A DNA stretch of 64,000 nt, taken from assembly GCA_021813905.1 (NCBI GenBank), contig JAKAJH010000010.1, positions 1 to 64,000 of the forward strand, in the 5' to 3' direction. Made by a program: the position numbers and the translations under genes. Positions 1 to 64,000 of the stretch are shown here, piece by piece; positions within the stretch are counted from its first letter, which is position 1; every line of letters starts with the position of its first letter. Under the pieces are notes generated by a model. That model saw only the letters and a program-made list of their open reading frames with translations, was not told the DNA's origin and ran no database searches. The DNA comes from Bacteroidota bacterium. GTDB lineage: Bacteria > Bacteroidota > Ignavibacteria > UBA10030.

Positions 1-568
1 CCGATCTCTGACGGTCGCCGACCATATCCTCCACGTCCTTCACCACTTCACGGGACACGTTAGCCAGGAGCGCGAAGACGCCCGGCATCACTCCCCAGGC
101 GGCATTCCCCACCACACCGCCGCCGAAGACGAACGCCATCCCGGTCATGAATCCCACCACCAAGTTCCCCGTGAGCGGCGTACCCTTCAGCCGCGCGCTG
201 TAGAGATACAGGAGTACGATCGCGCCAACCACGATGCCGCACGAAAGCGCGTTGATGAACGCACTCAGCAGAACCGCGGCGGCTGACACCACCGTCCAGA
301 ATCCCCGCGCCTGCGCCACTGTGAGCGCACCGCAGGGGATGGCCCGGTCAGGGCGGTTGATGCGATCGATCTCGACATCGAAGGCATCGTTGATCGCGTT
401 CGCGCCCGCGGCGACCAGAGCGCCCGACACCGCGCCGAGAAGCATCGGCAGCCACTCCTGAGGCCCGCCGCCGGAGAGCACCGAGGCGAGCGGAATGGAG
501 ACGAACGTGATGGCCACGTTCACGGGCCGGCTCAGCGAAGCGTATGCGCCGATCTTTTCAGAATTCAT
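1..568 (-). CDS. UbiA-family prenyltransferase (DGGGP synthase-like), C-terminus cut by window edge
   Basis: Integral-membrane prenyltransferase; 189 residues are visible from ATG at 568 and the frame is open to the window edge. The first Asp-rich motif is at residues 60-73 (NDxxDxxxDxxNRP: N60, D61, D64, D68, N71-R72-P73) and the second at 178-185 (DVEDMVGD). Both bind the Mg-diphosphate of the prenyl donor. Between them are several hydrophobic segments. The pattern fits the geranylgeranylglycerol-phosphate geranylgeranyltransferase branch of UbiA, but menaquinone or other prenyl transfer cannot be excluded. The start overlaps the upstream barrel gene by 11 bases, so it is probably translationally coupled at the end of a long operon. 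Confidence 0.8.
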   Translation of the reverse strand, partial: MNSEKIGAYASLSRPVNVAITFVSIPLASVLSGGGPQEWLPMLLGAVSGALVAAGANAINDAFDVEIDRINRPDRAIPCGALTVAQARGFWTVVSAAAVLLSAFINALSCGIVVGAIVLLYLYSARLKGTPLTGNLVVGFMTGMAFVFGGGVVGNAAWGVMPGVFALLANVSREVVKDVEDMVGDRQRS

Positions 569-2336
569 TGATAAGCTGCAGATGGAGTTTTGCGGTGCTG
601 AACGTGTCCCCCTGACCGAATCCGATGTTGACGCCGATCAGTCCGACGGCAGAGTCGAGCCGCACGCCGGCGCCGTATCCCGCCCGCGTCAGATCCGGTG
701 TTCCCGCTCCTGACGGCAGACCCGGAGCGCGCCCGATCAGCCCCAGATCCAGAAATCCGTAGAAGTACGACCGCGGACCGGTCAGGAAGCGATATTCAAA
801 ATTCGCCCACGCGATGCGGGGTGATGTGAATTGCGCTTCCCGGTAGCCGCGGAGGGTTCGCGCACCGCCGAGGCGAAACAGATCGCTGGCATCAAGCTGC
901 GATGATTCGACATCGCGCCCGTGCATTTCCGCCGCAAGCACCTGATGCGCGGCAACGCGCACGTAGACGGAAATATCCACACTCACGCGCCGGATGCTCG
1001 TCTGCACCGTTGCCGACTTCTGGCCGGTCTGGTACTCGGTGGTGTAGAGCACCCCCGACGACGGAGAGAGCACATCATCACGCGTATCGTACCGCACCGA
1101 CGCGCCGATCGCACTGGTCGAAGCGTCGTGCATCACGGAGCGTCCGTATCCTTCGGTGGGATAGACATCCGTCCGGGTATAAGTGGCTCCGAGTGACAAT
1201 TCGTCGGACACGACCGCGTCCATGCCGACATCATAGCGGAACTGGACGAATGTCGAGTCCTGCTTGCGCTGGAAGAATCCGACCTGCGCATTCAGCGGGA
1301 GTGAGAATACCCACGGCTCGCGGTACTGCAGCGACACTTCCTGCGTCTGCTCGCTTTCACGGTACCATCGGGCGCCCAACCGGCGCGCAGTGCCGAACAG
1401 ATTACGGAATTGCAGGTCCACCAAGCCGACGACCGATCCCGATGCTCCCGGACGGGGAGCCGGCGAGTAGCCGACGATCCCGTCAAACGAATTGTATGAT
1501 CCTTCCGTCACACGAATAAGCACACCGGCGCGCTCGCGGTCGTCGAGCGTCAGCCGCGGCTCATCCACGCTCGCGAAGAGCCCCAGGTGGTTCAGCCGGC
1601 GACGGACCCGGTCCGGCAGTTCCGCGTCGAACACATCTCCGGCATGGATGCGCGACTCGCGTACGATCACATCGGCCCGCGTTTTCGTATTTCCTTCCAC
1701 CCGAATGTCCCGGATCGTCACCCGACCGCCTTCGGTGATACCGATGCCAATATCGGTCAGCACCACGCCGCCCGAATCGACGGTGCGAAAGTCGCTCACC
1801 TCGGCGTTGGCCAGCGCATACCCGCGCCTCGCGTACAGGTCCAGAATCGACCGGAGATCGGCGCGCAGCGTCGCCGGAAGGAATCTTTCCCCCTCCCGAA
1901 GCTCCATCGTCGCACGAAGTTCACCGGCGGAGAGCACCGTATCGCCGCTGAATCGGATCGACCGCACCACGAGGGGCGATCCTTCATGGACGAAGACGGT
2001 CACATCCATATTCCCCGCCTCCGGCTGCAGCCGCACGGAGTCGATCGCCGCAGCCGCAAATCCTTCCAACTGATACGCCGCCACCATCGCATCCAGGCCG
2101 CCGGTGAGCGCCGACGAGTCGAACGGCATGCCGCGATGCCAGCCGCTCAGGTCAAGCAATCGGCTGTCTGAGAATTCATGCGCACCGTCGAACACCACCG
2201 ACCGGAGGCGGAGTGTGTCCGGTCCCGACGCCAGTGCCGGTGCCGCGGCCAAAAGGAAAAAGCCAGTCCAGCGTCGCGCCGAACTGGCCCACGTCCCCGA
2301 TCGCGGCCGTGCGCGAATTACCGGATCCTTCCCCAT
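558..2336 (-). CDS. BamA/TamA-family (Omp85) outer-membrane protein
   Basis: Predicted 592-residue Omp85-type outer-membrane protein. Residues 1-37 look like a signal peptide (hydrophobic stretch ending in ALAS). The N-terminal half to about residue 290 has POTRA-like alternation, with phrases such as IRDIRVEGNTKTRADVI that are typical of POTRA strands. The C-terminal half is a beta-barrel with alternating aromatic residues and ends in Phe, the usual signal for barrel insertion. It is shorter than classical BamA (about 800 residues), so it has fewer POTRA repeats and may be a TamA-like paralogue or a patatin/lipid-export-type Omp85. It overlaps the GWxTD gene by 19 bases. Confidence 0.8.
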   Translation of the reverse strand: MGKDPVIRARPRSGTWASSARRWTGFFLLAAAPALASGPDTLRLRSVVFDGAHEFSDSRLLDLSGWHRGMPFDSSALTGGLDAMVAAYQLEGFAAAAIDSVRLQPEAGNMDVTVFVHEGSPLVVRSIRFSGDTVLSAGELRATMELREGERFLPATLRADLRSILDLYARRGYALANAEVSDFRTVDSGGVVLTDIGIGITEGGRVTIRDIRVEGNTKTRADVIVRESRIHAGDVFDAELPDRVRRRLNHLGLFASVDEPRLTLDDRERAGVLIRVTEGSYNSFDGIVGYSPAPRPGASGSVVGLVDLQFRNLFGTARRLGARWYRESEQTQEVSLQYREPWVFSLPLNAQVGFFQRKQDSTFVQFRYDVGMDAVVSDELSLGATYTRTDVYPTEGYGRSVMHDASTSAIGASVRYDTRDDVLSPSSGVLYTTEYQTGQKSATVQTSIRRVSVDISVYVRVAAHQVLAAEMHGRDVESSQLDASDLFRLGGARTLRGYREAQFTSPRIAWANFEYRFLTGPRSYFYGFLDLGLIGRAPGLPSGAGTPDLTRAGYGAGVRLDSAVGLIGVNIGFGQGDTFSTAKLHLQLINEF

Positions 2337-3610
2337 AAGTCCGTCGTGGGATACTGCAGACGGTAGTCGCCGAATCCCGATTCGTCCACGAAGACGAATT
2401 CGCGGTTCAGCTGATAGTAGTACCAGATCTCATACGGCCGCGTACTCAGCTCGAACGGATGGCGTTCGACGTTTTCCGGCGCGCCGAAGCGGATGTAGAT
2501 CATCCCCATATCCGTCTTCCAGCCTTCCATGTAGTGGCTGAAATTCTTGTTGGCATACGCAACGCGGGCGTAATACTCTTCCATCAGCTCGTTGCGCGGC
2601 GTCGACGGATCGGGATCGCGCTTCGACCAGAATTCCATGAACCGTTTGCGTTTCTCGGCCGGGTCTTTCGCTTCCTCGATGTAGTCCAGCTCCGATCCTT
2701 TGGCGACGTACCGCAACTGCGCGATCGCTTTGTCGAGATTCGTGATAGTGGGGGGAAGATCAAACCACGTGATCGAGAATGGTCGGACGCTTCGCGCCAG
2801 CACCCGGGCCGAATCCGCCGGATCGGCGGGGAGCACGTCCAGCGCCACGACGTAGCTCCCGGCCGGCAGCGAGTCGATGGGTACCGTCCAGAATACCTGG
2901 GTCGTCGGTCCGGCGAGCACCTGGACGCGGGCTTCGCTTCTCACGTCTTCTTTCTTCGCATCCATGACCCGCACGAGCAACCGGACGCTGTCCACGGGCG
3001 CGCGGCGGTACACCTCGCCGTAGAAGGAGAAGTCGGGCGTCTTCTCTTCAAACATCCCGGCGGTATTGGGAATGATCGTCCGCTGCCGGCCCTCTGTTGT
3101 GATCCGGTTCGCCAGGAGCAGATCGCTGACGCTGATCGAATCGCGCTGGAAGTCAGGCACGTGGACGGTGCGATTGACCTGCACGTTCTTCTTCGAATCC
3201 CGATCGGTAATCTGGAGGACAAAGCGGTATGTCCCCGGCAGCACCGTCGTCGAGAGCTGGCGCAGCGCCGACCGGTGGTCAGAGACGGTCTGAGCAAATT
3301 CCTTGACCTGCAACTCCACGGTCTGATTCTGGTGCCACACCTGCTCGCCGTTCTCGGTTTGCAGCTCCGCCGCGACTTCGATGTCGCCCCGATACATGTC
3401 GTCCTGCTGAACGAACGAGATCTCCGTGTACGGTACCTGAAGGTAAATGTCAAGGCGGGAGCGGCCCAGCTGGTCGGACGCGAACGCAACAGTCTGGACG
3501 AACAGCGACGCCCGCGAGTCCGACTGCGCACCGAATTCGGGCTGGGCGGACAGCCGACCGACCGCCGCAACGCCGAGCATCATTGCCGTGAAAAGGATGG
3601 ATCGTCTCAT
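2318..3610 (-). CDS. GWxTD domain-containing secreted protein
   Basis: Predicted exported protein of 430 residues. The start at 3610 is preceded by a strong Shine-Dalgarno (GGGGGA about 7 bases upstream), and residues 1-22 form a signal peptide ending LSAQ. The body has beta-rich repeats. The C-terminal GWxTD domain carries the literal motif GWKTD at about residues 363-367, followed by the RFGxPE and EIWYY signatures of the family. The molecular role of GWxTD proteins is not established. Adjacency and overlap with an Omp85 barrel gene suggest envelope function. A longer in-frame extension upstream of 3610 lacks a signal peptide and is rejected. Confidence 0.85.
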   Translation of the reverse strand: MRRSILFTAMMLGVAAVGRLSAQPEFGAQSDSRASLFVQTVAFASDQLGRSRLDIYLQVPYTEISFVQQDDMYRGDIEVAAELQTENGEQVWHQNQTVELQVKEFAQTVSDHRSALRQLSTTVLPGTYRFVLQITDRDSKKNVQVNRTVHVPDFQRDSISVSDLLLANRITTEGRQRTIIPNTAGMFEEKTPDFSFYGEVYRRAPVDSVRLLVRVMDAKKEDVRSEARVQVLAGPTTQVFWTVPIDSLPAGSYVVALDVLPADPADSARVLARSVRPFSITWFDLPPTITNLDKAIAQLRYVAKGSELDYIEEAKDPAEKRKRFMEFWSKRDPDPSTPRNELMEEYYARVAYANKNFSHYMEGWKTDMGMIYIRFGAPENVERHPFELSTRPYEIWYYYQLNREFVFVDESGFGDYRLQYPTTDLWGRIR

Positions 3611-3630
3611 CGTACATCCCCCTGCCAATG

Positions 3631-4923
3631 TCATACTCGTTCGCCGAACAGATCGTATTCGACCGCATCCGTGATGCGCACCGGAACAAAGCTTCCCGCC
3701 GGCGTCCGACCGTCGTCCGGCAGGGATACTTCCTGATCGATCTCCGGGGCGTCCCATTCCGTCCGGCCCACCAGCTGTCCATCCTCCGCACGGTCGATCA
3801 GCACCCGCTGAACGCTACCGACAAGCGACCGGTTCCGTTCTTCCGAGATCCGCTGCTGGATTTCCATGATCGCCGCCTGCCGCTCTTCTTTGACGCTCTG
3901 CGGGACCGGATCGCCGAGAAGCGCCGCCGTCGTTCCCTCCTCGTGCGAGTACGGGAACACGCCGAGACGGTGAAATTTCGTCTCCTCCACGAAATCGCAC
4001 AACGCGCGAAAATCGTCCTCCGTCTCGTTCGGATACCCGACGATCAGCGTCGTGCGGAGGGCGATGCCGGGAACACGCTCACGGATGTGCGTCAGGAGCT
4101 CACGCGTAGCCCGCGACGAAATCCCCCGACGCATTGACCGGAGAACCGGGTCCGCAATATGCTGCACCGGAATATCCAGATACCGCGCCAGCTTCGGGAA
4201 CGCCGCGAACGCATCAAGCACATCCTCCGGGAATTGCGCCGGATACGCATACATCAGCCGGATCCATTCGACGCCCGGCAGCTCCTGAAGCCGCCCGAGA
4301 AGCGCCGCCAGATGCTGCGTGCCGCTCCGATCCATGCCATATGCCGTCGTATCCTGGCCGATGACGATCAGTTCCCTGACGCCCCGCGCCGCGAGCAGCG
4401 ACGCTTCGTGCAGGACATCCTGTTCCGGACGCGACGCATGGCGCCCCCGCATGAGCGGAATGGCACAGAACGAGCACGGATGATCGCACCCTTCGGAGAT
4501 CTTCACATACGCAAAATGGGAGGGGGTGGTCAGCCGGCGTTCGCCCAACAGCTCCCGCCGATAGTCCACGCCGAGCGATGAGAGCACTTCGGGGATCTTG
4601 TTGGCGCCGATGTACGCGTCGACGTCCGGGATCTCTTTCACCAGTTCTTCCCGAAACCGCTCGCTGAGGCAGCCCATCACCACGATGTGCGCGATCTCTC
4701 CCCGCTTCTTCTTCTCAACCGCTTCGACGATCGCGTCGATCGATTCCTGTTTTGCCGCTTCGATGAAGCCGCAGGTGTTGATGACGATCGTCTCCGCCTC
4801 GTCCGGCTCGACCAGTTTCACGCGCCCCGCGGCCAGCTGGGCCATCAGCGCCTCGCTGTCCACCACATTCTTCGAACACCCCAGCGTGACGACGCTGATC
4901 TTCCGGGCCTCTGCCACCGACAT
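3631..4923 (-). CDS. rimO: Ribosomal protein uS12 methylthiotransferase RimO
   Basis: Radical-SAM methylthiotransferase of 430 residues that modifies Asp of ribosomal protein S12. N-terminal UPF0004 domain cysteines are C16, C51 and C85 (TLGCSKN, NTCGF, MGCLSERF), which hold the auxiliary 4Fe-4S cluster. The radical-SAM CxxxCxxC is C146, C150, C153 in CDHPCSFCAIPLMRG, the version typical of RimO rather than MiaB. The last 65 residues fit a TRAM domain. Shine-Dalgarno GGAGGGG lies directly before ATG. It sits in the long envelope/lipid operon between cdsA and the GWxTD gene; only 15 bases separate it from cdsA. Confidence 0.95.
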   Translation of the reverse strand: MSVAEARKISVVTLGCSKNVVDSEALMAQLAAGRVKLVEPDEAETIVINTCGFIEAAKQESIDAIVEAVEKKKRGEIAHIVVMGCLSERFREELVKEIPDVDAYIGANKIPEVLSSLGVDYRRELLGERRLTTPSHFAYVKISEGCDHPCSFCAIPLMRGRHASRPEQDVLHEASLLAARGVRELIVIGQDTTAYGMDRSGTQHLAALLGRLQELPGVEWIRLMYAYPAQFPEDVLDAFAAFPKLARYLDIPVQHIADPVLRSMRRGISSRATRELLTHIRERVPGIALRTTLIVGYPNETEDDFRALCDFVEETKFHRLGVFPYSHEEGTTAALLGDPVPQSVKEERQAAIMEIQQRISEERNRSLVGSVQRVLIDRAEDGQLVGRTEWDAPEIDQEVSLPDDGRTPAGSFVPVRITDAVEYDLFGERV

Positions 4924-4938
4924 CCCCTCCTCACACGA

Positions 4939-5889
4939 TCAGGAAAGCACAATAAAATCAACGTAAAGATACACAATCGGGGCCAGATACACCAGGCTGT
5001 CGAACCGGTCGTAGATGCCGCCGTGGCCGGGCAGGAGCGAGGACGAATCCTTCACGCCGGCATCGCGCTTGAACCGCGACTCCACGAGGTCGCCGATCTG
5101 GCCGAAGATGCCGATCAGCACGCCGATTACGACCGCATGACGCATCGCCAGATAGTCGAGCGCCAGCAGTTTCACGACGATCATCGTCGCAACCGCGAAC
5201 ACGAATCCGAACACCGCCCCTTCCCACGATTTCTTGGGGCTGACGCGCTCGAAGAGCCGGTGCCGGCCGAACGCCAGTCCGCCGAAGTAGGCCGCCGTGT
5301 CGCACATCCAGATCGAGGCGAAGAGCCCGATCACGGTCCATCCGCCCCAACGGTCGATCTGCACGAGCTGCGCATCCGTCGCGATTCCGTTCGGAAAGAA
5401 TTTGTACGCCGGAAAACCGTACGGGAAGAGCTCGCGCAGCGAGATGAGCGTGCCGAAGGCGAGGCCCACGGCCAGGACGCCCAGCACCGTCGCACCCGCG
5501 TTGATCAGCGGCGAGCCTTTGGAGCGGAACAACTCCACCAGGAGGACAATCGCGACGAGAACGAGCAGAAGGACGAGAATGAACTGGTTCTGCGAGAACA
5601 TCGAAAGGCGCACACCCATCCGCTCGAACGCGGTGTAGACCTCCACCTGCACACGTTCATAAATGAACGCCGCGTTCAGCAGAACGCCGGATCCGATGCC
5701 GATCACCGCCAGCGGAGCGGCCCCTTTGGCGCGCGTGAGTCCGTAGAACTCGTGCAGGGCCAGCGCGGAGATGGCCGCGACCAGAGCGAAGAAGTAGTAG
5801 CCGCCCTGGAGAGTGAGCCACAGGATCGCGGGAATGGCCACGACGGCCACCAGCACGCGGGGGATCAGCTGTTCAAATCGTCCGCTCAT
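4939..5889 (-). CDS. cdsA: Phosphatidate cytidylyltransferase
   Basis: Makes CDP-diacylglycerol from phosphatidate and CTP, the branch point of phospholipid synthesis. The 316-residue protein has many hydrophobic helices. The C-terminal signature is clear: SPKKSWEGAVFG followed by GDLVESRFKRDAGVKDSS, LLPGHGGIYDRFDS and VYLAPIVY. The start ATG shares one base with the stop of the upstream zinc-ribbon gene (TGATG), so expression is probably coupled. In organisms with archaeal-type lipids a related enzyme (CarS) acts on unsaturated ether lipids, but this sequence looks like bacterial CdsA. Confidence 0.93.
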   Translation of the reverse strand: MSGRFEQLIPRVLVAVVAIPAILWLTLQGGYYFFALVAAISALALHEFYGLTRAKGAAPLAVIGIGSGVLLNAAFIYERVQVEVYTAFERMGVRLSMFSQNQFILVLLLVLVAIVLLVELFRSKGSPLINAGATVLGVLAVGLAFGTLISLRELFPYGFPAYKFFPNGIATDAQLVQIDRWGGWTVIGLFASIWMCDTAAYFGGLAFGRHRLFERVSPKKSWEGAVFGFVFAVATMIVVKLLALDYLAMRHAVVIGVLIGIFGQIGDLVESRFKRDAGVKDSSSLLPGHGGIYDRFDSLVYLAPIVYLYVDFIVLS

Positions 5890-6389
5890 CAGTGTCCTTT
5901 CTTCGATGCGTGCTCCGGCAGCGAAGTCCCGTTGTTCATCCGGATCTCCAGCCGGTCCAGCAGCGCTGTTGCGGCCGCGAGATGTTCGGCGTGGACGTAC
6001 ACCCGAACGCGCGATCGCTCGTCCAGTCCCGTCCGCGCGGCAAATGCCTTGTGATCGAACGCCTGCGCCGGGATGCCGTTCAGGGAAAGATTCCGCACCA
6101 GCAGATCGGCCGCGAACGGATCAGCCACTTCCTCCACCACGCGCCACTGCGCATGGACCGTGTCATGATCGGGACGATCGCAGACGGTCGCCCCCTGCAC
6201 TGCGTGCGCGCACCGTCCGCACACCGGCCGACCGCAAACAACGCACACGGCCGCTGCGGCGGTATCCGGGTGATGCTCGCACGGGATGTGGACCTCCGGA
6301 CGACTGAGGCGACCGCAGACGGGACAGAACACATCATCGGGCGCGAGCGCCGCACGGCACGCATCACACGATCGGATGCCCGTCGTCAT
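5889..6389 (-). CDS. Zinc-ribbon / B-box-like protein with DUF2007 domain
   Basis: Small cytoplasmic protein of 166 residues. The N-terminus has a CxxC...CPVC zinc ribbon, followed by a second Cys/His-rich block (CEHHPD, CVVCGRPVCGRCAH) resembling a B-box zinc finger. The C-terminal part (roughly residues 85-150) matches the DUF2007 putative signal-transducing fold: EVADPFAADLLVRNLSLNGI, then a short strand-helix ending in ATALLDRL. No catalytic residues are evident. It is locked between the CPBP protease (ATGA overlap) and cdsA (TGATG overlap). Function unknown; a regulatory or adaptor role is only a guess. Confidence 0.7.
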   Translation of the reverse strand: MTTGIRSCDACRAALAPDDVFCPVCGRLSRPEVHIPCEHHPDTAAAAVCVVCGRPVCGRCAHAVQGATVCDRPDHDTVHAQWRVVEEVADPFAADLLVRNLSLNGIPAQAFDHKAFAARTGLDERSRVRVYVHAEHLAAATALLDRLEIRMNNGTSLPEHASKKGH

Positions 6390-7318
6390 TGCGGCACCGC
6401 CCGCGCCGTCTGCTCCGTCGCGCGCCAGTAGGCGATCAAGAACGCAACGAAGAGCACCGCGAAGATGACCGCCTGGAACGCCATGCTGCGGATCGAAAGC
6501 GCTGAGGCCGGCGGTGACGCATCGGTATCCATGCCAAGATACACGGCCATGACCGCCATCGCGTTGTTCAGAAAATGTCCGAGGATCGGCAAGGACATGG
6601 TCCTCGACCGGTAGCGAAGCAGTCCGAAGAACACGCCGAGCCCCATCAGCGGGATCAATTCCATCGGATTGAGATGGTACAGCCCGAAGATCATTCCGGC
6701 GAACACCGCCGCCACCGTGCCGCTCATGACGCGCTCGAACGACCGCTGGATGAGACCACGGAACAGGAATTCTTCCACCACCGCCGGTACCGCCGCGACC
6801 ACCAGCAGGACAAACAGCAGTTCGGGGATCGATTGGGCGGTGACGAGCGTCTTCACGAGACCTTCGAGCAGTTCCTTCAACGGACCGAATGTGTCGCGTA
6901 TGACCGGCGGCATCGGCAGCAGATCCTGGAAGAAGAGATAGACATCCATCAGCCGCTGGAGAGAGAAAAGCGCAAGAAGCGCGTAGCCCAGTTCCGGGAT
7001 GGACGGCGCCCGGATCGGAAAGACCGTGCGAAGGGACGACGACAGCAACCGTGCGGCCCCGAGCGTGGGAAGCAGCATCAGAACGATCTGTCCGCCCATC
7101 GTCAGGAACCGCTGGAGCACGACGTTCTCCCGCGTAACCACTCCGCCGCCGAGCACATAGGCCAGGACGCCGCCGCCGATCTGGTACAGAACGAAGACGA
7201 CGATGAGGACGGCAAAGCCGAACAGCATTGGATTGATCCGGTGCCGCTCCACGAATGACGGAAGGGTCGCGTCGACAGCAGGCTGCGGCGGAGGCGGCAG
7301 AAATTCCGGCGTGGTCAT
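6386..7318 (-). CDS. CPBP-family intramembrane metalloprotease
   Basis: Type II CAAX-prenyl-protease/bacteriocin-processing (Abi) family membrane protease, 310 residues with about eight hydrophobic segments. Family motifs are present in order: EEFLFRG (motif 1, Glu pair and Arg), FGLYHLNP (motif 2, His) and GHFLNNAMAV (motif 3, His-x3-Asn). These residues form the active-site cluster facing the membrane. Start and stop both overlap neighbours by four bases (ATGA), so it belongs to the long minus-strand operon. Substrate unknown. Confidence 0.85.
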   Translation of the reverse strand: MTTPEFLPPPPQPAVDATLPSFVERHRINPMLFGFAVLIVVFVLYQIGGGVLAYVLGGGVVTRENVVLQRFLTMGGQIVLMLLPTLGAARLLSSSLRTVFPIRAPSIPELGYALLALFSLQRLMDVYLFFQDLLPMPPVIRDTFGPLKELLEGLVKTLVTAQSIPELLFVLLVVAAVPAVVEEFLFRGLIQRSFERVMSGTVAAVFAGMIFGLYHLNPMELIPLMGLGVFFGLLRYRSRTMSLPILGHFLNNAMAVMAVYLGMDTDASPPASALSIRSMAFQAVIFAVLFVAFLIAYWRATEQTARAVPQ

Positions 7319-8283
7319 CGGGAGGGAAGCTTTGCCTTGACCATGGCCGCCAACAGCGGGATCATGATCTCATGGTGGCCCGTGAAATTGTAGCCGCGTC
7401 CGTACTTCTGGGTCGGGCGCTCGACGACGTTCATTTGCGGCCGATACTGGCGGACCATGTCAAAATTCGCCGTGGAAAAGCCCTTGGCCTTGTAGCCGAG
7501 GTTGCGCGCCACGGTCAGGGCCTTCAGGAACACTTCGGGCATCACAACCGCCGAACCGACGTTCAGCACCACACCGCCGTTGGTCAGTCCTTCGATCGAA
7601 TGCACCAGCACGCGAAAATCGCGAAAGCTCATCTCGCCCGTCGCGGCTCCGTCCATCGTCGGCTGCTGGTGGATGATGTCCGTGCCGATGGCCGCGTGAA
7701 CCGTGACCGGGACCTTCAGCGTGCAGCAGGTGGCCAGAACGCTGACCCGCCGGTTGCGTCCCTTGCGGGTGAGGATCTTCCGGCCGAGCGTCTCCCCGTA
7801 GCCGGCATCCGTTTCACGCATCCCTTGGACAAGGGCGGTGTTGATGAATTCCCCCGTCTCCCGCGACATGCCGAACGTGCCGTCCATCAGATTGACCGCA
7901 ACATCCTCCGATGTATGACCCCACATGGCCGTTTCGACATCGTGGATCGAGGCGGCGCTGTTCATCGCCACATGCGTAATGACGCCGCGCTTGAGCAGGT
8001 CCACGAGGATCGGCGACAGTCCGACCTTGATCACGTGTGCGCCCATCAGGAGGATGACCGGCTTCTTCGCCCGCCGGGCGCGAACAATGTCATCGACGAG
8101 ATCGCGCAGCTCCTTCGCCATGAGGATCCGCGGCAGGGATTCGGCGAACTGGCGGAAACTTGTCCGCTTCCCGTCCACCACGCGGGCGAAATCCGCCGGC
8201 GTCACCTTGCTCTTGCGGCCGGCGATGGAGATGGTCTTCACCCGGTTGAGGCTCGCTTGTCGGAACATGGCCATGGCGGTCAC
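7315..8283 (-). CDS. Conserved protein resembling deoxyhypusine synthase
   Basis: Protein of about 320 residues with a Rossmann-like pattern and phrases reminiscent of deoxyhypusine synthase: VILLMGAHVIKVGLSPILVDL, a following region around IHDVETAMWG, and GETLGRKIL, where a lysine occupies roughly the place of the catalytic Lys. Bacteria lack eIF5A, so the true substrate must differ; related bacterial enzymes make homospermidine or are uncharacterised. The start is GTG at 8283 overlapping the upstream stop (GTGA), with ATG alternatives at 8274 and 8268. I am confident it is a real gene and only moderately confident of the family. Confidence 0.55.
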   Translation of the reverse strand: MTAMAMFRQASLNRVKTISIAGRKSKVTPADFARVVDGKRTSFRQFAESLPRILMAKELRDLVDDIVRARRAKKPVILLMGAHVIKVGLSPILVDLLKRGVITHVAMNSAASIHDVETAMWGHTSEDVAVNLMDGTFGMSRETGEFINTALVQGMRETDAGYGETLGRKILTRKGRNRRVSVLATCCTLKVPVTVHAAIGTDIIHQQPTMDGAATGEMSFRDFRVLVHSIEGLTNGGVVLNVGSAVVMPEVFLKALTVARNLGYKAKGFSTANFDMVRQYRPQMNVVERPTQKYGRGYNFTGHHEIMIPLLAAMVKAKLPSR

Positions 8284-9119
8284 TCCACTTTCGCGCGGAT
8301 CGGTCCGTTCACGCCCGAATACTCGCGCAGTTCGGCATCGATGGATCCCACAACGACCTTCGTGCTCACCTTCACGGGGATCTTCCGCTCATCGTCCGTC
8401 AGCCAGATCAGGATCCGTCCTTCGCTCTTGAACAAGCCACCTTCCTGGATCATCGGTTCGACGATGATGCAATTGAACCGGCCGGCGTCCACCTCCACCT
8501 GCTGGCGTCCGATGAACTTGACCGCGAGCGTGTAGGTCGAATCCTTGTAGAAGTTCTGCAGCCACACGCGTTCACCGGGACGCGCGCGTGAGAAGTCCAT
8601 CGTCCGCGTGAAGAAGAACGCGGAGACGATATCGTGCACATACGGGGGGATGGGATAGTGCTTGTCACTCGCCGTGGCGATGTGATTGCGCTGATCGAAC
8701 GCGGCGGAGAAATCGTACTTGTAATTTCCTTCCCGCACGCGTTGCGTGAATCGCCATGGGAACAATCCCTTCACATCCATCAGCGTCTCGTACCGGTCAT
8801 CCACATGATAGATCCACGAAAACGTGGGCGTTGACACGACGGTGAAGAGCAGCTGATAGCATTCGCGTCCGTTGTAGGTCTGGATCTCGGGGACGGAGAT
8901 CACCGCTTCGCCGGCGACGATGAAGCTGTACCCCACGTCGTACACGAGGCGCTCGCCGACCGTGAAAGCGGATTGGGGGATGGCGCGAAGCGAGTCAAGT
9001 GCAGGAGCAGGCTGGACGGCCGGGGCCGGGAGATTCTGCGCTTCGGCCTGCGGCGAAAGGACGATCCGGCTTGCAGCTGCCAGCGTCAGGGACACGATCA
9101 GCGTCTTCATTGTCGTCAT
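8280..9119 (-). CDS. DUF3108 domain-containing exported protein
   Basis: Exported protein of 279 residues (or 276 from the second ATG at 9110) with a signal peptide ending near QAEAQ. The mature part begins with the DUF3108 hallmark FTVGERLVYDVGYSF and continues as a beta-rich protein with WRFTQRVREGNYKYDF and ILIWLTDDERKIPVKV, both typical of the family. DUF3108 proteins are periplasmic or outer-membrane associated with no proven activity. It sits six bases after the heptosyltransferase and overlaps the next gene, in keeping with an envelope operon. Confidence 0.82.
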   Translation of the reverse strand: MTTMKTLIVSLTLAAASRIVLSPQAEAQNLPAPAVQPAPALDSLRAIPQSAFTVGERLVYDVGYSFIVAGEAVISVPEIQTYNGRECYQLLFTVVSTPTFSWIYHVDDRYETLMDVKGLFPWRFTQRVREGNYKYDFSAAFDQRNHIATASDKHYPIPPYVHDIVSAFFFTRTMDFSRARPGERVWLQNFYKDSTYTLAVKFIGRQQVEVDAGRFNCIIVEPMIQEGGLFKSEGRILIWLTDDERKIPVKVSTKVVVGSIDAELREYSGVNGPIRAKVE

Positions 9120-9125
9120 TGCGCG

Positions 9126-10175
9126 TTATCCGGGATCGCGGGAATCGAGTCGGTCCACCGCATCCGCCACTTCATCCGGAGTGATCTGATCCATGCAATC
9201 CGCTCCCTGGCATTCACCGCCCTTGCATCGTGGACACCGGACCGGATCAGGAACAAGCAGAATCTTGCGGTCCGTCAACGGACCCCACCGGGCGGGACTC
9301 ATGACCCGGACCGGCGGATACAGACCGACAACCGCTGCACCGACGGCCGCCGCCAGATGAAGCGGTCCGGTGGAATTTGCCACACACACCTTCGCCGTCC
9401 GGAGAAATGCAGCGAACTGCCGGAGGGACATACCGCCCGCCTGAGGATGAACGGTGCCCCGCGACGCGGCGCACACAGCCTCCACCAGATCCTTTTCATG
9501 ACCGCTGCCAGTCGCAACCACCGCGTATCCGCGAGCCGCAAGCACTTGTCCGAGGCGCGCAAAGTTGGCCGGCGACCAGCTGCGGGCCGATCCGCCGGAG
9601 CCCGGATGAAGGACCACCAGACGGGCGTCGGGAGATATCCCGAGCCTCGCCCGGATCCGTTCCGCTTCCTGCGCATCGTTGGTTCCCGTTACGATTCGCG
9701 GGAGCGGGATATCGGCAGGCGCGCAGCCGAGAGGCGCAAGAAGCGAGAGATTGTAGGACGCCTCGCTCTGTTCGGCGCCTTTGCGATGCACCCGCACGCG
9801 CCGGTTGAACAGCCATGAGTACCACCGGTAGGCGGTTCCGATCCGGACCGGGATTCCGGCCATCCGAAGCAACAACGCAATGCGGAACCGCGGATACGCC
9901 ACCACTGCGGCATCGAACCGGTGCCGTCGCAATTCCGCCAGCATTTCGCCGAACGGTTTGTTCCGGCCGGCGGCATCATAGACGAGGGACGCGGCAACCG
10001 ACGGCTGGTCATCCACGAGCGGCCGCGTGTAGTCGCGGACGAGCATCGAAACCCGGATCTCCGGCCGGCACTGAGCCAGCGCCATGGCCGTCGGGAGCGT
10101 CAGGATCACGTCTCCCATCCGGTCCGTGCGGACGATGAGAATATTCGCGCTCTGTTGCAGTTCCACCCTCGGCAA
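9126..10175 (-). CDS. Glycosyltransferase family 9 (LPS heptosyltransferase-like)
   Basis: GT9/ADP-heptose:LPS heptosyltransferase-type enzyme of about 349 residues with a GT-B fold. N-terminal NILIVRTDRMGDVILTLP is the family opening; VVLHPGSGGSARSWSPANFA contains the nucleotide-sugar binding loop; CVANSTGPLHLAAAVGA is the C-terminal signature. A Cys-rich segment near the C-terminus (CPRCKGGECQGADC) is common in the family. The start is unusual: TTG at 10175, or GTG at 10166 which sits directly against GAGG; no ATG fits. It is the first gene of the minus-strand run and is divergent from arcC. Confidence 0.85.
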   Translation of the reverse strand: MPRVELQQSANILIVRTDRMGDVILTLPTAMALAQCRPEIRVSMLVRDYTRPLVDDQPSVAASLVYDAAGRNKPFGEMLAELRRHRFDAAVVAYPRFRIALLLRMAGIPVRIGTAYRWYSWLFNRRVRVHRKGAEQSEASYNLSLLAPLGCAPADIPLPRIVTGTNDAQEAERIRARLGISPDARLVVLHPGSGGSARSWSPANFARLGQVLAARGYAVVATGSGHEKDLVEAVCAASRGTVHPQAGGMSLRQFAAFLRTAKVCVANSTGPLHLAAAVGAAVVGLYPPVRVMSPARWGPLTDRKILLVPDPVRCPRCKGGECQGADCMDQITPDEVADAVDRLDSRDPG

Positions 10176-10203
10176 GGCTCACACTGTTTTTAATCTAACA
10201 AAA

Positions 10204-10234
10204 CTCCCGCGGAATTCCAACGCGGCCGCGGGAG
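10204..10234. repeat. 9-bp inverted repeat in divergent arcC/GT9 promoter region
   Basis: CTCCCGCGG at 10204-10212 and its exact complement CCGCGGGAG at 10226-10234, separated by 13 bases. It lies in the 133-base gap between divergent transcription units. There is no T-tract on either side, so an operator or leader hairpin is more likely than a terminator. Confidence 0.5.
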
Positions 10235-10308
10235 CACGCATTTTGCTTCCGACGCAAATCTTCACGATACTTCCGGTGATCTCTCCCGGCAGATACTCCG
10301 AGGCACGT

Positions 10309-11250
10309 GTGAAGAAGCACTCCGTCCTACTTGCGGTCGGCGGGAACTCGCTGATCCGCGCCGGCCAGCGCGGCACAGTCGACGAGCAGCGCGCGAATGC
10401 CCGCCTCAGCGCGGATTGCATCGCAGAGATCGCCGCCCGCGGACATACGCTCGTCGTCACGCACGGCAACGGTCCGCAGGTCGGCTCCCAACTTCTCCGC
10501 TCGGAAGCCGGCTCTTCGCAAACCTACACGCTCCCGCTCGATGTCTGCGTTGCCATGACGCAGGGGGAGATCGGGTACACCCTCCAGAACACGCTCCAGG
10601 ATGCGCTGCGCAAGCGGAAGATCGTCCGCACGGTGGTCACCGTGGTCACGCAGGTGGTCGTCGATCCGAATGATCCGGCGTTCCAGCGGCCGACGAAACC
10701 GATCGGACCGTTCTATACGAAAGAGATGGCCGAGCAGAAGCGGCGCGAGTTGAACTGGAACATCGTGGAAGATGCCGCCCGTGGCTATCGCCGGGTGGTC
10801 GCCTCTCCCGTCCCCCGCGAAGTCGTGGAGCTGGATGTGATCCGGGGATGTCTGGAGCAGGACAGCGTGGTCATTGCCGCCGGCGGCGGAGGCATTCCGG
10901 TGATCCGGCGCAACGGCGGATACGACGGCGTCGAAGCGGTCATCGACAAGGACCGCGTCTCCGCCCTGCTGGCGAACCGGCTGAGCTTCCGCCAGTTCAT
11001 CATTTCGACGGAAGTGCCCGGGGTGTATGTCAATTTCCGCACGCCCGACCAGCGTGCGCTGAGCCGACTGACCGTTCGCGAAGCGCGACAACTGCTTGCG
11101 GCCGGTCAGTTCAGCGAAGGAAGCATGAAGCCGAAGATCGAGGCCGCGATCGACTTTCTCGTCTCCGGCGGAGAGCAGGTCATCATCACCGATCCGGAAC
11201 ATCTCGGGGCGGCCCTGGACGGCGCGGCGGGCACCCACATCCTCCCGTAG
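10309..11250 (+). CDS. arcC: Carbamate kinase
   Basis: Amino-acid-kinase fold enzyme (313 residues) interconverting carbamate plus ATP with carbamoyl phosphate. Family motifs: VLLAVGGNSLIRAG near the N-terminus, VVTHGNGPQVG, AMTQGEIGY, DPAFQRPTKPIGPFY, IAAGGGGIPV, GVEAVIDKDRVSALLA and GSMKPKIEAA. The start is GTG at 10309 with GAGG five bases upstream; in-frame codons farther upstream cover the promoter region and are not conserved-looking. It ends inside the Shine-Dalgarno of pyrB, so the two are co-transcribed. No arginine deiminase or ornithine carbamoyltransferase is adjacent, so a biosynthetic role feeding pyrimidines is plausible. Confidence 0.92.
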   Translation: MKKHSVLLAVGGNSLIRAGQRGTVDEQRANARLSADCIAEIAARGHTLVVTHGNGPQVGSQLLRSEAGSSQTYTLPLDVCVAMTQGEIGYTLQNTLQDALRKRKIVRTVVTVVTQVVVDPNDPAFQRPTKPIGPFYTKEMAEQKRRELNWNIVEDAARGYRRVVASPVPREVVELDVIRGCLEQDSVVIAAGGGGIPVIRRNGGYDGVEAVIDKDRVSALLANRLSFRQFIISTEVPGVYVNFRTPDQRALSRLTVREARQLLAAGQFSEGSMKPKIEAAIDFLVSGGEQVIITDPEHLGAALDGAAGTHILP

Positions 11251-11261
11251 GAGGCGGCATC

Positions 11262-12179
11262 ATGGAACTCCGGCATGTGATCGAATCCCAGCAGCTCACC
11301 CTCCCGACGCTGAATGCGCTGTTCCAGCGGGCTGATCAGATGGAACGGGTGCTTGCCCGCGGAGGAACGCAGGACTATGCAAGCCGGATCATGGCATCGC
11401 TGTTCTACGAGCCGTCGACCCGCACGCGGTTTTCGTTCGAGTCGGCCATGTACCGGCTGGGCGGACACGTACTCTCGACGGAGCGGGCGAACGAGTTCTC
11501 GTCGGTCATGATGGGCGAGTCGCTCGAGGACACCATCCGTGTCGTCAACAACTACGCGGATGTGATCGTGTTGCGGCATTATCAGATCGGCGGCGCGCAA
11601 CGGGCGGCTGCCGTCTCGACCGTTCCGGTCATCAATGCGGGAGATGGAAAAGGCGGACAGCATCCGACGCAGGCACTGCTGGATCTCTACACGATCTACA
11701 AGGAGATCCGTACGATCGACGGCGTCAATGTGGTATTCGTCGGCAACCTTGCCGACGGGAGGACGGTGCGGTCGCTCGCCTATCTGTTGGGAAAGTTTGA
11801 GCGCGTCCGGTTGTATTTCGTCGCACCCGCGGCGTTGCAGATGCAGCAGGACATCCTCGACTATCTGCAGCGTCACAACGTCTGGTTCGCGCTCGAGACG
11901 GATCTCGCCAAAGTGCTTCCGGAAGCGGATGTCGTGTACATGACGCGGATCGAAGCAGAAAAGCTCCCGGCTTCCGGGCCTGTCCCGGCGGTGAATCCGT
12001 ACTTCCTGAACCGTGCGGCAATGGCTTCTCTCCGGCCAAAAGCGATCCTCATGCATCCTCTTCCGCGACTCGGGGAGATCGATCCGAGCGTGGACATTGA
12101 TCCCCGCTCAGCGTATTTCCGTCAGAGCCGAAACGGCGTCCTGATTCGCATGGCTCTCCTCGCCTCCGTTCTCGACTGA
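11262..12179 (+). CDS. pyrB: Aspartate carbamoyltransferase catalytic chain
   Basis: Second step of pyrimidine synthesis: carbamoyl phosphate plus aspartate to carbamoyl-aspartate. The 305-residue protein has the carbamoyl-phosphate loop FYEPSTRTRFSFE, then INAGDGKGGQHPTQALLDLY and the ATCase-type HPLPRLGEI (ornithine transcarbamylase would have HCLP). The 80s-loop Ser/Lys region is RANEFSSVMMGESLEDT. GGAGG is seven bases before ATG and overlaps the end of arcC. No regulatory pyrI follows. The open frame upstream of 11262 is a shadow of arcC. Confidence 0.93.
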   Translation: MELRHVIESQQLTLPTLNALFQRADQMERVLARGGTQDYASRIMASLFYEPSTRTRFSFESAMYRLGGHVLSTERANEFSSVMMGESLEDTIRVVNNYADVIVLRHYQIGGAQRAAAVSTVPVINAGDGKGGQHPTQALLDLYTIYKEIRTIDGVNVVFVGNLADGRTVRSLAYLLGKFERVRLYFVAPAALQMQQDILDYLQRHNVWFALETDLAKVLPEADVVYMTRIEAEKLPASGPVPAVNPYFLNRAAMASLRPKAILMHPLPRLGEIDPSVDIDPRSAYFRQSRNGVLIRMALLASVLD

Positions 12180-12207
12180 AGACCTTCCGCTTCGAGCGAT
12201 CCGGTGC

Positions 12208-12228
12208 GGCGTTGACGAATTCAACGCC
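12208..12228 (+). promoter_or_regulatory. Dyad GTTGA-N5-TCAAC; candidate activator site or pyrB terminator
   Basis: GGCGTTGA at 12208-12215 and TCAACGCC at 12221-12228 form an 8-bp inverted repeat with a 5-base spacer, 29 bases after pyrB and about 80 bases upstream of the sigma-54 promoter. The core GTTGA-N5-TCAAC recurs at 16077-16091 before the kinase gene. Downstream sequence is only weakly T-rich, so terminator function is possible but not clear. Confidence 0.5.
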
Positions 12229-12309
12229 TTCCGTTGCATTCTTCTACGCTCCGTCTCCTTCCCTCCTTCAATTCTCCCTAAAACGACCAGGAAATGGGCA
12301 GAATCCTCC

Positions 12310-12325
12310 TGGCATGTCTCTTGCA
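12310..12325 (+). promoter_or_regulatory. Sigma-54 (-24/-12) promoter of the GcvH-like/Fe-S/NrfD operon
   Basis: TGGCATGTCTCTTGCA has the GG and GC dinucleotides exactly ten bases apart, with TGGCA at -24 and TTGCA at -12. Transcription would start near 12336, leaving an untranslated leader of roughly 90 bases before ATG at 12425. An NtrC-type activator gene lies downstream at 17796-19154. Confidence 0.8.
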
Positions 12326-12424
12326 GAAAAATGCGACAGCCCGAAGGGTGAACTGGCTTCCGAGTGGAGAACCCTTCGACAGAATTGACATCCACATATT
12401 CTGAACTGTGCAGGAGATACTTCC

Positions 12425-13096
12425 ATGGTTGCCCTCTTTGTCATTGCTACCGTCGTCGCGTGCCTCGCGATCGAGCTGATCCGGCAACGGGTTGCTGAGC
12501 GCAAGCTCGCTCCGGTGCCAGCCCGTGCCGCAGCGGCACCCGAACGTTTTCTGCTTCCCCGCGGATTCTTCATCGGCCGCGGTCATGCATGGGTGGAACT
12601 GATGTTCTCCGGCCATGCGCGCATGGGCATTGACGACTTCGCCCAGAAGGTGATCGGTAAGGTCGAGCGCCTGGAAGTCGCACCGCTCAACACCGCTGTC
12701 CGTAAGGGGGACATCGTTGCGCGGGTCATGCACAGCGGACGCGCCCTCGCAATCGCCTCCCCCATCTCCGGCAAGGTCCTGCGCGTGAACGAGGACCTGC
12801 TCCGCGCACCGGAACACATTCACAAGGATCCCTATGTGTCCGGCTGGATCCTTGAGATTCTTCCGGAGAACGTGGGCCCGGAGCTGAAGGCGCTTTCGAT
12901 CGCCGACGAAGCCGCTCAGTGGCTGCGCCTGGAGATCGCCCGCTTCCGCGACTTCGTGCAGCAACAGGTCGCCGCAGCCTCGCCGCTGCCGGCCGGTGCA
13001 ACAATGCTTGACGGCGGCATGCCGCTTCGCGGTGCCCTTGAGCAGTTCAACGAGCCCACCTGGCAGGCGTTCCAGAAGGAATTCCTGGCCAACTGA
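12425..13096 (+). CDS. Membrane-anchored GcvH-like (biotinyl/lipoyl-fold) protein without lipoyl Lys
   Basis: 223 residues. Residues 1-19 are one hydrophobic helix followed by RQRVAERK, predicting an N-terminal anchor with the body in the cytoplasm. The body resembles glycine-cleavage H protein: GIDDFAQKVIGKVERLEV, then KGDIVARVMHSGRALAIASP, ISGKVLRVNEDL and DPYVSGWILEILP. Where H protein has the lipoylated Lys (ESVKA) this one has HSGRA, so lipoylation is not expected. Shine-Dalgarno AGGAGA lies 8 bases before ATG. First gene of the sigma-54 operon. Related GcvH-like proteins occur beside Fe-S/NrfD modules in other anaerobes, but their role is not known to me. Confidence 0.75.
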   Translation: MVALFVIATVVACLAIELIRQRVAERKLAPVPARAAAAPERFLLPRGFFIGRGHAWVELMFSGHARMGIDDFAQKVIGKVERLEVAPLNTAVRKGDIVARVMHSGRALAIASPISGKVLRVNEDLLRAPEHIHKDPYVSGWILEILPENVGPELKALSIADEAAQWLRLEIARFRDFVQQQVAAASPLPAGATMLDGGMPLRGALEQFNEPTWQAFQKEFLAN

Positions 13097-13172
13097 CGAC
13101 GCGCGCACCCGCCGCTGCCCCCGGCGGAGCCGCGTACTCATTGCAACTCACCGTTTCGCAGGAGATTCAGAA

Positions 13173-13949
13173 ATGCTCGGTCATGGAATCCTGATTGATA
13201 CGACACTCTGCGTGGGATGCTACTCATGCGAGGAAGCCGACGCAGCGCGTTGGGGCCGGACTCCCACGGATACGCACAAGCTGTCATCGTCCCTGAACAC
13301 GGCGGTTCTCCAGGTGGACGACACCTATGTCCCCCGGATGTGCATGCATTGCGCTGAGCCGACGTGCGCATCGGTCTGCCCGGTCGGGGCGTTCACCAAA
13401 ACGCCGGAAGGACCGGTCGTGTACGATCCCGACAAATGCATGGGCTGCCGGTACTGCATGCAGGCGTGCCCGTTTGATGTTCCGAAGTATGAATGGAACA
13501 GCGCCGCACCGAAGATCACCAAGTGCGACATGTGCCACGAGCGGACTTCCAAAGGCCAGCTGCCGGCCTGCGTCGAGGCCTGCCCGACGGGCGCCCGCAC
13601 GTACGGCAAGGTCAGCGACCTTCTCCAGGAGGCGCAGAAGCGGATGCAGGACAACCCCGGCAAGTACCACGCTTCTGTCTACGGCGTGCGCGAAGCCGGC
13701 GGTACCTCGATCCTGTACATCTCCGACCGGCCGTTCGAAAAGCTGGGTCTGAAGACCAACCTCCCCGATCATCCGATGCCCTCGCTGACGTGGGCTATTC
13801 TCTCCAAGATCCCCAACTATGTCTTCTGGGGCGGCACGCTCATGGCAGGCATATGGTGGATCACCAACCGCCGGAAAGAAGTCCAGGCCTTCGAGCTGAA
13901 GCTGAAGGAAATGGACAAGCGCGGCAACGGAACCTCGAACCACGAGTAA
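13173..13949 (+). CDS. 4Fe-4S ferredoxin-type electron-transfer subunit (HybA/DmsB-like), membrane-anchored
   Basis: Iron-sulfur subunit of 258 residues. Cys clusters in order: C13-x2-C16-x2-C19 with Asp at position 23 where the fourth Cys is expected, CMHCAEPTCASVCPVGAF, CMGCRYCMQACPFDVP, and CDMC...CVEACPTGAR. This is the four-cluster DmsB/HybA fold. A hydrophobic helix at about residues 217-233 near the C-terminus would anchor it. There is no Tat or Sec signal, which suggests a cytoplasmic position, although the basic tail after the helix would normally also be cytoplasmic; the topology is therefore unresolved. It is followed by nrfD 16 bases later, its expected membrane partner. Confidence 0.88.
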   Translation: MLGHGILIDTTLCVGCYSCEEADAARWGRTPTDTHKLSSSLNTAVLQVDDTYVPRMCMHCAEPTCASVCPVGAFTKTPEGPVVYDPDKCMGCRYCMQACPFDVPKYEWNSAAPKITKCDMCHERTSKGQLPACVEACPTGARTYGKVSDLLQEAQKRMQDNPGKYHASVYGVREAGGTSILYISDRPFEKLGLKTNLPDHPMPSLTWAILSKIPNYVFWGGTLMAGIWWITNRRKEVQAFELKLKEMDKRGNGTSNHE

Positions 13950-13965
13950 GCATCGGAGACCTGAC

Positions 13966-15150
13966 ATGTTCACACGAGTACTGCAACGTCTTACGTTCTG
14001 GACCGCGACATTCTGGGTGGTGGTAGCCGTCGGTCTGGTGTCTACGATCATCCGGTTCTCCCAAGGTCTGGGAGCATCGACAAACCTGAGCGACCAATTT
14101 CCGTGGGGACTCTGGGTCGGCTTTGACGTCGTATGCGGCGTCGGCCTGGCGGCCGGCGGATTCGTGATCGCGGCGTCGGTGTATCTGTTCAATCTGGAGC
14201 GGTACCGGCCGATCCTTCGGCCGGCGATCCTCACGGCGTTCCTGGGCTACATCCTGGTGATCGTCGGCCTGCTGTTCGACCTCGGCAAGCCGTGGAATGT
14301 CTGGCACCCGATCATCATGTGGAATCCGCACTCCGTCATGTTCGAGGTTGGCTGGTGCGTGATGCTCTACACCACGGTCCTGGCGCTGGAGTTCAGCCCG
14401 ATCGTCTTTGAGCGCTTCCAGATGCATTGGCCGCTGAAGGTCGTCCATGCAATCACGATCCCGATGGTCATCGCCGGCGTCGTCCTGTCGTCGCTGCACC
14501 AGTCGTCGCTGGGATCGCTGTTCCTCATCATCCCGGAAAAAGTGTATCCCCTGTGGTACTCCTCGAACCTGCCGTACCTTTTCTTCCTGTCGGCGGTGGC
14601 AGTGGGACCAGCGATGGTGATCATCGAATCGTACCTGAGCTCCCGCGCATTCAAGCGGGAGATCGAGGTGTCCATTCTTTCGCAGATCGCAAAGGTCTCG
14701 GCGGTGGCGCTGGCCATCTATCTGGTGCTGAAAATCGAGGACCTTTCCGGCATGAAGCTCTGGCCGTACGTCTTCACTTTCAACTTTGAAGGGATCATGT
14801 ACTGGGCGGAAATCGGTCTCGGAGTGATCACCCCGATGCTGCTCTTCCTCAGTCCGCGGCTGCGCGCGAACAAGCGGTGGCTCTTCACGGGCGCCTTCCT
14901 GATCGTGAGCGGGTTCATCTTCAACCGCCTGAACGTCGCCATTACGTCTGTGGAGCGGTACAACAGCGCGCCGTATTTCCCGAGCTGGATGGAGATCTCG
15001 GTGTCCCTGATGATCGTGGCGCTTGGATTCGCCGCGTTCCGGCTTGCGGTCAAGTATTTGCCCATCTTCCCGCCGGCGCATGAAACGGTGCCCGCCGCGG
15101 CACGGGAAGTGGTGGCATTCATCGACGTACCGGCCGAACGGTTGTCGTGA
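13966..15150 (+). CDS. NrfD/PsrC-family quinone-interacting membrane subunit (HybB-like)
   Basis: Integral membrane protein of 394 residues with about nine or ten hydrophobic helices, e.g. FWVVVAVGLVSTIIRF near the N-terminus. Family features include GLWVGFDVVCGVGLAAGGF, DLGKPWNVW and a His-rich cytoplasmic loop (SSLHQSSLGSLF) with glutamate and arginine residues around it. NrfD-type subunits exchange electrons between menaquinone and an Fe-S partner, here the preceding protein. No molybdopterin, hydrogenase or cytochrome catalytic subunit is nearby. The downstream gene starts 32 bases later. Confidence 0.9.
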   Translation: MFTRVLQRLTFWTATFWVVVAVGLVSTIIRFSQGLGASTNLSDQFPWGLWVGFDVVCGVGLAAGGFVIAASVYLFNLERYRPILRPAILTAFLGYILVIVGLLFDLGKPWNVWHPIIMWNPHSVMFEVGWCVMLYTTVLALEFSPIVFERFQMHWPLKVVHAITIPMVIAGVVLSSLHQSSLGSLFLIIPEKVYPLWYSSNLPYLFFLSAVAVGPAMVIIESYLSSRAFKREIEVSILSQIAKVSAVALAIYLVLKIEDLSGMKLWPYVFTFNFEGIMYWAEIGLGVITPMLLFLSPRLRANKRWLFTGAFLIVSGFIFNRLNVAITSVERYNSAPYFPSWMEISVSLMIVALGFAAFRLAVKYLPIFPPAHETVPAAAREVVAFIDVPAERLS

Positions 15151-15182
15151 GGTTCGGCGGGGAGGAGCTCCGGAGGCGAGCG

Positions 15183-16007
15183 ATGAGAACGGAGTCGGCC
15201 CATAGTATCATCCCGGCGGGAGAACTTCCGTGCCTGTGGATGGATGCGGGTGTCGTCAGCTACAAGCTGTGCGACCGCGAGTATCGATGTGAGGACTGCC
15301 CTCTTTCCAGGCAGCTGCATCGCGGTCGCGGGGAGACGGACACGACACCCCTATCCGTTCCATCGGCCCCGGACGCCGGGAACGGGACACTGGGCGCAGA
15401 GGAAATCTTCGAGCGGGCCGTCGACAATCGTCTGGACGCGCTCGCGTCCCGCCGGACTCCGGAGCACTTCCGCATCCACCGGAATCACTATTGGGCGTTC
15501 AGCGTCGATGCGCGCACCATCCGCATCGGCATCGATCATATGGCGGCGGAGCTGCTAAAGCCGTTCCTCGGCGTGGTCCTGCCGCAGGCCCCGACGACGA
15601 TCGGTCGCCATGAGCCGTTCTGCTGGCTGGTTCTGCCGCAGGGTACTGTCACTGTTTCTTCTCCGGTCGCCGCACACGCGCGCCGGTTCAATCCGCTTCT
15701 CACCGTGCATCCGTCGCTTCTCGGCTCCGATCCATACGGAGATGGATGGATCATGGAGATCGACTCGACACCCTCCGGTCGGGCAATGTCTGAATTCGCC
15801 TTTCCGGGCTCGGAGACCCGTCTGCTCCCGCGTCAGACGGAAGGCATCCGCAACGCTTTCATCGCAGCCTTCCACAAGCGCCAGGCGGGTATTGGCTCCA
15901 CGTTGCTCGACGGCGGTACAGTGATGTCTGATCTCGAGAGCATCCTGGGACCGCAAATCTACTTCGACATCGTCAGCAACGTGTTCCGGGTGCCTCTCGG
16001 AAACTAG
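15183..16007 (+). CDS. Cys-rich GcvH-like protein, second copy, no lipoyl Lys
   Basis: Soluble protein of 274 residues. The N-terminus carries four cysteines, C17, C30, C36 and C39, in CLWMDAGVVSYKLCD and YRCEDCPL, suggesting a bound metal or Fe-S centre. A low-complexity linker leads to a GcvH-like domain (about residues 115-220) with HRNHYWAFSV, IGIDHMAAELLKPFLG, VSSPVAAHARRFNPLL and DGWIMEIDS. The H-protein lipoyl-Lys position reads PQGTV, so no lipoylation is expected. ATG at 15183 has GGAGG 8 bases upstream; a GTG overlapping the NrfD stop at 15147 is a weaker alternative. Last structural gene of the operon. Confidence 0.72.
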   Translation: MRTESAHSIIPAGELPCLWMDAGVVSYKLCDREYRCEDCPLSRQLHRGRGETDTTPLSVPSAPDAGNGTLGAEEIFERAVDNRLDALASRRTPEHFRIHRNHYWAFSVDARTIRIGIDHMAAELLKPFLGVVLPQAPTTIGRHEPFCWLVLPQGTVTVSSPVAAHARRFNPLLTVHPSLLGSDPYGDGWIMEIDSTPSGRAMSEFAFPGSETRLLPRQTEGIRNAFIAAFHKRQAGIGSTLLDGGTVMSDLESILGPQIYFDIVSNVFRVPLGN

Positions 16008-16035
16008 GCTGACCACCTCGTTTTTGGGAATAGTT

Positions 16036-16050
16036 TCTCAATTATTGAGA
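16036..16050. repeat. Perfect 15-bp palindrome upstream of the sensor kinase
   Basis: TCTCAATTATTGAGA, seven-base arms around a central T, lies 29 bases after the second GcvH-like gene. With the short spacer it is a better candidate operator than a terminator, though a weak terminator for the preceding operon is possible. Confidence 0.5.
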
Positions 16051-16076
16051 CTATCAACCCATCGTTCGGCTTTTCT

Positions 16077-16091
16077 GTTGAAAAAATCAAC
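16077..16091 (+). promoter_or_regulatory. Second copy of GTTGA-N5-TCAAC dyad
   Basis: GTTGA at 16077-16081, spacer AAAAA, TCAAC at 16087-16091. The arms and spacing are identical to those at 12211-12225. It sits 20 bases upstream of a -24-like element. Its recurrence next to genes of a sigma-54 activator makes it a candidate binding site for that activator. Confidence 0.5.
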
Positions 16092-16110
16092 TCTGTCTCG
16101 CACCTCGGAA

Positions 16111-16126
16111 TGGCACATATATTGAC
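16111..16126 (+). promoter_or_regulatory. Sigma-54-like promoter before the two-component genes
   Basis: TGGCACATATATTGAC has a perfect -24 half (TGGCAC) and the correct ten-base spacing, but -12 reads TTGA instead of TTGC. Initiation would fall near 16137, about 19 bases before ATG at 16156. The imperfect -12 makes this weaker than the 12310 promoter. Confidence 0.45.
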
Positions 16127-16155
16127 AAAAACGCCATATCCAACCTCAACCGTAG

Positions 16156-17795
16156 ATGAAGCTCTACAACCTCCTCGGGTTCAAGCTCTTCGTTGGTGTA
16201 GCCGTCATCGTTCTGACAGGCACATCCCTCTTCGCGACATTTTACGTTGAATGGCAGGCCGAACGGATCCTTGACGCGACCGTTCATTCCGCCGCGACCC
16301 TCAGCGACGTGATCAACCGCTCGACCCGACACGGCATGCTGCTCAATCGCCGCGAGGACATTTATGAGATTATCAAGACGATCGGCCACGAGCGAAACAT
16401 CGAGGGGATCAGGATCTTCAGCAAGAAGGGGGAGATCATCCACTCAACCAATCCGGCCGAGATCGGCCATCGGGTGGATATGAACGCGGAGTCGTGCGTC
16501 GGGTGCCACACCGGCGCCGGACTCGTTGCGCCGCAGGACACGTCGACGCTCACCCGCATCTTTTCATCCCCCAAAGGGTATCGCGTTCTCGGCGTCATCA
16601 CGCCGATCCGGAACGAATCGAGCTGCTCCTCCGCGTCCTGTCACGCCCATGCCGCCTCCCAGCGCGTGCTCGGCATTCTCGACGTGATCGTCTCGCTGAA
16701 GGACGCCGATGAGAATGTGGCGTCGCTCCAGCACACGCTGCTCGGCAGCGCCATCCTTCTCGTCATCGTCCTGACCACCTTCGTCTCCATCTTCATCTGG
16801 CGAACCGTGAACATTCCGGTGCGCAAGCTGAGCGAAGGCACGGCGGAGATCGTCAAAGGGAATCTGAATCACCGGATCGACATCCGCACGCGCGATGAAA
16901 TCGGTCGGCTGGCACAGTCGTTCAATCAGATGACCGAAGAGCTGCTGCGGGCCCGCACCGAGCTGACGGGCTGGACCCAGACGCTCGAAGAGCGGGTCGC
17001 GCAGAAGACCGAAGAGCTGCGACGGGCCCAGGCGCATCTGGTCCAGATCGAAAAGATGGTCTCACTCGGAACCCTGGCCGCCACCGTCGCCCACGAGCTG
17101 AACAATCCGCTGGAAGGCATCCTCACCTATGCCAAGCTCGTGCGCAAGCGGATGCAGCAGGGACAGGTGGCTCCCGAGACGGTCCGCGAGATGATCGACG
17201 AGATGACGATGATCGCCGACGAAACCGCCCGCTGCGGCAACATCGTCAAGAACCTTCTCCTGTTCTCCAAAGAAAAGGTGGGCGATTTCAAGGCGACGGA
17301 CCTGCGCACTGTCATCCAGCAGGGCCTGAGACTGATCGACCACCACATGAAGATGCACAACATCCATGTGACGGCGCTTCTGGGCGACGCGCCCGTCACG
17401 CTGCTGTGCGACGGTCATCAGATCGAAGAAGCGCTCCTCGCGCTCGAGATCAACGCGGTCGAGGCGATGCCGGACGGCGGCGACTTCCGCATCGAGATCA
17501 CCGGCGATCCGAACGCCACCGATGTCGTCATCACGGTATCGGATACCGGATGCGGAATCCCGGATGAGACGCTGCCGCACATCTTTGAGCCGTTCTTCAC
17601 CACCAAGAAGGACGGAAAAGGTACCGGCCTCGGCCTTTCGGTCGTGTACGGTATCGTCCAACGACACAGCGGTACGATCACGGTGGATTCGACCCCCGGC
17701 CGCGGTACGACCTTCACACTCACATTGCCCCGCCATCCCGAACAGACCCGGCCGGCGGAGGACACTCCGTTGCACACACGTACCCCAGGTATCGC

Positions 17796-17799
<4 letters not shown>
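16156..17799 (+). CDS. Sensor histidine kinase with periplasmic c-type haem motifs
   Basis: 547 residues. TM1 at about 8-30 and TM2 at about 196-215 bracket a periplasmic sensor domain carrying C114-x2-C117-H118 and C157-x4-C162-H163, canonical and extended c-haem attachment motifs. Then a HAMP domain (about 216-270), a coiled coil, HisKA with phospho-acceptor H313 in VAHELNNPLEG, and a HATPase_c domain with NAVEAMPDGG, DTGCGIP and GTGLGLS. It probably senses redox state, oxygen or NO through haem and phosphorylates the downstream regulator, which overlaps it by four bases. Confidence 0.9.
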
Positions 17800-19154
<1,355 letters not shown>

Positions 19155-19157
19155 CCG

Positions 19158-19691
19158 ATGCCCTCGATCCTCGTTGTGCCCGTCGGGGCCATGGGCGATC
19201 TTGATCTGACGGCCCTCTCAGAACCGCTGAACGAGGTATTCCGTCTCCCCGTTTCCATTCACATCGGCAGCCCGCTCGATCCGCAAGCGGCGTTCGACAC
19301 CTTCCGCAACCAGTACAACTCCACCCTGATCCTGACCCGGCTGCTGGACCGCTACGGGCAGCATGACGGAAAGGTACTCGGCGTGACGATGAACGATCTG
19401 TTCGTGCCGGTGCTGACGTACGTCTTCGGCGAAGCGCAGCTGAGCGGCACCGCCGCCGTCGTTTCCGCGCACCGCCTCATGGAGGAATTCTACGGCCTCA
19501 CGCCGGACCCCGCGATGGAGCATGACCGGCTCCTCAAAGAATCGGTGCACGAGCTCGGCCACACGTTCGGCCTCGTCCATTGCCACGAGCCGGAATGCGT
19601 CATGCGATCCTCCAACGCCGTGGAAGATATCGACCTGAAAGATGTGGGGATGTGCGACCGGTGCCGGTCGTTGATGGAAGGAACGGCATAG
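19158..19691 (+). CDS. amzA: Archaemetzincin-type metalloprotease
   Basis: 177 residues with the complete archaemetzincin signature near the C-terminus: HELGHTFGLVHC binds the catalytic zinc (HExxHxxGxxH) and continues as CHEPECVM, then MCDRC, giving the four-Cys structural zinc site (C-x4-CM-x17-C-x2-C). Archaemetzincins are found in archaea, some bacteria and vertebrates; their cellular substrates are unknown. It starts three bases after the regulator stop, so it is co-transcribed with the two-component system. It is convergent with the reductase gene; a small GC-rich hairpin at 19691-19713 lies between them. Confidence 0.9.
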   Translation: MPSILVVPVGAMGDLDLTALSEPLNEVFRLPVSIHIGSPLDPQAAFDTFRNQYNSTLILTRLLDRYGQHDGKVLGVTMNDLFVPVLTYVFGEAQLSGTAAVVSAHRLMEEFYGLTPDPAMEHDRLLKESVHELGHTFGLVHCHEPECVMRSSNAVEDIDLKDVGMCDRCRSLMEGTA

Positions 19692-19717
19692 CGCCGACCG
19701 CCCGGGCCGGCGCCGGA

Positions 19718-20887
19718 TCAGCTCACGAACACCTTCGCGACCTCGAGCAGCATCGACGGCTGATTCCACAGCGCCGCACGGAAGATGCCGCCCAGGGTTC
19801 GCTTCTCTTCGGGAAGTTTCAGCGCGCTCGTCGCGATCGCATCCAGCGTTTCGTCGCTGAATCCCGCAATGGCTTCCTTGATGTTGTAGAACACGTCGTG
19901 CCGCCATCCCAGGCGCTTCTGCCAGCGTTTCTCGTATTCCGGCAACCGGGAAAGATCGTTGGCCGCGATCGCTTCCGCCGCCACCTGTCCGGCGAGCATG
20001 CCGCCGATCATCCCGCTGATGATCCCGCCGCCCGAAGTCGGATTCACCTGATGTCCTGCATCCCCCACGAGCATCACGCGGTTCAGCACGAGGCGATCGA
20101 CAGTCTTCGCGCACGGCACGCCGCCGGCAATGCGCGTAAGGATCGCAGCGTTCGGGTATTTGGTCGCGACGAATTCCTCCAGATACTGGATCGCCGACCG
20201 GCGCTTGGCTTCTTCGACATTGATCCCCAGGCCGACGTTGGCGCTTCCCCGGCCTTTCGGAAATACCCACAAGTACCCGCCCGGCGACACCGCGTCGCCG
20301 AAATAGAACTCCAGCACATCCTGCTCGACGTCGATGCCGGTGATGGTCACCTGCGCACAGCTCTCCATGTCGCGAATGTGACACACCGTGTCGATGCCGG
20401 CCCATTTGCCCACGCGGCTTTCCACGCCGTCCGCGCCGATCACGATCCGTCCGGCGATCTCCACCGGTTTGTCCTTCATCAGCGCCTTCACGCCGACGGC
20501 ATTGCCGTCCGCACCACGCAGTAGGTCGTAGACGTACGCCTTCGTCACGACTTCGGCTCCCTCGGCCGCAGCCAGCTTCGCCAGCTCATAGTCGAACAGC
20601 CGCCGCTCCAGCACATACCCGGTCCCGTCCAGCCGCGGCACCACTGATTTCCCGGAGGGGGAAACGAGCCGAAAGCGCGTCACCGTCGAGGCGATCCAAC
20701 GCGGATCGGGCGTAATGAACTGAACCACCCCCTCATGGCTGACGGCTTCGCCGCAACGCACCGGATAGCCGACGTCACGATCCTTCTCCAGTACCAGCAC
20801 CGACGCTCCGCCGGCCGCCGCATAGCGGGCCGCGGTCGATCCGGCCGGTCCCGCCCCCACCACGATCACATCATAGCGTGCGTTCAC
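19718..20887 (-). CDS. Geranylgeranyl reductase-family FAD-dependent oxidoreductase
   Basis: 389-residue flavoprotein that likely saturates isoprenoid chains. N-terminal dinucleotide-binding VIVVGAGPAGSTAARYAA, then GYPVRCGEAVS, typical of the family. The diagnostic substrate motif YxWxFP-x8-GxG is present as YLWVFPKGRGSANVGLG. VMLVGDAGHQVNPTSGGGI is the FAD ribose-binding DG motif. Substrates could be menaquinone side chains, polyprenyl phosphates or archaeal-type ether lipids. It overlaps the ferredoxin gene by four bases, suggesting ferredoxin as electron donor. Confidence 0.88.
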   Translation of the reverse strand: MNARYDVIVVGAGPAGSTAARYAAAGGASVLVLEKDRDVGYPVRCGEAVSHEGVVQFITPDPRWIASTVTRFRLVSPSGKSVVPRLDGTGYVLERRLFDYELAKLAAAEGAEVVTKAYVYDLLRGADGNAVGVKALMKDKPVEIAGRIVIGADGVESRVGKWAGIDTVCHIRDMESCAQVTITGIDVEQDVLEFYFGDAVSPGGYLWVFPKGRGSANVGLGINVEEAKRRSAIQYLEEFVATKYPNAAILTRIAGGVPCAKTVDRLVLNRVMLVGDAGHQVNPTSGGGIISGMIGGMLAGQVAAEAIAANDLSRLPEYEKRWQKRLGWRHDVFYNIKEAIAGFSDETLDAIATSALKLPEEKRTLGGIFRAALWNQPSMLLEVAKVFVS

Positions 20888-21135
20888 TTGACCTCGTTCA
20901 GGAACAACGGCTGTTGCGCGGGCAGATGTTGCACGCCCTCACGGTGAAATTCGATCACTTCCCAGGGACAGGCCCAGACACACTTGCGGCAGTTCGTGCA
21001 GCGTTCTTCGATGATCGAAATGCGCGATTCAAGCAGCTCGATGGCGTCTTCGGGGCACACGCCCACGCAGCATCCGCAGAAGTCGCACTTTCCGGGGATA
21101 ATGTGGATCATCAACGTCGTCTTCGTCCCGCTCAT
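20884..21135 (-). CDS. 2[4Fe-4S] ferredoxin
   Basis: 83 residues with two 4Fe-4S motifs: CDFCGCCVGVCPEDAI and CTNCRKCVWACPWEVI. The C-terminal 20 residues form a short extension without cysteines. The gene overlaps dnaG upstream and the geranylgeranyl reductase downstream, both by ATGA, so a role as the reductase's electron donor is likely. Confidence 0.92.
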   Translation of the reverse strand: MSGTKTTLMIHIIPGKCDFCGCCVGVCPEDAIELLESRISIIEERCTNCRKCVWACPWEVIEFHREGVQHLPAQQPLFLNEVK

Positions 21136-23030
21136 GAGGCCCTGTTCTGTGCTGAAGGTTTGGAGCGCGCGCCCGACGTTTCGAGCGACTTGAGCATCTG
21201 CACCAGCTCCTGCTGCCGCTCGAGGATCGGGCGGGTGTCGCCTCCCTGCTGCGTCACCTGACGCAGCGTCTGCTGATTGCGCTCCATCGCCCGCCGGATT
21301 GCTTTCCGGCGGAACACGACGAGCGCATCCCGGGCGATCTGGATCGGCTCCGGCTCATCGATCTCCTTCTCCATCGCCGTCCAGCCTTTGCTCAACTCGT
21401 ACCGGCTGAGGGAGACATCGGTCACGATGCTCTTGAGCTCTTCGTCCGTCAACTGGCTCACAACAGCGTTCGCGTCCACCGTTCCCCGAACGTCCAGAAT
21501 ATCGAGGACCATCCGGATCAGCGTGCGGGCCCGGAGGTCGGAGAAATCCTCCAGCGTGATCGTTTCGAGAATGTGGCTGATGATCGTCCGGTCTCCGTCC
21601 AGGAACAGCTTGAGAAGATCGCGCTCCTCGGGGGGGATTGGACCGGCCGGCTGGGGTTCGGCGGTCGTACTCACCGTCGGCTCGGTCAGCCGGGGAACGG
21701 CGCGTTCCGTTCTGATGCGGTTCTCGGTCCGTCCGCGGGACAGGATCTGCTCCATCTCACGGTGCAGGACGCTTTCATAGACGTTGAACTTTTGCGCGAC
21801 ATCCTTGATGAAGAGATTGCGCTTCAGCTCATCGCCGATCTTCGCGATCGATTCGACGATCGAGCGGATTGCGCGGGTTGTGCGTTCGGGAGAAGTGAAA
21901 TATCCCGCTTTGACGAACTGACGGGCCTTGAACTCGATGAACGACGTTGAAGAGGCAACCAGCGAGAGAAACTCTTTGCCGCCGTGCACACGAACGAAGG
22001 AATCCGGATCCTCATCCTGCGGGAGTTCCACAACCTGCACGTCGAGTCCCTGCTCCAGCGCCAGATCGATCCCGCGCACCATCGCCGATGAGCCCGCGGA
22101 GTCGGCATCGTACACAAGGATCAGATTCTTCGTATAGCGTCCCAGCAGAACCAGCTGATCCTGCGTCAGCGCTGTGCCGCTGGAGGCAACCACGTGCTGC
22201 ACGCCGGCCTGGAATAGGGTAATCAGGTCGGCATAGCCCTCCACCATGATGACCGCATCCTCGTGACGGATCGCGTCGCGCGAGTGCGAAAGGCCGTAGA
22301 GCACGCGGCTCTTGTTGTAGATGGGGGATTCGGGAGAATTGATGTACTTACCGGCGATCGGATCATCCTCCCGCATCTTGCGGGCGCCGAAGCCGAGGAC
22401 GCGGGATGTCGGAGAGACGATGGGGAACATCGCCCGTCCGCGGAAGTAATCGTAGAGGGAGCCATCCTCGCGCGTACGCGCCAGGCCCGCCTTCACGAGC
22501 AGGTCGGGGGCGATATTCTCCGCGCGGGCGCGATTCACGAACGCATCCCACGAGTTGAGCGAGTAGCCCAGCCCGAAGATCCGGATCGTGTCGTCAGTGA
22601 ATCCCCGGCCGTGGAAGTAGTCGAGCGCCGCCTGGCCTTCGGCGGAGCGGAGCTGCTCGTGAAAGAGCAGGCCGGCCATGCGCGTGGCGGCGTACAGCCG
22701 TTCCGCCTCGCTTTCCTCCTCGGTCGGCGTCTGCGTATCGGTCGGCAGCACGATGCCCGCCCGGTCCGCCAGCGACCGGACCGCTTCCACGAACGACACC
22801 TTTTCCATTTCCATCACAAAAGTGAACACGTTCCCCCCTTTCCCGCAGCCAAAGCAGTGGTACATCTGCTTTTCAGCACTGACGGTAAAGGAGGGGGTCT
22901 TCTCCGTGTGGAACGGGCAGAGGCCGATGTAGTTCTTTCCGCGCTTCTTCAGCTTGACATACGCAGAGATCAGGTCGACCACGTCGGTGGCGTTCCGGAC
23001 ATCCTCGATCTTTTCGTCGGGAATGCGCAT
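21132..23030 (-). CDS. dnaG: DNA primase
   Basis: Makes RNA primers at the replication fork. 632 residues from ATG at 23030 (MRIPDEKIEDVR, the usual DnaG opening; codons upstream are not conserved). The zinc-binding domain has CPFH...CFGCG at about residues 40-62. The TOPRIM core contains VMVEGYADLITLFQAG and LVYDADSAGSSA, and the catalytic core contains YFRGRAMFPI. The C-terminal part, about residues 440-632, is the helicase-interaction region and is poorly conserved. Expressed with the ferredoxin and reductase genes through start/stop overlaps. Confidence 0.95.
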   Translation of the reverse strand: MRIPDEKIEDVRNATDVVDLISAYVKLKKRGKNYIGLCPFHTEKTPSFTVSAEKQMYHCFGCGKGGNVFTFVMEMEKVSFVEAVRSLADRAGIVLPTDTQTPTEEESEAERLYAATRMAGLLFHEQLRSAEGQAALDYFHGRGFTDDTIRIFGLGYSLNSWDAFVNRARAENIAPDLLVKAGLARTREDGSLYDYFRGRAMFPIVSPTSRVLGFGARKMREDDPIAGKYINSPESPIYNKSRVLYGLSHSRDAIRHEDAVIMVEGYADLITLFQAGVQHVVASSGTALTQDQLVLLGRYTKNLILVYDADSAGSSAMVRGIDLALEQGLDVQVVELPQDEDPDSFVRVHGGKEFLSLVASSTSFIEFKARQFVKAGYFTSPERTTRAIRSIVESIAKIGDELKRNLFIKDVAQKFNVYESVLHREMEQILSRGRTENRIRTERAVPRLTEPTVSTTAEPQPAGPIPPEERDLLKLFLDGDRTIISHILETITLEDFSDLRARTLIRMVLDILDVRGTVDANAVVSQLTDEELKSIVTDVSLSRYELSKGWTAMEKEIDEPEPIQIARDALVVFRRKAIRRAMERNQQTLRQVTQQGGDTRPILERQQELVQMLKSLETSGARSKPSAQNRAS

Positions 23031-23149
23031 ACGCACCGAATCTACCCAATAATGACAGGACAAGCAACGGCGCGCGCCTTGCATCCGCGGCGATCTTTCG
23101 ATACACTCCGTGGAGCACGCCTCTATCCACGAACCATCCGGTGCAGATC

Positions 23150-23593
23150 ATGACGGAACAGACGGAAGTCCGGTCGGACTGGCATGAGTACTTCATGCGC
23201 ATCGCCGAGCAGGTTGCGACCCGCAGCACGTGCAACCGCAAACACATCGGTGCGGTGATCGTGCGGGACAAGACCATCCTTTCGACGGGATATAACGGGA
23301 GCCTGCGCGGGGCGCCGCACTGCGACCAGATCGGCCACGACATGGAGAACGGCCATTGCGTTCGCACCGTGCACGCGGAAGCGAACGCCGTGGCGCAGGC
23401 CGCGAAGAACGGCGTCGCCATTGAGGGATCGGAGATCTACGTGACGGCATCGCCCTGCCTGACGTGCTTCAAGTTAGTCGCCAACGCAGGCATTCGTGTG
23501 ATCTACTTCAAGGAATTTTACCGCGACGAGCGGATCACCGAATATGCGCACCAGGCCAGCGTAACGCTCGTGCACATGGGCGATCGCGACTAG
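23150..23593 (+). CDS. dCMP deaminase (ComEB-like)
   Basis: Zinc deaminase of 147 residues converting dCMP to dUMP for dTTP synthesis. The zinc site is HAEANAV plus PCLTCFK, and the N-terminal WHEYFMRIAEQVATRSTC and IGAVIVRDKTILSTGYNG are the standard family sequence. ATG at 23150 is chosen; GTG at 23141 in frame is a possible alternative. Divergent from dnaG with about 120 bases between, giving a shared promoter region linked to DNA synthesis. Confidence 0.92.
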   Translation: MTEQTEVRSDWHEYFMRIAEQVATRSTCNRKHIGAVIVRDKTILSTGYNGSLRGAPHCDQIGHDMENGHCVRTVHAEANAVAQAAKNGVAIEGSEIYVTASPCLTCFKLVANAGIRVIYFKEFYRDERITEYAHQASVTLVHMGDRD

Positions 23594-23623
23594 CAGCGAC
23601 CTCCGCCTTCATCCGCGCGTACG

Positions 23624-23656
23624 CAAAAGAGGGCAGCTCTGTCCGGGCCGCCCTCT
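23624..23656 (-). terminator. Intrinsic terminator of the PUR-domain gene
   Basis: Arms AGAGGGC (23628-23634) and GCCCTCT (23650-23656) form a stem followed on the minus strand by TTTTGCG. The orientation fits the end of the gene at 23694. It may also slow transcripts of the convergent dCMP deaminase gene. Confidence 0.7.
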
Positions 23657-23693
23657 GCATATCTCCCCGGCCGGTCCGTGCCGGCCCCCGCAG

Positions 23694-24131
23694 TCACTCC
23701 TTCAGATGAGAGACCATATCCTGCATCGCGTCCGCGAATTCCTCTGCGGCGTTCTCAAAGACCGCGATGCTCTTCTTGCTGTACTTGGTGGGATCTTCCT
23801 TGGTCGGCTGGGTGGACGAAATCGAGACGTACTGCGAATTGTTCTTCGCCTTCTTCGCATCCAGGCAGTACGTCGTTCGGCCCGACTTCAGCGTGCGGGA
23901 GAACACCGGATCGCCGTCCTTCACCTGCCGTGCCTCGTTGAACGCTCCGACCAGCTCGTCGGCGACGTTGCCGAACACGACGATCGAACGTTTTGTGAAC
24001 TTCCCGGGATCGGTCGGCGACGGCTGGCTGGCCGTGAGGCTGAGGTACTTCGAGTTGTTCTTCGCCTCCCGGACGTCCAGAAAGTATGTGACCTTTCCCG
24101 ATTTGACCATCTTACTGAAGAGCGATTCCAT
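23694..24131 (-). CDS. Tandem PUR-alpha-like (DUF3276) protein
   Basis: 145 residues containing two similar PUR repeats, one starting SGKVTYFLDVREAKNNSKYL and the second SGRTTYCLDAKKAKNNSQYV; each ends with a helix beginning VFxNxAxE. PUR repeats bind single-stranded DNA or RNA, and DUF3276 proteins are typical of Bacteroidota, Chlorobiota and spirochaetes. Here the two repeats sit in one chain and could form an intramolecular dimer. ATG at 24131 follows GAGGGGGAG; an in-frame upstream extension is not protein-like. A terminator follows. Confidence 0.75.
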   Translation of the reverse strand: MESLFSKMVKSGKVTYFLDVREAKNNSKYLSLTASQPSPTDPGKFTKRSIVVFGNVADELVGAFNEARQVKDGDPVFSRTLKSGRTTYCLDAKKAKNNSQYVSISSTQPTKEDPTKYSKKSIAVFENAAEEFADAMQDMVSHLKE

Positions 24132-24440
24132 AGCTCCCCCTCTTGGATATGGTGTGTGGATGAGTGAACGCCAGCCGCCGGTCGCGGATGGCTCGTCTAC
24201 CGGCAGGGAATCGCTGCCCCGGGGGGACCGCAGTCCCACCCCCCTTCCCCCGCCATTGTCACTACATCCTTCCGAGTCCCCCCGTCAGCAGAAAATATGA
24301 CAGCGCATCACCGCCATTGGTTCATGCTGCACGCGCTGCCGTGCGGCAGATCTGTTCCTTGAAGACCTACAATGAGCAATTGACAGATTTCAATTGCCGA
24401 TTGTCAATTCCCCATCTCCTCATTCTCCAATCTCCATTTT
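24132..24440. repeat. 309-base intergenic region with AATTGACA inverted repeat
   Basis: No gene seen. It holds the upstream region of the PUR gene and, near the S9 peptidase end, an AT-rich inverted repeat: AATTGACA at 24379-24386 and TGTCAATT at 24402-24409. The same words recur at 47043-47144. The repeat could act as a weak terminator of the peptidase gene, whose stop is at 24441. Confidence 0.5.
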
Positions 24441-26420
24441 TCACTTCAAGTGTCTTTCCATCCACTCCACCCAGCGTCGGTACACGTCCGTCCGACGGAC
24501 GATGCTGCCCGGGAAGTGCGTGTCGGTCGGATACGCATAGAATTCCACCGTCACGCCGTTATCCCGCAGCGCATGGAACATCTGGTAGCTGTTGATGATC
24601 GGCACGTTCGGATCGCCGACGTCCCCCATGATCAGGGTCGGGGCCTTGACATTCCGGGCCATTTCGATCGGCGACTGCTCACGCCAGATATTCCAGTATT
24701 CCTTCGTCCACGGTGAACCGCCGAAGAAGTACAGGTCGTACGTCTGATAGTATGCAATCGTGTAGTCGAGCACCCAGTCGTTGAGCGCCGCACCGGCAAC
24801 CGCCGCCTTCCAGGCGTTCGGATAGCAGCCGGTCAGCCATGATGTCATGTATCCGCCGTATGACCAACCCGAGACTCCGATGCGCGTCGTGTCGATCATT
24901 CCGGTCCCGACCACCGCGGCCACGCCGGCCATGACGTCCTTGCCGGGCCCTTCACCGGTGTCGCGGAAGATGGCATGCTGGTATGCATCGCCGAGATTCG
25001 TGCTGCCGCGATAGTTCGGTTGGAACACGAAGAAACCTTTGGCCGCAAGCAGCTGCGCGAGCGACTCGAATTCCGTCGTCGATGCGGCCTCCGGTCCGCC
25101 ATGGATCACGAGAACGAGCGGATATTTCTGCCCCGACGTGAACTGGGCCGGATACGTCAGGACCCCATCCTCATTGAATCCCCCCGGTCCGATCCATTTC
25201 ATCGATTCCGTCCTGCCCAGCGTCAGGCTGTCCGTGAACGCATTAAGGTTCGTGAGTCGGCGCGGCGTGGCGCTCAGCGAATCGAGCAGATAGAGTTCCG
25301 CCGGATGATCCGCCGTGCTGCCGACGAAACAGATCTTACCGGAGGCCGAGATACTCAGGTTGCGGCCGCCGGCGTGGACATCGCCCAGCGTGAGTTCTGT
25401 CGCCTCTCCGTTGACCGGTTGACGCCACAGGGTGACGTGCGTACCGAGTTCACCCGAAAGCAGCAACGCGCGTCCGTCGGGAAGCCACCGGAAGTTCTGA
25501 ATGTTCCGCGCAAGCGCTCGCGTCACATCGACCGTCTCGCCGTCCGCGCGGACGTACACGGCATTGCCGTTGTTCAGATCACCGTTGCGGGCACGGGAGA
25601 ACGCAAGCGCATCCCCGGCAAATGCCGGATGTCCCGATCCTTCCTCCGCCACCAGTGTGCGCACGTCTCCACCGGCGGTATCGACCTCCGCGATGGTGCA
25701 GTGCCAGGCGTTCCCTTCCCACACATCCGGAAATCGTTGAAATGCAATCGAGCGCCCGTCTGGGCTCCAGGCAAGGGGAGAGATCGTCTCCTGATCCGTC
25801 TGGAGGCTCCCGGTGCCCTGTGTCAGACGTTTTGGTTCTCCGCCGGTTGACGGGACGATCCACAGATGCCACGGCTGCAGCGCGGCCCGGACCGTGAAGT
25901 TGTTGTCCGTCACCCGAAACGCATCTTCGTGGTGCTCGATGGCTTTGGGATTGGGCACGGTGTCCTGCGCGACAAAGGCAACGGTCCGCCCGTCCGGACT
26001 CCAGGAGAATTCCACGACGCCGGTCTTTGACCGGGTGATCCGGACCGGATCGCCACCCGTCATGGGCATCACAAAGATCTGTCCCTTCTTGGATCCGGCC
26101 TCTTTCGCGATGAACGCCAGCGAGGTGCCGTCAGGCGACCAGCGCAGGTTCGCAATGCCCTCCCGCTCGAATGTCAGCGTGCGGCGCGTTCCGTCCGCCA
26201 CCGTGATCAGATCGATCTCCTGCTTCGACTTGTCCTTCTCCCAGTCCGGCCGACTGACGATGAACGCGATGCGGCTTCCGTCCGGGGAGATCTGCGGGCC
26301 GGACAGACTCACGAGCCTGCGAAGATCGGTAAGCTGAAACGGCGGGCGGCTGGACTGGCCGAATGTCAGGGTGGAAAGCGGAACGAGGAGAAGGGAAAGC
26401 AACGCGGTTATTCGCTTCAT
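24441..26420 (-). CDS. S9-family peptidase (acylaminoacyl-peptidase/DPP-like)
   Basis: Exported serine peptidase of 659 residues. Signal peptide at 1-22 ends LTFGQ. Residues about 30-390 form a WD40-like beta-propeller with repeated SPDG motifs (ISPDGSRIAF, WSPDGTSLAF, WSPDGRTVAF). The C-terminal alpha/beta hydrolase has the nucleophile in SGWSYGGYMTS, an Asp in MGDVGDPNVP and the His in DTHFPGS. It cleaves short peptides, probably in the periplasm. It stands alone, with a hairpin at 26514-26532 upstream. Confidence 0.9.
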   Translation of the reverse strand: MKRITALLSLLLVPLSTLTFGQSSRPPFQLTDLRRLVSLSGPQISPDGSRIAFIVSRPDWEKDKSKQEIDLITVADGTRRTLTFEREGIANLRWSPDGTSLAFIAKEAGSKKGQIFVMPMTGGDPVRITRSKTGVVEFSWSPDGRTVAFVAQDTVPNPKAIEHHEDAFRVTDNNFTVRAALQPWHLWIVPSTGGEPKRLTQGTGSLQTDQETISPLAWSPDGRSIAFQRFPDVWEGNAWHCTIAEVDTAGGDVRTLVAEEGSGHPAFAGDALAFSRARNGDLNNGNAVYVRADGETVDVTRALARNIQNFRWLPDGRALLLSGELGTHVTLWRQPVNGEATELTLGDVHAGGRNLSISASGKICFVGSTADHPAELYLLDSLSATPRRLTNLNAFTDSLTLGRTESMKWIGPGGFNEDGVLTYPAQFTSGQKYPLVLVIHGGPEAASTTEFESLAQLLAAKGFFVFQPNYRGSTNLGDAYQHAIFRDTGEGPGKDVMAGVAAVVGTGMIDTTRIGVSGWSYGGYMTSWLTGCYPNAWKAAVAGAALNDWVLDYTIAYYQTYDLYFFGGSPWTKEYWNIWREQSPIEMARNVKAPTLIMGDVGDPNVPIINSYQMFHALRDNGVTVEFYAYPTDTHFPGSIVRRTDVYRRWVEWMERHLK

Positions 26421-26513
26421 ACGCGCACTCTGCAGTAGTGTTCGGGATAATCCGGACGGCGCCTGTGCCGATTCGTGCGATTAACAATCATAGAGAAGGT
26501 ACTGATTTCGGCG

Positions 26514-26532
26514 CCCGAAATCACCGCCGGAT
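26514..26532. repeat. 8-bp hairpin upstream of the S9 peptidase
   Basis: GATTTCGG (26514-26521) and CCGAAATC (26525-26532) with a 3-base loop, in the gap between the S9 peptidase start and the groEL terminator. No T-tract follows in either direction. Operator or leader structure possible. Confidence 0.4.
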
Positions 26533-26593
26533 CCTCCTTCCCCGTCTCCCTTTCCGCTTTTGAATTTCCAATTTATCATTTTGAATTGGATAC

Positions 26594-26625
26594 AAACACA
26601 AAGCCCCCCGGGGTCTCCGGAGGGC
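26594..26625 (-). terminator. Intrinsic terminator after groEL
   Basis: AGCCCTCCGG...CCGGGGGGCT hairpin on the minus strand (26602-26625) followed by TTGTGTTTGT. It lies 26 bases past the groEL stop and has the right orientation. Confidence 0.75.
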
Positions 26626-26651
26626 TCTGAGCACAGCAACAGCGGGATGGC

Positions 26652-28301
<1,650 letters not shown>

Positions 28302-28304
28302 TCA

Positions 28305-28595
28305 TTACTTGGGCATAATTGCAAAAATGTCGGACTCCCGCATAATCAGGAGCTCGTCGCCGTCCATCGTTACCTCGGTGCCGGAGTACTTTCCGTACAG
28401 CACCTTGTCGCCGACCTTGACTTCCATCTGGATGAGCTTCCCATCGTCGGAGAAGCGACCCGGCCCGACCGCGATGACCTCTCCCCATACAGGCTTTTCT
28501 TTGGCCGTATCAGGGACAATGATTCCGCCCTTGGTCATCTCTTCCGCCTTTGACGGCTTCACGATAACGCGATCCGCCAACGGTTTGAGCTTCAT
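28305..28595 (-). CDS. groES: Co-chaperonin GroES
   Basis: 96-residue co-chaperonin that caps GroEL. The N-terminal [20 protein letters not shown] contains the start of the mobile loop ([13 protein letters not shown]), and the C-terminal [11 protein letters not shown] and [12 protein letters not shown] are standard. Shine-Dalgarno AAGGAGAT precedes ATG. First gene of the heat-shock operon. Confidence 0.98.
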
Positions 28596-28643
28596 AGTGC
28601 ATATCTCCTTGATTTAATTGATCTTGTACGGAGTCAGGAGTGC

Positions 28644-28670
28644 CTAGCACTCTCTCTTCACGAGTGCTAA
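28644..28670 (-). promoter_or_regulatory. CIRCE operator (HrcA binding site)
   Basis: CTAGCACTC-N9-GAGTGCTAA matches the CIRCE consensus TTAGCACTC-N9-GAGTGCTAA except for the first base. It lies immediately downstream of, and overlaps, the -10 of the groESL promoter, so HrcA would block initiation at normal temperature. hrcA itself is not in the window. Confidence 0.95.
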
Positions 28671-28697
28671 TATAAGAAAAAGCCGGTCTCTTGTCAA
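28669..28697 (-). promoter_or_regulatory. Housekeeping-type promoter of groESL
   Basis: On the minus strand TTGACA (28697-28692), 17 bases, then TATATT (28674-28669). The -35 is a perfect match and spacing is ideal. The -10 abuts CIRCE. Confidence 0.85.
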
Positions 28698-28710
28698 GAG
28701 GGTCCGGCTT
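28674..28710 (-). terminator. Intrinsic terminator of the sigma/anti-sigma pair, overlapping the groESL promoter
   Basis: Minus-strand AAGCCGG (28710-28704) pairs with CCGGCTT (28686-28680), with an inner CTCTTG/CAAGAG pairing, followed by TTTCTT. It begins 19 bases after the anti-sigma stop. The groESL -35 lies in its loop. Confidence 0.7.
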
Positions 28711-28728
28711 CGGTGTTACATAATGGGA

Positions 28729-29274
28729 TCAGGCGAGAGAACCGTTGCGGCCTGCAAGGCGGCGGAAGAGCACATCCAGCAGAAAGAGCAGTCCCAGTGC
28801 GATCATCACGCTGATCGCACCGCTCCAGGGGGTCGAGCGCAAAGCTTCAAGGAATCCAAACGGATTCCCGGGCAGAATTGACATGAACCGGTGCAGTACC
28901 GTGGAGGCCATCCCTTCCACATTTCCCTCACCTCCGGCGATCCGCGGGCTAACGTATGTTGAAAAAGCGGTCGCGAGTCCCAACGCCATTCCGACGACCC
29001 CGATCAGAGCCATGATGTTGCCCAGATTTCCGGCAAGCCAACGGTACTTCCGACTCTTTTGTGACACTTCGAGCGTCTGAAGGATTCTCTCGTTGAGAGA
29101 TTCCGGTGCTTTCCGGGCGAGGGATTCGCGCGCCGAACGAAGGATGGCTGCCTGGAGTTCGATCTCGCGGCTGCAGATGTCACAGTCCTTCGCATGCGGA
29201 ATGTCCGCGATCCTCGCACCGGCCAAGCGACGGTCAGCCGCCTCGATGACCTCCCGATTCGTCAAGTGGGTCAT
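28729..29274 (-). CDS. Putative anti-sigma factor (zinc-finger, membrane)
   Basis: 181 residues. The N-terminus has H-x3-C-x2-C (HAKDCDIC), the zf-HC2-type anti-sigma zinc motif. Two hydrophobic segments follow, one around IMALIGVVGMALGLATAF and one near the C-terminus (AISVMIALGLLFLLDVLF), with a periplasmic loop between. It overlaps the ECF sigma gene by ATGA, the usual arrangement for a sigma/anti-sigma pair. Signal unknown. Confidence 0.75.
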   Translation of the reverse strand: MTHLTNREVIEAADRRLAGARIADIPHAKDCDICSREIELQAAILRSARESLARKAPESLNERILQTLEVSQKSRKYRWLAGNLGNIMALIGVVGMALGLATAFSTYVSPRIAGGEGNVEGMASTVLHRFMSILPGNPFGFLEALRSTPWSGAISVMIALGLLFLLDVLFRRLAGRNGSLA

Positions 29275-29888
29275 GCTTCATCTCCTTCATCGACAACCGT
29301 CTCCGACCGAGTAGGCGACCAATCCAACCTGCGACGAACTGTTATCCGGAGCAGGGCCCGCGCCCGGAAAATGCGGGTCTTCACAGACGGGACACTGAGT
29401 CCAAGCACTTCCGAAACCTCCTCGTAACTGAAATCCTGAACCAAGAAAAGCAGCACCGGATCACGGTAGATCACCGGCAGGTCGTCAATCGCCTCGCTCA
29501 CAATTCGGTAAAACTCATTTGTTTCCAGCAGAATATCCGGCTGTGGCGTGTCGTCCGGGATCTGTGAGAGCCCGGCGTCGATGGATTCCGCATCGTCTTC
29601 GGGATGCTCATCGGCAACCGGCCGTCGTTGACCAGCCTTCGTCGCACACACGTTATAGAGGATCCGAAAGAACCAGGTGCCGAACTTCGAATTGCCCTTG
29701 AAGCCCGCGAGACCACGAAACGTCCGCACAAACGCATCCTGCAGGGCTTCTTCCGCATCTTCACGGTTCCGAAGTATCCGAAATGCCAAACCCATCCCCC
29801 GATCTTTGTAACGATCCATGAGGGCGGAGAACGCTCGTAAATCGCCGCGTGCCGCCCCGAGGGCGAGTTCGCGATCTTTGTCCGGCAT
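29271..29888 (-). CDS. ECF-type RNA polymerase sigma factor
   Basis: About 205 residues from ATG at 29888 (MPDKDRELALGAARGD). Region 2 is LMDRYKDRGMGLAFRILRNREDAEEALQDAFVRTFR with FKGNSKFGTWFFRILYN, and region 4 is LPVIYRDPVLLFLVQDFSYEEVSEVLGLSVPSVKTRIFRAR. An in-frame TTG at 29960 and GTG at 29903 are weaker starts; no option has a strong Shine-Dalgarno. Paired with the anti-sigma gene. A hairpin lies in its leader. Confidence 0.9.
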   Translation of the reverse strand: MPDKDRELALGAARGDLRAFSALMDRYKDRGMGLAFRILRNREDAEEALQDAFVRTFRGLAGFKGNSKFGTWFFRILYNVCATKAGQRRPVADEHPEDDAESIDAGLSQIPDDTPQPDILLETNEFYRIVSEAIDDLPVIYRDPVLLFLVQDFSYEEVSEVLGLSVPSVKTRIFRARALLRITVRRRLDWSPTRSETVVDEGDEA

Positions 29889-29940
29889 TGGAATGGTGGC
29901 CACCTCTGATACCCCTTTTGACCGTGAGGCGAGCCGGAAG

Positions 29941-29976
29941 GTTTCGGGGAGCAGCCGCAATCTCCCGAAACTTTTT
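29941..29976 (+). other. Hairpin with T-tract in the ECF sigma leader (plus-strand terminator-like)
   Basis: GTTTCGGGGAG (29941-29951) and CTCCCGAAAC (29962-29971) form a stem with one bulged G, followed on the plus strand by TTTTT. Nothing on the plus strand ends here; the minus strand is the 5' region of the sigma gene. It could be an antisense terminator or a leader structure. Confidence 0.5.
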
Positions 29977-30066
29977 CCCGACGGGTCAGGTCAAAAGGAA
30001 CAGAAGAAGATACGCAATCCCTGGGAAAGAGAAAAAGCACATCATCCACCTTCGATTGGAGGACGT

Positions 30067-30435
30067 ATGCAAGAAGTCTTGGTCCCCATATTTCTCTTCG
30101 GCGGCGCAGCCGTCGTGCTTTGGAAGTTCTTTGACTCGCGCCATCGCGAACGCATGGCGATGATCGATAAAGGTCTTCGACCGGCTGACTTCCAGCAAGC
30201 CGGACCGCAGCGCACCACGTTCTTCTCGGCCGATGGAAGTCTCAAATGGGGCCTCCTGGCGGTGTTCGCAGGGCTCGGTGTCTTCTTCGCAAACTGGTTG
30301 CATGAGGCCCGATTCATGGACGAAGGTCCTGCAAATTTCGGCTCGGTATTCGTGTTTGGCGGGATCGCTCTTGTGCTGCATTACTTGATCGCCGCGCGAA
30401 GGCTTCGCAAGGAAGAAAAGCAATCCCAGTCCTGA
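30067..30435 (+). CDS. Small membrane protein, DUF6249-like
   Basis: 122 residues with three hydrophobic segments: residues 4-20 (VLVPIFLFGGAAVVLWK), about 63-78 (WGLLAVFAGLGVFFANW) and about 92-108 (FGSVFVFGGIALVLHYL). The stretch RHRERMAMIDKGLRPADF is typical of the DUF6249 group often found beside ECF sigma genes. Shine-Dalgarno GGAGG precedes ATG by four bases. It is divergent from the sigma factor gene, and a terminator follows at 30458. Function unknown. Confidence 0.7.
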   Translation: MQEVLVPIFLFGGAAVVLWKFFDSRHRERMAMIDKGLRPADFQQAGPQRTTFFSADGSLKWGLLAVFAGLGVFFANWLHEARFMDEGPANFGSVFVFGGIALVLHYLIAARRLRKEEKQSQS

Positions 30436-30457
30436 TTTCGCGGCATTTTCGCTGAAT

Positions 30458-30487
30458 CCCCGGGTGCCGGCAGGTGCCCGGGGTTTC
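30458..30487 (+). terminator. Probable intrinsic terminator after DUF6249-like gene
   Basis: CCCCGGG (30458-30464) pairs with CCCGGGG (30477-30483), with an inner GCCGGC, followed by TTT. Short T-tract, so moderate confidence. Confidence 0.55.
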
Positions 30488-30513
30488 ACCGTCTTCCCTG
30501 TGTTCCGCTTCAC

Positions 30514-30541
30514 TTGACACGCTGCAAAAATCTGCTATACT
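30514..30541 (+). promoter_or_regulatory. Sigma-70-type promoter of outer-membrane barrel gene
   Basis: TTGACA at 30514-30519, 16-base spacer, TATACT at 30536-30541. Near-consensus. ATG of the barrel gene is at 30592 with CGGAG upstream. Confidence 0.8.
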
Positions 30542-30591
30542 GCCTGCGTCACGATCACCACCCCATCCATCCACATTTACCGGAGAAGCAC

Positions 30592-31218
30592 ATGAGACGA
30601 GCACTGTCGTTGGGTCTTCTGCTGGCAGTGTTGAGCGGTGTCGCGTCGGCACAGCTGATCGGAATTACGAAAGGCGTCAAGGGAGGTATAAACATTGCGA
30701 CCATCGGCGGCTCCGATGCGGGCTCCGGCATCACGGCGGTAACACAGTACGCGGCCGGCGTGTTCGTGGAAATCAGCCTTCCCGGCCCTCTAGCCATCCA
30801 GCCGGAAGTGCTGTACAGCGTGAAGGGTTCGAAGGCGGCCGTGCCGGCCACATACCTGACCCCCGCAATGACCCTGACGACCACGCTTTCATACATCGAG
30901 ATCCCGGTGCTCCTGAAGTTCTACCTTCCCACGCCGGTGATCAAACCGCACCTGTTCGCCGGACCGGCGCTCGGCATTCTCACATCAGCAAAGGCGAAGG
31001 CGGAGTACCCCGGTGGCTCTGTGGACACCGATATCAAGGATGTCATCACCTCCACCGACCTCGGTGTTGTGGTCGGTGCAGGCATCAAGCTGGCGCTCCC
31101 GATCGTTGACCTGAGCGTCGAGGGACGCTACAACTACGGAATGAAGTCGATCGACAAACAGGATGGCACGAAGATGTACAACCGGACGATCTCGATTCTT
31201 GTGGGGATCGGCTTCTGA
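30592..31218 (+). CDS. Outer-membrane beta-barrel protein (PorT-like)
   Basis: 208 residues. Signal peptide MRRALSLGLLLAVLSGVASA, then an eight-strand-type barrel pattern: GVKGGINIATIGG, YAAGVFVEISL, AIQPEVLYSVKG, IEIPVLLKFYL, PHLFAGPALGIL, DLGVVVGAGIKL, LSVEGRYNYGM. It ends ISILVGIGF with terminal Phe. This is the outer-membrane beta-barrel/PorT family common in FCB bacteria; individual functions are unknown. It has its own strong promoter and terminator. Confidence 0.85.
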   Translation: MRRALSLGLLLAVLSGVASAQLIGITKGVKGGINIATIGGSDAGSGITAVTQYAAGVFVEISLPGPLAIQPEVLYSVKGSKAAVPATYLTPAMTLTTTLSYIEIPVLLKFYLPTPVIKPHLFAGPALGILTSAKAKAEYPGGSVDTDIKDVITSTDLGVVVGAGIKLALPIVDLSVEGRYNYGMKSIDKQDGTKMYNRTISILVGIGF

Positions 31219-31245
31219 GAAACGGCATTGCGGCAGGTTCAACGC

Positions 31246-31274
31246 AAAACGGGAGCCCTTCAGCTCCCGTTTTT
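31246..31274. terminator. Bidirectional intrinsic terminator
   Basis: AAAACGGGAGC, loop CCTTCA, GCTCCCGTTTTT. T-runs on both strands. It serves the convergent barrel gene (plus) and aldehyde dehydrogenase gene (minus). Confidence 0.9.
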
Positions 31275-31296
31275 GTTTTCACTGCGAATGGACGCT

Positions 31297-32862
31297 TCAG
31301 GGATGAAAGATGCGCGGCGCTATGCGCCCGAGCTTGAGCGCTCCGCTCAGCTTCGCGCCGAACGACTGCGCAAAGAGCAGCTGCAGAGCCCCTTTGAGTC
31401 CGTCGTACACGGCTCGCGTGTGCGGGTACCACCACAGATCCCGTCGAATGAACGGAAGGATGTCGTCGATCACCACGCGCGGTTGAGTCATGGCCTCCAG
31501 CCCGATCGCGCTGTGGGTCCGCCCCAGACCGGACTTCTTGAATCCTCCCCACGGCGTCTCCGCCAGCCCGTGACTCATCATGTGGTCGTTGATCATCACG
31601 GATCCGACCTCCAGCCGGGCGGCGATGGTGCGCGCCTTGGCCCGATCGCGGGTCCAGACCGACGCGGCCAGTCCCAGGTCGGACGCATTGGTGCGCTCGA
31701 TCGCTTCGTCCACGTTCTCGACTTTCATCACGCTGACCAACGGGCCGAACACCTCGCCCCGCATCGCCTCCATCGCCGGTGTGACGTCGGTGAGGACAAC
31801 GGGAGGATGGAAGAATCCCTTCGTTCCGTCCGCACCGTTCCCGTTCCGGTACATCCGCGCTCCTTTGGCAACGGCATCCTGGACGATCGCCTTCACCTTC
31901 TCCAGCTGTGAGCGCGTCGTAAGCGATCCGATGTCGATGTCCCATCCCGTATCCGCCCCCTGACGAAGCTTCATCACACGATCGGCGAGGAGGGTCAGGA
32001 ATTCGTCATAGACTTTCTTTTCGACAAAGATCCGTTCCACCGCTGCGCACGACTGTCCGCTGTTAGAGAATCCGGCCCAAAGGGCGCCGCCGACGGCCCG
32101 CGGAATATCTGCATCGGCGCAGACGATCATCGCGTCATTCCCGCCAAGTTCGAGCGAGATCGGCAGAAGACGATTGGCGGCAAGCGCCATCAGTTCCTTG
32201 CCCACCGGGACCGACCCGGTGAAGAACAGCTTGTCGATGCCCGAGTCGATGAACGCTTTCCCCGCGACTGAGCCGGGCAGATTGATAAGGCTGAATAGTC
32301 CGTTCGGAAGATTTCCCGCCCGCACCACGCGCTCGATCCATTGGCCGACCAGCAGCGTCTGACTGGCGACCTTCAGGACAACGCCGTTCCCCGCCATCAG
32401 CGCCATGGCGACCTCATGCATCGGAATGGCGAACGGATAGTTCCACGGGCTGATGATGCCGATGACGCCCATCGGTACCCGGTCGATATATGACCGCTTG
32501 TTGACGGTCAGGATGCTGCCCGGTCGGACACGCCGGCGGCTCAGCACCCGTTCCGCTTCACGGGCATAGAATGTCAGCGCGGTGGCAACCGGAAACACTT
32601 CCGTACTCAGCGCATCCATCCGGGACTTGCCGGTCTCGGACGAGATCATCGCGGCGATCTCGTCGATGTGATCCATGACGAACTGCCGCATGCGAAGGAG
32701 ACGCGCCCGCCGCTCGGCGAACGAATAGCGTGCCCAGGCCGCCTGGGCAGCGTGCGAAGCGGCAACCGCCGCCGTCAGTTCTCTTTGTGTATTGACAGGG
32801 ACGGAACCGAGCAGTTCGCCCGTGGCCGGATTGATCGAACGGACTTTGGTGCGCGACGGCAT
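31297..32862 (-). CDS. Aldehyde dehydrogenase family protein
   Basis: NAD(P)-dependent aldehyde oxidation; 521 residues. Substrate/cofactor regions: PWNYPFAIPMHEVAMALMAG, FTGSVPVGKELM, catalytic Glu in LELGGND and catalytic Cys in SNSGQSCAAVERI, then EVFGPLVSV. The C-terminal 50 residues (WWYPHTRAVYDGLKG onward) extend beyond the usual ALDH end and are amphipathic, hinting at membrane association. Substrate not predictable. Single-gene unit ending at the bidirectional terminator. Confidence 0.9.
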   Translation of the reverse strand: MPSRTKVRSINPATGELLGSVPVNTQRELTAAVAASHAAQAAWARYSFAERRARLLRMRQFVMDHIDEIAAMISSETGKSRMDALSTEVFPVATALTFYAREAERVLSRRRVRPGSILTVNKRSYIDRVPMGVIGIISPWNYPFAIPMHEVAMALMAGNGVVLKVASQTLLVGQWIERVVRAGNLPNGLFSLINLPGSVAGKAFIDSGIDKLFFTGSVPVGKELMALAANRLLPISLELGGNDAMIVCADADIPRAVGGALWAGFSNSGQSCAAVERIFVEKKVYDEFLTLLADRVMKLRQGADTGWDIDIGSLTTRSQLEKVKAIVQDAVAKGARMYRNGNGADGTKGFFHPPVVLTDVTPAMEAMRGEVFGPLVSVMKVENVDEAIERTNASDLGLAASVWTRDRAKARTIAARLEVGSVMINDHMMSHGLAETPWGGFKKSGLGRTHSAIGLEAMTQPRVVIDDILPFIRRDLWWYPHTRAVYDGLKGALQLLFAQSFGAKLSGALKLGRIAPRIFHP

Positions 32863-32934
32863 TCCTTACACTCCCGCGATGGTGGTGGATCGAACAGCAC
32901 AAACATGATACGGATGATTCGCGCAGAAATGCAA

Positions 32935-32959
32935 CGTCCCGGTCTTTGGGACCGGGACG
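32935..32959 (-). terminator. Probable terminator after thioredoxin
   Basis: Perfect 10-bp stem CGTCCCGGTC/GACCGGGACG with a 5-base loop, followed on the minus strand by TTGCATTTCTG. It sits 34 bases past the trx stop; the T-tract is interrupted. Confidence 0.6.
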
Positions 32960-32993
32960 AATTGCGCAACCGACGAACCGTGCCAACCGACGG

Positions 32994-33353
32994 TCAGAGC
33001 GTGACCTCGAGCTCCTTTTCGATCGCTTCCTTGAACGCGTCCTTCGGAAGAGCACCGACAGCCATCTTCGGACGGCCTTCCTTCGGGATGAACAGCAGGG
33101 ACGGGATGCTGCGGATGCCGAACACACCGGCCAGCTCCTGCTCCTCGTCCACGTTCACCTTATAGAAGTTCACTTTGCCCGCGTACTCCGTGGACAGCTC
33201 TTCCACGATTGGACCGACCATCCGGCACGGTCCGCACCACTCCGCCCAGAAGTCGATCACCGACGGCAACTCGCCGGTGTATTTCCACTCGTTGTTCTTC
33301 TCATAGTCAAAAACCTTTGCGAGAAAGGCTTCCTTTGTCAGATGCTCAGCCAT
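32994..33353 (-). CDS. trxA: Thioredoxin
   Basis: 119 residues with the WCGPCR redox site (EWCGPCRMVGPIVEEL), the cis-Pro region SIPSLLFI and a standard C-terminal helix. Slight N-terminal extension. 51 bases downstream of the DUF302 gene, so it may share its transcript. General disulfide reductant in the cytoplasm. Confidence 0.95.
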   Translation of the reverse strand: MAEHLTKEAFLAKVFDYEKNNEWKYTGELPSVIDFWAEWCGPCRMVGPIVEELSTEYAGKVNFYKVNVDEEQELAGVFGIRSIPSLLFIPKEGRPKMAVGALPKDAFKEAIEKELEVTL

Positions 33354-33404
33354 GTCCGGCTCCTTGATGGATACATGATATTGTTTTTCTCTTCACTCTC
33401 GTTG

Positions 33405-33788
33405 TCACATCGCGGCGATGACGCGCACCAGGCGTTCCCGCACTGCCCCTGCGATCGGGGCCATCGCGTCATTCGTCAGCACTTTTGTCATCACCTGAGG
33501 ATCGAAGGCGGAGACGGTCACCTTCCCGTCGCGCTCGTACACGATCACATTGCAGGGAAGCAGGAGTCCGATCTCCGGTTCCGCCTGCATCGCCTCATGG
33601 GCGAATGGAGGATTGCAGGCGCCCAGGATCACGTAGCGCTCGACGTCGACGTTCAGCTTCTTCTTCAGCGTCTCCTTCACGTCGATCGTGGTCAGAACGC
33701 CGAAGCCCTCTTTCTTCAGCTCGTCGGTCACTTTGGTCACTGCGGCGTCGAACGTCAACGCCACCGGCTTCGAAATGCCGTAGCTCAT
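33405..33788 (-). CDS. DUF302 domain protein
   Basis: 127 residues from ATG at 33788 (MSYGISKPV). The DUF302 pattern is clear: FDAAVTKVTDELKKEGFGVLTTIDV, ERYVILGACNPPFAHEAM and IGLLLPCNVIVYE. The two conserved cysteines (GACNPP and LPCNV) are present. DUF302 proteins often accompany sulfur or thiol genes; activity not established. Overlaps the DUF6132 gene by ATGA. A longer upstream reading is rejected because it covers that gene. Confidence 0.85.
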   Translation of the reverse strand: MSYGISKPVALTFDAAVTKVTDELKKEGFGVLTTIDVKETLKKKLNVDVERYVILGACNPPFAHEAMQAEPEIGLLLPCNVIVYERDGKVTVSAFDPQVMTKVLTNDAMAPIAGAVRERLVRVIAAM

Positions 33789-33994
33789 TGTCCCCTCCCG
33801 GGATCCGCCGGCGCAGCCGCACGACGCGATCTCCATTGGACAAACAGACTGCCGATGAACCCGCCGTAGATGGTACTGATCCAGGGATTTCCTGTGATGG
33901 GACAGGTTCCGCTCGCGCATCCGATGAAATACCAGTACGCATAACCCCCGATCGCCCCGAGGATGATCGGCACCGCCCGACGCACCCAGATCAT
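33785..33994 (-). CDS. Small membrane protein, DUF6132
   Basis: 69 residues from ATG at 33994, which overlaps the rhodanese stop by one base (TAATG); an ATG at 34018 would add eight residues. The signature is GAIGGYAYWYFIGCASGTCP followed by ITGNPWISTIYGGFIGSL, with two short membrane segments and a Cys pair (GCxSGxCPI). Such proteins occur beside rhodaneses and thioredoxins in Bacteroidota relatives. Function unknown; probably thiol/sulfur linked. Confidence 0.78.
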   Translation of the reverse strand: MIWVRRAVPIILGAIGGYAYWYFIGCASGTCPITGNPWISTIYGGFIGSLFVQWRSRRAAAPADPGRGQ

Positions 33995-34389
33995 TATGTC
34001 CGCGCGCTGAAGTTCCATTCGCCCATTCCGCCTTTCAAATTCGCCACCTGAAATCCGTGCTTTCGCAGAGTCGCCGCTGCCGCGAGACTCCTGCTTCCCG
34101 TCTGGCAGTACACCACGATCAGCCGGTTTCGATGCTTCTCCAGCGTATCGATCTTGCGAAGCAGATCGCCCACCGGCACATGCAGCGATCCTTTGATGTG
34201 GTCCCGCGCCCGTTCGTCGGCATTCCGCACATCCAGCAGCACCACGTCGGACTGCCGGGGCAGAAGCTCCTGCAACTCGCGGGGACCGATCTGGCGGATG
34301 ACCGCGCGAAGGTAGGCCCTCCGCACGGCGAAGGCCAGCGCGATCGCCGCGGCCGCGATCAGAACAATCTGCGGTAGTGTCATGTCCAT
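33994..34389 (-). CDS. Membrane-anchored rhodanese-like sulfurtransferase
   Basis: 131 residues. One N-terminal hydrophobic helix (LPQIVLIAAAAIALAFAV) anchors a single rhodanese domain: VVLLDVRNADERARDHIKGS, then the catalytic Cys loop CQTGSRS and GFQVANLKGGMGEW. The full CxxGxR loop predicts an active persulfide-forming enzyme. Start at 34389 or 34383. Followed by DUF6132, DUF302 and thioredoxin, an arrangement suggesting thiol or sulfane-sulfur handling at the inner membrane. Confidence 0.88.
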   Translation of the reverse strand: MDMTLPQIVLIAAAAIALAFAVRRAYLRAVIRQIGPRELQELLPRQSDVVLLDVRNADERARDHIKGSLHVPVGDLLRKIDTLEKHRNRLIVVYCQTGSRSLAAAATLRKHGFQVANLKGGMGEWNFSART

Positions 34390-34399
34390 CCGGGTTCGC

Positions 34400-34954
34400 T
34401 TATCGCCGGATCAGAACAAAATAGTGGGACCTGTTCAGATCTCCCTGCTCTGTGACGCGGCGTCCCTGCAGTTCCTTCAGCAAGTCTTCCTGTGCCAGGC
34501 GTTCTTCCTTCGGGGGGCCCTTCGGTTCGTCCTGCTTCTTCCATTCCACAATGGCCACCGCTCCACCCGGCTTCGTGATCCGGAACGCCTCGTTTAGCAG
34601 GCGCTGTTTGTCCACGTTCTCATGCGCCACGAACGCCAAGAGCGTCAGATCGGCTACGGCGTCAGGAACATGCGTCTCGTACTCGTCGGAGTGTTTCAAC
34701 TCGACGTTCGGAGGAACTCCCTGGGACCGGAAGTACGCCACCATCTGTTCCGACATCTCGGCGGCGTACACGCGTCCACTCGGACCCACGATCGCTGCAC
34801 CGGCTCGGGAAAAAAATCCGGTGCCGGCTCCGATATCCGCGAGCACCATTCCTTCTTTGAGTCCGAAGCGTACCAGCGTCCGATCCGGCGGGATCAATGC
34901 GCGGCGTTCGCTGTTCTCCAGTCCGGCAGCTTTTTCAGGCGAGAATTTATGCAT
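34400..34954 (-). CDS. Class I SAM-dependent methyltransferase
   Basis: 184 residues. SAM-binding motif I is VLADIGAGTGFFSR, followed by the acidic loop YAAEMSEQM and a typical post-I order ending AFRITKPGGAVAIVEW. The N-terminus (HKFSPEKAAGLENSERR) resembles small methyltransferases acting on quinones or metalloid/thiol substrates. Substrate unknown. It lies 11 bases before the rhodanese gene and 17 after fmdB, so it belongs to the same transcript. Confidence 0.85.
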   Translation of the reverse strand: MHKFSPEKAAGLENSERRALIPPDRTLVRFGLKEGMVLADIGAGTGFFSRAGAAIVGPSGRVYAAEMSEQMVAYFRSQGVPPNVELKHSDEYETHVPDAVADLTLLAFVAHENVDKQRLLNEAFRITKPGGAVAIVEWKKQDEPKGPPKEERLAQEDLLKELQGRRVTEQGDLNRSHYFVLIRR

Positions 34955-34970
34955 ATAGTTCTTGTTGTCC

Positions 34971-35207
34971 TCAGTTCAGTCCGCACGTTCCGCCGCAGCA
35001 CGAGCCGTTGTCGCAGGAAGGAGCGCTCGAGGAGGAAAAATCCTGCGATGAGCCGGAGCCCATCGACATCTGCGTTACGGACATCAGCCGCTTGTGGTTC
35101 CGCGATCCGCAGGAGGGACACACCACATCCTCCTGAACCTCGCGCACTTTGTGATACACGTCGTAAGTCGAATTGCAGTCCATGCAGCGATAGTCGTACA
35201 CCGGCAT
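34971..35207 (-). CDS. FmdB-family zinc-ribbon protein
   Basis: 78 residues. Standard FmdB opening MPVYDYRCMDC followed by CPSCGS gives one zinc ribbon. The C-terminal tail is Ser-rich and ends in a Cys cluster (SCDNGSCCGGTCGLN) that could bind metal. FmdB-type regulators were linked to formamidase/amidase genes, but most are uncharacterised. First gene of the redox/sulfur-type run. Confidence 0.88.
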   Translation of the reverse strand: MPVYDYRCMDCNSTYDVYHKVREVQEDVVCPSCGSRNHKRLMSVTQMSMGSGSSQDFSSSSAPSCDNGSCCGGTCGLN

Positions 35208-35249
35208 CGTCGAAGCTCCTTCTGATGGTTAACTGTCTGCTTAATAGGA

Positions 35250-35280
35250 TGCAGAAAAGGCCGAAAGGATTCGAAAATCC
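35250..35280 (-). terminator. Weak terminator after YjbR gene
   Basis: Minus-strand GGATT-TTCG-AATCC followed by TTTCGGCCTTTTC, directly past the YjbR-like stop. Stem only 5 bp. Confidence 0.4.
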
Positions 35281-35283
35281 GCC

Positions 35284-35706
35284 CTATTTCCGCCTGTGAT
35301 GTCCGGACGGTCCGCCCGAAACCGACGATTTTGGGCGCAGACGGCGCCTTCCTGAGTCGAATCCGTTGCCCCCACCGGTTCCGGGACGGGCGTGGGATAC
35401 GAGATCAAACGAATCGCCGATCATCCGACGGATGTCTGCCGATGGGACGCTTCCATCGAGCACAATCGTATTCCAGTGACGCTTGTTCATGTGATACCCC
35501 GGTCGGACACCGGCGCACCGCTCCCGCCATTCGATGGCCCGGGCGGGATCGCATTTCACGTTCACGGTGGGAGGGATCGCGTCGAGATTGGCGAGAAGGA
35601 AGATCCTGCCGCGCACCCGGAACGCCAGCACGCCGTCGCCGAACGGCATATCCTCCGTTCCCCCGGGCCTCGCAAGGCAGTATGCACGGATCTGGTCAAG
35701 CGTCAT
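35284..35706 (-). CDS. MmcQ/YjbR family protein
   Basis: 140 residues. YjbR fold: MTLDQIRAYCLARPGGTEDM, FPFGD-like MPFGDGVLAFRV, KCDPARAIEWRE, GYHMNKRHWNTIVLDG and a final helix region. The last 35 residues are a basic, low-complexity tail (SGRRRLRPK, HHRRK), unusual for the family and suggestive of nucleic-acid binding. Possible role in DNA binding or tellurite/stress, as the family is not functionally settled. Confidence 0.85.
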   Translation of the reverse strand: MTLDQIRAYCLARPGGTEDMPFGDGVLAFRVRGRIFLLANLDAIPPTVNVKCDPARAIEWRERCAGVRPGYHMNKRHWNTIVLDGSVPSADIRRMIGDSFDLVSHARPGTGGGNGFDSGRRRLRPKSSVSGGPSGHHRRK

Positions 35707-35750
35707 GGTCGGTGCAACGTATGAACGGAAACGGCGGGAAGCAACCGCCC

Positions 35751-35787
35751 GAAAACAAAGACGGCTCCGACCGGGAGATCGGAGCCG
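35751..35787 (-). terminator. Intrinsic terminator after Spy-like gene
   Basis: Nine-base stem CGGCTCCGA/TCGGAGCCG with an 8-base loop, followed on the minus strand by TCTTTGTTTTC. Confidence 0.85.
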
Positions 35788-35817
35788 CTCTAGACGTAAC
35801 TGCGGAAGTTCACGCGG

Positions 35818-36333
35818 TCATTGGTGATTCATCGGCATTCCTTGGCCGCCCATCATTCCCTGGTGCGGTCCCCGTCCACCCTCACGATTCATCCCCATCC
35901 CTTTGCCTCTGCCACCCTGTGCCATCATCGGGGCCATTTCCAGCATCTTCTTCCACTGCTTCTGCTGATCAGGGTTCAGCAGCTTGTTGATCGCGTACCA
36001 CCCGTCAACATGTCGCATCTTCATCTGCACCGTCACATCGGCAATCTCCTGCATCTTCTTCTCGATCGCGCTGCGTTCCGGTTTGTCGGCTTTCAGCAGC
36101 TGACGGAGCTCGATGCGGGCAGTCTGTTCCTTTGCCCGATCGGCCACGATCTGCTTCTGCACGTTCAGATGGATGTCGGAGACCTGTTTCTGTTGCTCTT
36201 CGGTGAGGTTGAGTTTCTTCATAAACTTCATGCCCCGCCTCATCATTCCCGGCCCATCTGTGGGGGTCTGGGGTTGAGCCACCGCTGTCGCCATAAGCGC
36301 GGCGGTCAGCACCGCTATCCAAAGTTGTTTCAT
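35818..36333 (-). CDS. Spy/CpxP-like periplasmic protein
   Basis: 171 residues from ATG at 36333. Signal peptide MKQLWIAVLTAALMATAVAQ, then an all-helical, charged body with the LTxxQ hallmark (LNLTEEQQKQVSDIHL) and a second related segment (LNPDQQKQWKKML). The Met/Gly-rich C-terminus (GKGMGMNREGG, GQGMPMNH) could bind copper or other metals, as seen in some Spy relatives. Likely envelope chaperone or stress protein. Followed by its terminator. Confidence 0.85.
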   Translation of the reverse strand: MKQLWIAVLTAALMATAVAQPQTPTDGPGMMRRGMKFMKKLNLTEEQQKQVSDIHLNVQKQIVADRAKEQTARIELRQLLKADKPERSAIEKKMQEIADVTVQMKMRHVDGWYAINKLLNPDQQKQWKKMLEMAPMMAQGGRGKGMGMNREGGRGPHQGMMGGQGMPMNHQ

Positions 36334-36408
36334 CGTGTGTCCTTTCAGTTCGAGGTCCTGAAGCTTAGACGGTCGGGACTGACAGGAGTTTAATCGCGTT
36401 CCTCCTGC

Positions 36409-36443
36409 GGAGAACACGAAGGCCGGACGTTCTGTCCGGCCTT
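36409..36443 (-). terminator. Terminator between lipoprotein and Spy-like genes
   Basis: Perfect 10-bp stem AAGGCCGGAC/GTCCGGCCTT with a 5-base loop (36419-36443), 25 bases after the lipoprotein stop. The minus-strand tail CGTGTTCTCC is only partly T-rich. Confidence 0.7.
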
Positions 36444-36468
36444 TGTGTCAAATCTGCAAAACCGCGAT

Positions 36469-37170
36469 TCACCATGTCCCGACGGGGGCCGAAGCGCCCG
36501 GCGTGGGATACGTATAGAAGGCCCCGTGACCATCGACAGCCCACACCCAACGCTCGGTCAGGGTGGCAGTTCCGTCGTAGTAGTTGAGCTCGCCCGATTT
36601 GTCCGTCCGCGACGTGATCGTCATCCGGTGCTGGACCGTGGTGCCCGCCATATCGTCCAACGTCCCGGTCAGGGTGCCGTTGGCATCCGTCGACCAGGTG
36701 AACTTCACGGACGTCGTGTCATTGTATCCGTAGATTGTCCAGTTGCCGGTCTTCCCGTCAGCGCTGGTCGTTCCGTACCACATTTGGAAGTTGTTGTACG
36801 TATACTGTCCGTCGCTGCCGTTGAGCATTAGCGACCACGTATAACTCCCGTCGTTCTGAAGCGTGGCGGTAAAGGTTTCCGTCAAACCGCCCGCCGCGTA
36901 CGTCCAGGTCCACGTATTGCCGGAGTTGTTCGCGGGAAGCGCGCTGAAGATCGTTCCCTGAGCGAAGAAGGCATTGACTCCCTGCACCTGACCACGCGCC
37001 GCCTGAGCGTACTGGTTCGTCGTGGTATCCGGAATGGATGTCTGGATCTGGATGACGGGGACGTTCGGCTTCGAACCCGCACCCGGACTGGTGGGATTGT
37101 CGGTCTTCTTGTCGCAACCGGTCAGCGCCAGCAAAGCCACAGCGGCAACGACTGCAAACAGCTTCTTCAT
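36469..37170 (-). CDS. Putative lipoprotein, function unknown
   Basis: 233 residues. Lipoprotein signal peptide with lipobox LALTGC (Cys at residue 19). The mature protein is beta-rich with many Thr, Tyr and Trp residues and repeated strand patterns (WTWTYAAGGLTETFTATL, GSYTWSLMLNGSDGQYTYN, WTIYGYNDTTSVKFTWS), suggesting a lipocalin-like or small barrel fold. GAGGAGTC is just before ATG at 37170. Not recognised beyond this. Confidence 0.78.
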   Translation of the reverse strand: MKKLFAVVAAVALLALTGCDKKTDNPTSPGAGSKPNVPVIQIQTSIPDTTTNQYAQAARGQVQGVNAFFAQGTIFSALPANNSGNTWTWTYAAGGLTETFTATLQNDGSYTWSLMLNGSDGQYTYNNFQMWYGTTSADGKTGNWTIYGYNDTTSVKFTWSTDANGTLTGTLDDMAGTTVQHRMTITSRTDKSGELNYYDGTATLTERWVWAVDGHGAFYTYPTPGASAPVGTW

Positions 37171-37498
37171 GTGACTCCTCCTGAGTGTGTGACGAATGAA
37201 TTGCATGCGGGCATCCTCACAGCGGCAGTGCAGCCACGGGACCCCAGCACACATCAACCCGATGACCGGAACGAGCAGATCCGCTGAGATGAACGGACGA
37301 TGTGGCAGCGCAGATCATCCCGATTCCTGCCGACTCTTCTGAAACGACTGCGACCAATATTGGATATTCAGACAACAGATGCAATCATCGCGTGCTCGCC
37401 GCGAGCTCTTTCGTTCCATTCGTGACTTTGGTCACGCGCCCGTCCGGCCGCCGTCGATCGCCGATAGTACGCCCCGTCCATTCTCCCCGGCGTCGCAC
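37171..37498. other. 328-base intergenic region, no gene seen
   Basis: Between the lipoprotein start and the ispG stop. It holds the lipoprotein promoter region. Only small symmetric words were found: CCAATATTGG at 37354-37363 and a 6-bp hairpin CGTGAC/GTCACG at 37421-37436. No convincing promoter, RNA gene or short ORF. Confidence 0.6.
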
Positions 37499-38590
37499 TC
37501 ACGGTTCCGGCTGGAATTTCTCCACTTCCTCCAGAATCGTCTGTACAATATCCCCTTCCTTCACGCGCTTGATCATCTGCCCTTTCCGGTAGAGGATACC
37601 GACTCCCTTCCCTGCCGCGATGCCGATGTCGGCCGCGCTGGCTTCCCCGGGACCGTTCACGGCGCAGCCCAGGACCGCGATGGAGACCGGCTTCTTCATG
37701 CCGGCCAGTTTTTCCTCCAGCTGTCCCATGATCCCGAAGATATCCACTTCCAGCCGTCCGCAGGTGGGGCATGCGATCAACTCGACGCTGCGCGAGGCGA
37801 GACTGAGCGAGCGGAGAATCTCCTTTCCCACCTCCACCTCTTTGACCGGATCGTCTGTGAGGGAGACGCGGATCGTATCGCCGATTCCCCCGGAGAGCAA
37901 GGAGCCGATCCCCACGGCGGATTTGACCGTGCCGACTCGGGTCGTTCCGGCTTCCGTCACGCCCAGGTGCAGCGGAATGTCGGTGCGGGCCGCGACCAGC
38001 CGGTACGCTTCGATCATGAGCTTCACGTCGGTGGACTTGACGGAGATGACGATGTCCGTGAAGTTGAACTCGTCGCAGATACCCACATGGCGCATGGCGC
38101 TCTCGTAGAGCGCTTCGGCGGTCGGATAGCCGTGCTGTTCGAGAATATCCTGCTCAAGCGATCCCGAATTGACGCCGATGCGGATCGGGATGCCCCGCTC
38201 TTTCGCCGCGGTGAGCACCTGACGAATGCGGTCCTTCGAGCCGATATTGCCGGGATTGAGCCGTACCTTCGCGACGCCGGCTTCGATGGCCTTCAGCGCG
38301 AAGACATGGTTGAAATGAATGTCCGCAACGATCGGCACCGGAGACTGCCGGACGATCTCCGGCATGGCCGCCGCCGCTTCCTTGTCGTTCACCGTCACGC
38401 GGACGATATCCGCGCCCGCCTCCGCGGCGAGCCGGATCTGCGCGACCGTCGCCGCCGCATCATCGGTCTTCGTCTTCGTCATCGTCTGCACCGAGATCGG
38501 CGCATCACCGCCGATCTTCACGCCGCCGACGTTCACCTGCCGCGTCTTCCGCCGGATGCCGACCCTGTACGTCTCGTGATGTTCGATCAT
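37499..38590 (-). CDS. ispG: 4-Hydroxy-3-methylbut-2-enyl diphosphate synthase
   Basis: 4Fe-4S enzyme of the MEP isoprenoid pathway, 363 residues. TIM-barrel part begins YRVGIRRKTRQVNVGGVKIGG, with KVRLNPGNIGS; the C-terminal cluster ligands are in ACPTCGRLEVD (two Cys) and GCAVNGPGEA (third Cys and Glu). This is the short, two-domain form; many Bacteroidota and Chlorobiota have a longer version with an inserted domain. Supplies precursors to the prenyl-lipid genes in the window. Confidence 0.96.
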   Translation of the reverse strand: MIEHHETYRVGIRRKTRQVNVGGVKIGGDAPISVQTMTKTKTDDAAATVAQIRLAAEAGADIVRVTVNDKEAAAAMPEIVRQSPVPIVADIHFNHVFALKAIEAGVAKVRLNPGNIGSKDRIRQVLTAAKERGIPIRIGVNSGSLEQDILEQHGYPTAEALYESAMRHVGICDEFNFTDIVISVKSTDVKLMIEAYRLVAARTDIPLHLGVTEAGTTRVGTVKSAVGIGSLLSGGIGDTIRVSLTDDPVKEVEVGKEILRSLSLASRSVELIACPTCGRLEVDIFGIMGQLEEKLAGMKKPVSIAVLGCAVNGPGEASAADIGIAAGKGVGILYRKGQMIKRVKEGDIVQTILEEVEKFQPEP

Positions 38591-38622
38591 CGTTCGCCCC
38601 GGTCCTCTTCCGTCGCCGCGCG

Positions 38623-39534
38623 TCAGTTCATCCGCTTCCCGGCTTCGAAGAGGATCTTCTTCTCCTCCTCGGTGAGACTCTGGTAACCGCTGTGGCTGAT
38701 CTTGTCAAGGATCTCGTCGATCCGTTTCTGGAAATCATCCTGCGGCGGGGGCGGTGTCTGCGCGCTGCCGTCCCGGATATCGAACACCTTCGCGTCGACC
38801 ACATCGGGCGTGCGCGGAGGCGCGGGACGCTGAAAGCGGGACCGCCAGTTGCCAAACGACCAGGACGGTCGGACGCCGCCCAGCCGTCGCCGGTCGATCA
38901 GGATGTACACGTAGCCGGCCAGCGCTCCGCCCAGATGGGCAAGGTTGGCAATGTTGCTGTTGCCGCCGACCGAGAGCACACCAAGAACGATCAGGAAGGC
39001 GACGAAGTACTTCACTTTGATCGGGATCAGGAAATAGAAATAGATCAGGCGGTCGGGGAACATCGTGGCGAACGCCACCATGACGCCGAACACCGCGCCC
39101 GACGCGCCGATCGTCGGACCGAGCGTCGGTTCAAAGATCGGCGAGAGAAGCAGCTGCGACAACCCTGCGATGGCGCCGCATGTCAGGTAGAAGATCAGGA
39201 GCTTGCGCGATCCCCAGACGTGCTCCACTTCCATGCCGAACATCCAAACGCCGAACACCATATTGAAGAAGAGGTGCCAGAAGTCCCAGTGCATGAACTG
39301 ATACGTGATAAGCTGCCAGGGCATGAATCCATGGCCGAGCGGCATCAGCGCGAAGTACTCATTCAGGACCGGATAGAGCGACGAGCCGTTGAAGGTGAAT
39401 CCTTCCAGCGCGTGCAGAAGCAGGAACACCGCAGTGTTTGCGATCAGCAGGCCTTTGATGACGGGCGGAAAGAAGGTGAACCCGCCGAACATCGAAGGAC
39501 GATAGTAGTTGCCCTGATTGCCGTAGCCAGCCAT
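38623..39534 (-). CDS. Rhomboid-family intramembrane serine protease
   Basis: 303 residues. Six membrane helices in the first 200 residues, catalytic Ser in [14 protein letters not shown] and His in [11 protein letters not shown]; the WR-like loop motif region is [19 protein letters not shown]. The cytoplasmic C-terminus of about 95 residues is polar and ends in a helical segment ([20 protein letters not shown], then LTEEEKKIL) common to FCB rhomboids. Substrate unknown. Confidence 0.92.
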
Positions 39535-39551
39535 AATTGTCCGATCTCATC

Positions 39552-39603
39552 AGAAAATAAAGAAGCTTCCGGCCTTCAGCGCAACGCCGCCAGCCGAAAG
39601 CTT
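39552..39603 (-). terminator. Intrinsic terminator of gap-pgk
   Basis: Minus-strand AAGCTTTCGGC (39603-39593) pairs with GCCGGAAGCTT (39573-39563), 11 bp with one G-U, followed by CTTTATTTTC. Confidence 0.75.
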
Positions 39604-39621
39604 TCGAAGATTTCGTGTTCG

Positions 39622-40890
39622 TTACTTCGCGTCGTTCAACGCCGCCACGCCGGGGAGCACCTTCCCCTCCAGATACTCGAGGGACGCTCCGCCGCCGGTC
39701 GACACATGCGATACGTTGTTCGCGAGACCCGCCTGCGCGATCGCCGATGCCGAGTCGCCGCCGCCCACGATCGTCACCGCGCCGGTCTTGGTTGCGTCGG
39801 CCAGCGCCTGAGCGACCGCCATGGTGCCCTTGGCGAAATTCGGCATCTCAAAGACACCCATCGGGCCGTTCCAGACCACCGTCTTCGCCTTCCGGATCTC
39901 GGCGGCGAATGCATCGACCGTCGCCGGACCAATGTCCACGCCCGCCCAACCGGCCGGGATCGCCTTCACCGGAACGACCTTCGTCGCCGCGGCATTGTCG
40001 AACTTGTCCGCCACCAGGCAGTCGGTCGGCAGCAGGAGCCGCACGTTCTTCGCCTTTGCGGTCTCCAGGATCTGCCGGGCCAGGTCGATCTTATCCTCTT
40101 CCAACAACGACTTGCCGATTTCCATTCCCTGAGCCTTGCAGAAGGTGAACATCATGCCGCCGCCGATCAGCAGGGCATCCACCCTGGTCATCAGATTCTG
40201 GATCACATCGATCTTGCCGGAGATCTCGGCGCCGCCGATGATGGCCACGTACGGCTTGGCGGGATTCTCGATGGCTTTGCTCAGGTACGCCAGCTCCTTT
40301 TCCATCAGGAAACCCGCGACGGCCGGCAGGAAGTGCGCTACAGTCTCGGTGGAGGCATGAGCCCGGTGCGCGCTGCCGAAGGCGTCGTTCACGTACACAT
40401 CGCCGTACGCCGCGAGCGCCTTTGCCATCTTTTCCCGGTCCGCCGCATCCTTGGCGGTCTCCTCCTTGTGGAAGCGGGTATTCTCCAGCATCAGCACCTC
40501 GCCGTTGCCGAGGCCGTCCACCATCGCTTTGGTCTCGTCGCCGATGGCGGCGGGCGCGAGCTTCACGGGCCGGCCGAGGAGCGCCGAAAGACGCTCCACG
40601 ATCGGCTTCATCCGGTGCTTGCCTTCGATGTACTTCGCCCCGTCAAACGGTTTTCCGTCCTTCTCGGCCTTCTCTTTCGCCTTCTGTGTATCCTTCTTCG
40701 GATCGCCCAGATGCGACATGAGGACCAGATACTTCGGCTTCTGCTGCAGGACGTACTGGATCGTCGGCAGCGCCGCCCGGATCCGAATATCATCCTGAAT
40801 GACACCGTTCTTCAACGGGACGTTGAAGTCGACGCGCATCAGCACGCGCTTGCCCGTGAGGGTGATGTCACGGACGGTCTTCTTGTTCAT
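39622..40890 (-). CDS. pgk: Phosphoglycerate kinase
   Basis: Glycolytic ATP-forming enzyme, 422 residues. N-terminal domain [14 protein letters not shown] and MSHLGDPK; nucleotide domain [43 protein letters not shown] and [11 protein letters not shown]. Slightly longer than usual because of a lysine-rich insert around residues 61-75 ([16 protein letters not shown]). Co-transcribed with gap 27 bases upstream. Confidence 0.97.
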
Positions 40891-40917
40891 CGTCAGCCTC
40901 GCAGACGTGGGACGCGG

Positions 40918-41997
<1,080 letters not shown>

Positions 41998-42195
41998 TCA
42001 ATCTTAAGAACAGCGTGATTCCGAAGTTCGGATACTGTTGAAAAGTTAGACAGAAATGGAACGAAAAGCAATCGCGGGGATGGTCCTCGTGCGCCGGTGA
42101 TCGAGTGAGTGAACGCGCACGTTGGTTTGCTTCTTCCGCCTCTTCCGGCTACTTTGATCGTCGCATCGCGACCATATCCTCCCGGATGTTCTGAC

Positions 42196-43218
42196 ATGCG
42201 CCCTGATATCGAGCAACTCATCAAAACGCTTCGCCGCGGTAAAGGCTCACACATCCCTCTCGTGGAATTGGGAGTTCACCCGCTCGTGAAGGAACGGTAC
42301 ATCGGTCGGAAGATCGCCACGCTCGCCGACGATATCGAATTCTGGCACCGCGCGGGATATGACTACACCAAGATCCAACCCGCCGCGGATTTCAATCCCG
42401 GCAAGATCGGGCTCTCCGACAACGTGACGTACAACGATGACGGAACGGTGTTCCGCAAGTGGGCTTCCGAGAAAAAGGGCGTGATCTCCTCGTGGGATGA
42501 TTTTGAACGATATCGGTTCCCGCGCGCCGAGGATTTCGACTACTCGCGCTTCGAGCAGGTGCGACGGCTGCTCCCCGACGGGATGGGCGTCATCGGTCAG
42601 TACGGCGACATCTTCACGATGACCTGGGAGATGATGGGATTCGAGCGGTTCTCCATCGCGCTCTTCGAACAACCGGATCTTGTCCGGGCGCTGAATGACA
42701 AGGTTGGCGCGCTCGTGTTGAGCATGTTCGAGTACTTCGCGCAATCGGACGCCGTGGACATTCTCTGGATCTCGGACGACATCGCCTACACCAACGGATT
42801 GCTGGTTTCGCCTGACACGCTCGAAGAGCTCTTCTTCCCCTGGCTGAAGAAGATCGGCGACCTGGCGCGCGCTGCTCACAAGCCGCTGATGTATCACACG
42901 GACGGCGTGCTCTGGGATGTCTTTGACCGCATAATCGGGTGCGGCGTGGACGCCATTCATCCGTTGGAGCCGAAAGCCATGGCCATTGCCGAGGTGAAGC
43001 AGAAGGTGGGGGACCGGCTCTGCCTGATCGGCCACGTCGATGTGGATCTGCTGGCCCGTGGGACGCCGGAGCAGGTGCGCGCGCAGGTGCGGAAGAACAT
43101 CGATGAAGCCGCATCCAACGGAGGATACTGCATCGGGTCGGGCAACAGCGTGCCGGAATATGCGAAGTATGAAAACTATCTCGCAATGCTTGATGCCGCT
43201 CGGGAATTCGGCGGCTGA
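42196..43218 (+). CDS. Uroporphyrinogen decarboxylase-family protein (methyltransferase-like)
   Basis: 340 residues. TIM-barrel of the UroD/MtaA-like superfamily: HIPLVELGVHPLVKERYIGR, MTWEMMGFERFSIALFEQP, DILWISDDIAYTNGLLVSP, LMYHTDGVLWDVFDRIIGCG and CLIGHVDVDLLARGTPEQV. It lacks the classic HemE opening (PVWxMRQAGRY), so it is not haem-pathway HemE; related proteins handle corrinoid-bound methyl groups or unknown substrates. Monocistronic, divergent from gap. Confidence 0.82.
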   Translation: MRPDIEQLIKTLRRGKGSHIPLVELGVHPLVKERYIGRKIATLADDIEFWHRAGYDYTKIQPAADFNPGKIGLSDNVTYNDDGTVFRKWASEKKGVISSWDDFERYRFPRAEDFDYSRFEQVRRLLPDGMGVIGQYGDIFTMTWEMMGFERFSIALFEQPDLVRALNDKVGALVLSMFEYFAQSDAVDILWISDDIAYTNGLLVSPDTLEELFFPWLKKIGDLARAAHKPLMYHTDGVLWDVFDRIIGCGVDAIHPLEPKAMAIAEVKQKVGDRLCLIGHVDVDLLARGTPEQVRAQVRKNIDEAASNGGYCIGSGNSVPEYAKYENYLAMLDAAREFGG

Positions 43219-43227
43219 ACGTGCGAG

Positions 43228-43240
43228 GCACCTTAGGTGC
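43228..43240. repeat. Palindrome GCACCTTAGGTGC between convergent genes
   Basis: Six-base arms around a central T, flanked by further GTGC/GCAC words (43221-43246). Placed between the convergent UroD-like and hydrolase genes; possible weak bidirectional terminator, but no T-tract. Confidence 0.4.
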
Positions 43241-43299
43241 GTGGCACAAAATGATAGAGGGATACGCGGCGGTTGCAGTCTTTTGGGGTGGGGACGGAT

Positions 43300-44121
43300 C
43301 TAGAAAGTCGCGAGGAATTCGACGACAGCTCGATTGAACGCCTCCGCATTCTGTGCGTTCATGCCGTGTGATGCGTTCGGAATGGTCACTCGGCGACAGT
43401 TCGGCAGCGATCTCTCGAGAACGTCGAGGATCATCCCGAACATCTTCGGACTTCGTTCCCCTGCAAGCAGAAGCACTGGCACGGATATTCTGCCCAATTC
43501 CTCAGGCGTCACCGGAGTGAAATACTCCTCCGCCGAGGTTTCAGCGCGCAGTTCCGGCGCGTTCTCAACGAGCCGCCGTCGGGCGGCAGGTGAGTAGCTG
43601 TCGAATGCTCCCGCCCCCATCACTCCGTCAATGAAGAGGCGCACGCCCTCCTCATCCCTCCCCTCACGTAGTGCCTCACGGGCAGGTTCCCACGCACTCC
43701 TCAGGAATTCAGCGAACACTCGCTCCCCAACCTCCGTCTGCTTCAGCAATGGCAATATGGGCGGTTCCGCCAGGATCAACGATCGGGTGCGATCCGGGAA
43801 GTGAGTGGCAAAGACGAGGGAGACGTACGCACCGAACGACCCGCCGACAAGGTGCGCAGCTTCGATCGTGAGATGGTCGAGCAATCTTGCCAGATCGTTC
43901 GCATGGATCAGCGGAGAATACGGCGCTCCCTCATCCGGCGGATGATTCGGAAAGTGGTACCGGCGGCTGTACGCAATCACCCGGTGCCGGCGACCCAACG
44001 GATCCATCTGCGGCTTCCAAGCCCGGTAGTCGCTTGCCGTGCCATGGATCAGCACCACCGGATCGCCCGCTCCATGATCCAGATAATGCAGTTGTGCATC
44101 GCCGAGATCTGCGATTTTCAC
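43300..44121 (-). CDS. Alpha/beta-fold hydrolase
   Basis: 273 residues. Opens with YLDHGAGDPVVLIHGTASD (oxyanion-hole HG), nucleophile elbow LVGGSFGAYVSLVFA, acid region VPVLLLAGERSPKMF and catalytic His in NASHGMNAQN. No signal peptide, so cytoplasmic. Ester or other small-molecule hydrolase; substrate not predictable. 12 bases upstream of it ends comF, so it may be the last gene of the uvrB-comF run. Confidence 0.88.
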   Translation of the reverse strand: MKIADLGDAQLHYLDHGAGDPVVLIHGTASDYRAWKPQMDPLGRRHRVIAYSRRYHFPNHPPDEGAPYSPLIHANDLARLLDHLTIEAAHLVGGSFGAYVSLVFATHFPDRTRSLILAEPPILPLLKQTEVGERVFAEFLRSAWEPAREALREGRDEEGVRLFIDGVMGAGAFDSYSPAARRRLVENAPELRAETSAEEYFTPVTPEELGRISVPVLLLAGERSPKMFGMILDVLERSLPNCRRVTIPNASHGMNAQNAEAFNRAVVEFLATF

Positions 44122-44133
44122 GATTCATCTTCC

Positions 44134-44883
44134 TCAGGTTTGATCGGCGCCATGTTGCGCCAGCGCGATCGATGCCGCGATCACCGCCGTTGCTCCCGCC
44201 TGACGCAGTGCCCGCGCACAGGCTGTGGTGGTCGCTCCGGTCGTGATCACATCGTCCACCAGAAGACACCGCCGCCCATCGATCTGTGTTCGTCGACGAG
44301 AAACGCAGCGAAACGCGTCGTGGACATTCTTTCGACGCTCCTCCACGCCCAACGCCGTCTGTGTGCCCGTGTACCGCGTGCGCACGACCGCATCAGGAAT
44401 CACCGGCCATCCGCAGACGTCCGCGATGCCGCAGGCAATCCGCTCGGACTGATTGTAGCCTCTCTCCCGAAACTTGATCCGGTGCAATGGCACCGGCACA
44501 ACGAGATCGACTACGAGCCCGTGCTGCCGAATGCGTTTCCCCAGTCGTCGGCCCAGTTCCACCGCCAGGCGCTCCATCGACTGATATTTGATCGCGTGCG
44601 CGATCCGCTGAAACGCGCCCCCCTTCTCGAACACGACGCATGCGACAAGATCATCCACAACCTCTTCCGCCCGGAGACGATCACGCGTTTCGCAAAACAG
44701 CGGCAGTTCCCGGTTCACGGCCGTCATGCCGTCCCAGCACTCTGCACAGACCGGCGAAACGCGTTCCGGACTCAAGCACCCGCAGACGATGCAAACCGGA
44801 GGATACAGAAAATCGGCTGCGGTACGAAGTGCGGCTTTCGCAATCCCGATCAGCGAATGATGAACGACATGCAGATCCCCCAT
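44134..44883 (-). CDS. comF: ComF-family phosphoribosyltransferase-like protein
   Basis: 249 residues from ATG at 44883 (GGGGGA upstream); a GTG at 44934 overlapping the uvrB stop would add 17 residues. The N-terminus has a zinc-ribbon: YPPVCIVCGC and CAECWDGM. The C-terminal PRT domain has PRPP loop VDDVITTGATTTACARAL, after DLVVPVPLHRIKFRERGYNQ, the ComF hallmark. Involved in uptake of transforming DNA in some species. Confidence 0.92.
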   Translation of the reverse strand: MGDLHVVHHSLIGIAKAALRTAADFLYPPVCIVCGCLSPERVSPVCAECWDGMTAVNRELPLFCETRDRLRAEEVVDDLVACVVFEKGGAFQRIAHAIKYQSMERLAVELGRRLGKRIRQHGLVVDLVVPVPLHRIKFRERGYNQSERIACGIADVCGWPVIPDAVVRTRYTGTQTALGVEERRKNVHDAFRCVSRRRTQIDGRRCLLVDDVITTGATTTACARALRQAGATAVIAASIALAQHGADQT

Positions 44884-44930
44884 TGATCCCCCATGGCGTG
44901 CCGCTTCTGCTCCCGGCGATTTCCCGACCC

Positions 44931-46958
44931 TCACGCCTTCTTCTTTTGTGATGACTTTTGGAACCGCTCGATCTCATCGCGAAGTTCCGCGGCCCGCTCG
45001 AATTCGAGGTCCTTCGCCGCCCGGTTCATTTCCGCGCGCAGCTCGTCCAGCATGTCCGCCCGCTGCTCGGGCGTCAGATACTTTGCGACCGTCTCGGCGA
45101 CCTGAGCCGGCCGGGAGCGCTGCGAGCGATCGTCGCGCTTCGACTTCACATCGGCAACGGCTGTCGCCGCCAGGATCTCCTCCACCGACTTGTAGATGGT
45201 TTCGGGTCGGATGCCGTGGACCTCGTTGTATTCGAGTTGCTTCGTGCGCCGCCGCCTCGTCTCCCCGATCATCCGTTCCATGGATCCGGTCATGGTGTCC
45301 GCGTACAGGACGACCTTGCCGTTGGCGTTTCGCGCCGTCCGTCCGGCAGTCTGGATGAGCGAGCGCTCGGAGCGGAGAAATCCCTCCTTGTCCGCATCGA
45401 TGATCGCCACGAGCGAAACCTCCGGCAGATCGAGTCCCTCACGCAGCAAATTGACGCCTACGAGCACATCGAACTCGCCCAACCGCAGGTCGCGCAACGT
45501 CTCCACGCGCTCGAGCGCATCGACCTCCGAGTGAATGTAGCGCACCCGGATCCCGATGTTCAGCAGATACTCGGTCAGATCCTCCGCCATCCGCTTGGTC
45601 AGCGTGGTCACGAGCGTACGCTCTTTCCGCTCCGTTCGCGCGCGGATCTCCGCAATGAGATCATCGATCTGGTTCTTGCTCGGGCGGATCTCCACCTCCG
45701 GATCCACGAGACCGGTGGGGCGGATAAGCTGCTCGACCACCACGCCCTTGCACTTCTGCAGCTCGTAGTCGCCCGGCGTGGCGCTGACGAAGATGATCTG
45801 ACCGACCATCGCCTCCCATTCGTCGAAGGTCAGCGGCCGATTATCCAGCGCCGAGGGGAGACGGAAGCCGTACTCCACCAGCGTCGACTTGCGCGACCGG
45901 TCGCCGGCGTACATCGCGCCGATCTGCGGCACCGTCGCGTGCGATTCGTCGATGACGGTCAGAAAGTCTTTCGGGAAGTAGTCGAGCAGGCACGAGGGGC
46001 GCGACCCCGGCGGGCGGGCGGCCAGGTGCCGCGAATAGTTCTCGATGCCCGAGCAGTACCCGACCTCGCGCAGCATCTCCATGTCGAACCGCGTGCGCTG
46101 TTCCAGCCGCTGCGCCTCCACCAGCTTTCCGAGCGATCGCAGTTCCTCCGCACGCTCGCGAAGCTCCGTCCGGATCCCGCCCATGGCGCGTTCGATGGTC
46201 TCGCGCGAGGTGATGAACTGCTTTGCGGGATAAATCATCTCGTATTCCGCCTCGCCCAGAACGCGACCGTCCACCTTGTTGATGTATGAGATCTTTTCAA
46301 TCTCATCACCGAAGAACTCAATGCGTACCGCTTCCTCGTTCTCGTAGCCGGGGATCACTTCCACCACATCCCCCCGTACCCGGAACGTGCCGCGCGCGAA
46401 TTCGTAGTCGTTGCGCGTGTAGAGCAGATCGACCAGCCGGCGCAGAAGCGCCTGACGTCCCAGCCGGTCTCCCTTCTTCAGAAAGAGCGTCTGCCCGATC
46501 CACTCGTCCGGCGCGCCGATGCCGTAGATGCAGCTGACGGAGGCCACGACGATCACGTGCGGATCGCCGCTGAGCAGAGCGCTTGTCGCCCGGAGCCGCA
46601 AACGGTCGATCTCATCGTTGACGGACGAATCCTTGGCGATGTACGTGTCGGACGTGGGGACGTACGCCTCCGGCTGGTAATAATCGTAGTAGCTGATGAA
46701 GAACTCGACCCGGTTCTTCGGAAAGAATCCCTTGAACTCAGCGTAGAGCTGCGCCGCCAGCGTCTTATTATGCGACATCACCAGCACCGGACGGTCGGTC
46801 TGCGCAATGACGTTGGAGATGGTGAAGGTCTTGCCGCTGCCGGTCACGCCCAGCAGCGTCTGAAACGGATCGCCGCGATTCAGGCCGTCGCTCAGCTGCC
46901 GGATGGCCTCAGGCTGGTCGCCGGAAGGACGAAGGTCAGTTATCAGTTGATACGGCAT
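44931..46958 (-). CDS. uvrB: Excinuclease ABC subunit B
   Basis: Nucleotide-excision-repair damage-verification helicase, 675 residues from ATG at 46958 ([19 protein letters not shown]). Walker [11 protein letters not shown], beta-hairpin region [16 protein letters not shown]-type [15 protein letters not shown], motif [11 protein letters not shown] and the C-terminal UvrB/UvrC-binding UVR motif ([21 protein letters not shown]). Complete. Upstream in-frame codons contain no conserved sequence. Confidence 0.97.
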
Positions 46959-47042
46959 AATGGGAATAGAGAAATTGAGGTCTCGTCCTGAAATAAGTTG
47001 ACAGATTTGGTCAGGCGGCGTATCGGGCGACGAGGCCGAAAG

Positions 47043-47144
47043 CAATTGACAATTTCCTGTCGTGCCGAGCCACGTTGAAGCTCACGTCCGGTGTATCCGG
47101 CAACAACAGCCAAACCCAATTGACAACTGATTCATTGTCAATTG
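47043..47144. repeat. AT-rich CAATTGACAA repeats and 10-bp inverted repeat
   Basis: CAATTGACAATT at 47043-47054, then an exact inverted repeat CAATTGACAA (47117-47126), 8-base loop, TTGTCAATTG (47135-47144). The last arm overlaps the stop of the unknown gene at 47138. It may serve as its terminator and as a promoter region for uvrB. Confidence 0.6.
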
Positions 47145-47602
47145 GCAATTGGTTTCTCTTCCTTCCCTCCCGTCCGGGCGACGTTGAGGAAGGCATCCCG
47201 GACGAATTCCGCGGCGTTTGCGGCGAAGAGGTCGGGGATCCCCTTCTTCAACTGTTCGTACGCGATCGGCGTTCCCCCGGCGGAGATCGTATAGTTTGGA
47301 TTGACGACTATCGCCCGGGTGGCACCGCCGCACTTGAGTACGACGGTTGCCTTGACGGCCGGGAAGGCCGCCTCGATCGTAGGATTCACCTGGATGGGCA
47401 CGCCAAGCACTTTGAGGTTCTCCAGTGTGTCGCACTCGACCTCCACCCGCTGGGCCTTCATAAACGCCAGGCATTCCTGGATGACCCGACGCGACAGCTG
47501 GGCAACATCGTAGGCGATCATGGTTATCTTCTCACGCTCGGAGACGTATTTTCCCCACTCTTTGACGGTGTTCATCAACAGTGTTTTGGTGGCTTCATTC
47601 AT
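47138..47602 (-). CDS. Conserved-looking hypothetical protein
   Basis: 154 residues from ATG at 47602 (MNEATKTLLMNTVKEWG), with GGGAG upstream. No signal peptide or membrane segment. The N-terminal half is helical and charged; the central part (QVNPTIEAAFPAVKATVVLK, CGGATRAIVVNPNYTISAGG) looks like a beta-sandwich, and the end is helical. Two cysteines. Not recognised. A longer in-frame extension to 47944 crosses the divergent promoter region and is rejected. Codon use is like its neighbours. Confidence 0.65.
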   Translation of the reverse strand: MNEATKTLLMNTVKEWGKYVSEREKITMIAYDVAQLSRRVIQECLAFMKAQRVEVECDTLENLKVLGVPIQVNPTIEAAFPAVKATVVLKCGGATRAIVVNPNYTISAGGTPIAYEQLKKGIPDLFAANAAEFVRDAFLNVARTGGKEEKPIAN

Positions 47603-47740
47603 GGATGATCTCCCGGTTTGACGGGCGGGTGGTCGCGCTCCGTTCCCCTTTATTTCAATATACTTGAGCGCGGGGACGGATTCAACCGGCACCGGTACGC
47701 TTGCCTTCCGCGGGGGCAATCCGTATCTTTGCACCGTCCT

Positions 47741-48055
47741 ATGACCGTCCGAGTGCTGTCCATTCTTCTCTCCGTTCTCTGGATCTCCTGCACGCGCCCG
47801 GATCTCCATGCCCGCAGCGATGTGCGACAGCTTGCCCGGACCTATCGGGAAATCCTGGATCTGAAGATCCGACTCGGGAAGCCGGACGGCGGCCTCACGG
47901 CGGATGCCTTCCGCACGCAGACCGCGGACGTACTTCGGAAGCACGGTTACAAGCCCGAGTCGTTTCAGGAAGCGCTGGCGGATCTCCGCACCTCACCCGA
48001 TCTGCTGAAGGCATTTACGGACGACGTCATCGCACAGCAACAAACCGCTCGGTAA
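47741..48055 (+). CDS. Small putative lipoprotein, DUF4296-like
   Basis: 104 residues. N-terminal hydrophobic stretch VRVLSILLSVLWISC ends in a lipobox-like Cys at residue 17. The helical remainder (LARTYREILDLKIRLGKP, RKHGYKPESFQEALADLRTS, PDLLKAFTDDV) follows the layout of DUF4296 lipoproteins of Bacteroidota (helix, then KYG-type turn, then Y/P-rich helix), but similarity is faint. 34 bases before the M16 peptidase gene, so probably co-transcribed with it. Confidence 0.65.
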   Translation: MTVRVLSILLSVLWISCTRPDLHARSDVRQLARTYREILDLKIRLGKPDGGLTADAFRTQTADVLRKHGYKPESFQEALADLRTSPDLLKAFTDDVIAQQQTAR

Positions 48056-48089
48056 GCTTTTCCTTCTCACCAGTGTTCAAGGAGGCCGT

Positions 48090-49586
48090 ATGAACAAACG
48101 GGGATGGCTCGCCATTGCGATCCTCATCCTCCTGATCCCGCTCGCTGCGTGGAGTCAGGACGGATTCCGGGACATCCAGAAACAGGTCACCGAATTCACG
48201 CTGAAGAACGGGCTGACCTTCATCGTGCTGCCGCGCCATGAGGCGCCGGTGATTTCCTTCCACACGTACGTGGACGTCGGATCGGTCAACGAAGACCGTG
48301 GCATCACGGGGCTCGCGCACATCTTCGAACACCTGGCGTTCAAGGGAACGACCACCATCGGGACGAAGGACTACCGGAAGGAAAAGCCCGCCCTCGAGGC
48401 ACTCGACAAGTCGTGGAACGCGCTCCGGGCCGAAGAGATCCGGCTTCCGCATCCGGACAGCGCGCGCCTGGCCGAGCTCACGAAGGATTTCAACGCGAAG
48501 CAGGACGCGGCGTCCGCTCTGGTCGAGAACAACCAGTTCGGCCAGATCGTTGAACAGAACGGCGGCGTCGGCCTGAACGCCATGACGAACTCGGACGCCA
48601 CCCAGTATTTCTACAGTCTCCCGTCGAACAAGGCCGAGCTGTGGTTCTCGCTGGAGTCGTCGCGCTTTCTCGATCCGGTCTTCCGCGATTTCTATAAGGA
48701 GAAGAATGTCGTAATGGAAGAGCGCCGGATGGGCGTGGAAAGCAGTCCGACCGGGAAGCTCCTCGAAGAATTCCTTTCGGTGGCGTTCAAGGCGCATCCG
48801 TACCGCGACGAGGTCGTCGGCCACATGTCGGATTTGAAGGCCATCAGCCGCGACGACGCCATCGCCTTCTTCAAGAAGTACTACGTCCCTTCCAACATGG
48901 TCATCGCCATTGTGGGCGACATCGAGCCCGCGGAAGCGAAACGGCTGTCGGAGATCTACTTCGGCCGGCTGCCAGCGCGCCCGAAGCCCGAGCCGCTGCG
49001 TACCGTCGAACCGCCGCAGATCGGCGAACGCCGCGTGACGCTGCACGAACAGTCGCAGCGCTGGCTGCTCGTCGGATACAAGAAAGGAGGCGCGCTGTCA
49101 CCGGACGATCCCGTCTACGACGTGATCTCCGACCTCATGAGCTCCGGCCGCACCTCGCGTCTGTACAAATCCCTCGTCCGCGACAAGAAGATCGCCATCC
49201 AGGCGGCGGGGTTCTCGGGATTCCCGGGACAAAAGTATCCCAACCTCTTCCTCTTCTACGCCCTCCCGTCGCAGGGACACACGAATGAGGAATGCCTCAC
49301 GGCTATCAACGATGAGATCAATCGCCTGAAGACAGAACCGGTCAGCGCCGAAGAGCTGAACGGCGTCAAGGCCCGTGCCCGCGCCGGTCTCATCCGTGCA
49401 CTCTCCTCCAACTCCGGTCTCGCCATGCAGCTCACGTACGCCGCTGTGGTCATGGGCGACTGGCACCAGTTGTTCACGTCGCTCGACAAGATCAATGCCG
49501 TGACGGCGGCGGACATCCAGCGCGTCGCCGATGAGGTGTTCGTCGATAACAACCGGACGATCGGCACGATCGAGCCGGTGAACTGA
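48090..49586 (+). CDS. M16-family zinc peptidase, catalytic type
   Basis: 498 residues. Signal peptide ends LAAWSQ. The inverted zinc motif HxxEH is present as HIFEHLAFKGT, with the distal Glu near NNQFGQIVEQNG; then the MTNSDATQYFYSLPSN and VVMEERRMGVE segments of the family. The second domain includes QSQRWLLVGYKKGG and ELNGVKARARAGLIRAL. It contains an insertion of about 50 residues after the zinc motif. Paired with the inactive partner 12 bases downstream; together they likely form a periplasmic heterodimer. Confidence 0.92.
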   Translation: MNKRGWLAIAILILLIPLAAWSQDGFRDIQKQVTEFTLKNGLTFIVLPRHEAPVISFHTYVDVGSVNEDRGITGLAHIFEHLAFKGTTTIGTKDYRKEKPALEALDKSWNALRAEEIRLPHPDSARLAELTKDFNAKQDAASALVENNQFGQIVEQNGGVGLNAMTNSDATQYFYSLPSNKAELWFSLESSRFLDPVFRDFYKEKNVVMEERRMGVESSPTGKLLEEFLSVAFKAHPYRDEVVGHMSDLKAISRDDAIAFFKKYYVPSNMVIAIVGDIEPAEAKRLSEIYFGRLPARPKPEPLRTVEPPQIGERRVTLHEQSQRWLLVGYKKGGALSPDDPVYDVISDLMSSGRTSRLYKSLVRDKKIAIQAAGFSGFPGQKYPNLFLFYALPSQGHTNEECLTAINDEINRLKTEPVSAEELNGVKARARAGLIRALSSNSGLAMQLTYAAVVMGDWHQLFTSLDKINAVTAADIQRVADEVFVDNNRTIGTIEPVN

Positions 49587-49598
49587 GGAGACAATGCC

Positions 49599-51734
49599 AT
49601 GAGAACATTCCGCGCAACGCTCTCGGCGGTTCTGGTCCTGGCGTTCGTCGCCGCAGCGGCCGCACAGACCAGAGGGACCACACCGCAGGATTATAGGAAG
49701 CTGAAGTACCCCGCCCTTCGCGAGATTCAGATTCCGGAACCGACCCGGTTCGAACTTCCCAACGGGATGATCGTGTACCTGCTCGAAGATCACACGTTTC
49801 CGGTCGTCAACGCCTCCGTGCTGGTACGGACGGGATCACGCTACGAACCGACCGGGAAGGTCGGCCTCGCCTCCATGACCGGGCAGGTCATGCGCACCGG
49901 CGGAACCACGATGCACTCCGGCGAGGAAATCGATTCTTTGCTCGGAGCAGTGGGCGCCTCGGTGGAAACGTACATCGGCACTGCCAACGGCGGTGGCCGG
50001 ATGAATGTGCTGAAGGAGAACGTCGACCTCGGTCTCACCCTGCTGTCCGACATCCTCCGCAATCCGGTGTTCCGCGAGGACAAGATCGATCTGGCCAAGG
50101 TGCAGGCCCGATCCGCCATTTCGCGACGGAACGATGAGATCTCGGGCATTTCCTCCCGGGAATTCGCCAGGCTGATCTACGGCCCGACGCCGTACGGCCG
50201 GCAGCAGGAATACGCTGACGTGGAGAACATCACCCGGCAGGACCTCATCGACTTCCATCACGAATTTTTCGTGCCAAACGGCACGATGATGGCCATCTGG
50301 GGCGACATGAGTATCCCGGAGATGGAGAAGAAAGTGCAGGACATCTTCGGCTCGTGGGAAAAGCGTGACGTGCGGCTGCCCGTTGTGGCGAAGCCCCGCA
50401 TGGCCCGCCAACAGACGATCAACTTCATCAAGAAGGATGATGTCAATCAGGCGTACATCGCCGTCGGACACCTGGGCGGATTGCTGAACGATGCGGAAAG
50501 CGCCGATCTGAATCTGGCCGACCAGGCCTTCGGCGGTGCGTTCGCCTCCCGCCTCTTCAAAAAGGTCCGCTCTGAGCAGGGACTTGCCTACGCGGTCTAC
50601 AGCTCATGGGGCGAAAGCTGGGATTATCCCGGCGTCTTCCGGATGGGCGGCTCGACAAAGTCCGGCTCCATGATGAAGATGCTCAAGTCGATCCTCGCCG
50701 AGTACCGTGATGTCATTGCGAACGGCATCACCGACCAAGAGCTGAAGTTCGCCAAGGACAGCTATCTGAACTCCTTCGTGTTCCAGTACGACACCAAGGG
50801 CAAGGTGATCAGCCAGCTGCTGACGCTCGAGTTCTTCGGATATCCGAAGGACTACATCCGCACGCAACAGCAGAAGGTGCAGCAGGCCACCCGGAAGAGC
50901 GTCGACGACGCCGTCAAGGCGCGCTGGAATCCCGACCTGTTGACCATTCTCGTGGTCGGCAAGGAATCCGATTTCGACACGCCGTTGTCGGAGCTGGGCC
51001 CGGTCAACACCATCGACATCACGATCCCGGCGCCGCCGGAAAAAATCCCCGAGCCGACGGCGGCGACCGTCGCACGCGGCAAGGACCTTCTGCGCAAAGC
51101 CCTGGCGGCACTTGGACCGAACGCGCCAAGCGTGAAGGACATGTCCGCAGAAGGATCGATGAAGGCCGCCGGACCCATGGGCGAAGTCGCAATGAAGGTG
51201 AAGTTCGACGTACTCTATCCCGACAAGGTCAGCCGCGTCATGACGACGCCGATGGGTGAGTTGACGATGACCCTGGACGGAAAGTCCGGATGGATGAAGC
51301 TGCCGATGGGCGTGCGGGACCTTCCGCCGTCCCAGGTCGAGGAGATGTACAAGAGCCTCTTCCTGGATCCGATGGTCGTGCTTTCCCACATCGATTCGCC
51401 GGACTACACGATCTATTACTACAAGGACGACAAGGTCAACGACCGGCCGGTCTCGGGCGTCATCGTGAAGCACGGACCGACGGGAGCGCTCACCCGCTGG
51501 TTCCTCGACAACGAGACCATGATGCTGCTGAAGGCCGTCACGCGGGCGCAGGGAGAGGCGGGGTTGCAGGATCAGGAGGAGCTGTACGATGACTACCGCG
51601 ATGTCGGCGGCGTGAAGGTGGCCTTCAAGACCCGGCAATTCATGGACGGGAAGCAGCAGATGGAGCTGGAACTGTCCGGCGCGAAATTCAATACCGGACT
51701 CACGGATGCCCAGTTCAAGAAGCCGGCGCAGTAA
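49599..51734 (+). CDS. M16-family peptidase partner lacking zinc motif, with LolA-like C-terminus
   Basis: 711 residues, signal peptide to about residue 23. The M16 fold is clear (FELPNGMIVYLLEDHTFPVV, RKSVDDAVKARWNPDLLTIL), but the zinc site is replaced by ASMTGQVMRTGG, so it is a non-catalytic subunit that retains the C-terminal substrate-binding pattern (KVRSEQGLAYAVYSSWGE). Beyond the usual end (about residue 480) there is a further domain of about 200 residues, beta-rich and reminiscent of LolA/LolB-type lipoprotein carriers (KVSRVMTTPMGELTMTLDG). The fusion is notable. Confidence 0.88.
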   Translation: MRTFRATLSAVLVLAFVAAAAAQTRGTTPQDYRKLKYPALREIQIPEPTRFELPNGMIVYLLEDHTFPVVNASVLVRTGSRYEPTGKVGLASMTGQVMRTGGTTMHSGEEIDSLLGAVGASVETYIGTANGGGRMNVLKENVDLGLTLLSDILRNPVFREDKIDLAKVQARSAISRRNDEISGISSREFARLIYGPTPYGRQQEYADVENITRQDLIDFHHEFFVPNGTMMAIWGDMSIPEMEKKVQDIFGSWEKRDVRLPVVAKPRMARQQTINFIKKDDVNQAYIAVGHLGGLLNDAESADLNLADQAFGGAFASRLFKKVRSEQGLAYAVYSSWGESWDYPGVFRMGGSTKSGSMMKMLKSILAEYRDVIANGITDQELKFAKDSYLNSFVFQYDTKGKVISQLLTLEFFGYPKDYIRTQQQKVQQATRKSVDDAVKARWNPDLLTILVVGKESDFDTPLSELGPVNTIDITIPAPPEKIPEPTAATVARGKDLLRKALAALGPNAPSVKDMSAEGSMKAAGPMGEVAMKVKFDVLYPDKVSRVMTTPMGELTMTLDGKSGWMKLPMGVRDLPPSQVEEMYKSLFLDPMVVLSHIDSPDYTIYYYKDDKVNDRPVSGVIVKHGPTGALTRWFLDNETMMLLKAVTRAQGEAGLQDQEELYDDYRDVGGVKVAFKTRQFMDGKQQMELELSGAKFNTGLTDAQFKKPAQ

Positions 51735-51758
51735 GAACGCGGCACACGGTTTCCCACG

Positions 51759-51785
51759 GGGCAGCCTTCGGGCTGCCCTTTTTTT
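51759..51785 (+). terminator. Intrinsic terminator after M16 pair
   Basis: GGGCAGCC-TTCG-GGCTGCCC followed by TTTTTTT. Stable UUCG tetraloop; 25 bases past the stop. Confidence 0.95.
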
Positions 51786-51794
51786 GTACCGGAC

Positions 51795-51823
51795 TTGACA
51801 GACGGAGCCGGATTCGCTATTTT
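51795..51823 (+). promoter_or_regulatory. Promoter of the LexA/CI-like repressor
   Basis: TTGACA at 51795-51800, 17-base spacer, TATTTT at 51818-51823. Followed within seven bases by a perfect palindrome at the expected start site. Confidence 0.8.
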
Positions 51824-51829
51824 ACAGGC

Positions 51830-51841
51830 GACAAATTTGTC
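51830..51841. promoter_or_regulatory. Putative operator GACAAATTTGTC
   Basis: Perfect 12-bp palindrome at about +1 to +12 of the predicted transcript. A half-site-like ATTGTC occurs again at 51867-51872. The position suggests autorepression by the repressor encoded at 51891. Confidence 0.6.
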
Positions 51842-51890
51842 ATCCATCGCAGCGTTCGGTGCCAGAATTGTCAGTCCTCGGAGCACGAAC

Positions 51891-52541
51891 ATGAAGAACT
51901 CGATCGCAAACCGCATCCGCGAAGCGCGAACAGCGAAGAGCCTCGACCAGGCCGATCTCGCGGCGCGCATCGATGTGGCAACGCGAACCGTCCAGCGGTG
52001 GGAGAAGGGGGAGCAGGTACCGGACAGCAATTACCTGATGCGCATCGCGCGTGCGACGGCGGTGTTGCCTCACTGGCTCCTCACGGGAGACGGCGGCATG
52101 TTCCCGTCAGCGGCAAACCAGGCCAACGTCCATCCCATTCCCACCAGTCGGTACCGGAAGATCAATCTCGTCAGCGTTCCCCTGCTTGCGTCCGTGCCCG
52201 GCGGCGTTCCGAACCTCATCTTCCATCCCGATCATGTCGAGCGGTACATCACGGTCGACGACATTCGCGACCAGAATGCGTTCGCGCTCGAGGTCCGCGG
52301 AAACAGCATGGCACCGCGCATCGAGAACGGCGATATTATCGTCGTCAGTCCGCGGCTGGAAGTTCGCAGCGGCGACATCTGCGTGGTGCGCGTGCAGGAT
52401 GAAGACACTGTGAAGCGCATCAAGATCGAAGAGCAGTTCCTCCATCTCATTCCCCTCAATCCCGAATTCGAGCCGATGGCCGTCCGGAAACGTGACGTCA
52501 CGTTCATGTGGAAGGTCGTCAAGGTCATCAAGAATCTCTGA
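51891..52541 (+). CDS. XRE-HTH / S24 LexA-like transcriptional repressor
   Basis: 216 residues. Residues 1-65 form an XRE-type helix-turn-helix (LDQADLAARIDVATRTVQRWEKG). The C-terminal S24 domain has catalytic Ser139 in VRGNSMAPRIENGD and Lys175 in EDTVKRIKI, the LexA/CI self-cleavage dyad. The linker around residues 95-106 (SVPLLASVPGGV) is where cleavage occurs in CI-like proteins, though a clear Ala-Gly is absent. May respond to DNA damage, or be a remnant phage-type regulator. No phage genes nearby. Confidence 0.9.
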   Translation: MKNSIANRIREARTAKSLDQADLAARIDVATRTVQRWEKGEQVPDSNYLMRIARATAVLPHWLLTGDGGMFPSAANQANVHPIPTSRYRKINLVSVPLLASVPGGVPNLIFHPDHVERYITVDDIRDQNAFALEVRGNSMAPRIENGDIIVVSPRLEVRSGDICVVRVQDEDTVKRIKIEEQFLHLIPLNPEFEPMAVRKRDVTFMWKVVKVIKNL

Positions 52542-52604
52542 TTCTGGCGTTCTTCCTTCCTTTCCCCCACAAAGCGACTCTGAAGTCGTCCGGAGAGGGG
52601 ATAG

Positions 52605-52614
52605 ATTGTACAAT
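52605..52614. repeat. Palindrome ATTGTACAAT upstream of TPR-REC gene
   Basis: Perfect 10-bp palindrome in the 249-base region 52542-52790 between the repressor and the TPR-REC gene. It resembles the ATTGTC-type half-sites near the repressor promoter and could be a regulator site. Otherwise the region shows no gene; no convincing -35/-10 pair was found. Confidence 0.4.
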
Positions 52615-52790
52615 TTTCAATGCGCCGGTCGCACGGCAAACCGTCTACCGCGACGTGTGTGCAAAAACAGCTCGAAAAACGCCGTTTGCGCCTGAACCGC
52701 ACATCCCTCCTCCCCCTTCTCTCGTCCCGAATGCGGAACGGAACTTGAACATAAGGGACCGGGAGGCACCGTGAGACGGAGGACGGAACG

Positions 52791-54053
52791 ATGTTCGCAC
52801 CACAACAGCCGACAGCAAGACCGAAAGCCCCAAGCGTGGAACTGACACCCCGCGACGATCTTCGGAAGCAAGTCAGCGAGATCCTGAAACGGGTGGATCA
52901 GCTGATCAGACAGGGAGAACTCTCCCAGGCACAGATGGAGATTGCCCGCGCGAAGGAGCTGGACCCGCGCAACGTGTACGCGCTCGCATTCGAGGAGCGC
53001 ATCGGCAATCTGCTGACGCAGGAGCACGAGAGTCAGATCGCCGCAAGCGCAAAGCGCGCCGCCGACGAGGAGTCCGTGCGCCGGTTCGAGGTCGAGCGCA
53101 TCAAAGCGGAGGAACAGCGCCAGACCGTTCAGGAATACGCGGCTTCCACGCCTTCTCCCGCTCCGGCACCCGCGCGTAAGCAGGAGCCCGTCACCCGCAT
53201 CGGGGAGACGAACGCCCCGCGACGGACCGCCGGCATCCCCGCTTCCCCTTCCGTTCCCGAACGTTCATCGACAGCCGCGATCCCGCAGAACGCCGCGGAT
53301 CGTCCGATCGCCAATCACGAAGACGACCTGCGCATGTACCGCGAGTATCTGGAATCCATCTGGAAGACCGGTGCCGCGACGGCCGAGGAGCTTCGCCAGG
53401 GAGAGACGCTCCGGACGCTTCTGGCCGTCGATGCGGGTGAGCATGAGAAGCTGCAGCGGGAGATCCGGATGAAGTCGTACGTGGAAGCGGTCCGGCAGCA
53501 TCTGTCCGGCAACATCGCGGACCCCGTCCGGCCGGTGACGCTCGAGTCGCTGCGGACCCGATTCAGCATTTCCGAGAATGAACACTCCGAGATCGAGGCG
53601 AAACTCCTGCAGGAACTGCAGCGCGGCAAGAAACTCCCGAGCATTCTCGTAATCGACGACGACACGCGGCTGCTCGGCCTGCTCGCGGACGTTCTGACGA
53701 ACGCGGGATTCGACGTGATCGCGCTCTCCACATCGGACGAGGCGTTCGCCCTGCTGCGCAAGTTCCGGCCCGACCTCATTCTCTGCGACATCAACCTCGA
53801 GACGTCCACGATGGGCGGATTCACGTTCTACGAGAAGATTCAGGAGCGGCCGCACCTTCAGGATGTGCCGTTCGTCTTCCTGACCGGGCTCACCGACGAA
53901 GTCCTCGTGCGCACCGGCAAGGAACTCGGCGTGGACGACTATCTCACCAAACCGATCTCGGATGCAACGCTGGTGGCTACGCTCCGCGGAAAGCTGAAGC
54001 GGTACCGTCAGCTGCGCACCGCACGCGAGAAGAGCACAGCCGTCGCCGCCTGA
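52791..54053 (+). CDS. TPR-like/coiled protein with C-terminal receiver domain
   Basis: 420 residues. Residues 25-75 form a TPR-like pair of helices (LIRQGELSQAQMEIARAKELDP), then a coiled-coil, a Pro/Ala-rich linker (about 115-170), and two helical blocks to about 275. The C-terminal receiver domain (about 283-405) has acidic D289-D291, phospho-acceptor D333 in LILCDINLETS and Lys in YLTKPIS. No output domain. Such proteins may act as protein-binding switches. GGAGGACGG precedes ATG. Its stop abuts the stop of the convergent gene. Confidence 0.82.
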   Translation: MFAPQQPTARPKAPSVELTPRDDLRKQVSEILKRVDQLIRQGELSQAQMEIARAKELDPRNVYALAFEERIGNLLTQEHESQIAASAKRAADEESVRRFEVERIKAEEQRQTVQEYAASTPSPAPAPARKQEPVTRIGETNAPRRTAGIPASPSVPERSSTAAIPQNAADRPIANHEDDLRMYREYLESIWKTGAATAEELRQGETLRTLLAVDAGEHEKLQREIRMKSYVEAVRQHLSGNIADPVRPVTLESLRTRFSISENEHSEIEAKLLQELQRGKKLPSILVIDDDTRLLGLLADVLTNAGFDVIALSTSDEAFALLRKFRPDLILCDINLETSTMGGFTFYEKIQERPHLQDVPFVFLTGLTDEVLVRTGKELGVDDYLTKPISDATLVATLRGKLKRYRQLRTAREKSTAVAA

Positions 54054-56405
54054 TCACTCTCCGTCGTTGTCTTCGTCCGCTGCCCGCGAGAAGATCGAGT
54101 ACCGCGGCGCAGGCATCGGCGTTCCCTTCACCGCCCGCCAGATAATCTCGCTGAACAGCCGGTCCGGCGCCTCATCCTCGCGGCGCAGATCGATACCGTT
54201 CATCAGTTCCTGCCCCATCGTTCCCCGCGTATTGCGCGCTTCCAGACTCACGCGCGGCTCTTCGACGGTGTAGCCGGTCCCGGCCGGCGACTTCGCGAAC
54301 AGCCGGTGCATCGGTGTCGCGGAGGCGTCATACTGACTCATCGGCGGTATGCCGAGGATGAGTTCGATCGTCCGCAGCATGGAAGCGGTCGTGTACAGCG
54401 TGTGGTCCACGCCGTGTCCCTGCGTGTAGGGACTGATCACCAGCGCGGTGGAGCGATGGGCATCGACATGATCGGGGCCGTTTTGCGCATCATCCTCAAG
54501 CACGAAGATCGCCGTCTGCTTCCAGTACTTGCTGCGGGCGATCCGCTGGACGATCAGGCCGAGTGCGTAATCGTTCTGCGCCACGTACGCCGACGGCGTC
54601 AGGGCGCCCTTCTTTGCGCCGGCCGTGTGATCATTCGGCAGGTGCATGACGCAGAGCTGCGGCAGGTTCCCGTTCCTTTCGAACGACGAGAACTCCCGCT
54701 CCCACTCTTTGTAGCGGTCCACGTCCGAATACTCCAGATCCCATCCCCGATAGAGCGGGTCGAAATGTCCCGCGAGCTTCGGATCGCGCGGCGTTCCGGG
54801 CTGACCGACCGTATCGCTCGCCGTGATGAACTCGCCGTAACTCCGCACCGAGACACCCGTGCGGAGGGCCGCCGACCAGAGGAATCCCGCCGCCGGCCAT
54901 CCCGTCGGTTCCGTCCCTTCGAACACGTACTCGCCGCCGCGTCCGCCGTACTGCGTCGGCCAGCTCTTCTCAATGAAGTCGGTGGCATAGCCGCCCATCG
55001 ACCAGTTGTGTCCGTCGGCGCTCACTTCGGCGTTGACGTAGAAATTGTCGAGCAGACCGAACTGGCGCGCGAGCTTGTGCCCGTTGGGAGTGACGGACGC
55101 GCCGAAGAGACACAGCGACGAATCACCGTTCCCTTCCGGCATGTCGCCGAAGACCTGGTCGTACGTCCGGTTTTCCCGGATGATGTAGAAGACATGCTTG
55201 ATCGGGGATTTCCGTCCCACCGCCGACGGAATGACGCCGTTCGACCGGATGCCGGTCTTCAGGAGCGAGGCCTGCCGGTACGGCGTGTTCGCGAAAACCT
55301 GCGTCGAGTACATCACCAGCTGCTTCTCGGACGGGAACGGGATGATGGAATATGATCCGGGGAGCAGACTGGCGATGTATTGCCGCTGCGGATTCGGAAG
55401 AGATCTCTCTCCTTTGCCGTTCAGCACCAGCAGCGTTCCATCCTCCTTCACGAGGACTTTGGTCGGATACCAACCGACCGGAATGAAGCCGACCGGTTTC
55501 GGCCGATCCGGACGCTTTACCGAGATCACCGTGAGCGAATTATTGTCCGCGTTCGCGGCGACCACGAACGGCTTGCCGGGCACCACTGCCACGGAGTTGG
55601 TCGTCGAGCCCTCCGGTGCGTCAGGATGGATAGCAGTCCCGACGGAGGCAACCGCGGCGTGTTCCTTCAAATCGATGACGGAAACCGTGTTGTCATTCGC
55701 GCAGGCGATGTACGCGTACCGGCCGTCGGGCGAGACCGTGATCTCGTTCGGATGCTGGCCCGTGGCGCATTCATACGCCTTCGTCCCCTGCCGATACACG
55801 ACGAAGGCCTTGGAACCCCAGAGCGTTACGCCGACACTGCCGTCCGGCAGGAAGGCGCAATCGTACGGCATGCCCGGAAGCCGGATGGTGGATTGCCGGC
55901 CCGTGCGAAGATCGTGCGTGCGAAGGGTGCTGTCCTGACGGAACACCACGGCCAGAATTCCGTCATGGACATCCAGCCCCGCCGCGGCACCGATGTACGC
56001 CGGATTGGGCTCAGCAAACCGGATCGTGTCGCGTGCGACCAGTCTTCCGGAATCGATCGCGAACACATACACACAGTTCTGATATCCTCCCGACACGTAC
56101 AGCAGGTTGTCCGAAAATCGCAGGCCGTACCACGCGTCCGCCAGACGAACGCGGCTGGTCTCGGTGTTCGTCGTCAGATCGATGAGCCGAAGCTCCGCTT
56201 TGGACTCACCACTGTGCGAGACGGCCAGGTAGCGTTCGTCAGGAGAGAGCGCCGCGTTCATCGGAAAGTCGCCCAGAGGGATCTGCGTCCCGGCAGGTGA
56301 CAACCACCAGCCGTTGGGAAGCAGGACGCGACCGGCGTTCTCGCCGGGAATCTGAGCTGCAGCCAGAGAGGCAACCAGAACAACCAGTGCAAGTGCGTGT
56401 TTCAT
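54054..56405 (-). CDS. YncE-like beta-propeller fused to phosphoesterase (alkaline phosphatase-family)
   Basis: 783 residues from ATG at 56405 (AGAGGA upstream). Signal peptide at 1-17. N-terminal half is a seven-bladed propeller of the YncE type (ALSPDERYLAVSHSG, TVSPDGRYAYIACANDNTVS, DLKEH). The C-terminal half is a phosphoesterase/acid-phosphatase-like domain with FYIIRENRTYDQVFGDM, SADGHNWSMGGYATDF, FVLEDDAQNGPDHVDAHRS and LVISPYTQG. Probably periplasmic. Last gene of the head-group-type operon; its stop abuts the convergent TPR-REC gene without spacer. Confidence 0.85.
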   Translation of the reverse strand: MKHALALVVLVASLAAAQIPGENAGRVLLPNGWWLSPAGTQIPLGDFPMNAALSPDERYLAVSHSGESKAELRLIDLTTNTETSRVRLADAWYGLRFSDNLLYVSGGYQNCVYVFAIDSGRLVARDTIRFAEPNPAYIGAAAGLDVHDGILAVVFRQDSTLRTHDLRTGRQSTIRLPGMPYDCAFLPDGSVGVTLWGSKAFVVYRQGTKAYECATGQHPNEITVSPDGRYAYIACANDNTVSVIDLKEHAAVASVGTAIHPDAPEGSTTNSVAVVPGKPFVVAANADNNSLTVISVKRPDRPKPVGFIPVGWYPTKVLVKEDGTLLVLNGKGERSLPNPQRQYIASLLPGSYSIIPFPSEKQLVMYSTQVFANTPYRQASLLKTGIRSNGVIPSAVGRKSPIKHVFYIIRENRTYDQVFGDMPEGNGDSSLCLFGASVTPNGHKLARQFGLLDNFYVNAEVSADGHNWSMGGYATDFIEKSWPTQYGGRGGEYVFEGTEPTGWPAAGFLWSAALRTGVSVRSYGEFITASDTVGQPGTPRDPKLAGHFDPLYRGWDLEYSDVDRYKEWEREFSSFERNGNLPQLCVMHLPNDHTAGAKKGALTPSAYVAQNDYALGLIVQRIARSKYWKQTAIFVLEDDAQNGPDHVDAHRSTALVISPYTQGHGVDHTLYTTASMLRTIELILGIPPMSQYDASATPMHRLFAKSPAGTGYTVEEPRVSLEARNTRGTMGQELMNGIDLRREDEAPDRLFSEIIWRAVKGTPMPAPRYSIFSRAADEDNDGE

Positions 56406-56419
56406 GAAAGTCCTCTGCA

Positions 56420-57304
56420 TCATTCGGTGAACAGATTGGTCCGGCGGACAAGAATGAACTTGCGATACAGCACGCAGCCCGCCCAGACGGCATTCAGAAG
56501 AAAGATATTCACGATCAGGTACAACTCCAACTGTCCGACAACGGAGAAGAGCATCAGCAGGAACAGCTCCGTCCCGAAACCCAGAAATCCCGAGAGACGC
56601 AGTCCAACGCGGTCCGCGTACCAGGTTCGCGTCGCAGCGGAATCTCCGGCTCCGGCGTGCCCGCCCAGCGACCAGTAGTCGATCGCGAGCATCAGCCGAT
56701 CTTGCCATCCATAGATCATCTGGAAGATGCGCTGCAGTGTCAGCGTGGTCCGGTCCCCGCGGAGGTCGTCCGGCGTGATCTCTTCGGTGATCCGGTTATT
56801 CTCGTAGCTGTCTTTCAGATGAAGGAATCGCGCCTGATAGTAGACATGGTAGGAAACGCGCAACGAGATCCCGATCAGCCCCGCCAAGGCGGCGAGAGCC
56901 CAGATCGCGTCGCCGGAACGACGGACCAGCAGCCAGCCGATCGCGCCAAAGACCGCCACATCCACCACAAAGTCGCCGATGGAGTCCAGAAAGCGCCCGA
57001 TACGGCTGTACTGCTGCTTCGCGCGCGCCAGCTGGCCGTCCGCGGAATCGAGCACATCCTTCAGCGTGACCAGAAGTCCCGCCGTCGCGATCGCACCGGC
57101 TGTACCCTGCAGATAGACCACGGCGGCCGCGATGCCGGCCACGGTCGAGGCGATCGTCACCTGGTTCGGCGTGACTCTTGTTCGGTACAGCGCCCATACA
57201 ATCAGCCCGGCGATCGGGCGCAGCAGCCAGGTGTTGATGAGTTCGTCCGCGATGTCGGACTTGAGAGACGCGCGGTAGGAGTACGTGGCGGCAGCCGTGG
57301 CCAT
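56420..57304 (-). CDS. CDP-alcohol phosphatidyltransferase family protein
   Basis: 294 residues with about six membrane helices. The diagnostic DGxxAR-x8-GxxxDxxxD motif is present: ADGQLARAKQQYSRIGRFLD followed by SIGD. It transfers a phospho-alcohol from a CDP-alcohol to another alcohol, or the reverse, to build phospholipid or phosphodiester head groups. It starts three bases after the nucleotidyltransferase, which could supply its CDP substrate. Confidence 0.92.
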   Translation of the reverse strand: MATAAATYSYRASLKSDIADELINTWLLRPIAGLIVWALYRTRVTPNQVTIASTVAGIAAAVVYLQGTAGAIATAGLLVTLKDVLDSADGQLARAKQQYSRIGRFLDSIGDFVVDVAVFGAIGWLLVRRSGDAIWALAALAGLIGISLRVSYHVYYQARFLHLKDSYENNRITEEITPDDLRGDRTTLTLQRIFQMIYGWQDRLMLAIDYWSLGGHAGAGDSAATRTWYADRVGLRLSGFLGFGTELFLLMLFSVVGQLELYLIVNIFLLNAVWAGCVLYRKFILVRRTNLFTE

Positions 57305-57307
57305 GCC

Positions 57308-58087
57308 TCAGTTCTTTCCGATCCCGGCCATGGTTTCTGCCAGCCGGTGGGCATGCGCCAGATCATCCGGCGTGTCGATCTCCACGACCGGCCGATCTCC
57401 AATATCGACGGCATGGATGCGCGTGCCGTTGCGGATCAGTTCCTGGAACGATGCCTCGTAGAATTCCGTCCTTCCCTCACCGCTTCGGACCCGCCGTTCC
57501 AGCGTCTGGAACAGCCTCTGCGCGGTCTCCGGTGTGAACACTTCGAGTCCGATCGACTCTCCATACATCTGCGCCATCGGAACATCCTTTCCGATGGAAG
57601 CAATGGTCGCGTCGGCGTTCACGGATACCCGGATCTCTTCTTCATCGTGGGTTCCCCGCACACGAACGGCGGCGCAATCCTCTCCCGCCCGCTCCCGAAG
57701 GGACGTCAGGATCGACGGATCGAACAGAATATCACTGTCCGACAGCAGAAATCCCTGCGCGATGCGGCCGTCACGGTCTTCGCAATGCGGACGCGCGAGG
57801 AGCAGCGAGTACGCGTTGTTGGTACGTTCAAAATAAGGATTAGCGAAGAAACGGATGCGTTCGGACGGGTACGTCGCGCGCACGAATTGCCGGATGCGTT
57901 CGGCGTGAAATCCGACCACAATGGCGGGATACGTGAAGCCGTGAGCGAGCAGCGCGTCGAGAATCCACTGCAGGATCGGACGCCCGCCCACCGGCAGGAG
58001 ACATTTCGGCGTTTCGTCCGTCAGCGGCCGGAGCCGGACCGCACGTCCCGCGGCCACGACGATCGCACGCGAGAGGATCTCGCTCAT
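57308..58087 (-). CDS. Nucleotidyltransferase (phospho-alcohol/sugar-phosphate type)
   Basis: 259 residues. NTP-transferase opening AIVVAAGRAVRLRPLTDETP followed by KCLLPVGG, where the usual AAGxGxR Gly is Ala; Mg-binding Asp in LLSDSDILFDPSIL, and NPYFERTNNAYSLLLA typical of LicC/inositol-phosphate or phosphonate cytidylyltransferases rather than of sugar-1-phosphate enzymes. Overlaps the PLP-enzyme gene by ATGA. Likely activates a small phospho-alcohol with CTP. Confidence 0.85.
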   Translation of the reverse strand: MSEILSRAIVVAAGRAVRLRPLTDETPKCLLPVGGRPILQWILDALLAHGFTYPAIVVGFHAERIRQFVRATYPSERIRFFANPYFERTNNAYSLLLARPHCEDRDGRIAQGFLLSDSDILFDPSILTSLRERAGEDCAAVRVRGTHDEEEIRVSVNADATIASIGKDVPMAQMYGESIGLEVFTPETAQRLFQTLERRVRSGEGRTEFYEASFQELIRNGTRIHAVDIGDRPVVEIDTPDDLAHAHRLAETMAGIGKN

Positions 58088-59142
58088 GCGTTCCCTGTGC
58101 GGACGAAATCGTTCAGCGCGTTGAGCAGCCGGTTCATGTGTTCGCGCGTGCCGATGGTGATGCGGAGACAGTCGGGGAATTCCTTTTCATCGAACAGCTT
58201 GACCACGATGCCGGCAGTTCGAAGATGAGCGTGGAGCGGTGCGGACGATCCGGTCGGTACCCGCACCAGCACGAAGTTCGCGTCCGAGCGGAAGCAAGTG
58301 GAACCCGGCCGGGCATCAAAGAACTCGTAGAGACGACGCCGGTCTTCCATCATGCGTTCCCGCATCGCAGCGTAGTGCGCCGGTGCATCGAGCGCCGCCA
58401 GCGCCAGCACTTCGGACACGCGGTTGTATCCGAGGTAGCGTGACGAGAATTTCGCCAGGCGCGTCAGGCTCGCTCCGGCAGCGGCGTAGCCCACGCGGGC
58501 TCCGGCGAGTCCGAAGTACTTCGAGAACGTGCGAAGGACGAGGATATTCCGGTACTGGCCGACCAGCTCTGCGATATGCTCGTTCGATTCGTCGGCAAAT
58601 CCCCAGTACGCCTCGTCCAGGATGACAATGCTCTCGCGGAAGGCTTCCGTCAGCCGGCGAAGATCTGCGTCCGGGAACGAATTCCCCGTGGGATTATTCG
58701 GCGAAGCGATCAGAACGACCCGCGGCGACTCGCGCTGATAGAGCGAGATGATCTCATCGGCATCGTACACGAACCGGTCGCCCTGTTCGCGGAGCGGGAA
58801 CGTCACCGTTTCGCCGGCGACCTCGGAGGCCACCGTCTGGTAGTACCACCACGACTGCGACGGGCACAACACCTTCTCGCCGGGACCGACGTAGCAGTGT
58901 ACGACCTGCTTGAGCATGTCCTCGCTGCCTTCGCTCAGCAGGATCTGCTTCTCCGGTACCTTCAGCTCGGCCGCCAGCCTCTCAGACAGCCTGCTCTTCA
59001 CGCCGCGGAGGTAGTCGCGGGAATAGACGCTCAGCTCTGCGATGCCGACGGTGCGGAGCGCGTCAAAGCAGGCCGGCGCGGGACCGTAGAGATTTTCGTT
59101 CCGGTCGAGGTAGAGCAGATCCGGGGAGGTCCGGACATTCAT
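58084..59142 (-). CDS. HisC-like class I/II PLP-dependent enzyme
   Basis: 352 residues. Opens LYLDRNENLYGP, the histidinol-phosphate aminotransferase-like start; ASPNNPTGN, VILDEAYWGF, PLP lysine in LRTFSKYFGLAGARVGYA and the C-terminal Arg in CLRITIGTREHMN. Could be HisC, but no other his genes are near; the same fold includes threonine- and serine-phosphate decarboxylases (CobD-type). With the neighbouring nucleotidyltransferase and CDP-alcohol enzyme, production of a phospho-amino-alcohol is an attractive alternative. Confidence 0.8.
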   Translation of the reverse strand: MNVRTSPDLLYLDRNENLYGPAPACFDALRTVGIAELSVYSRDYLRGVKSRLSERLAAELKVPEKQILLSEGSEDMLKQVVHCYVGPGEKVLCPSQSWWYYQTVASEVAGETVTFPLREQGDRFVYDADEIISLYQRESPRVVLIASPNNPTGNSFPDADLRRLTEAFRESIVILDEAYWGFADESNEHIAELVGQYRNILVLRTFSKYFGLAGARVGYAAAGASLTRLAKFSSRYLGYNRVSEVLALAALDAPAHYAAMRERMMEDRRRLYEFFDARPGSTCFRSDANFVLVRVPTGSSAPLHAHLRTAGIVVKLFDEKEFPDCLRITIGTREHMNRLLNALNDFVRTGNA

Positions 59143-59164
59143 CGTCGATCATTCCGCTGAGGGT

Positions 59165-60199
59165 TCACGTTTCGACAACCCACGGCTCCAGAAGGTTCTC
59201 GCCGATTCCTTCGATGAACCGCGACGGTTTCGTCAGAATGAGTCCGCTTTCGCGGTCATACACGTTCATCGGATAGGTGATGATGAGATGCTGTTTCGCC
59301 CGGGTGCAGGCCACGTACATCAGGCGGCGCTCTTCTTCCATCTCCGCATCGCTTGCCGCGGCGCGCATCGCGGGGAACCGCCCTTCCAGCGCATAAATCA
59401 CGAACACCACGCTCCATTCCAGCCCTTTGGCGCTGTGGATCGTGGAGAGCGTGAGGAATTCCCGCTCCGGACCGGGGGCTTCGATGTCCGCCACACTCTC
59501 GGTCGGCGGTTCGAGCGCAAGATCCGTCAGCAGTTCATCCACCGTCTTGTAGCGCTCAGTAATGTTTTGAAACGTTTCCAGGTCCTTGCGCCGCTTGAGA
59601 TGGTCGTCGTAGCGGGCCCGGAGGATCGGTTCGTAGTACTGCATCACGTGAAACGCTTTCTCTGCGGGCGGGACGGAAGGAGCTGCGACCTGCTTCAGCA
59701 TCGTGAACAGGCTGCGGATGTTGTCCGGGTAGTTTCCGTAGTCCATCCAGAACTTCGTCGTCGCGGTCACTGCCTCCTTGAATTCCGTCGCCAGCCCGAC
59801 GCGCTTCTTCAGGATATCATCCACCACCTTTTCCGCCGTGCGCGGTCCGACGCCGTCGATCAGCAGCAGGATGCGGTTCCACGATACCACGTCGCGCGGA
59901 TTCTCCAGCACCCGCAGGTACGCGATCACATCCTTCACGTGCGCCGTTTCGATGAACTTGTACCCGCCGTACTTGCGGAACGGCAGGTTCGCCCGCGTCA
60001 GCTCGATCTCGAGGTCGAACGAGTGAAACGACGAGCGGAAGAGCACGGCCATTTCCTCGAGCGGAATCCCCTGCTCCCGGAGCTCGAGGATCTTCTGCAC
60101 GACGTAACGGGACTGCATGTTCTCATTCTCGGTCGAGACCAGCTGCGGCAGCTGCCCGCCGTCCTTCCGCGTATAGAGCTCTTTGGTGTACGTGCGCAT
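59165..60199 (-). CDS. UvrD/Rep-type helicase, C-terminal half (split gene)
   Basis: 344 residues, beginning at ATG 60199 that overlaps the stop of the N-terminal half (TGATG). Carries domain 2B/2A: MAVLFRSSFHSFDLEIEL, FRKYGGYKFIETAHVKDVIA, motif V LSTIHSAKGLEWSVVF and motif VI MYVACTRAKQHL. These complete the motif set missing from the upstream ORF. The sum of both halves, about 681 residues, equals a normal UvrD/PcrA. Either two subunits or one protein broken by a frameshift. Confidence 0.88.
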   Translation of the reverse strand: MRTYTKELYTRKDGGQLPQLVSTENENMQSRYVVQKILELREQGIPLEEMAVLFRSSFHSFDLEIELTRANLPFRKYGGYKFIETAHVKDVIAYLRVLENPRDVVSWNRILLLIDGVGPRTAEKVVDDILKKRVGLATEFKEAVTATTKFWMDYGNYPDNIRSLFTMLKQVAAPSVPPAEKAFHVMQYYEPILRARYDDHLKRRKDLETFQNITERYKTVDELLTDLALEPPTESVADIEAPGPEREFLTLSTIHSAKGLEWSVVFVIYALEGRFPAMRAAASDAEMEEERRLMYVACTRAKQHLIITYPMNVYDRESGLILTKPSRFIEGIGENLLEPWVVET

Positions 60200-61212
60200 C
60201 AGCCGGCCTCTCCCTCGGGCGGCGCCGGCAGCGTGCCGCGCCGGAGGATCTCGTTTGCCAGATTCAGGATCGGCTGGGTGCTCCGGAAGTTCTCCTCGAG
60301 CTTGATCACGCGGCAGTCAGGGAACTGATCGCCGAACGACAGGATGTTCTCGATCGTGGAGCCGCGGAACGAGTAGATGCACTGCGCGTCGTCCCCCACC
60401 ACCATCACGTTCCGGTACTTCATGGCCAGCTGGCGCACGATCTCCGACTGCATCCGGTTGGTGTCCTGATATTCATCCACCATCAGATATTTGTACCGGT
60501 CGGACAGCGTCAGCCGCACGGGCTCGTGCTCTTTGAGCAGGCGCGCGAGGTTGAGCAGGAGGTCGTCGTAGTCCATCAGGTTGTGTTCGCGCTTGTAGCG
60601 GACGTAGATCTCCTGAAGCATCCGGATGTCGGTGAGCTGCTCGAGATACTGCGGATAGTCGGCGGCGAGGATCTCCGGGACAGGAACCAGCGTGTTAACG
60701 GCGCGGCTGAAGATGTCGAACAGCGTTTCTTTCCGGGGGAACCGGCGCTCACGCGTGTCGAGCTTCAGCCTCGTGCGCAGCAGATTCACGACATCTTCCG
60801 CATCCGTCTGGTCGAGGATGGTGTAGTTCGCCTCGTAACCCAGCAATCCGGCATGACGCCGGAGGACGGAATTCGCGAACGAATGAAATGTACCGCCGGA
60901 GACCTGCTCGCAGCGGCTGTCCAGCAGCATGGATGCTTTGCGCAACATTTCCTGCGCCGCCTTGCGGGTGAACGTCAGCAGAAGAACGGCATCGGGCTTG
61001 ACGCCGAGTTCGACCAGATAGGCGACGCGATAAACGATCGTGCGGGTCTTCCCCGTCCCCGCCCCGGCAATGATCAGGTGCGGGCCGTTGACGGAGGTGG
61101 CCGCTTCGTACTGTGCATCATTCAGCTCCTTCCGGTAGTCGATGCGCAGGTGGTGCGGTTGCACCAGGTGGAGGTGGTCTCCGGGAAGCGGTTTGAGCGT
61201 GAATTTCTTCAT
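60199..61212 (-). CDS. UvrD/Rep-type helicase, N-terminal half (split gene)
   Basis: 337 residues. Domain 1A/1B with LNDAQYEAATSVNGPHLIIA, Walker A AGAGTGKTRT, motif Ia LLLTFTRKAAQEML, motif II LMVDEYQDTN, motif III VVGDDAQCIYSFRG and motif IV LEENFRSTQPILNLANEI. It stops after a short Pro-rich tail (GTLPAPPEGEAG) that has no counterpart in intact UvrD. The natural chain should run on into the next ORF at 60199. Upstream of 61212 lies the divergent ackA promoter region, so the start is MKKFTLKPL. Confidence 0.9.
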   Translation of the reverse strand: MKKFTLKPLPGDHLHLVQPHHLRIDYRKELNDAQYEAATSVNGPHLIIAGAGTGKTRTIVYRVAYLVELGVKPDAVLLLTFTRKAAQEMLRKASMLLDSRCEQVSGGTFHSFANSVLRRHAGLLGYEANYTILDQTDAEDVVNLLRTRLKLDTRERRFPRKETLFDIFSRAVNTLVPVPEILAADYPQYLEQLTDIRMLQEIYVRYKREHNLMDYDDLLLNLARLLKEHEPVRLTLSDRYKYLMVDEYQDTNRMQSEIVRQLAMKYRNVMVVGDDAQCIYSFRGSTIENILSFGDQFPDCRVIKLEENFRSTQPILNLANEILRRGTLPAPPEGEAG

Positions 61213-61337
61213 GCGATGGATCGAAGATACGCCAAATTGCACTGAAAATGAAGCCGGCGGTCCCGTTGTGTTTCCGGCAAGAAAGCCGTACGTTGAATCC
61301 GCCGGATTACCTCCGGCTCCTGCTTTCTGTCCAATCA

Positions 61338-61349
61338 TTCGAATTCGAA
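61338..61349. promoter_or_regulatory. Perfect palindrome TTCGAATTCGAA before ackA
   Basis: 12-bp palindrome ending four bases before the ackA ATG, in place of a Shine-Dalgarno. Possible operator or structure affecting translation. Confidence 0.4.
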
Positions 61350-61353
61350 ATCC

Positions 61354-62601
61354 ATGAATATCCTCGTCCTGAACTGTGGCAGCTCCTCGCTGAAATTCCA
61401 GATCATCCAAACCGACCTTGAGCGGATCGAGAAGAACGAAGACCGTCAGCTCGCCAAAGGTCTCATCGAACGCATCGGCAGCCAGTCGCTGGTGACCTTC
61501 CAGGTCAGCGGCCGGGAGGCGGAGAAGCACGCTGCGCCCCTGCGGGACCACCGTGCGGCGCTGGATCACATCATCCGCTGGATTATCGGCCCCGAGACGC
61601 GGATTCCCGGCATCGAATCGCTCACGGACATCCACGCGGTCGGCCACCGGGTGGTCCACGGCGCCGAGCGCTTCACGAAATCGGCGATTATCGACGAAAC
61701 TGTCATCCATGGGGTGGAGGATTGCATCGACCTCGCCCCGCTGCATAATCCCGCCAATCTGAAGGGCATCGCGGCTGCCCGTGAGTTGCTCGGCGCGGAT
61801 GTGCCGCAGGTCGCCGTGTTCGATACGTCGTTCCACTCGACCATGCCGGAGACGTCGTTCCTGTACGCCATCCCGTACCAGCTGTATCGCCGTCACAAGA
61901 TCCGCCGGTACGGATTTCACGGAACCTCGCACCGGTACGTGGCGTACCGGTATCGCCAGCTCACCGGCAAGACGCGGGAAGAGACGAACATCATCACTGT
62001 GCACCTGGGCAACGGGTGCTCCGCCTGCGCGATCAAGAACGGGCATTCGTTCGACACGTCAATGGGGCTTTCACCGCTGGAAGGTCTCGTCATGGGCACT
62101 CGCGGCGGCGACATCGATCCCGCGGTCCTCGAGCTCCTGCATCACAAGGAAGGCATGTCAATGACGGACATCGACAACATGCTGAACAAGCAGAGCGGGT
62201 TGCTGGGGATCTCGGGACTGACCAATGACATGAGGGATCTGCTCGAAGAGGCGCGCGAGCATCAGGACCGGCGCGCCAACCTTGCCATCAACATCTTCGC
62301 GCAGCGCACAAAGAAGTACCTGGGCGCATATCTGGCAGAGATGAACGGGGCCGACGCCATCGTTTTCACCGGCGGCATCGGCGAAAATGCCGCGGTCATC
62401 CGTCAGCGCATCTGCACCGGTCTGGACCGGCTCGGGGTCGTCATCGACGACCAGCTCAATTCCCAGATGGTCGGCGGGAAGGAGGGAGCGATCAGCACGC
62501 CCGACTCTCCGATGAAGGTGTTCGTCATCCCGACCAATGAAGAGCTGCTCATTGCCCGGGACACGGTGCGCTCCATTCAGGATCTGCCGCGCCGATTCTG
62601 A
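61354..62601 (+). CDS. ackA: Acetate kinase
   Basis: 415 residues; acetyl phosphate plus ADP to acetate plus ATP. Signature MNILVLNCGSSSLKFQII and the second motif RRYGFHGTSHRYVAYRY; catalytic and binding stretches TVHLGNGCSACAIKNGHSFD, SMGLSPLEGLVMGTRGGDID and FTGGIGENAAVIR are all present. No phosphotransacetylase is adjacent. There is no good Shine-Dalgarno before ATG. Divergent from the helicase genes. Confidence 0.97.
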   Translation: MNILVLNCGSSSLKFQIIQTDLERIEKNEDRQLAKGLIERIGSQSLVTFQVSGREAEKHAAPLRDHRAALDHIIRWIIGPETRIPGIESLTDIHAVGHRVVHGAERFTKSAIIDETVIHGVEDCIDLAPLHNPANLKGIAAARELLGADVPQVAVFDTSFHSTMPETSFLYAIPYQLYRRHKIRRYGFHGTSHRYVAYRYRQLTGKTREETNIITVHLGNGCSACAIKNGHSFDTSMGLSPLEGLVMGTRGGDIDPAVLELLHHKEGMSMTDIDNMLNKQSGLLGISGLTNDMRDLLEEAREHQDRRANLAINIFAQRTKKYLGAYLAEMNGADAIVFTGGIGENAAVIRQRICTGLDRLGVVIDDQLNSQMVGGKEGAISTPDSPMKVFVIPTNEELLIARDTVRSIQDLPRRF

Positions 62602-62634
62602 CCGATTTCACTCATCATTTCACCCGGGGATCGC

Positions 62635-63012
62635 ATGCGGGAACGTATCGCCTGGATCCTGGTCGTTCCGCTGGTCATCGCGTGTGGCGTCATCCACGTC
62701 GCGCTGGAAGCGATGGCGTTTGGCGCCACGCTCGTGCTCGTGGCGGCGACCCTGCTGACGTTCCTCTCCCCGCGCAACGGATTGTTGTGGGCGCTGCTGA
62801 CCGGTGGTTCGGCGCCCGTCGCTCACGCCCTTGCACACGCGTTCAGCATCGCCGTGGCCGCTCCGCCGCCGGTTGCAACTGACATGATCCTCTCCTTTGT
62901 TCCCGCGATCTGCGGAGGCGTCCTGGGCATCTCCCTCGACCGCATTCTGCGACCCCGTGCGCCCGATCCTCCGTCGGATTCCACGGCGACTCATTCGCCG
63001 GATCATCGCTGA
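62635..63012 (+). CDS. Small integral membrane protein, unknown
   Basis: 125 residues with about four hydrophobic helices (WILVVPLVIACGVIHVAL, ATLVLVAATLLTFLS, LLWALLTGGSAPVAHALAHA, MILSFVPAICGGVLGISL) and a short polar tail. GGGGAT is four bases before ATG. Starts 33 bases after ackA and reads the same way. No recognisable family. Position suggests a small membrane helper rather than an enzyme. Confidence 0.65.
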   Translation: MRERIAWILVVPLVIACGVIHVALEAMAFGATLVLVAATLLTFLSPRNGLLWALLTGGSAPVAHALAHAFSIAVAAPPPVATDMILSFVPAICGGVLGISLDRILRPRAPDPPSDSTATHSPDHR

Positions 63013-63112
63013 GTCCCCCCGCTTCCACCCTGTTCCAAACTTTCCCGGTGGCATTTGAACGGAATTTTCTGCATCCTTTCGACGTTTTATTTGACGACGA
63101 ACTCGTGAAGGT

Positions 63113-64000
63113 ATGACAGACCAGAACCACTCCGCAGCACATCATCACTCGCTTGCCACACGCCTCCGCCGACTTGCGTACAATCTCTGGTGGACCTGGA
63201 ATCCGGAGGCACAACAGATCTTCAAGGAACTCTCCCCGCTCGTCTGGCGCTATTCGGAACACAGCGCCGTCGCCGTGATGCGCGAGATCTCGGATCAGGA
63301 GCTGCACGTGCGACTGCACGACCGGGAGTTCCATCACCGGGTACACGCCGTCCTGGAATCGTTCGACGCGTACATGAACGCCACCGATACGTGGGCGCAT
63401 CGCCATGCCGCGGGGCTGAAGGGACCGGTTGCATATTTCAGCGCCGAATTCGGCTTTCACGAGTCGCTGCCGATCTATTCCGGCGGCCTGGGGATTCTCT
63501 CCGGCGATCACACGAGATCAGCGAGCGACCTCGGCCTCCCCTTCGTCGGCATCACCCTGTTCTACCGCCAGGGCTACTTCCGCCAGCGGATCAATCCTCA
63601 GGGCTGGCAAGAGGAGCTGTATCCGACGGCCGAACCGGACACCCTTCCGCTCGAACTGGTCGTGCGCCCTGAAGGCGGACGCCTGCTGAATTCGGTCGAA
63701 ATCGGGCATAGCACAGTCTACTTCCAGACGTGGCGGCTCGCCGTGGGACGCGTCTCCCTCTACCTGCTCGATACGAATCTCCCCGAGAACGATCAGCATT
63801 TTCAGGGGCTGACCTCGACGGTGTACGGAGGAAATATTGACACGCGCATCGGCCAGGAGGTCGTCCTGGGCATCGGCGGCGCGCGTCTGCTGGCGTCGTT
63901 GGGCATCACGCCGTCCGTCTACCACATGAACGAAGGGCACTCCGCGTTCCTCACACTCGAGTTGCTCGCCGAGCAGATGCGGAACGGCGCCACAGTCGAG
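63113..64000 (+). CDS. glgP: Alpha-glucan (glycogen) phosphorylase, N-terminal part, cut by window edge
   Basis: 296 residues visible, open to the window edge. The opening RLRRLAYNLWWTWNPEAQQI is the DUF3417-type N-terminal of the archaeal/bacterial short alpha-glucan phosphorylases; then VAYFSAEFGFHESLPIYSGG, GILSGDHTRSASDLGLPFVG and SVYHMNEGHSAFLTLELL. The catalytic PLP-lysine region lies beyond the window. Releases glucose-1-phosphate from glycogen or maltodextrins. No ATG upstream competes with 63113; the ribosome-binding site is weak (GAAGGT). Confidence 0.93.
   Translation, partial: MTDQNHSAAHHHSLATRLRRLAYNLWWTWNPEAQQIFKELSPLVWRYSEHSAVAVMREISDQELHVRLHDREFHHRVHAVLESFDAYMNATDTWAHRHAAGLKGPVAYFSAEFGFHESLPIYSGGLGILSGDHTRSASDLGLPFVGITLFYRQGYFRQRINPQGWQEELYPTAEPDTLPLELVVRPEGGRLLNSVEIGHSTVYFQTWRLAVGRVSLYLLDTNLPENDQHFQGLTSTVYGGNIDTRIGQEVVLGIGGARLLASLGITPSVYHMNEGHSAFLTLELLAEQMRNGATVE

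Follow-up and report, generated by a model that had tools for sequence, protein, structure and literature searches.

Three adjacent genes from an uncultured member of the Ignavibacteria, encoding a HisC-fold PLP enzyme, a cytidylyltransferase (NTP) and a CDP-alcohol phosphotransferase, probably constitute a de novo Kennedy-type pathway for a CDP-amino-alcohol head group that runs alongside PssA and Psd. We base this proposal on the gene content, the protein families, the conservation of the trio and the distinctness of its PLP enzyme from HisC, and from these we infer the substrate, the acceptor and the product. Bacterial aminophospholipids are usually attributed to the CDP-diacylglycerol route via PssA and Psd, and the head-group-activating routes in bacteria mostly depend on scavenged choline. 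The trio would be a second amine-phospholipid route, so far undescribed, in uncultured Ignavibacteria; we found no description of it in the open-licence papers that we searched. If the proposal is correct, a de novo route beside PssA/Psd would provide a large uncultured lineage with either a separately controlled lipid pool or a new head group.

Organization of the locus

The window analyzed here is a 64-kb stretch of a 3.08 Mb draft genome, whose relatives are Ignavibacteria/Ignavibacteriales metagenome-assembled genomes. Its minus strand carries four genes between 54054 and 59142 (Table 1), all of which we confirmed as real and at the coordinates given by the initial annotation. The junctions are as tight as had been described there (ATGA or very short): the PLP and NTP genes share a 4-base ATGA overlap, the NTP and transferase genes are separated by a 3-base gap, and the phosphoesterase has an overlapping start, ATGATG, at the transferase stop. 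The 884-aa length of the phosphoesterase open reading frame is simply that obtained with the longest in-frame start; the protein itself, of about 789 aa and with a signal-peptide-like N-terminus, begins near 56423/56420.

Table 1. Genes of the head-group locus in the window
Gene product	Coordinates	Strand	Length	Features
HisC-fold PLP enzyme	58084..59142	-	352 aa	PF00155 (Aminotran_1_2) 6.8e-48
Putative LicC/PntC-type cytidylyltransferase (NTP)	57308..58087	-	259 aa	Pfam NTP_transf_3/NTP_transferase 5.4e-12
CDP-alcohol phosphotransferase	56420..57304	-	294 aa	Integral membrane; PF01066 (CDP-OH_P_transf) 3.7e-12
Secreted propeller-phosphoesterase	54054..about 56423	-		PF04185 Phosphoesterase 4.2e-14 and Lactonase-type propeller (Pfam)

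Located 22 bases upstream of the trio are two same-strand genes that represent the halves of a UvrD-type helicase (59165-61230, minus strand), with the N half (PF00580) and the C half (PF13361) encoded by adjacent genes. About 20 Ignavibacteria loci share this split, with the two halves overlapping slightly at one extreme and lying about 316 bases apart at the other, which suggests that the gene fission is stable.

The PLP enzyme is distinct from HisC and CobD

The PLP enzyme scored 244.3 bits against the hisC profile TIGR01141, below the cut-off of 276.55, whereas the other HisC copy in the genome scored 361.7 bits, above the cut-off. Contig 35 of the same genome contains a complete hisG-D-C-B-A-F operon, the genes of which were named by reading their sequences, with HisC confirmed by its profile score. 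The genome's own HisC grouped with E. coli HisC, and in a tree of 52 sequences 27 trio PLP enzymes formed a single clade (100/100) separate from both HisC and CobD. The score against the cobD profile TIGR01140 was 151.2 bits, again below the cut-off (290.55). Of the reference sequences used for comparison, Salmonella CobD was checked against 1lc5, E. coli HisC against a stretch of 1fg3, and LicC against stretches of its sequence only. We rejected the identification of the PLP enzyme as HisC based on its score, its own clade and the separate HisC within a his operon, and its identification as CobD (threonine-phosphate decarboxylase) based on its score and the separate CobD clade. The initial annotation had made its reading depend on the PLP enzyme not being a true HisC and the only one of the genome, and phylogeny and the hisC search bear it out on this point. 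Its suggestion of a CobD-like decarboxylase survives in part: CobD identity is not supported, a decarboxylase role is possible, and an aminotransferase acting on dihydroxyacetone phosphate (DHAP) fits about as well.

The catalytic residues of the PLP enzyme (K208, D176, Y179, R216, N150 and R327) are invariant. At the position of E. coli HisC Arg322, all 27 trio enzymes have a Lys (K315), and the position of Tyr20 is empty in 23 of the 27 and a Tyr in none. We take Tyr20 and Arg322 (E. coli numbering) to be substrate-site residues of HisC. Further changes on the substrate side, from HisC to the trio enzyme, are Tyr110 to Trp98 and Tyr243 to Leu237. The best structural match of the enzyme model (pLDDT 87) was HisC (Z 38.7), followed by CobD (35.7) and the decarboxylase SMUL_1544 (6oux, 32.9). 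These comparisons of sequence and model point to an enzyme that is related to HisC and whose substrate has changed. The whole clade is likely annotated as HisC, and this is an annotation that would be corrected if our proposal is true.

The cytidylyltransferase and the CDP-alcohol phosphotransferase

When NTP was compared to the PDB by sequence, the top two matches were LicC (1jyk, 1.8e-24) and PntC (6pd1, 3.3e-23). The best structural match of the NTP model (pLDDT 93.5) was PntC (6pd2; Z 32.8, rmsd 1.9 over 242 residues), with a Z score more than 4 above that of every other family listed; LicC, at 28.0, was level with sugar nucleotidyltransferases at 28.2, and the T. maritima inositol-1-phosphate CTP transferase scored 27.5. 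Family and fold both support a predicted LicC/PntC-type cytidylyltransferase. The substrate of PntC is a primary amine, 2-aminoethylphosphonate, and Glu196 and Glu104 lie near the amine (PMC6697681). E211 and D117 of NTP align with these two sites in a profile alignment, and MAFFT shifts E211 by four residues; the placement of E211 at the amine-contact position of PntC E196 is thus alignment-method dependent and tentative.

The transferase scored 47.3 bits against PF01066 (cut-off, 22), and the motif DxxDGxxAR(8x)GxxxDxxxD is complete in the window's protein (residues 86-111), as well as in the aligned relatives that we read. Its best NCBIfam match was the bifunctional inositol-phosphate cytidylyltransferase/DIPP synthase, at 68 bits against a cut-off of 580. 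It represents one extra member in a genome that also encodes PssA and two PgsA-like proteins, of which PssA and one PgsA exceeded the curated cut-offs and the second PgsA-like protein fell below. In the transferase tree, the window's transferase type formed one clade (100/99), and a second type, CDP2, about 25% identical to the first (CDP), was not resolved as one group.

The trio is conserved in several gene orders

We surveyed 61 genomes, including the window's own, using orthologue cut-offs of E<1e-50 for the transferase, E<1e-80 for NTP and E<1e-130 for the PLP enzyme. Close orthologues of the transferase, mostly 55-67% identical, were present in 38 genomes, NTP in 34 and the PLP enzyme in 29. 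Every one of the 29 PLP genomes also contained the NTP gene, and a relative of the transferase was present in all 34 NTP genomes. The nesting of PLP within NTP has a naive p of about 1e-12, a value that treats genomes as independent and ignores relatedness. Outside the order, the NTP gene was found in eight of eight PLP genomes, at a separate locus in three of them, and so PLP never occurred without NTP in either set. The PLP enzyme was present in only 16 of the 395 genomes of a phylum sample, all 16 in the same class.

In the window's family the gene order is PLP-NTP-CDP, downstream of the uvrD halves; in family f6 it is CDP2-PLP-NTP-CDP; and in other families of the class it is PLP-CDP2-NTP, behind a LysE-type gene. 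In most loci, the PLP-NTP pair adjoins one or the other of the two transferase types. Since the association persists in varied orders and surroundings, the link goes beyond inherited synteny. The initial annotation had made its reading depend on conserved clustering, and the trio does recur in many related loci; the four-gene operon that it proposed is narrowed to these three genes. The phosphoesterase adjoins the transferase in just nine or so loci, each with uvrD-type surroundings, making it an optional neighbour that is accessory at most. In two genomes the PLP gene adjoins gap and pgk, which hints faintly that the enzyme is linked to triose phosphates.

Not every transferase has these partners. 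Five of the 61 genomes contain NTP and the transferase but lack the PLP enzyme. In five genomes of family f3 (loci L053, L056, L064, L065 and L067), two transferases stand in tandem and both PLP and NTP are missing; lone transferases occur in several loci. Because these five f3 genomes and five PLP-less genomes keep the transferase, it can work without PLP and NTP, perhaps on another CDP-alcohol or with other suppliers, and such genomes are the main weakness of the head-group pathway reading. More distantly related transferases of Gemmatimonadota and Zixibacteria had no NTP or PLP neighbour. Those of Gemmatimonadota (L121, L123, L124, L125 and L126) adjoin an apparent 6-pyruvoyl-tetrahydropterin synthase-like gene and a gene for a large protein, with no cytidylyltransferase.

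Proposed pathway and alternatives

We propose that the HisC-fold PLP enzyme would produce a small phosphorylated primary amine. The likeliest candidates for this product are phosphoethanolamine, formed by decarboxylation of O-phospho-L-serine, an option that we consider plausible although short of probable, and serinol phosphate, formed by transamination of DHAP, which we rate slightly lower. Sequence data favour neither reaction for this enzyme. NTP would then couple the phospho-amino-alcohol to CTP to give a CDP-amino-alcohol, as its family and fold support, and the CDP-alcohol phosphotransferase would transfer the phospho-amino-alcohol onto a hydroxyl group of a lipid, in the simplest case diacylglycerol. 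The initial annotation had recognized here a fold set for making, CTP-activating and attaching a phospho-amino-alcohol, and the Pfam families and folds indeed match an amino-alcohol head-group pathway.

That annotation had also envisaged a CDP-ethanolamine-type route distinct from PssA/Psd. The fold set fits such a route, but PssA and an adjoining Psd are both found in the window's genome (Psd in 60 of the 61 surveyed), making it a parallel route; replacement of PssA/Psd by the trio was rejected. Since both genes are present, the trio is not needed for phosphatidylethanolamine, and it would either supply a second route to this lipid or yield a different head group. The former would be redundant given PssA and Psd, which counts against the pathway. 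For the latter, DHAP could be converted via serinol phosphate and CDP-serinol to phosphatidylserinol on diacylglycerol (serinol being 2-amino-1,3-propanediol); this specific version is rather unlikely but, if true, would mean a head group drawn directly from glycolysis.

Alternatively, the acceptor of the amino-alcohol might not be a glycerolipid: candidates are ceramide, a glycan or lipopolysaccharide and, by analogy with di-myo-inositol-phosphate synthesis, a small solute. The sequence cannot reveal the acceptor of the transferase, its best NCBIfam match is the DIPP synthase family, and the products of PntC and LicC are thought to be destined for cell-surface glycans or lipids (PMC6697681). 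However, the transferase is an integral membrane protein, the closest described clusters that pair an NTP with a CDP-alcohol phosphotransferase are proposed lipid makers (PMC9246714), and no glycosyltransferase or LicD-type gene was recognized as recurring alongside the trio in the loci compared, leaving such an acceptor unlikely. It is improbable that the transferase is of the CDP-diacylglycerol type and unrelated to the product of NTP, with the PLP-NTP pair making a CDP-amine for another use. The f3 tandem transferases and the lone transferases would fit this view, which is countered by the relative of the transferase in 34 of 34 NTP genomes and by the PLP-NTP pair adjoining either transferase type in most loci.

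Versions of the pathway that depend on other precursors lose support because the necessary genes are absent. In a lipid pathway based on CDP-inositol or another polyol, like those proposed for Bacteroides vulgatus and Rhodothermus, the PLP gene would be incidental. Such a pathway would use the same pair of NTP and CDP-alcohol phosphotransferase genes (PMC9246714), and the NTP fold is also near the T. maritima inositol-1-phosphate enzyme. But myo-inositol-phosphate synthase (MIPS) was absent from the window's genome and from every trio genome among the 61 searched, and PLP is never found without NTP; we rejected the inositol pathway for the absence of MIPS and regard it as quite improbable. Only three genomes encoded MIPS, all of family f3 and without PLP and NTP; in these (L127, L128 and L129) it lies near further CDP-alcohol phosphotransferases, similar to Bacteroidetes inositol-lipid clusters. 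A phosphonate pathway, in which the PLP enzyme would be a non-orthologous aminoethylphosphonate transaminase and NTP a PntC, is very improbable, despite the closeness of the NTP model to PntC and the PEP mutase-family genes in some relatives. The initial annotation had seen no PEP mutase, and our pepM search of the genome likewise found no usable copy; the genome holds just a broken fragment that resembles isocitrate lyase. Many trio genomes lack PEP mutase, and six trio genomes of genus g10 (84-99% completeness) had no PEP mutase-family match, so this pathway is largely refuted and was rejected for most genomes. The fragment (contig 21, 11537-11936; L130) appears to be a gene of the PEP mutase/isocitrate-lyase family that is broken between two frames, its central part being absent or shifted. 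A choline/ethanolamine kinase of family PF01633 was found in none of the 12 genomes tested, the window's included, in a search limited to PF01633; a kinase-fed Kennedy pathway is thus unsupported for PF01633.

Comparison with known systems

We presume that the Campylobacter jejuni proteins Cj1436 and Cj1437 are HisC-like PLP enzymes. In the synthesis of the Campylobacter capsule, PLP enzymes convert phosphoserine to phosphoethanolamine (Cj1436, a phosphoserine decarboxylase) and form serinol phosphate from a dihydroxyacetone compound (Cj1437), which we read here as DHAP (PMC12409886); these are the products proposed for the trio. The likeness is one of described reaction, and in Campylobacter the products are linked as amides to a sugar of the capsule instead of being activated with CTP. 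Treponema denticola PntC-AEPT (PMC6697681), like the trio, pairs a PLP enzyme with a LicC-like cytidylyltransferase, and PntC is the closest fold to NTP. Its PLP domain, however, is a class V type AEP transaminase that needs PEP mutase, whereas the trio has a HisC-fold enzyme and no PEP mutase.

The CDP-inositol cluster of the Bacteroides vulgatus type, composed of an NTP transferase, a CDP-alcohol phosphatidyltransferase and a HAD hydrolase (PMC9246714), shares the cytidylyltransferase and the CDP-alcohol phosphotransferase with the trio, as does the route to CDP-inositol lipids in thermophiles that the same work cites. In both the CDP-inositol clusters and the proposed route, it is the head group that is activated instead of the lipid. 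The former include MIPS and a HAD enzyme, the functions of which are not confirmed, whereas the trio lacks MIPS and has the HisC-fold PLP enzyme in its place. As proposed for the trio, the Kennedy (CDP-choline/CDP-ethanolamine) pathway employs a CTP-activated phospho-amine and a CDP-alcohol phosphotransferase, and so do the versions of it in bacteria that are based on LicC. The known versions begin with a kinase acting on a scavenged amine; here no PF01633 kinase was found in the 12 genomes tested, and the PLP enzyme is the proposed maker of the phospho-amine.
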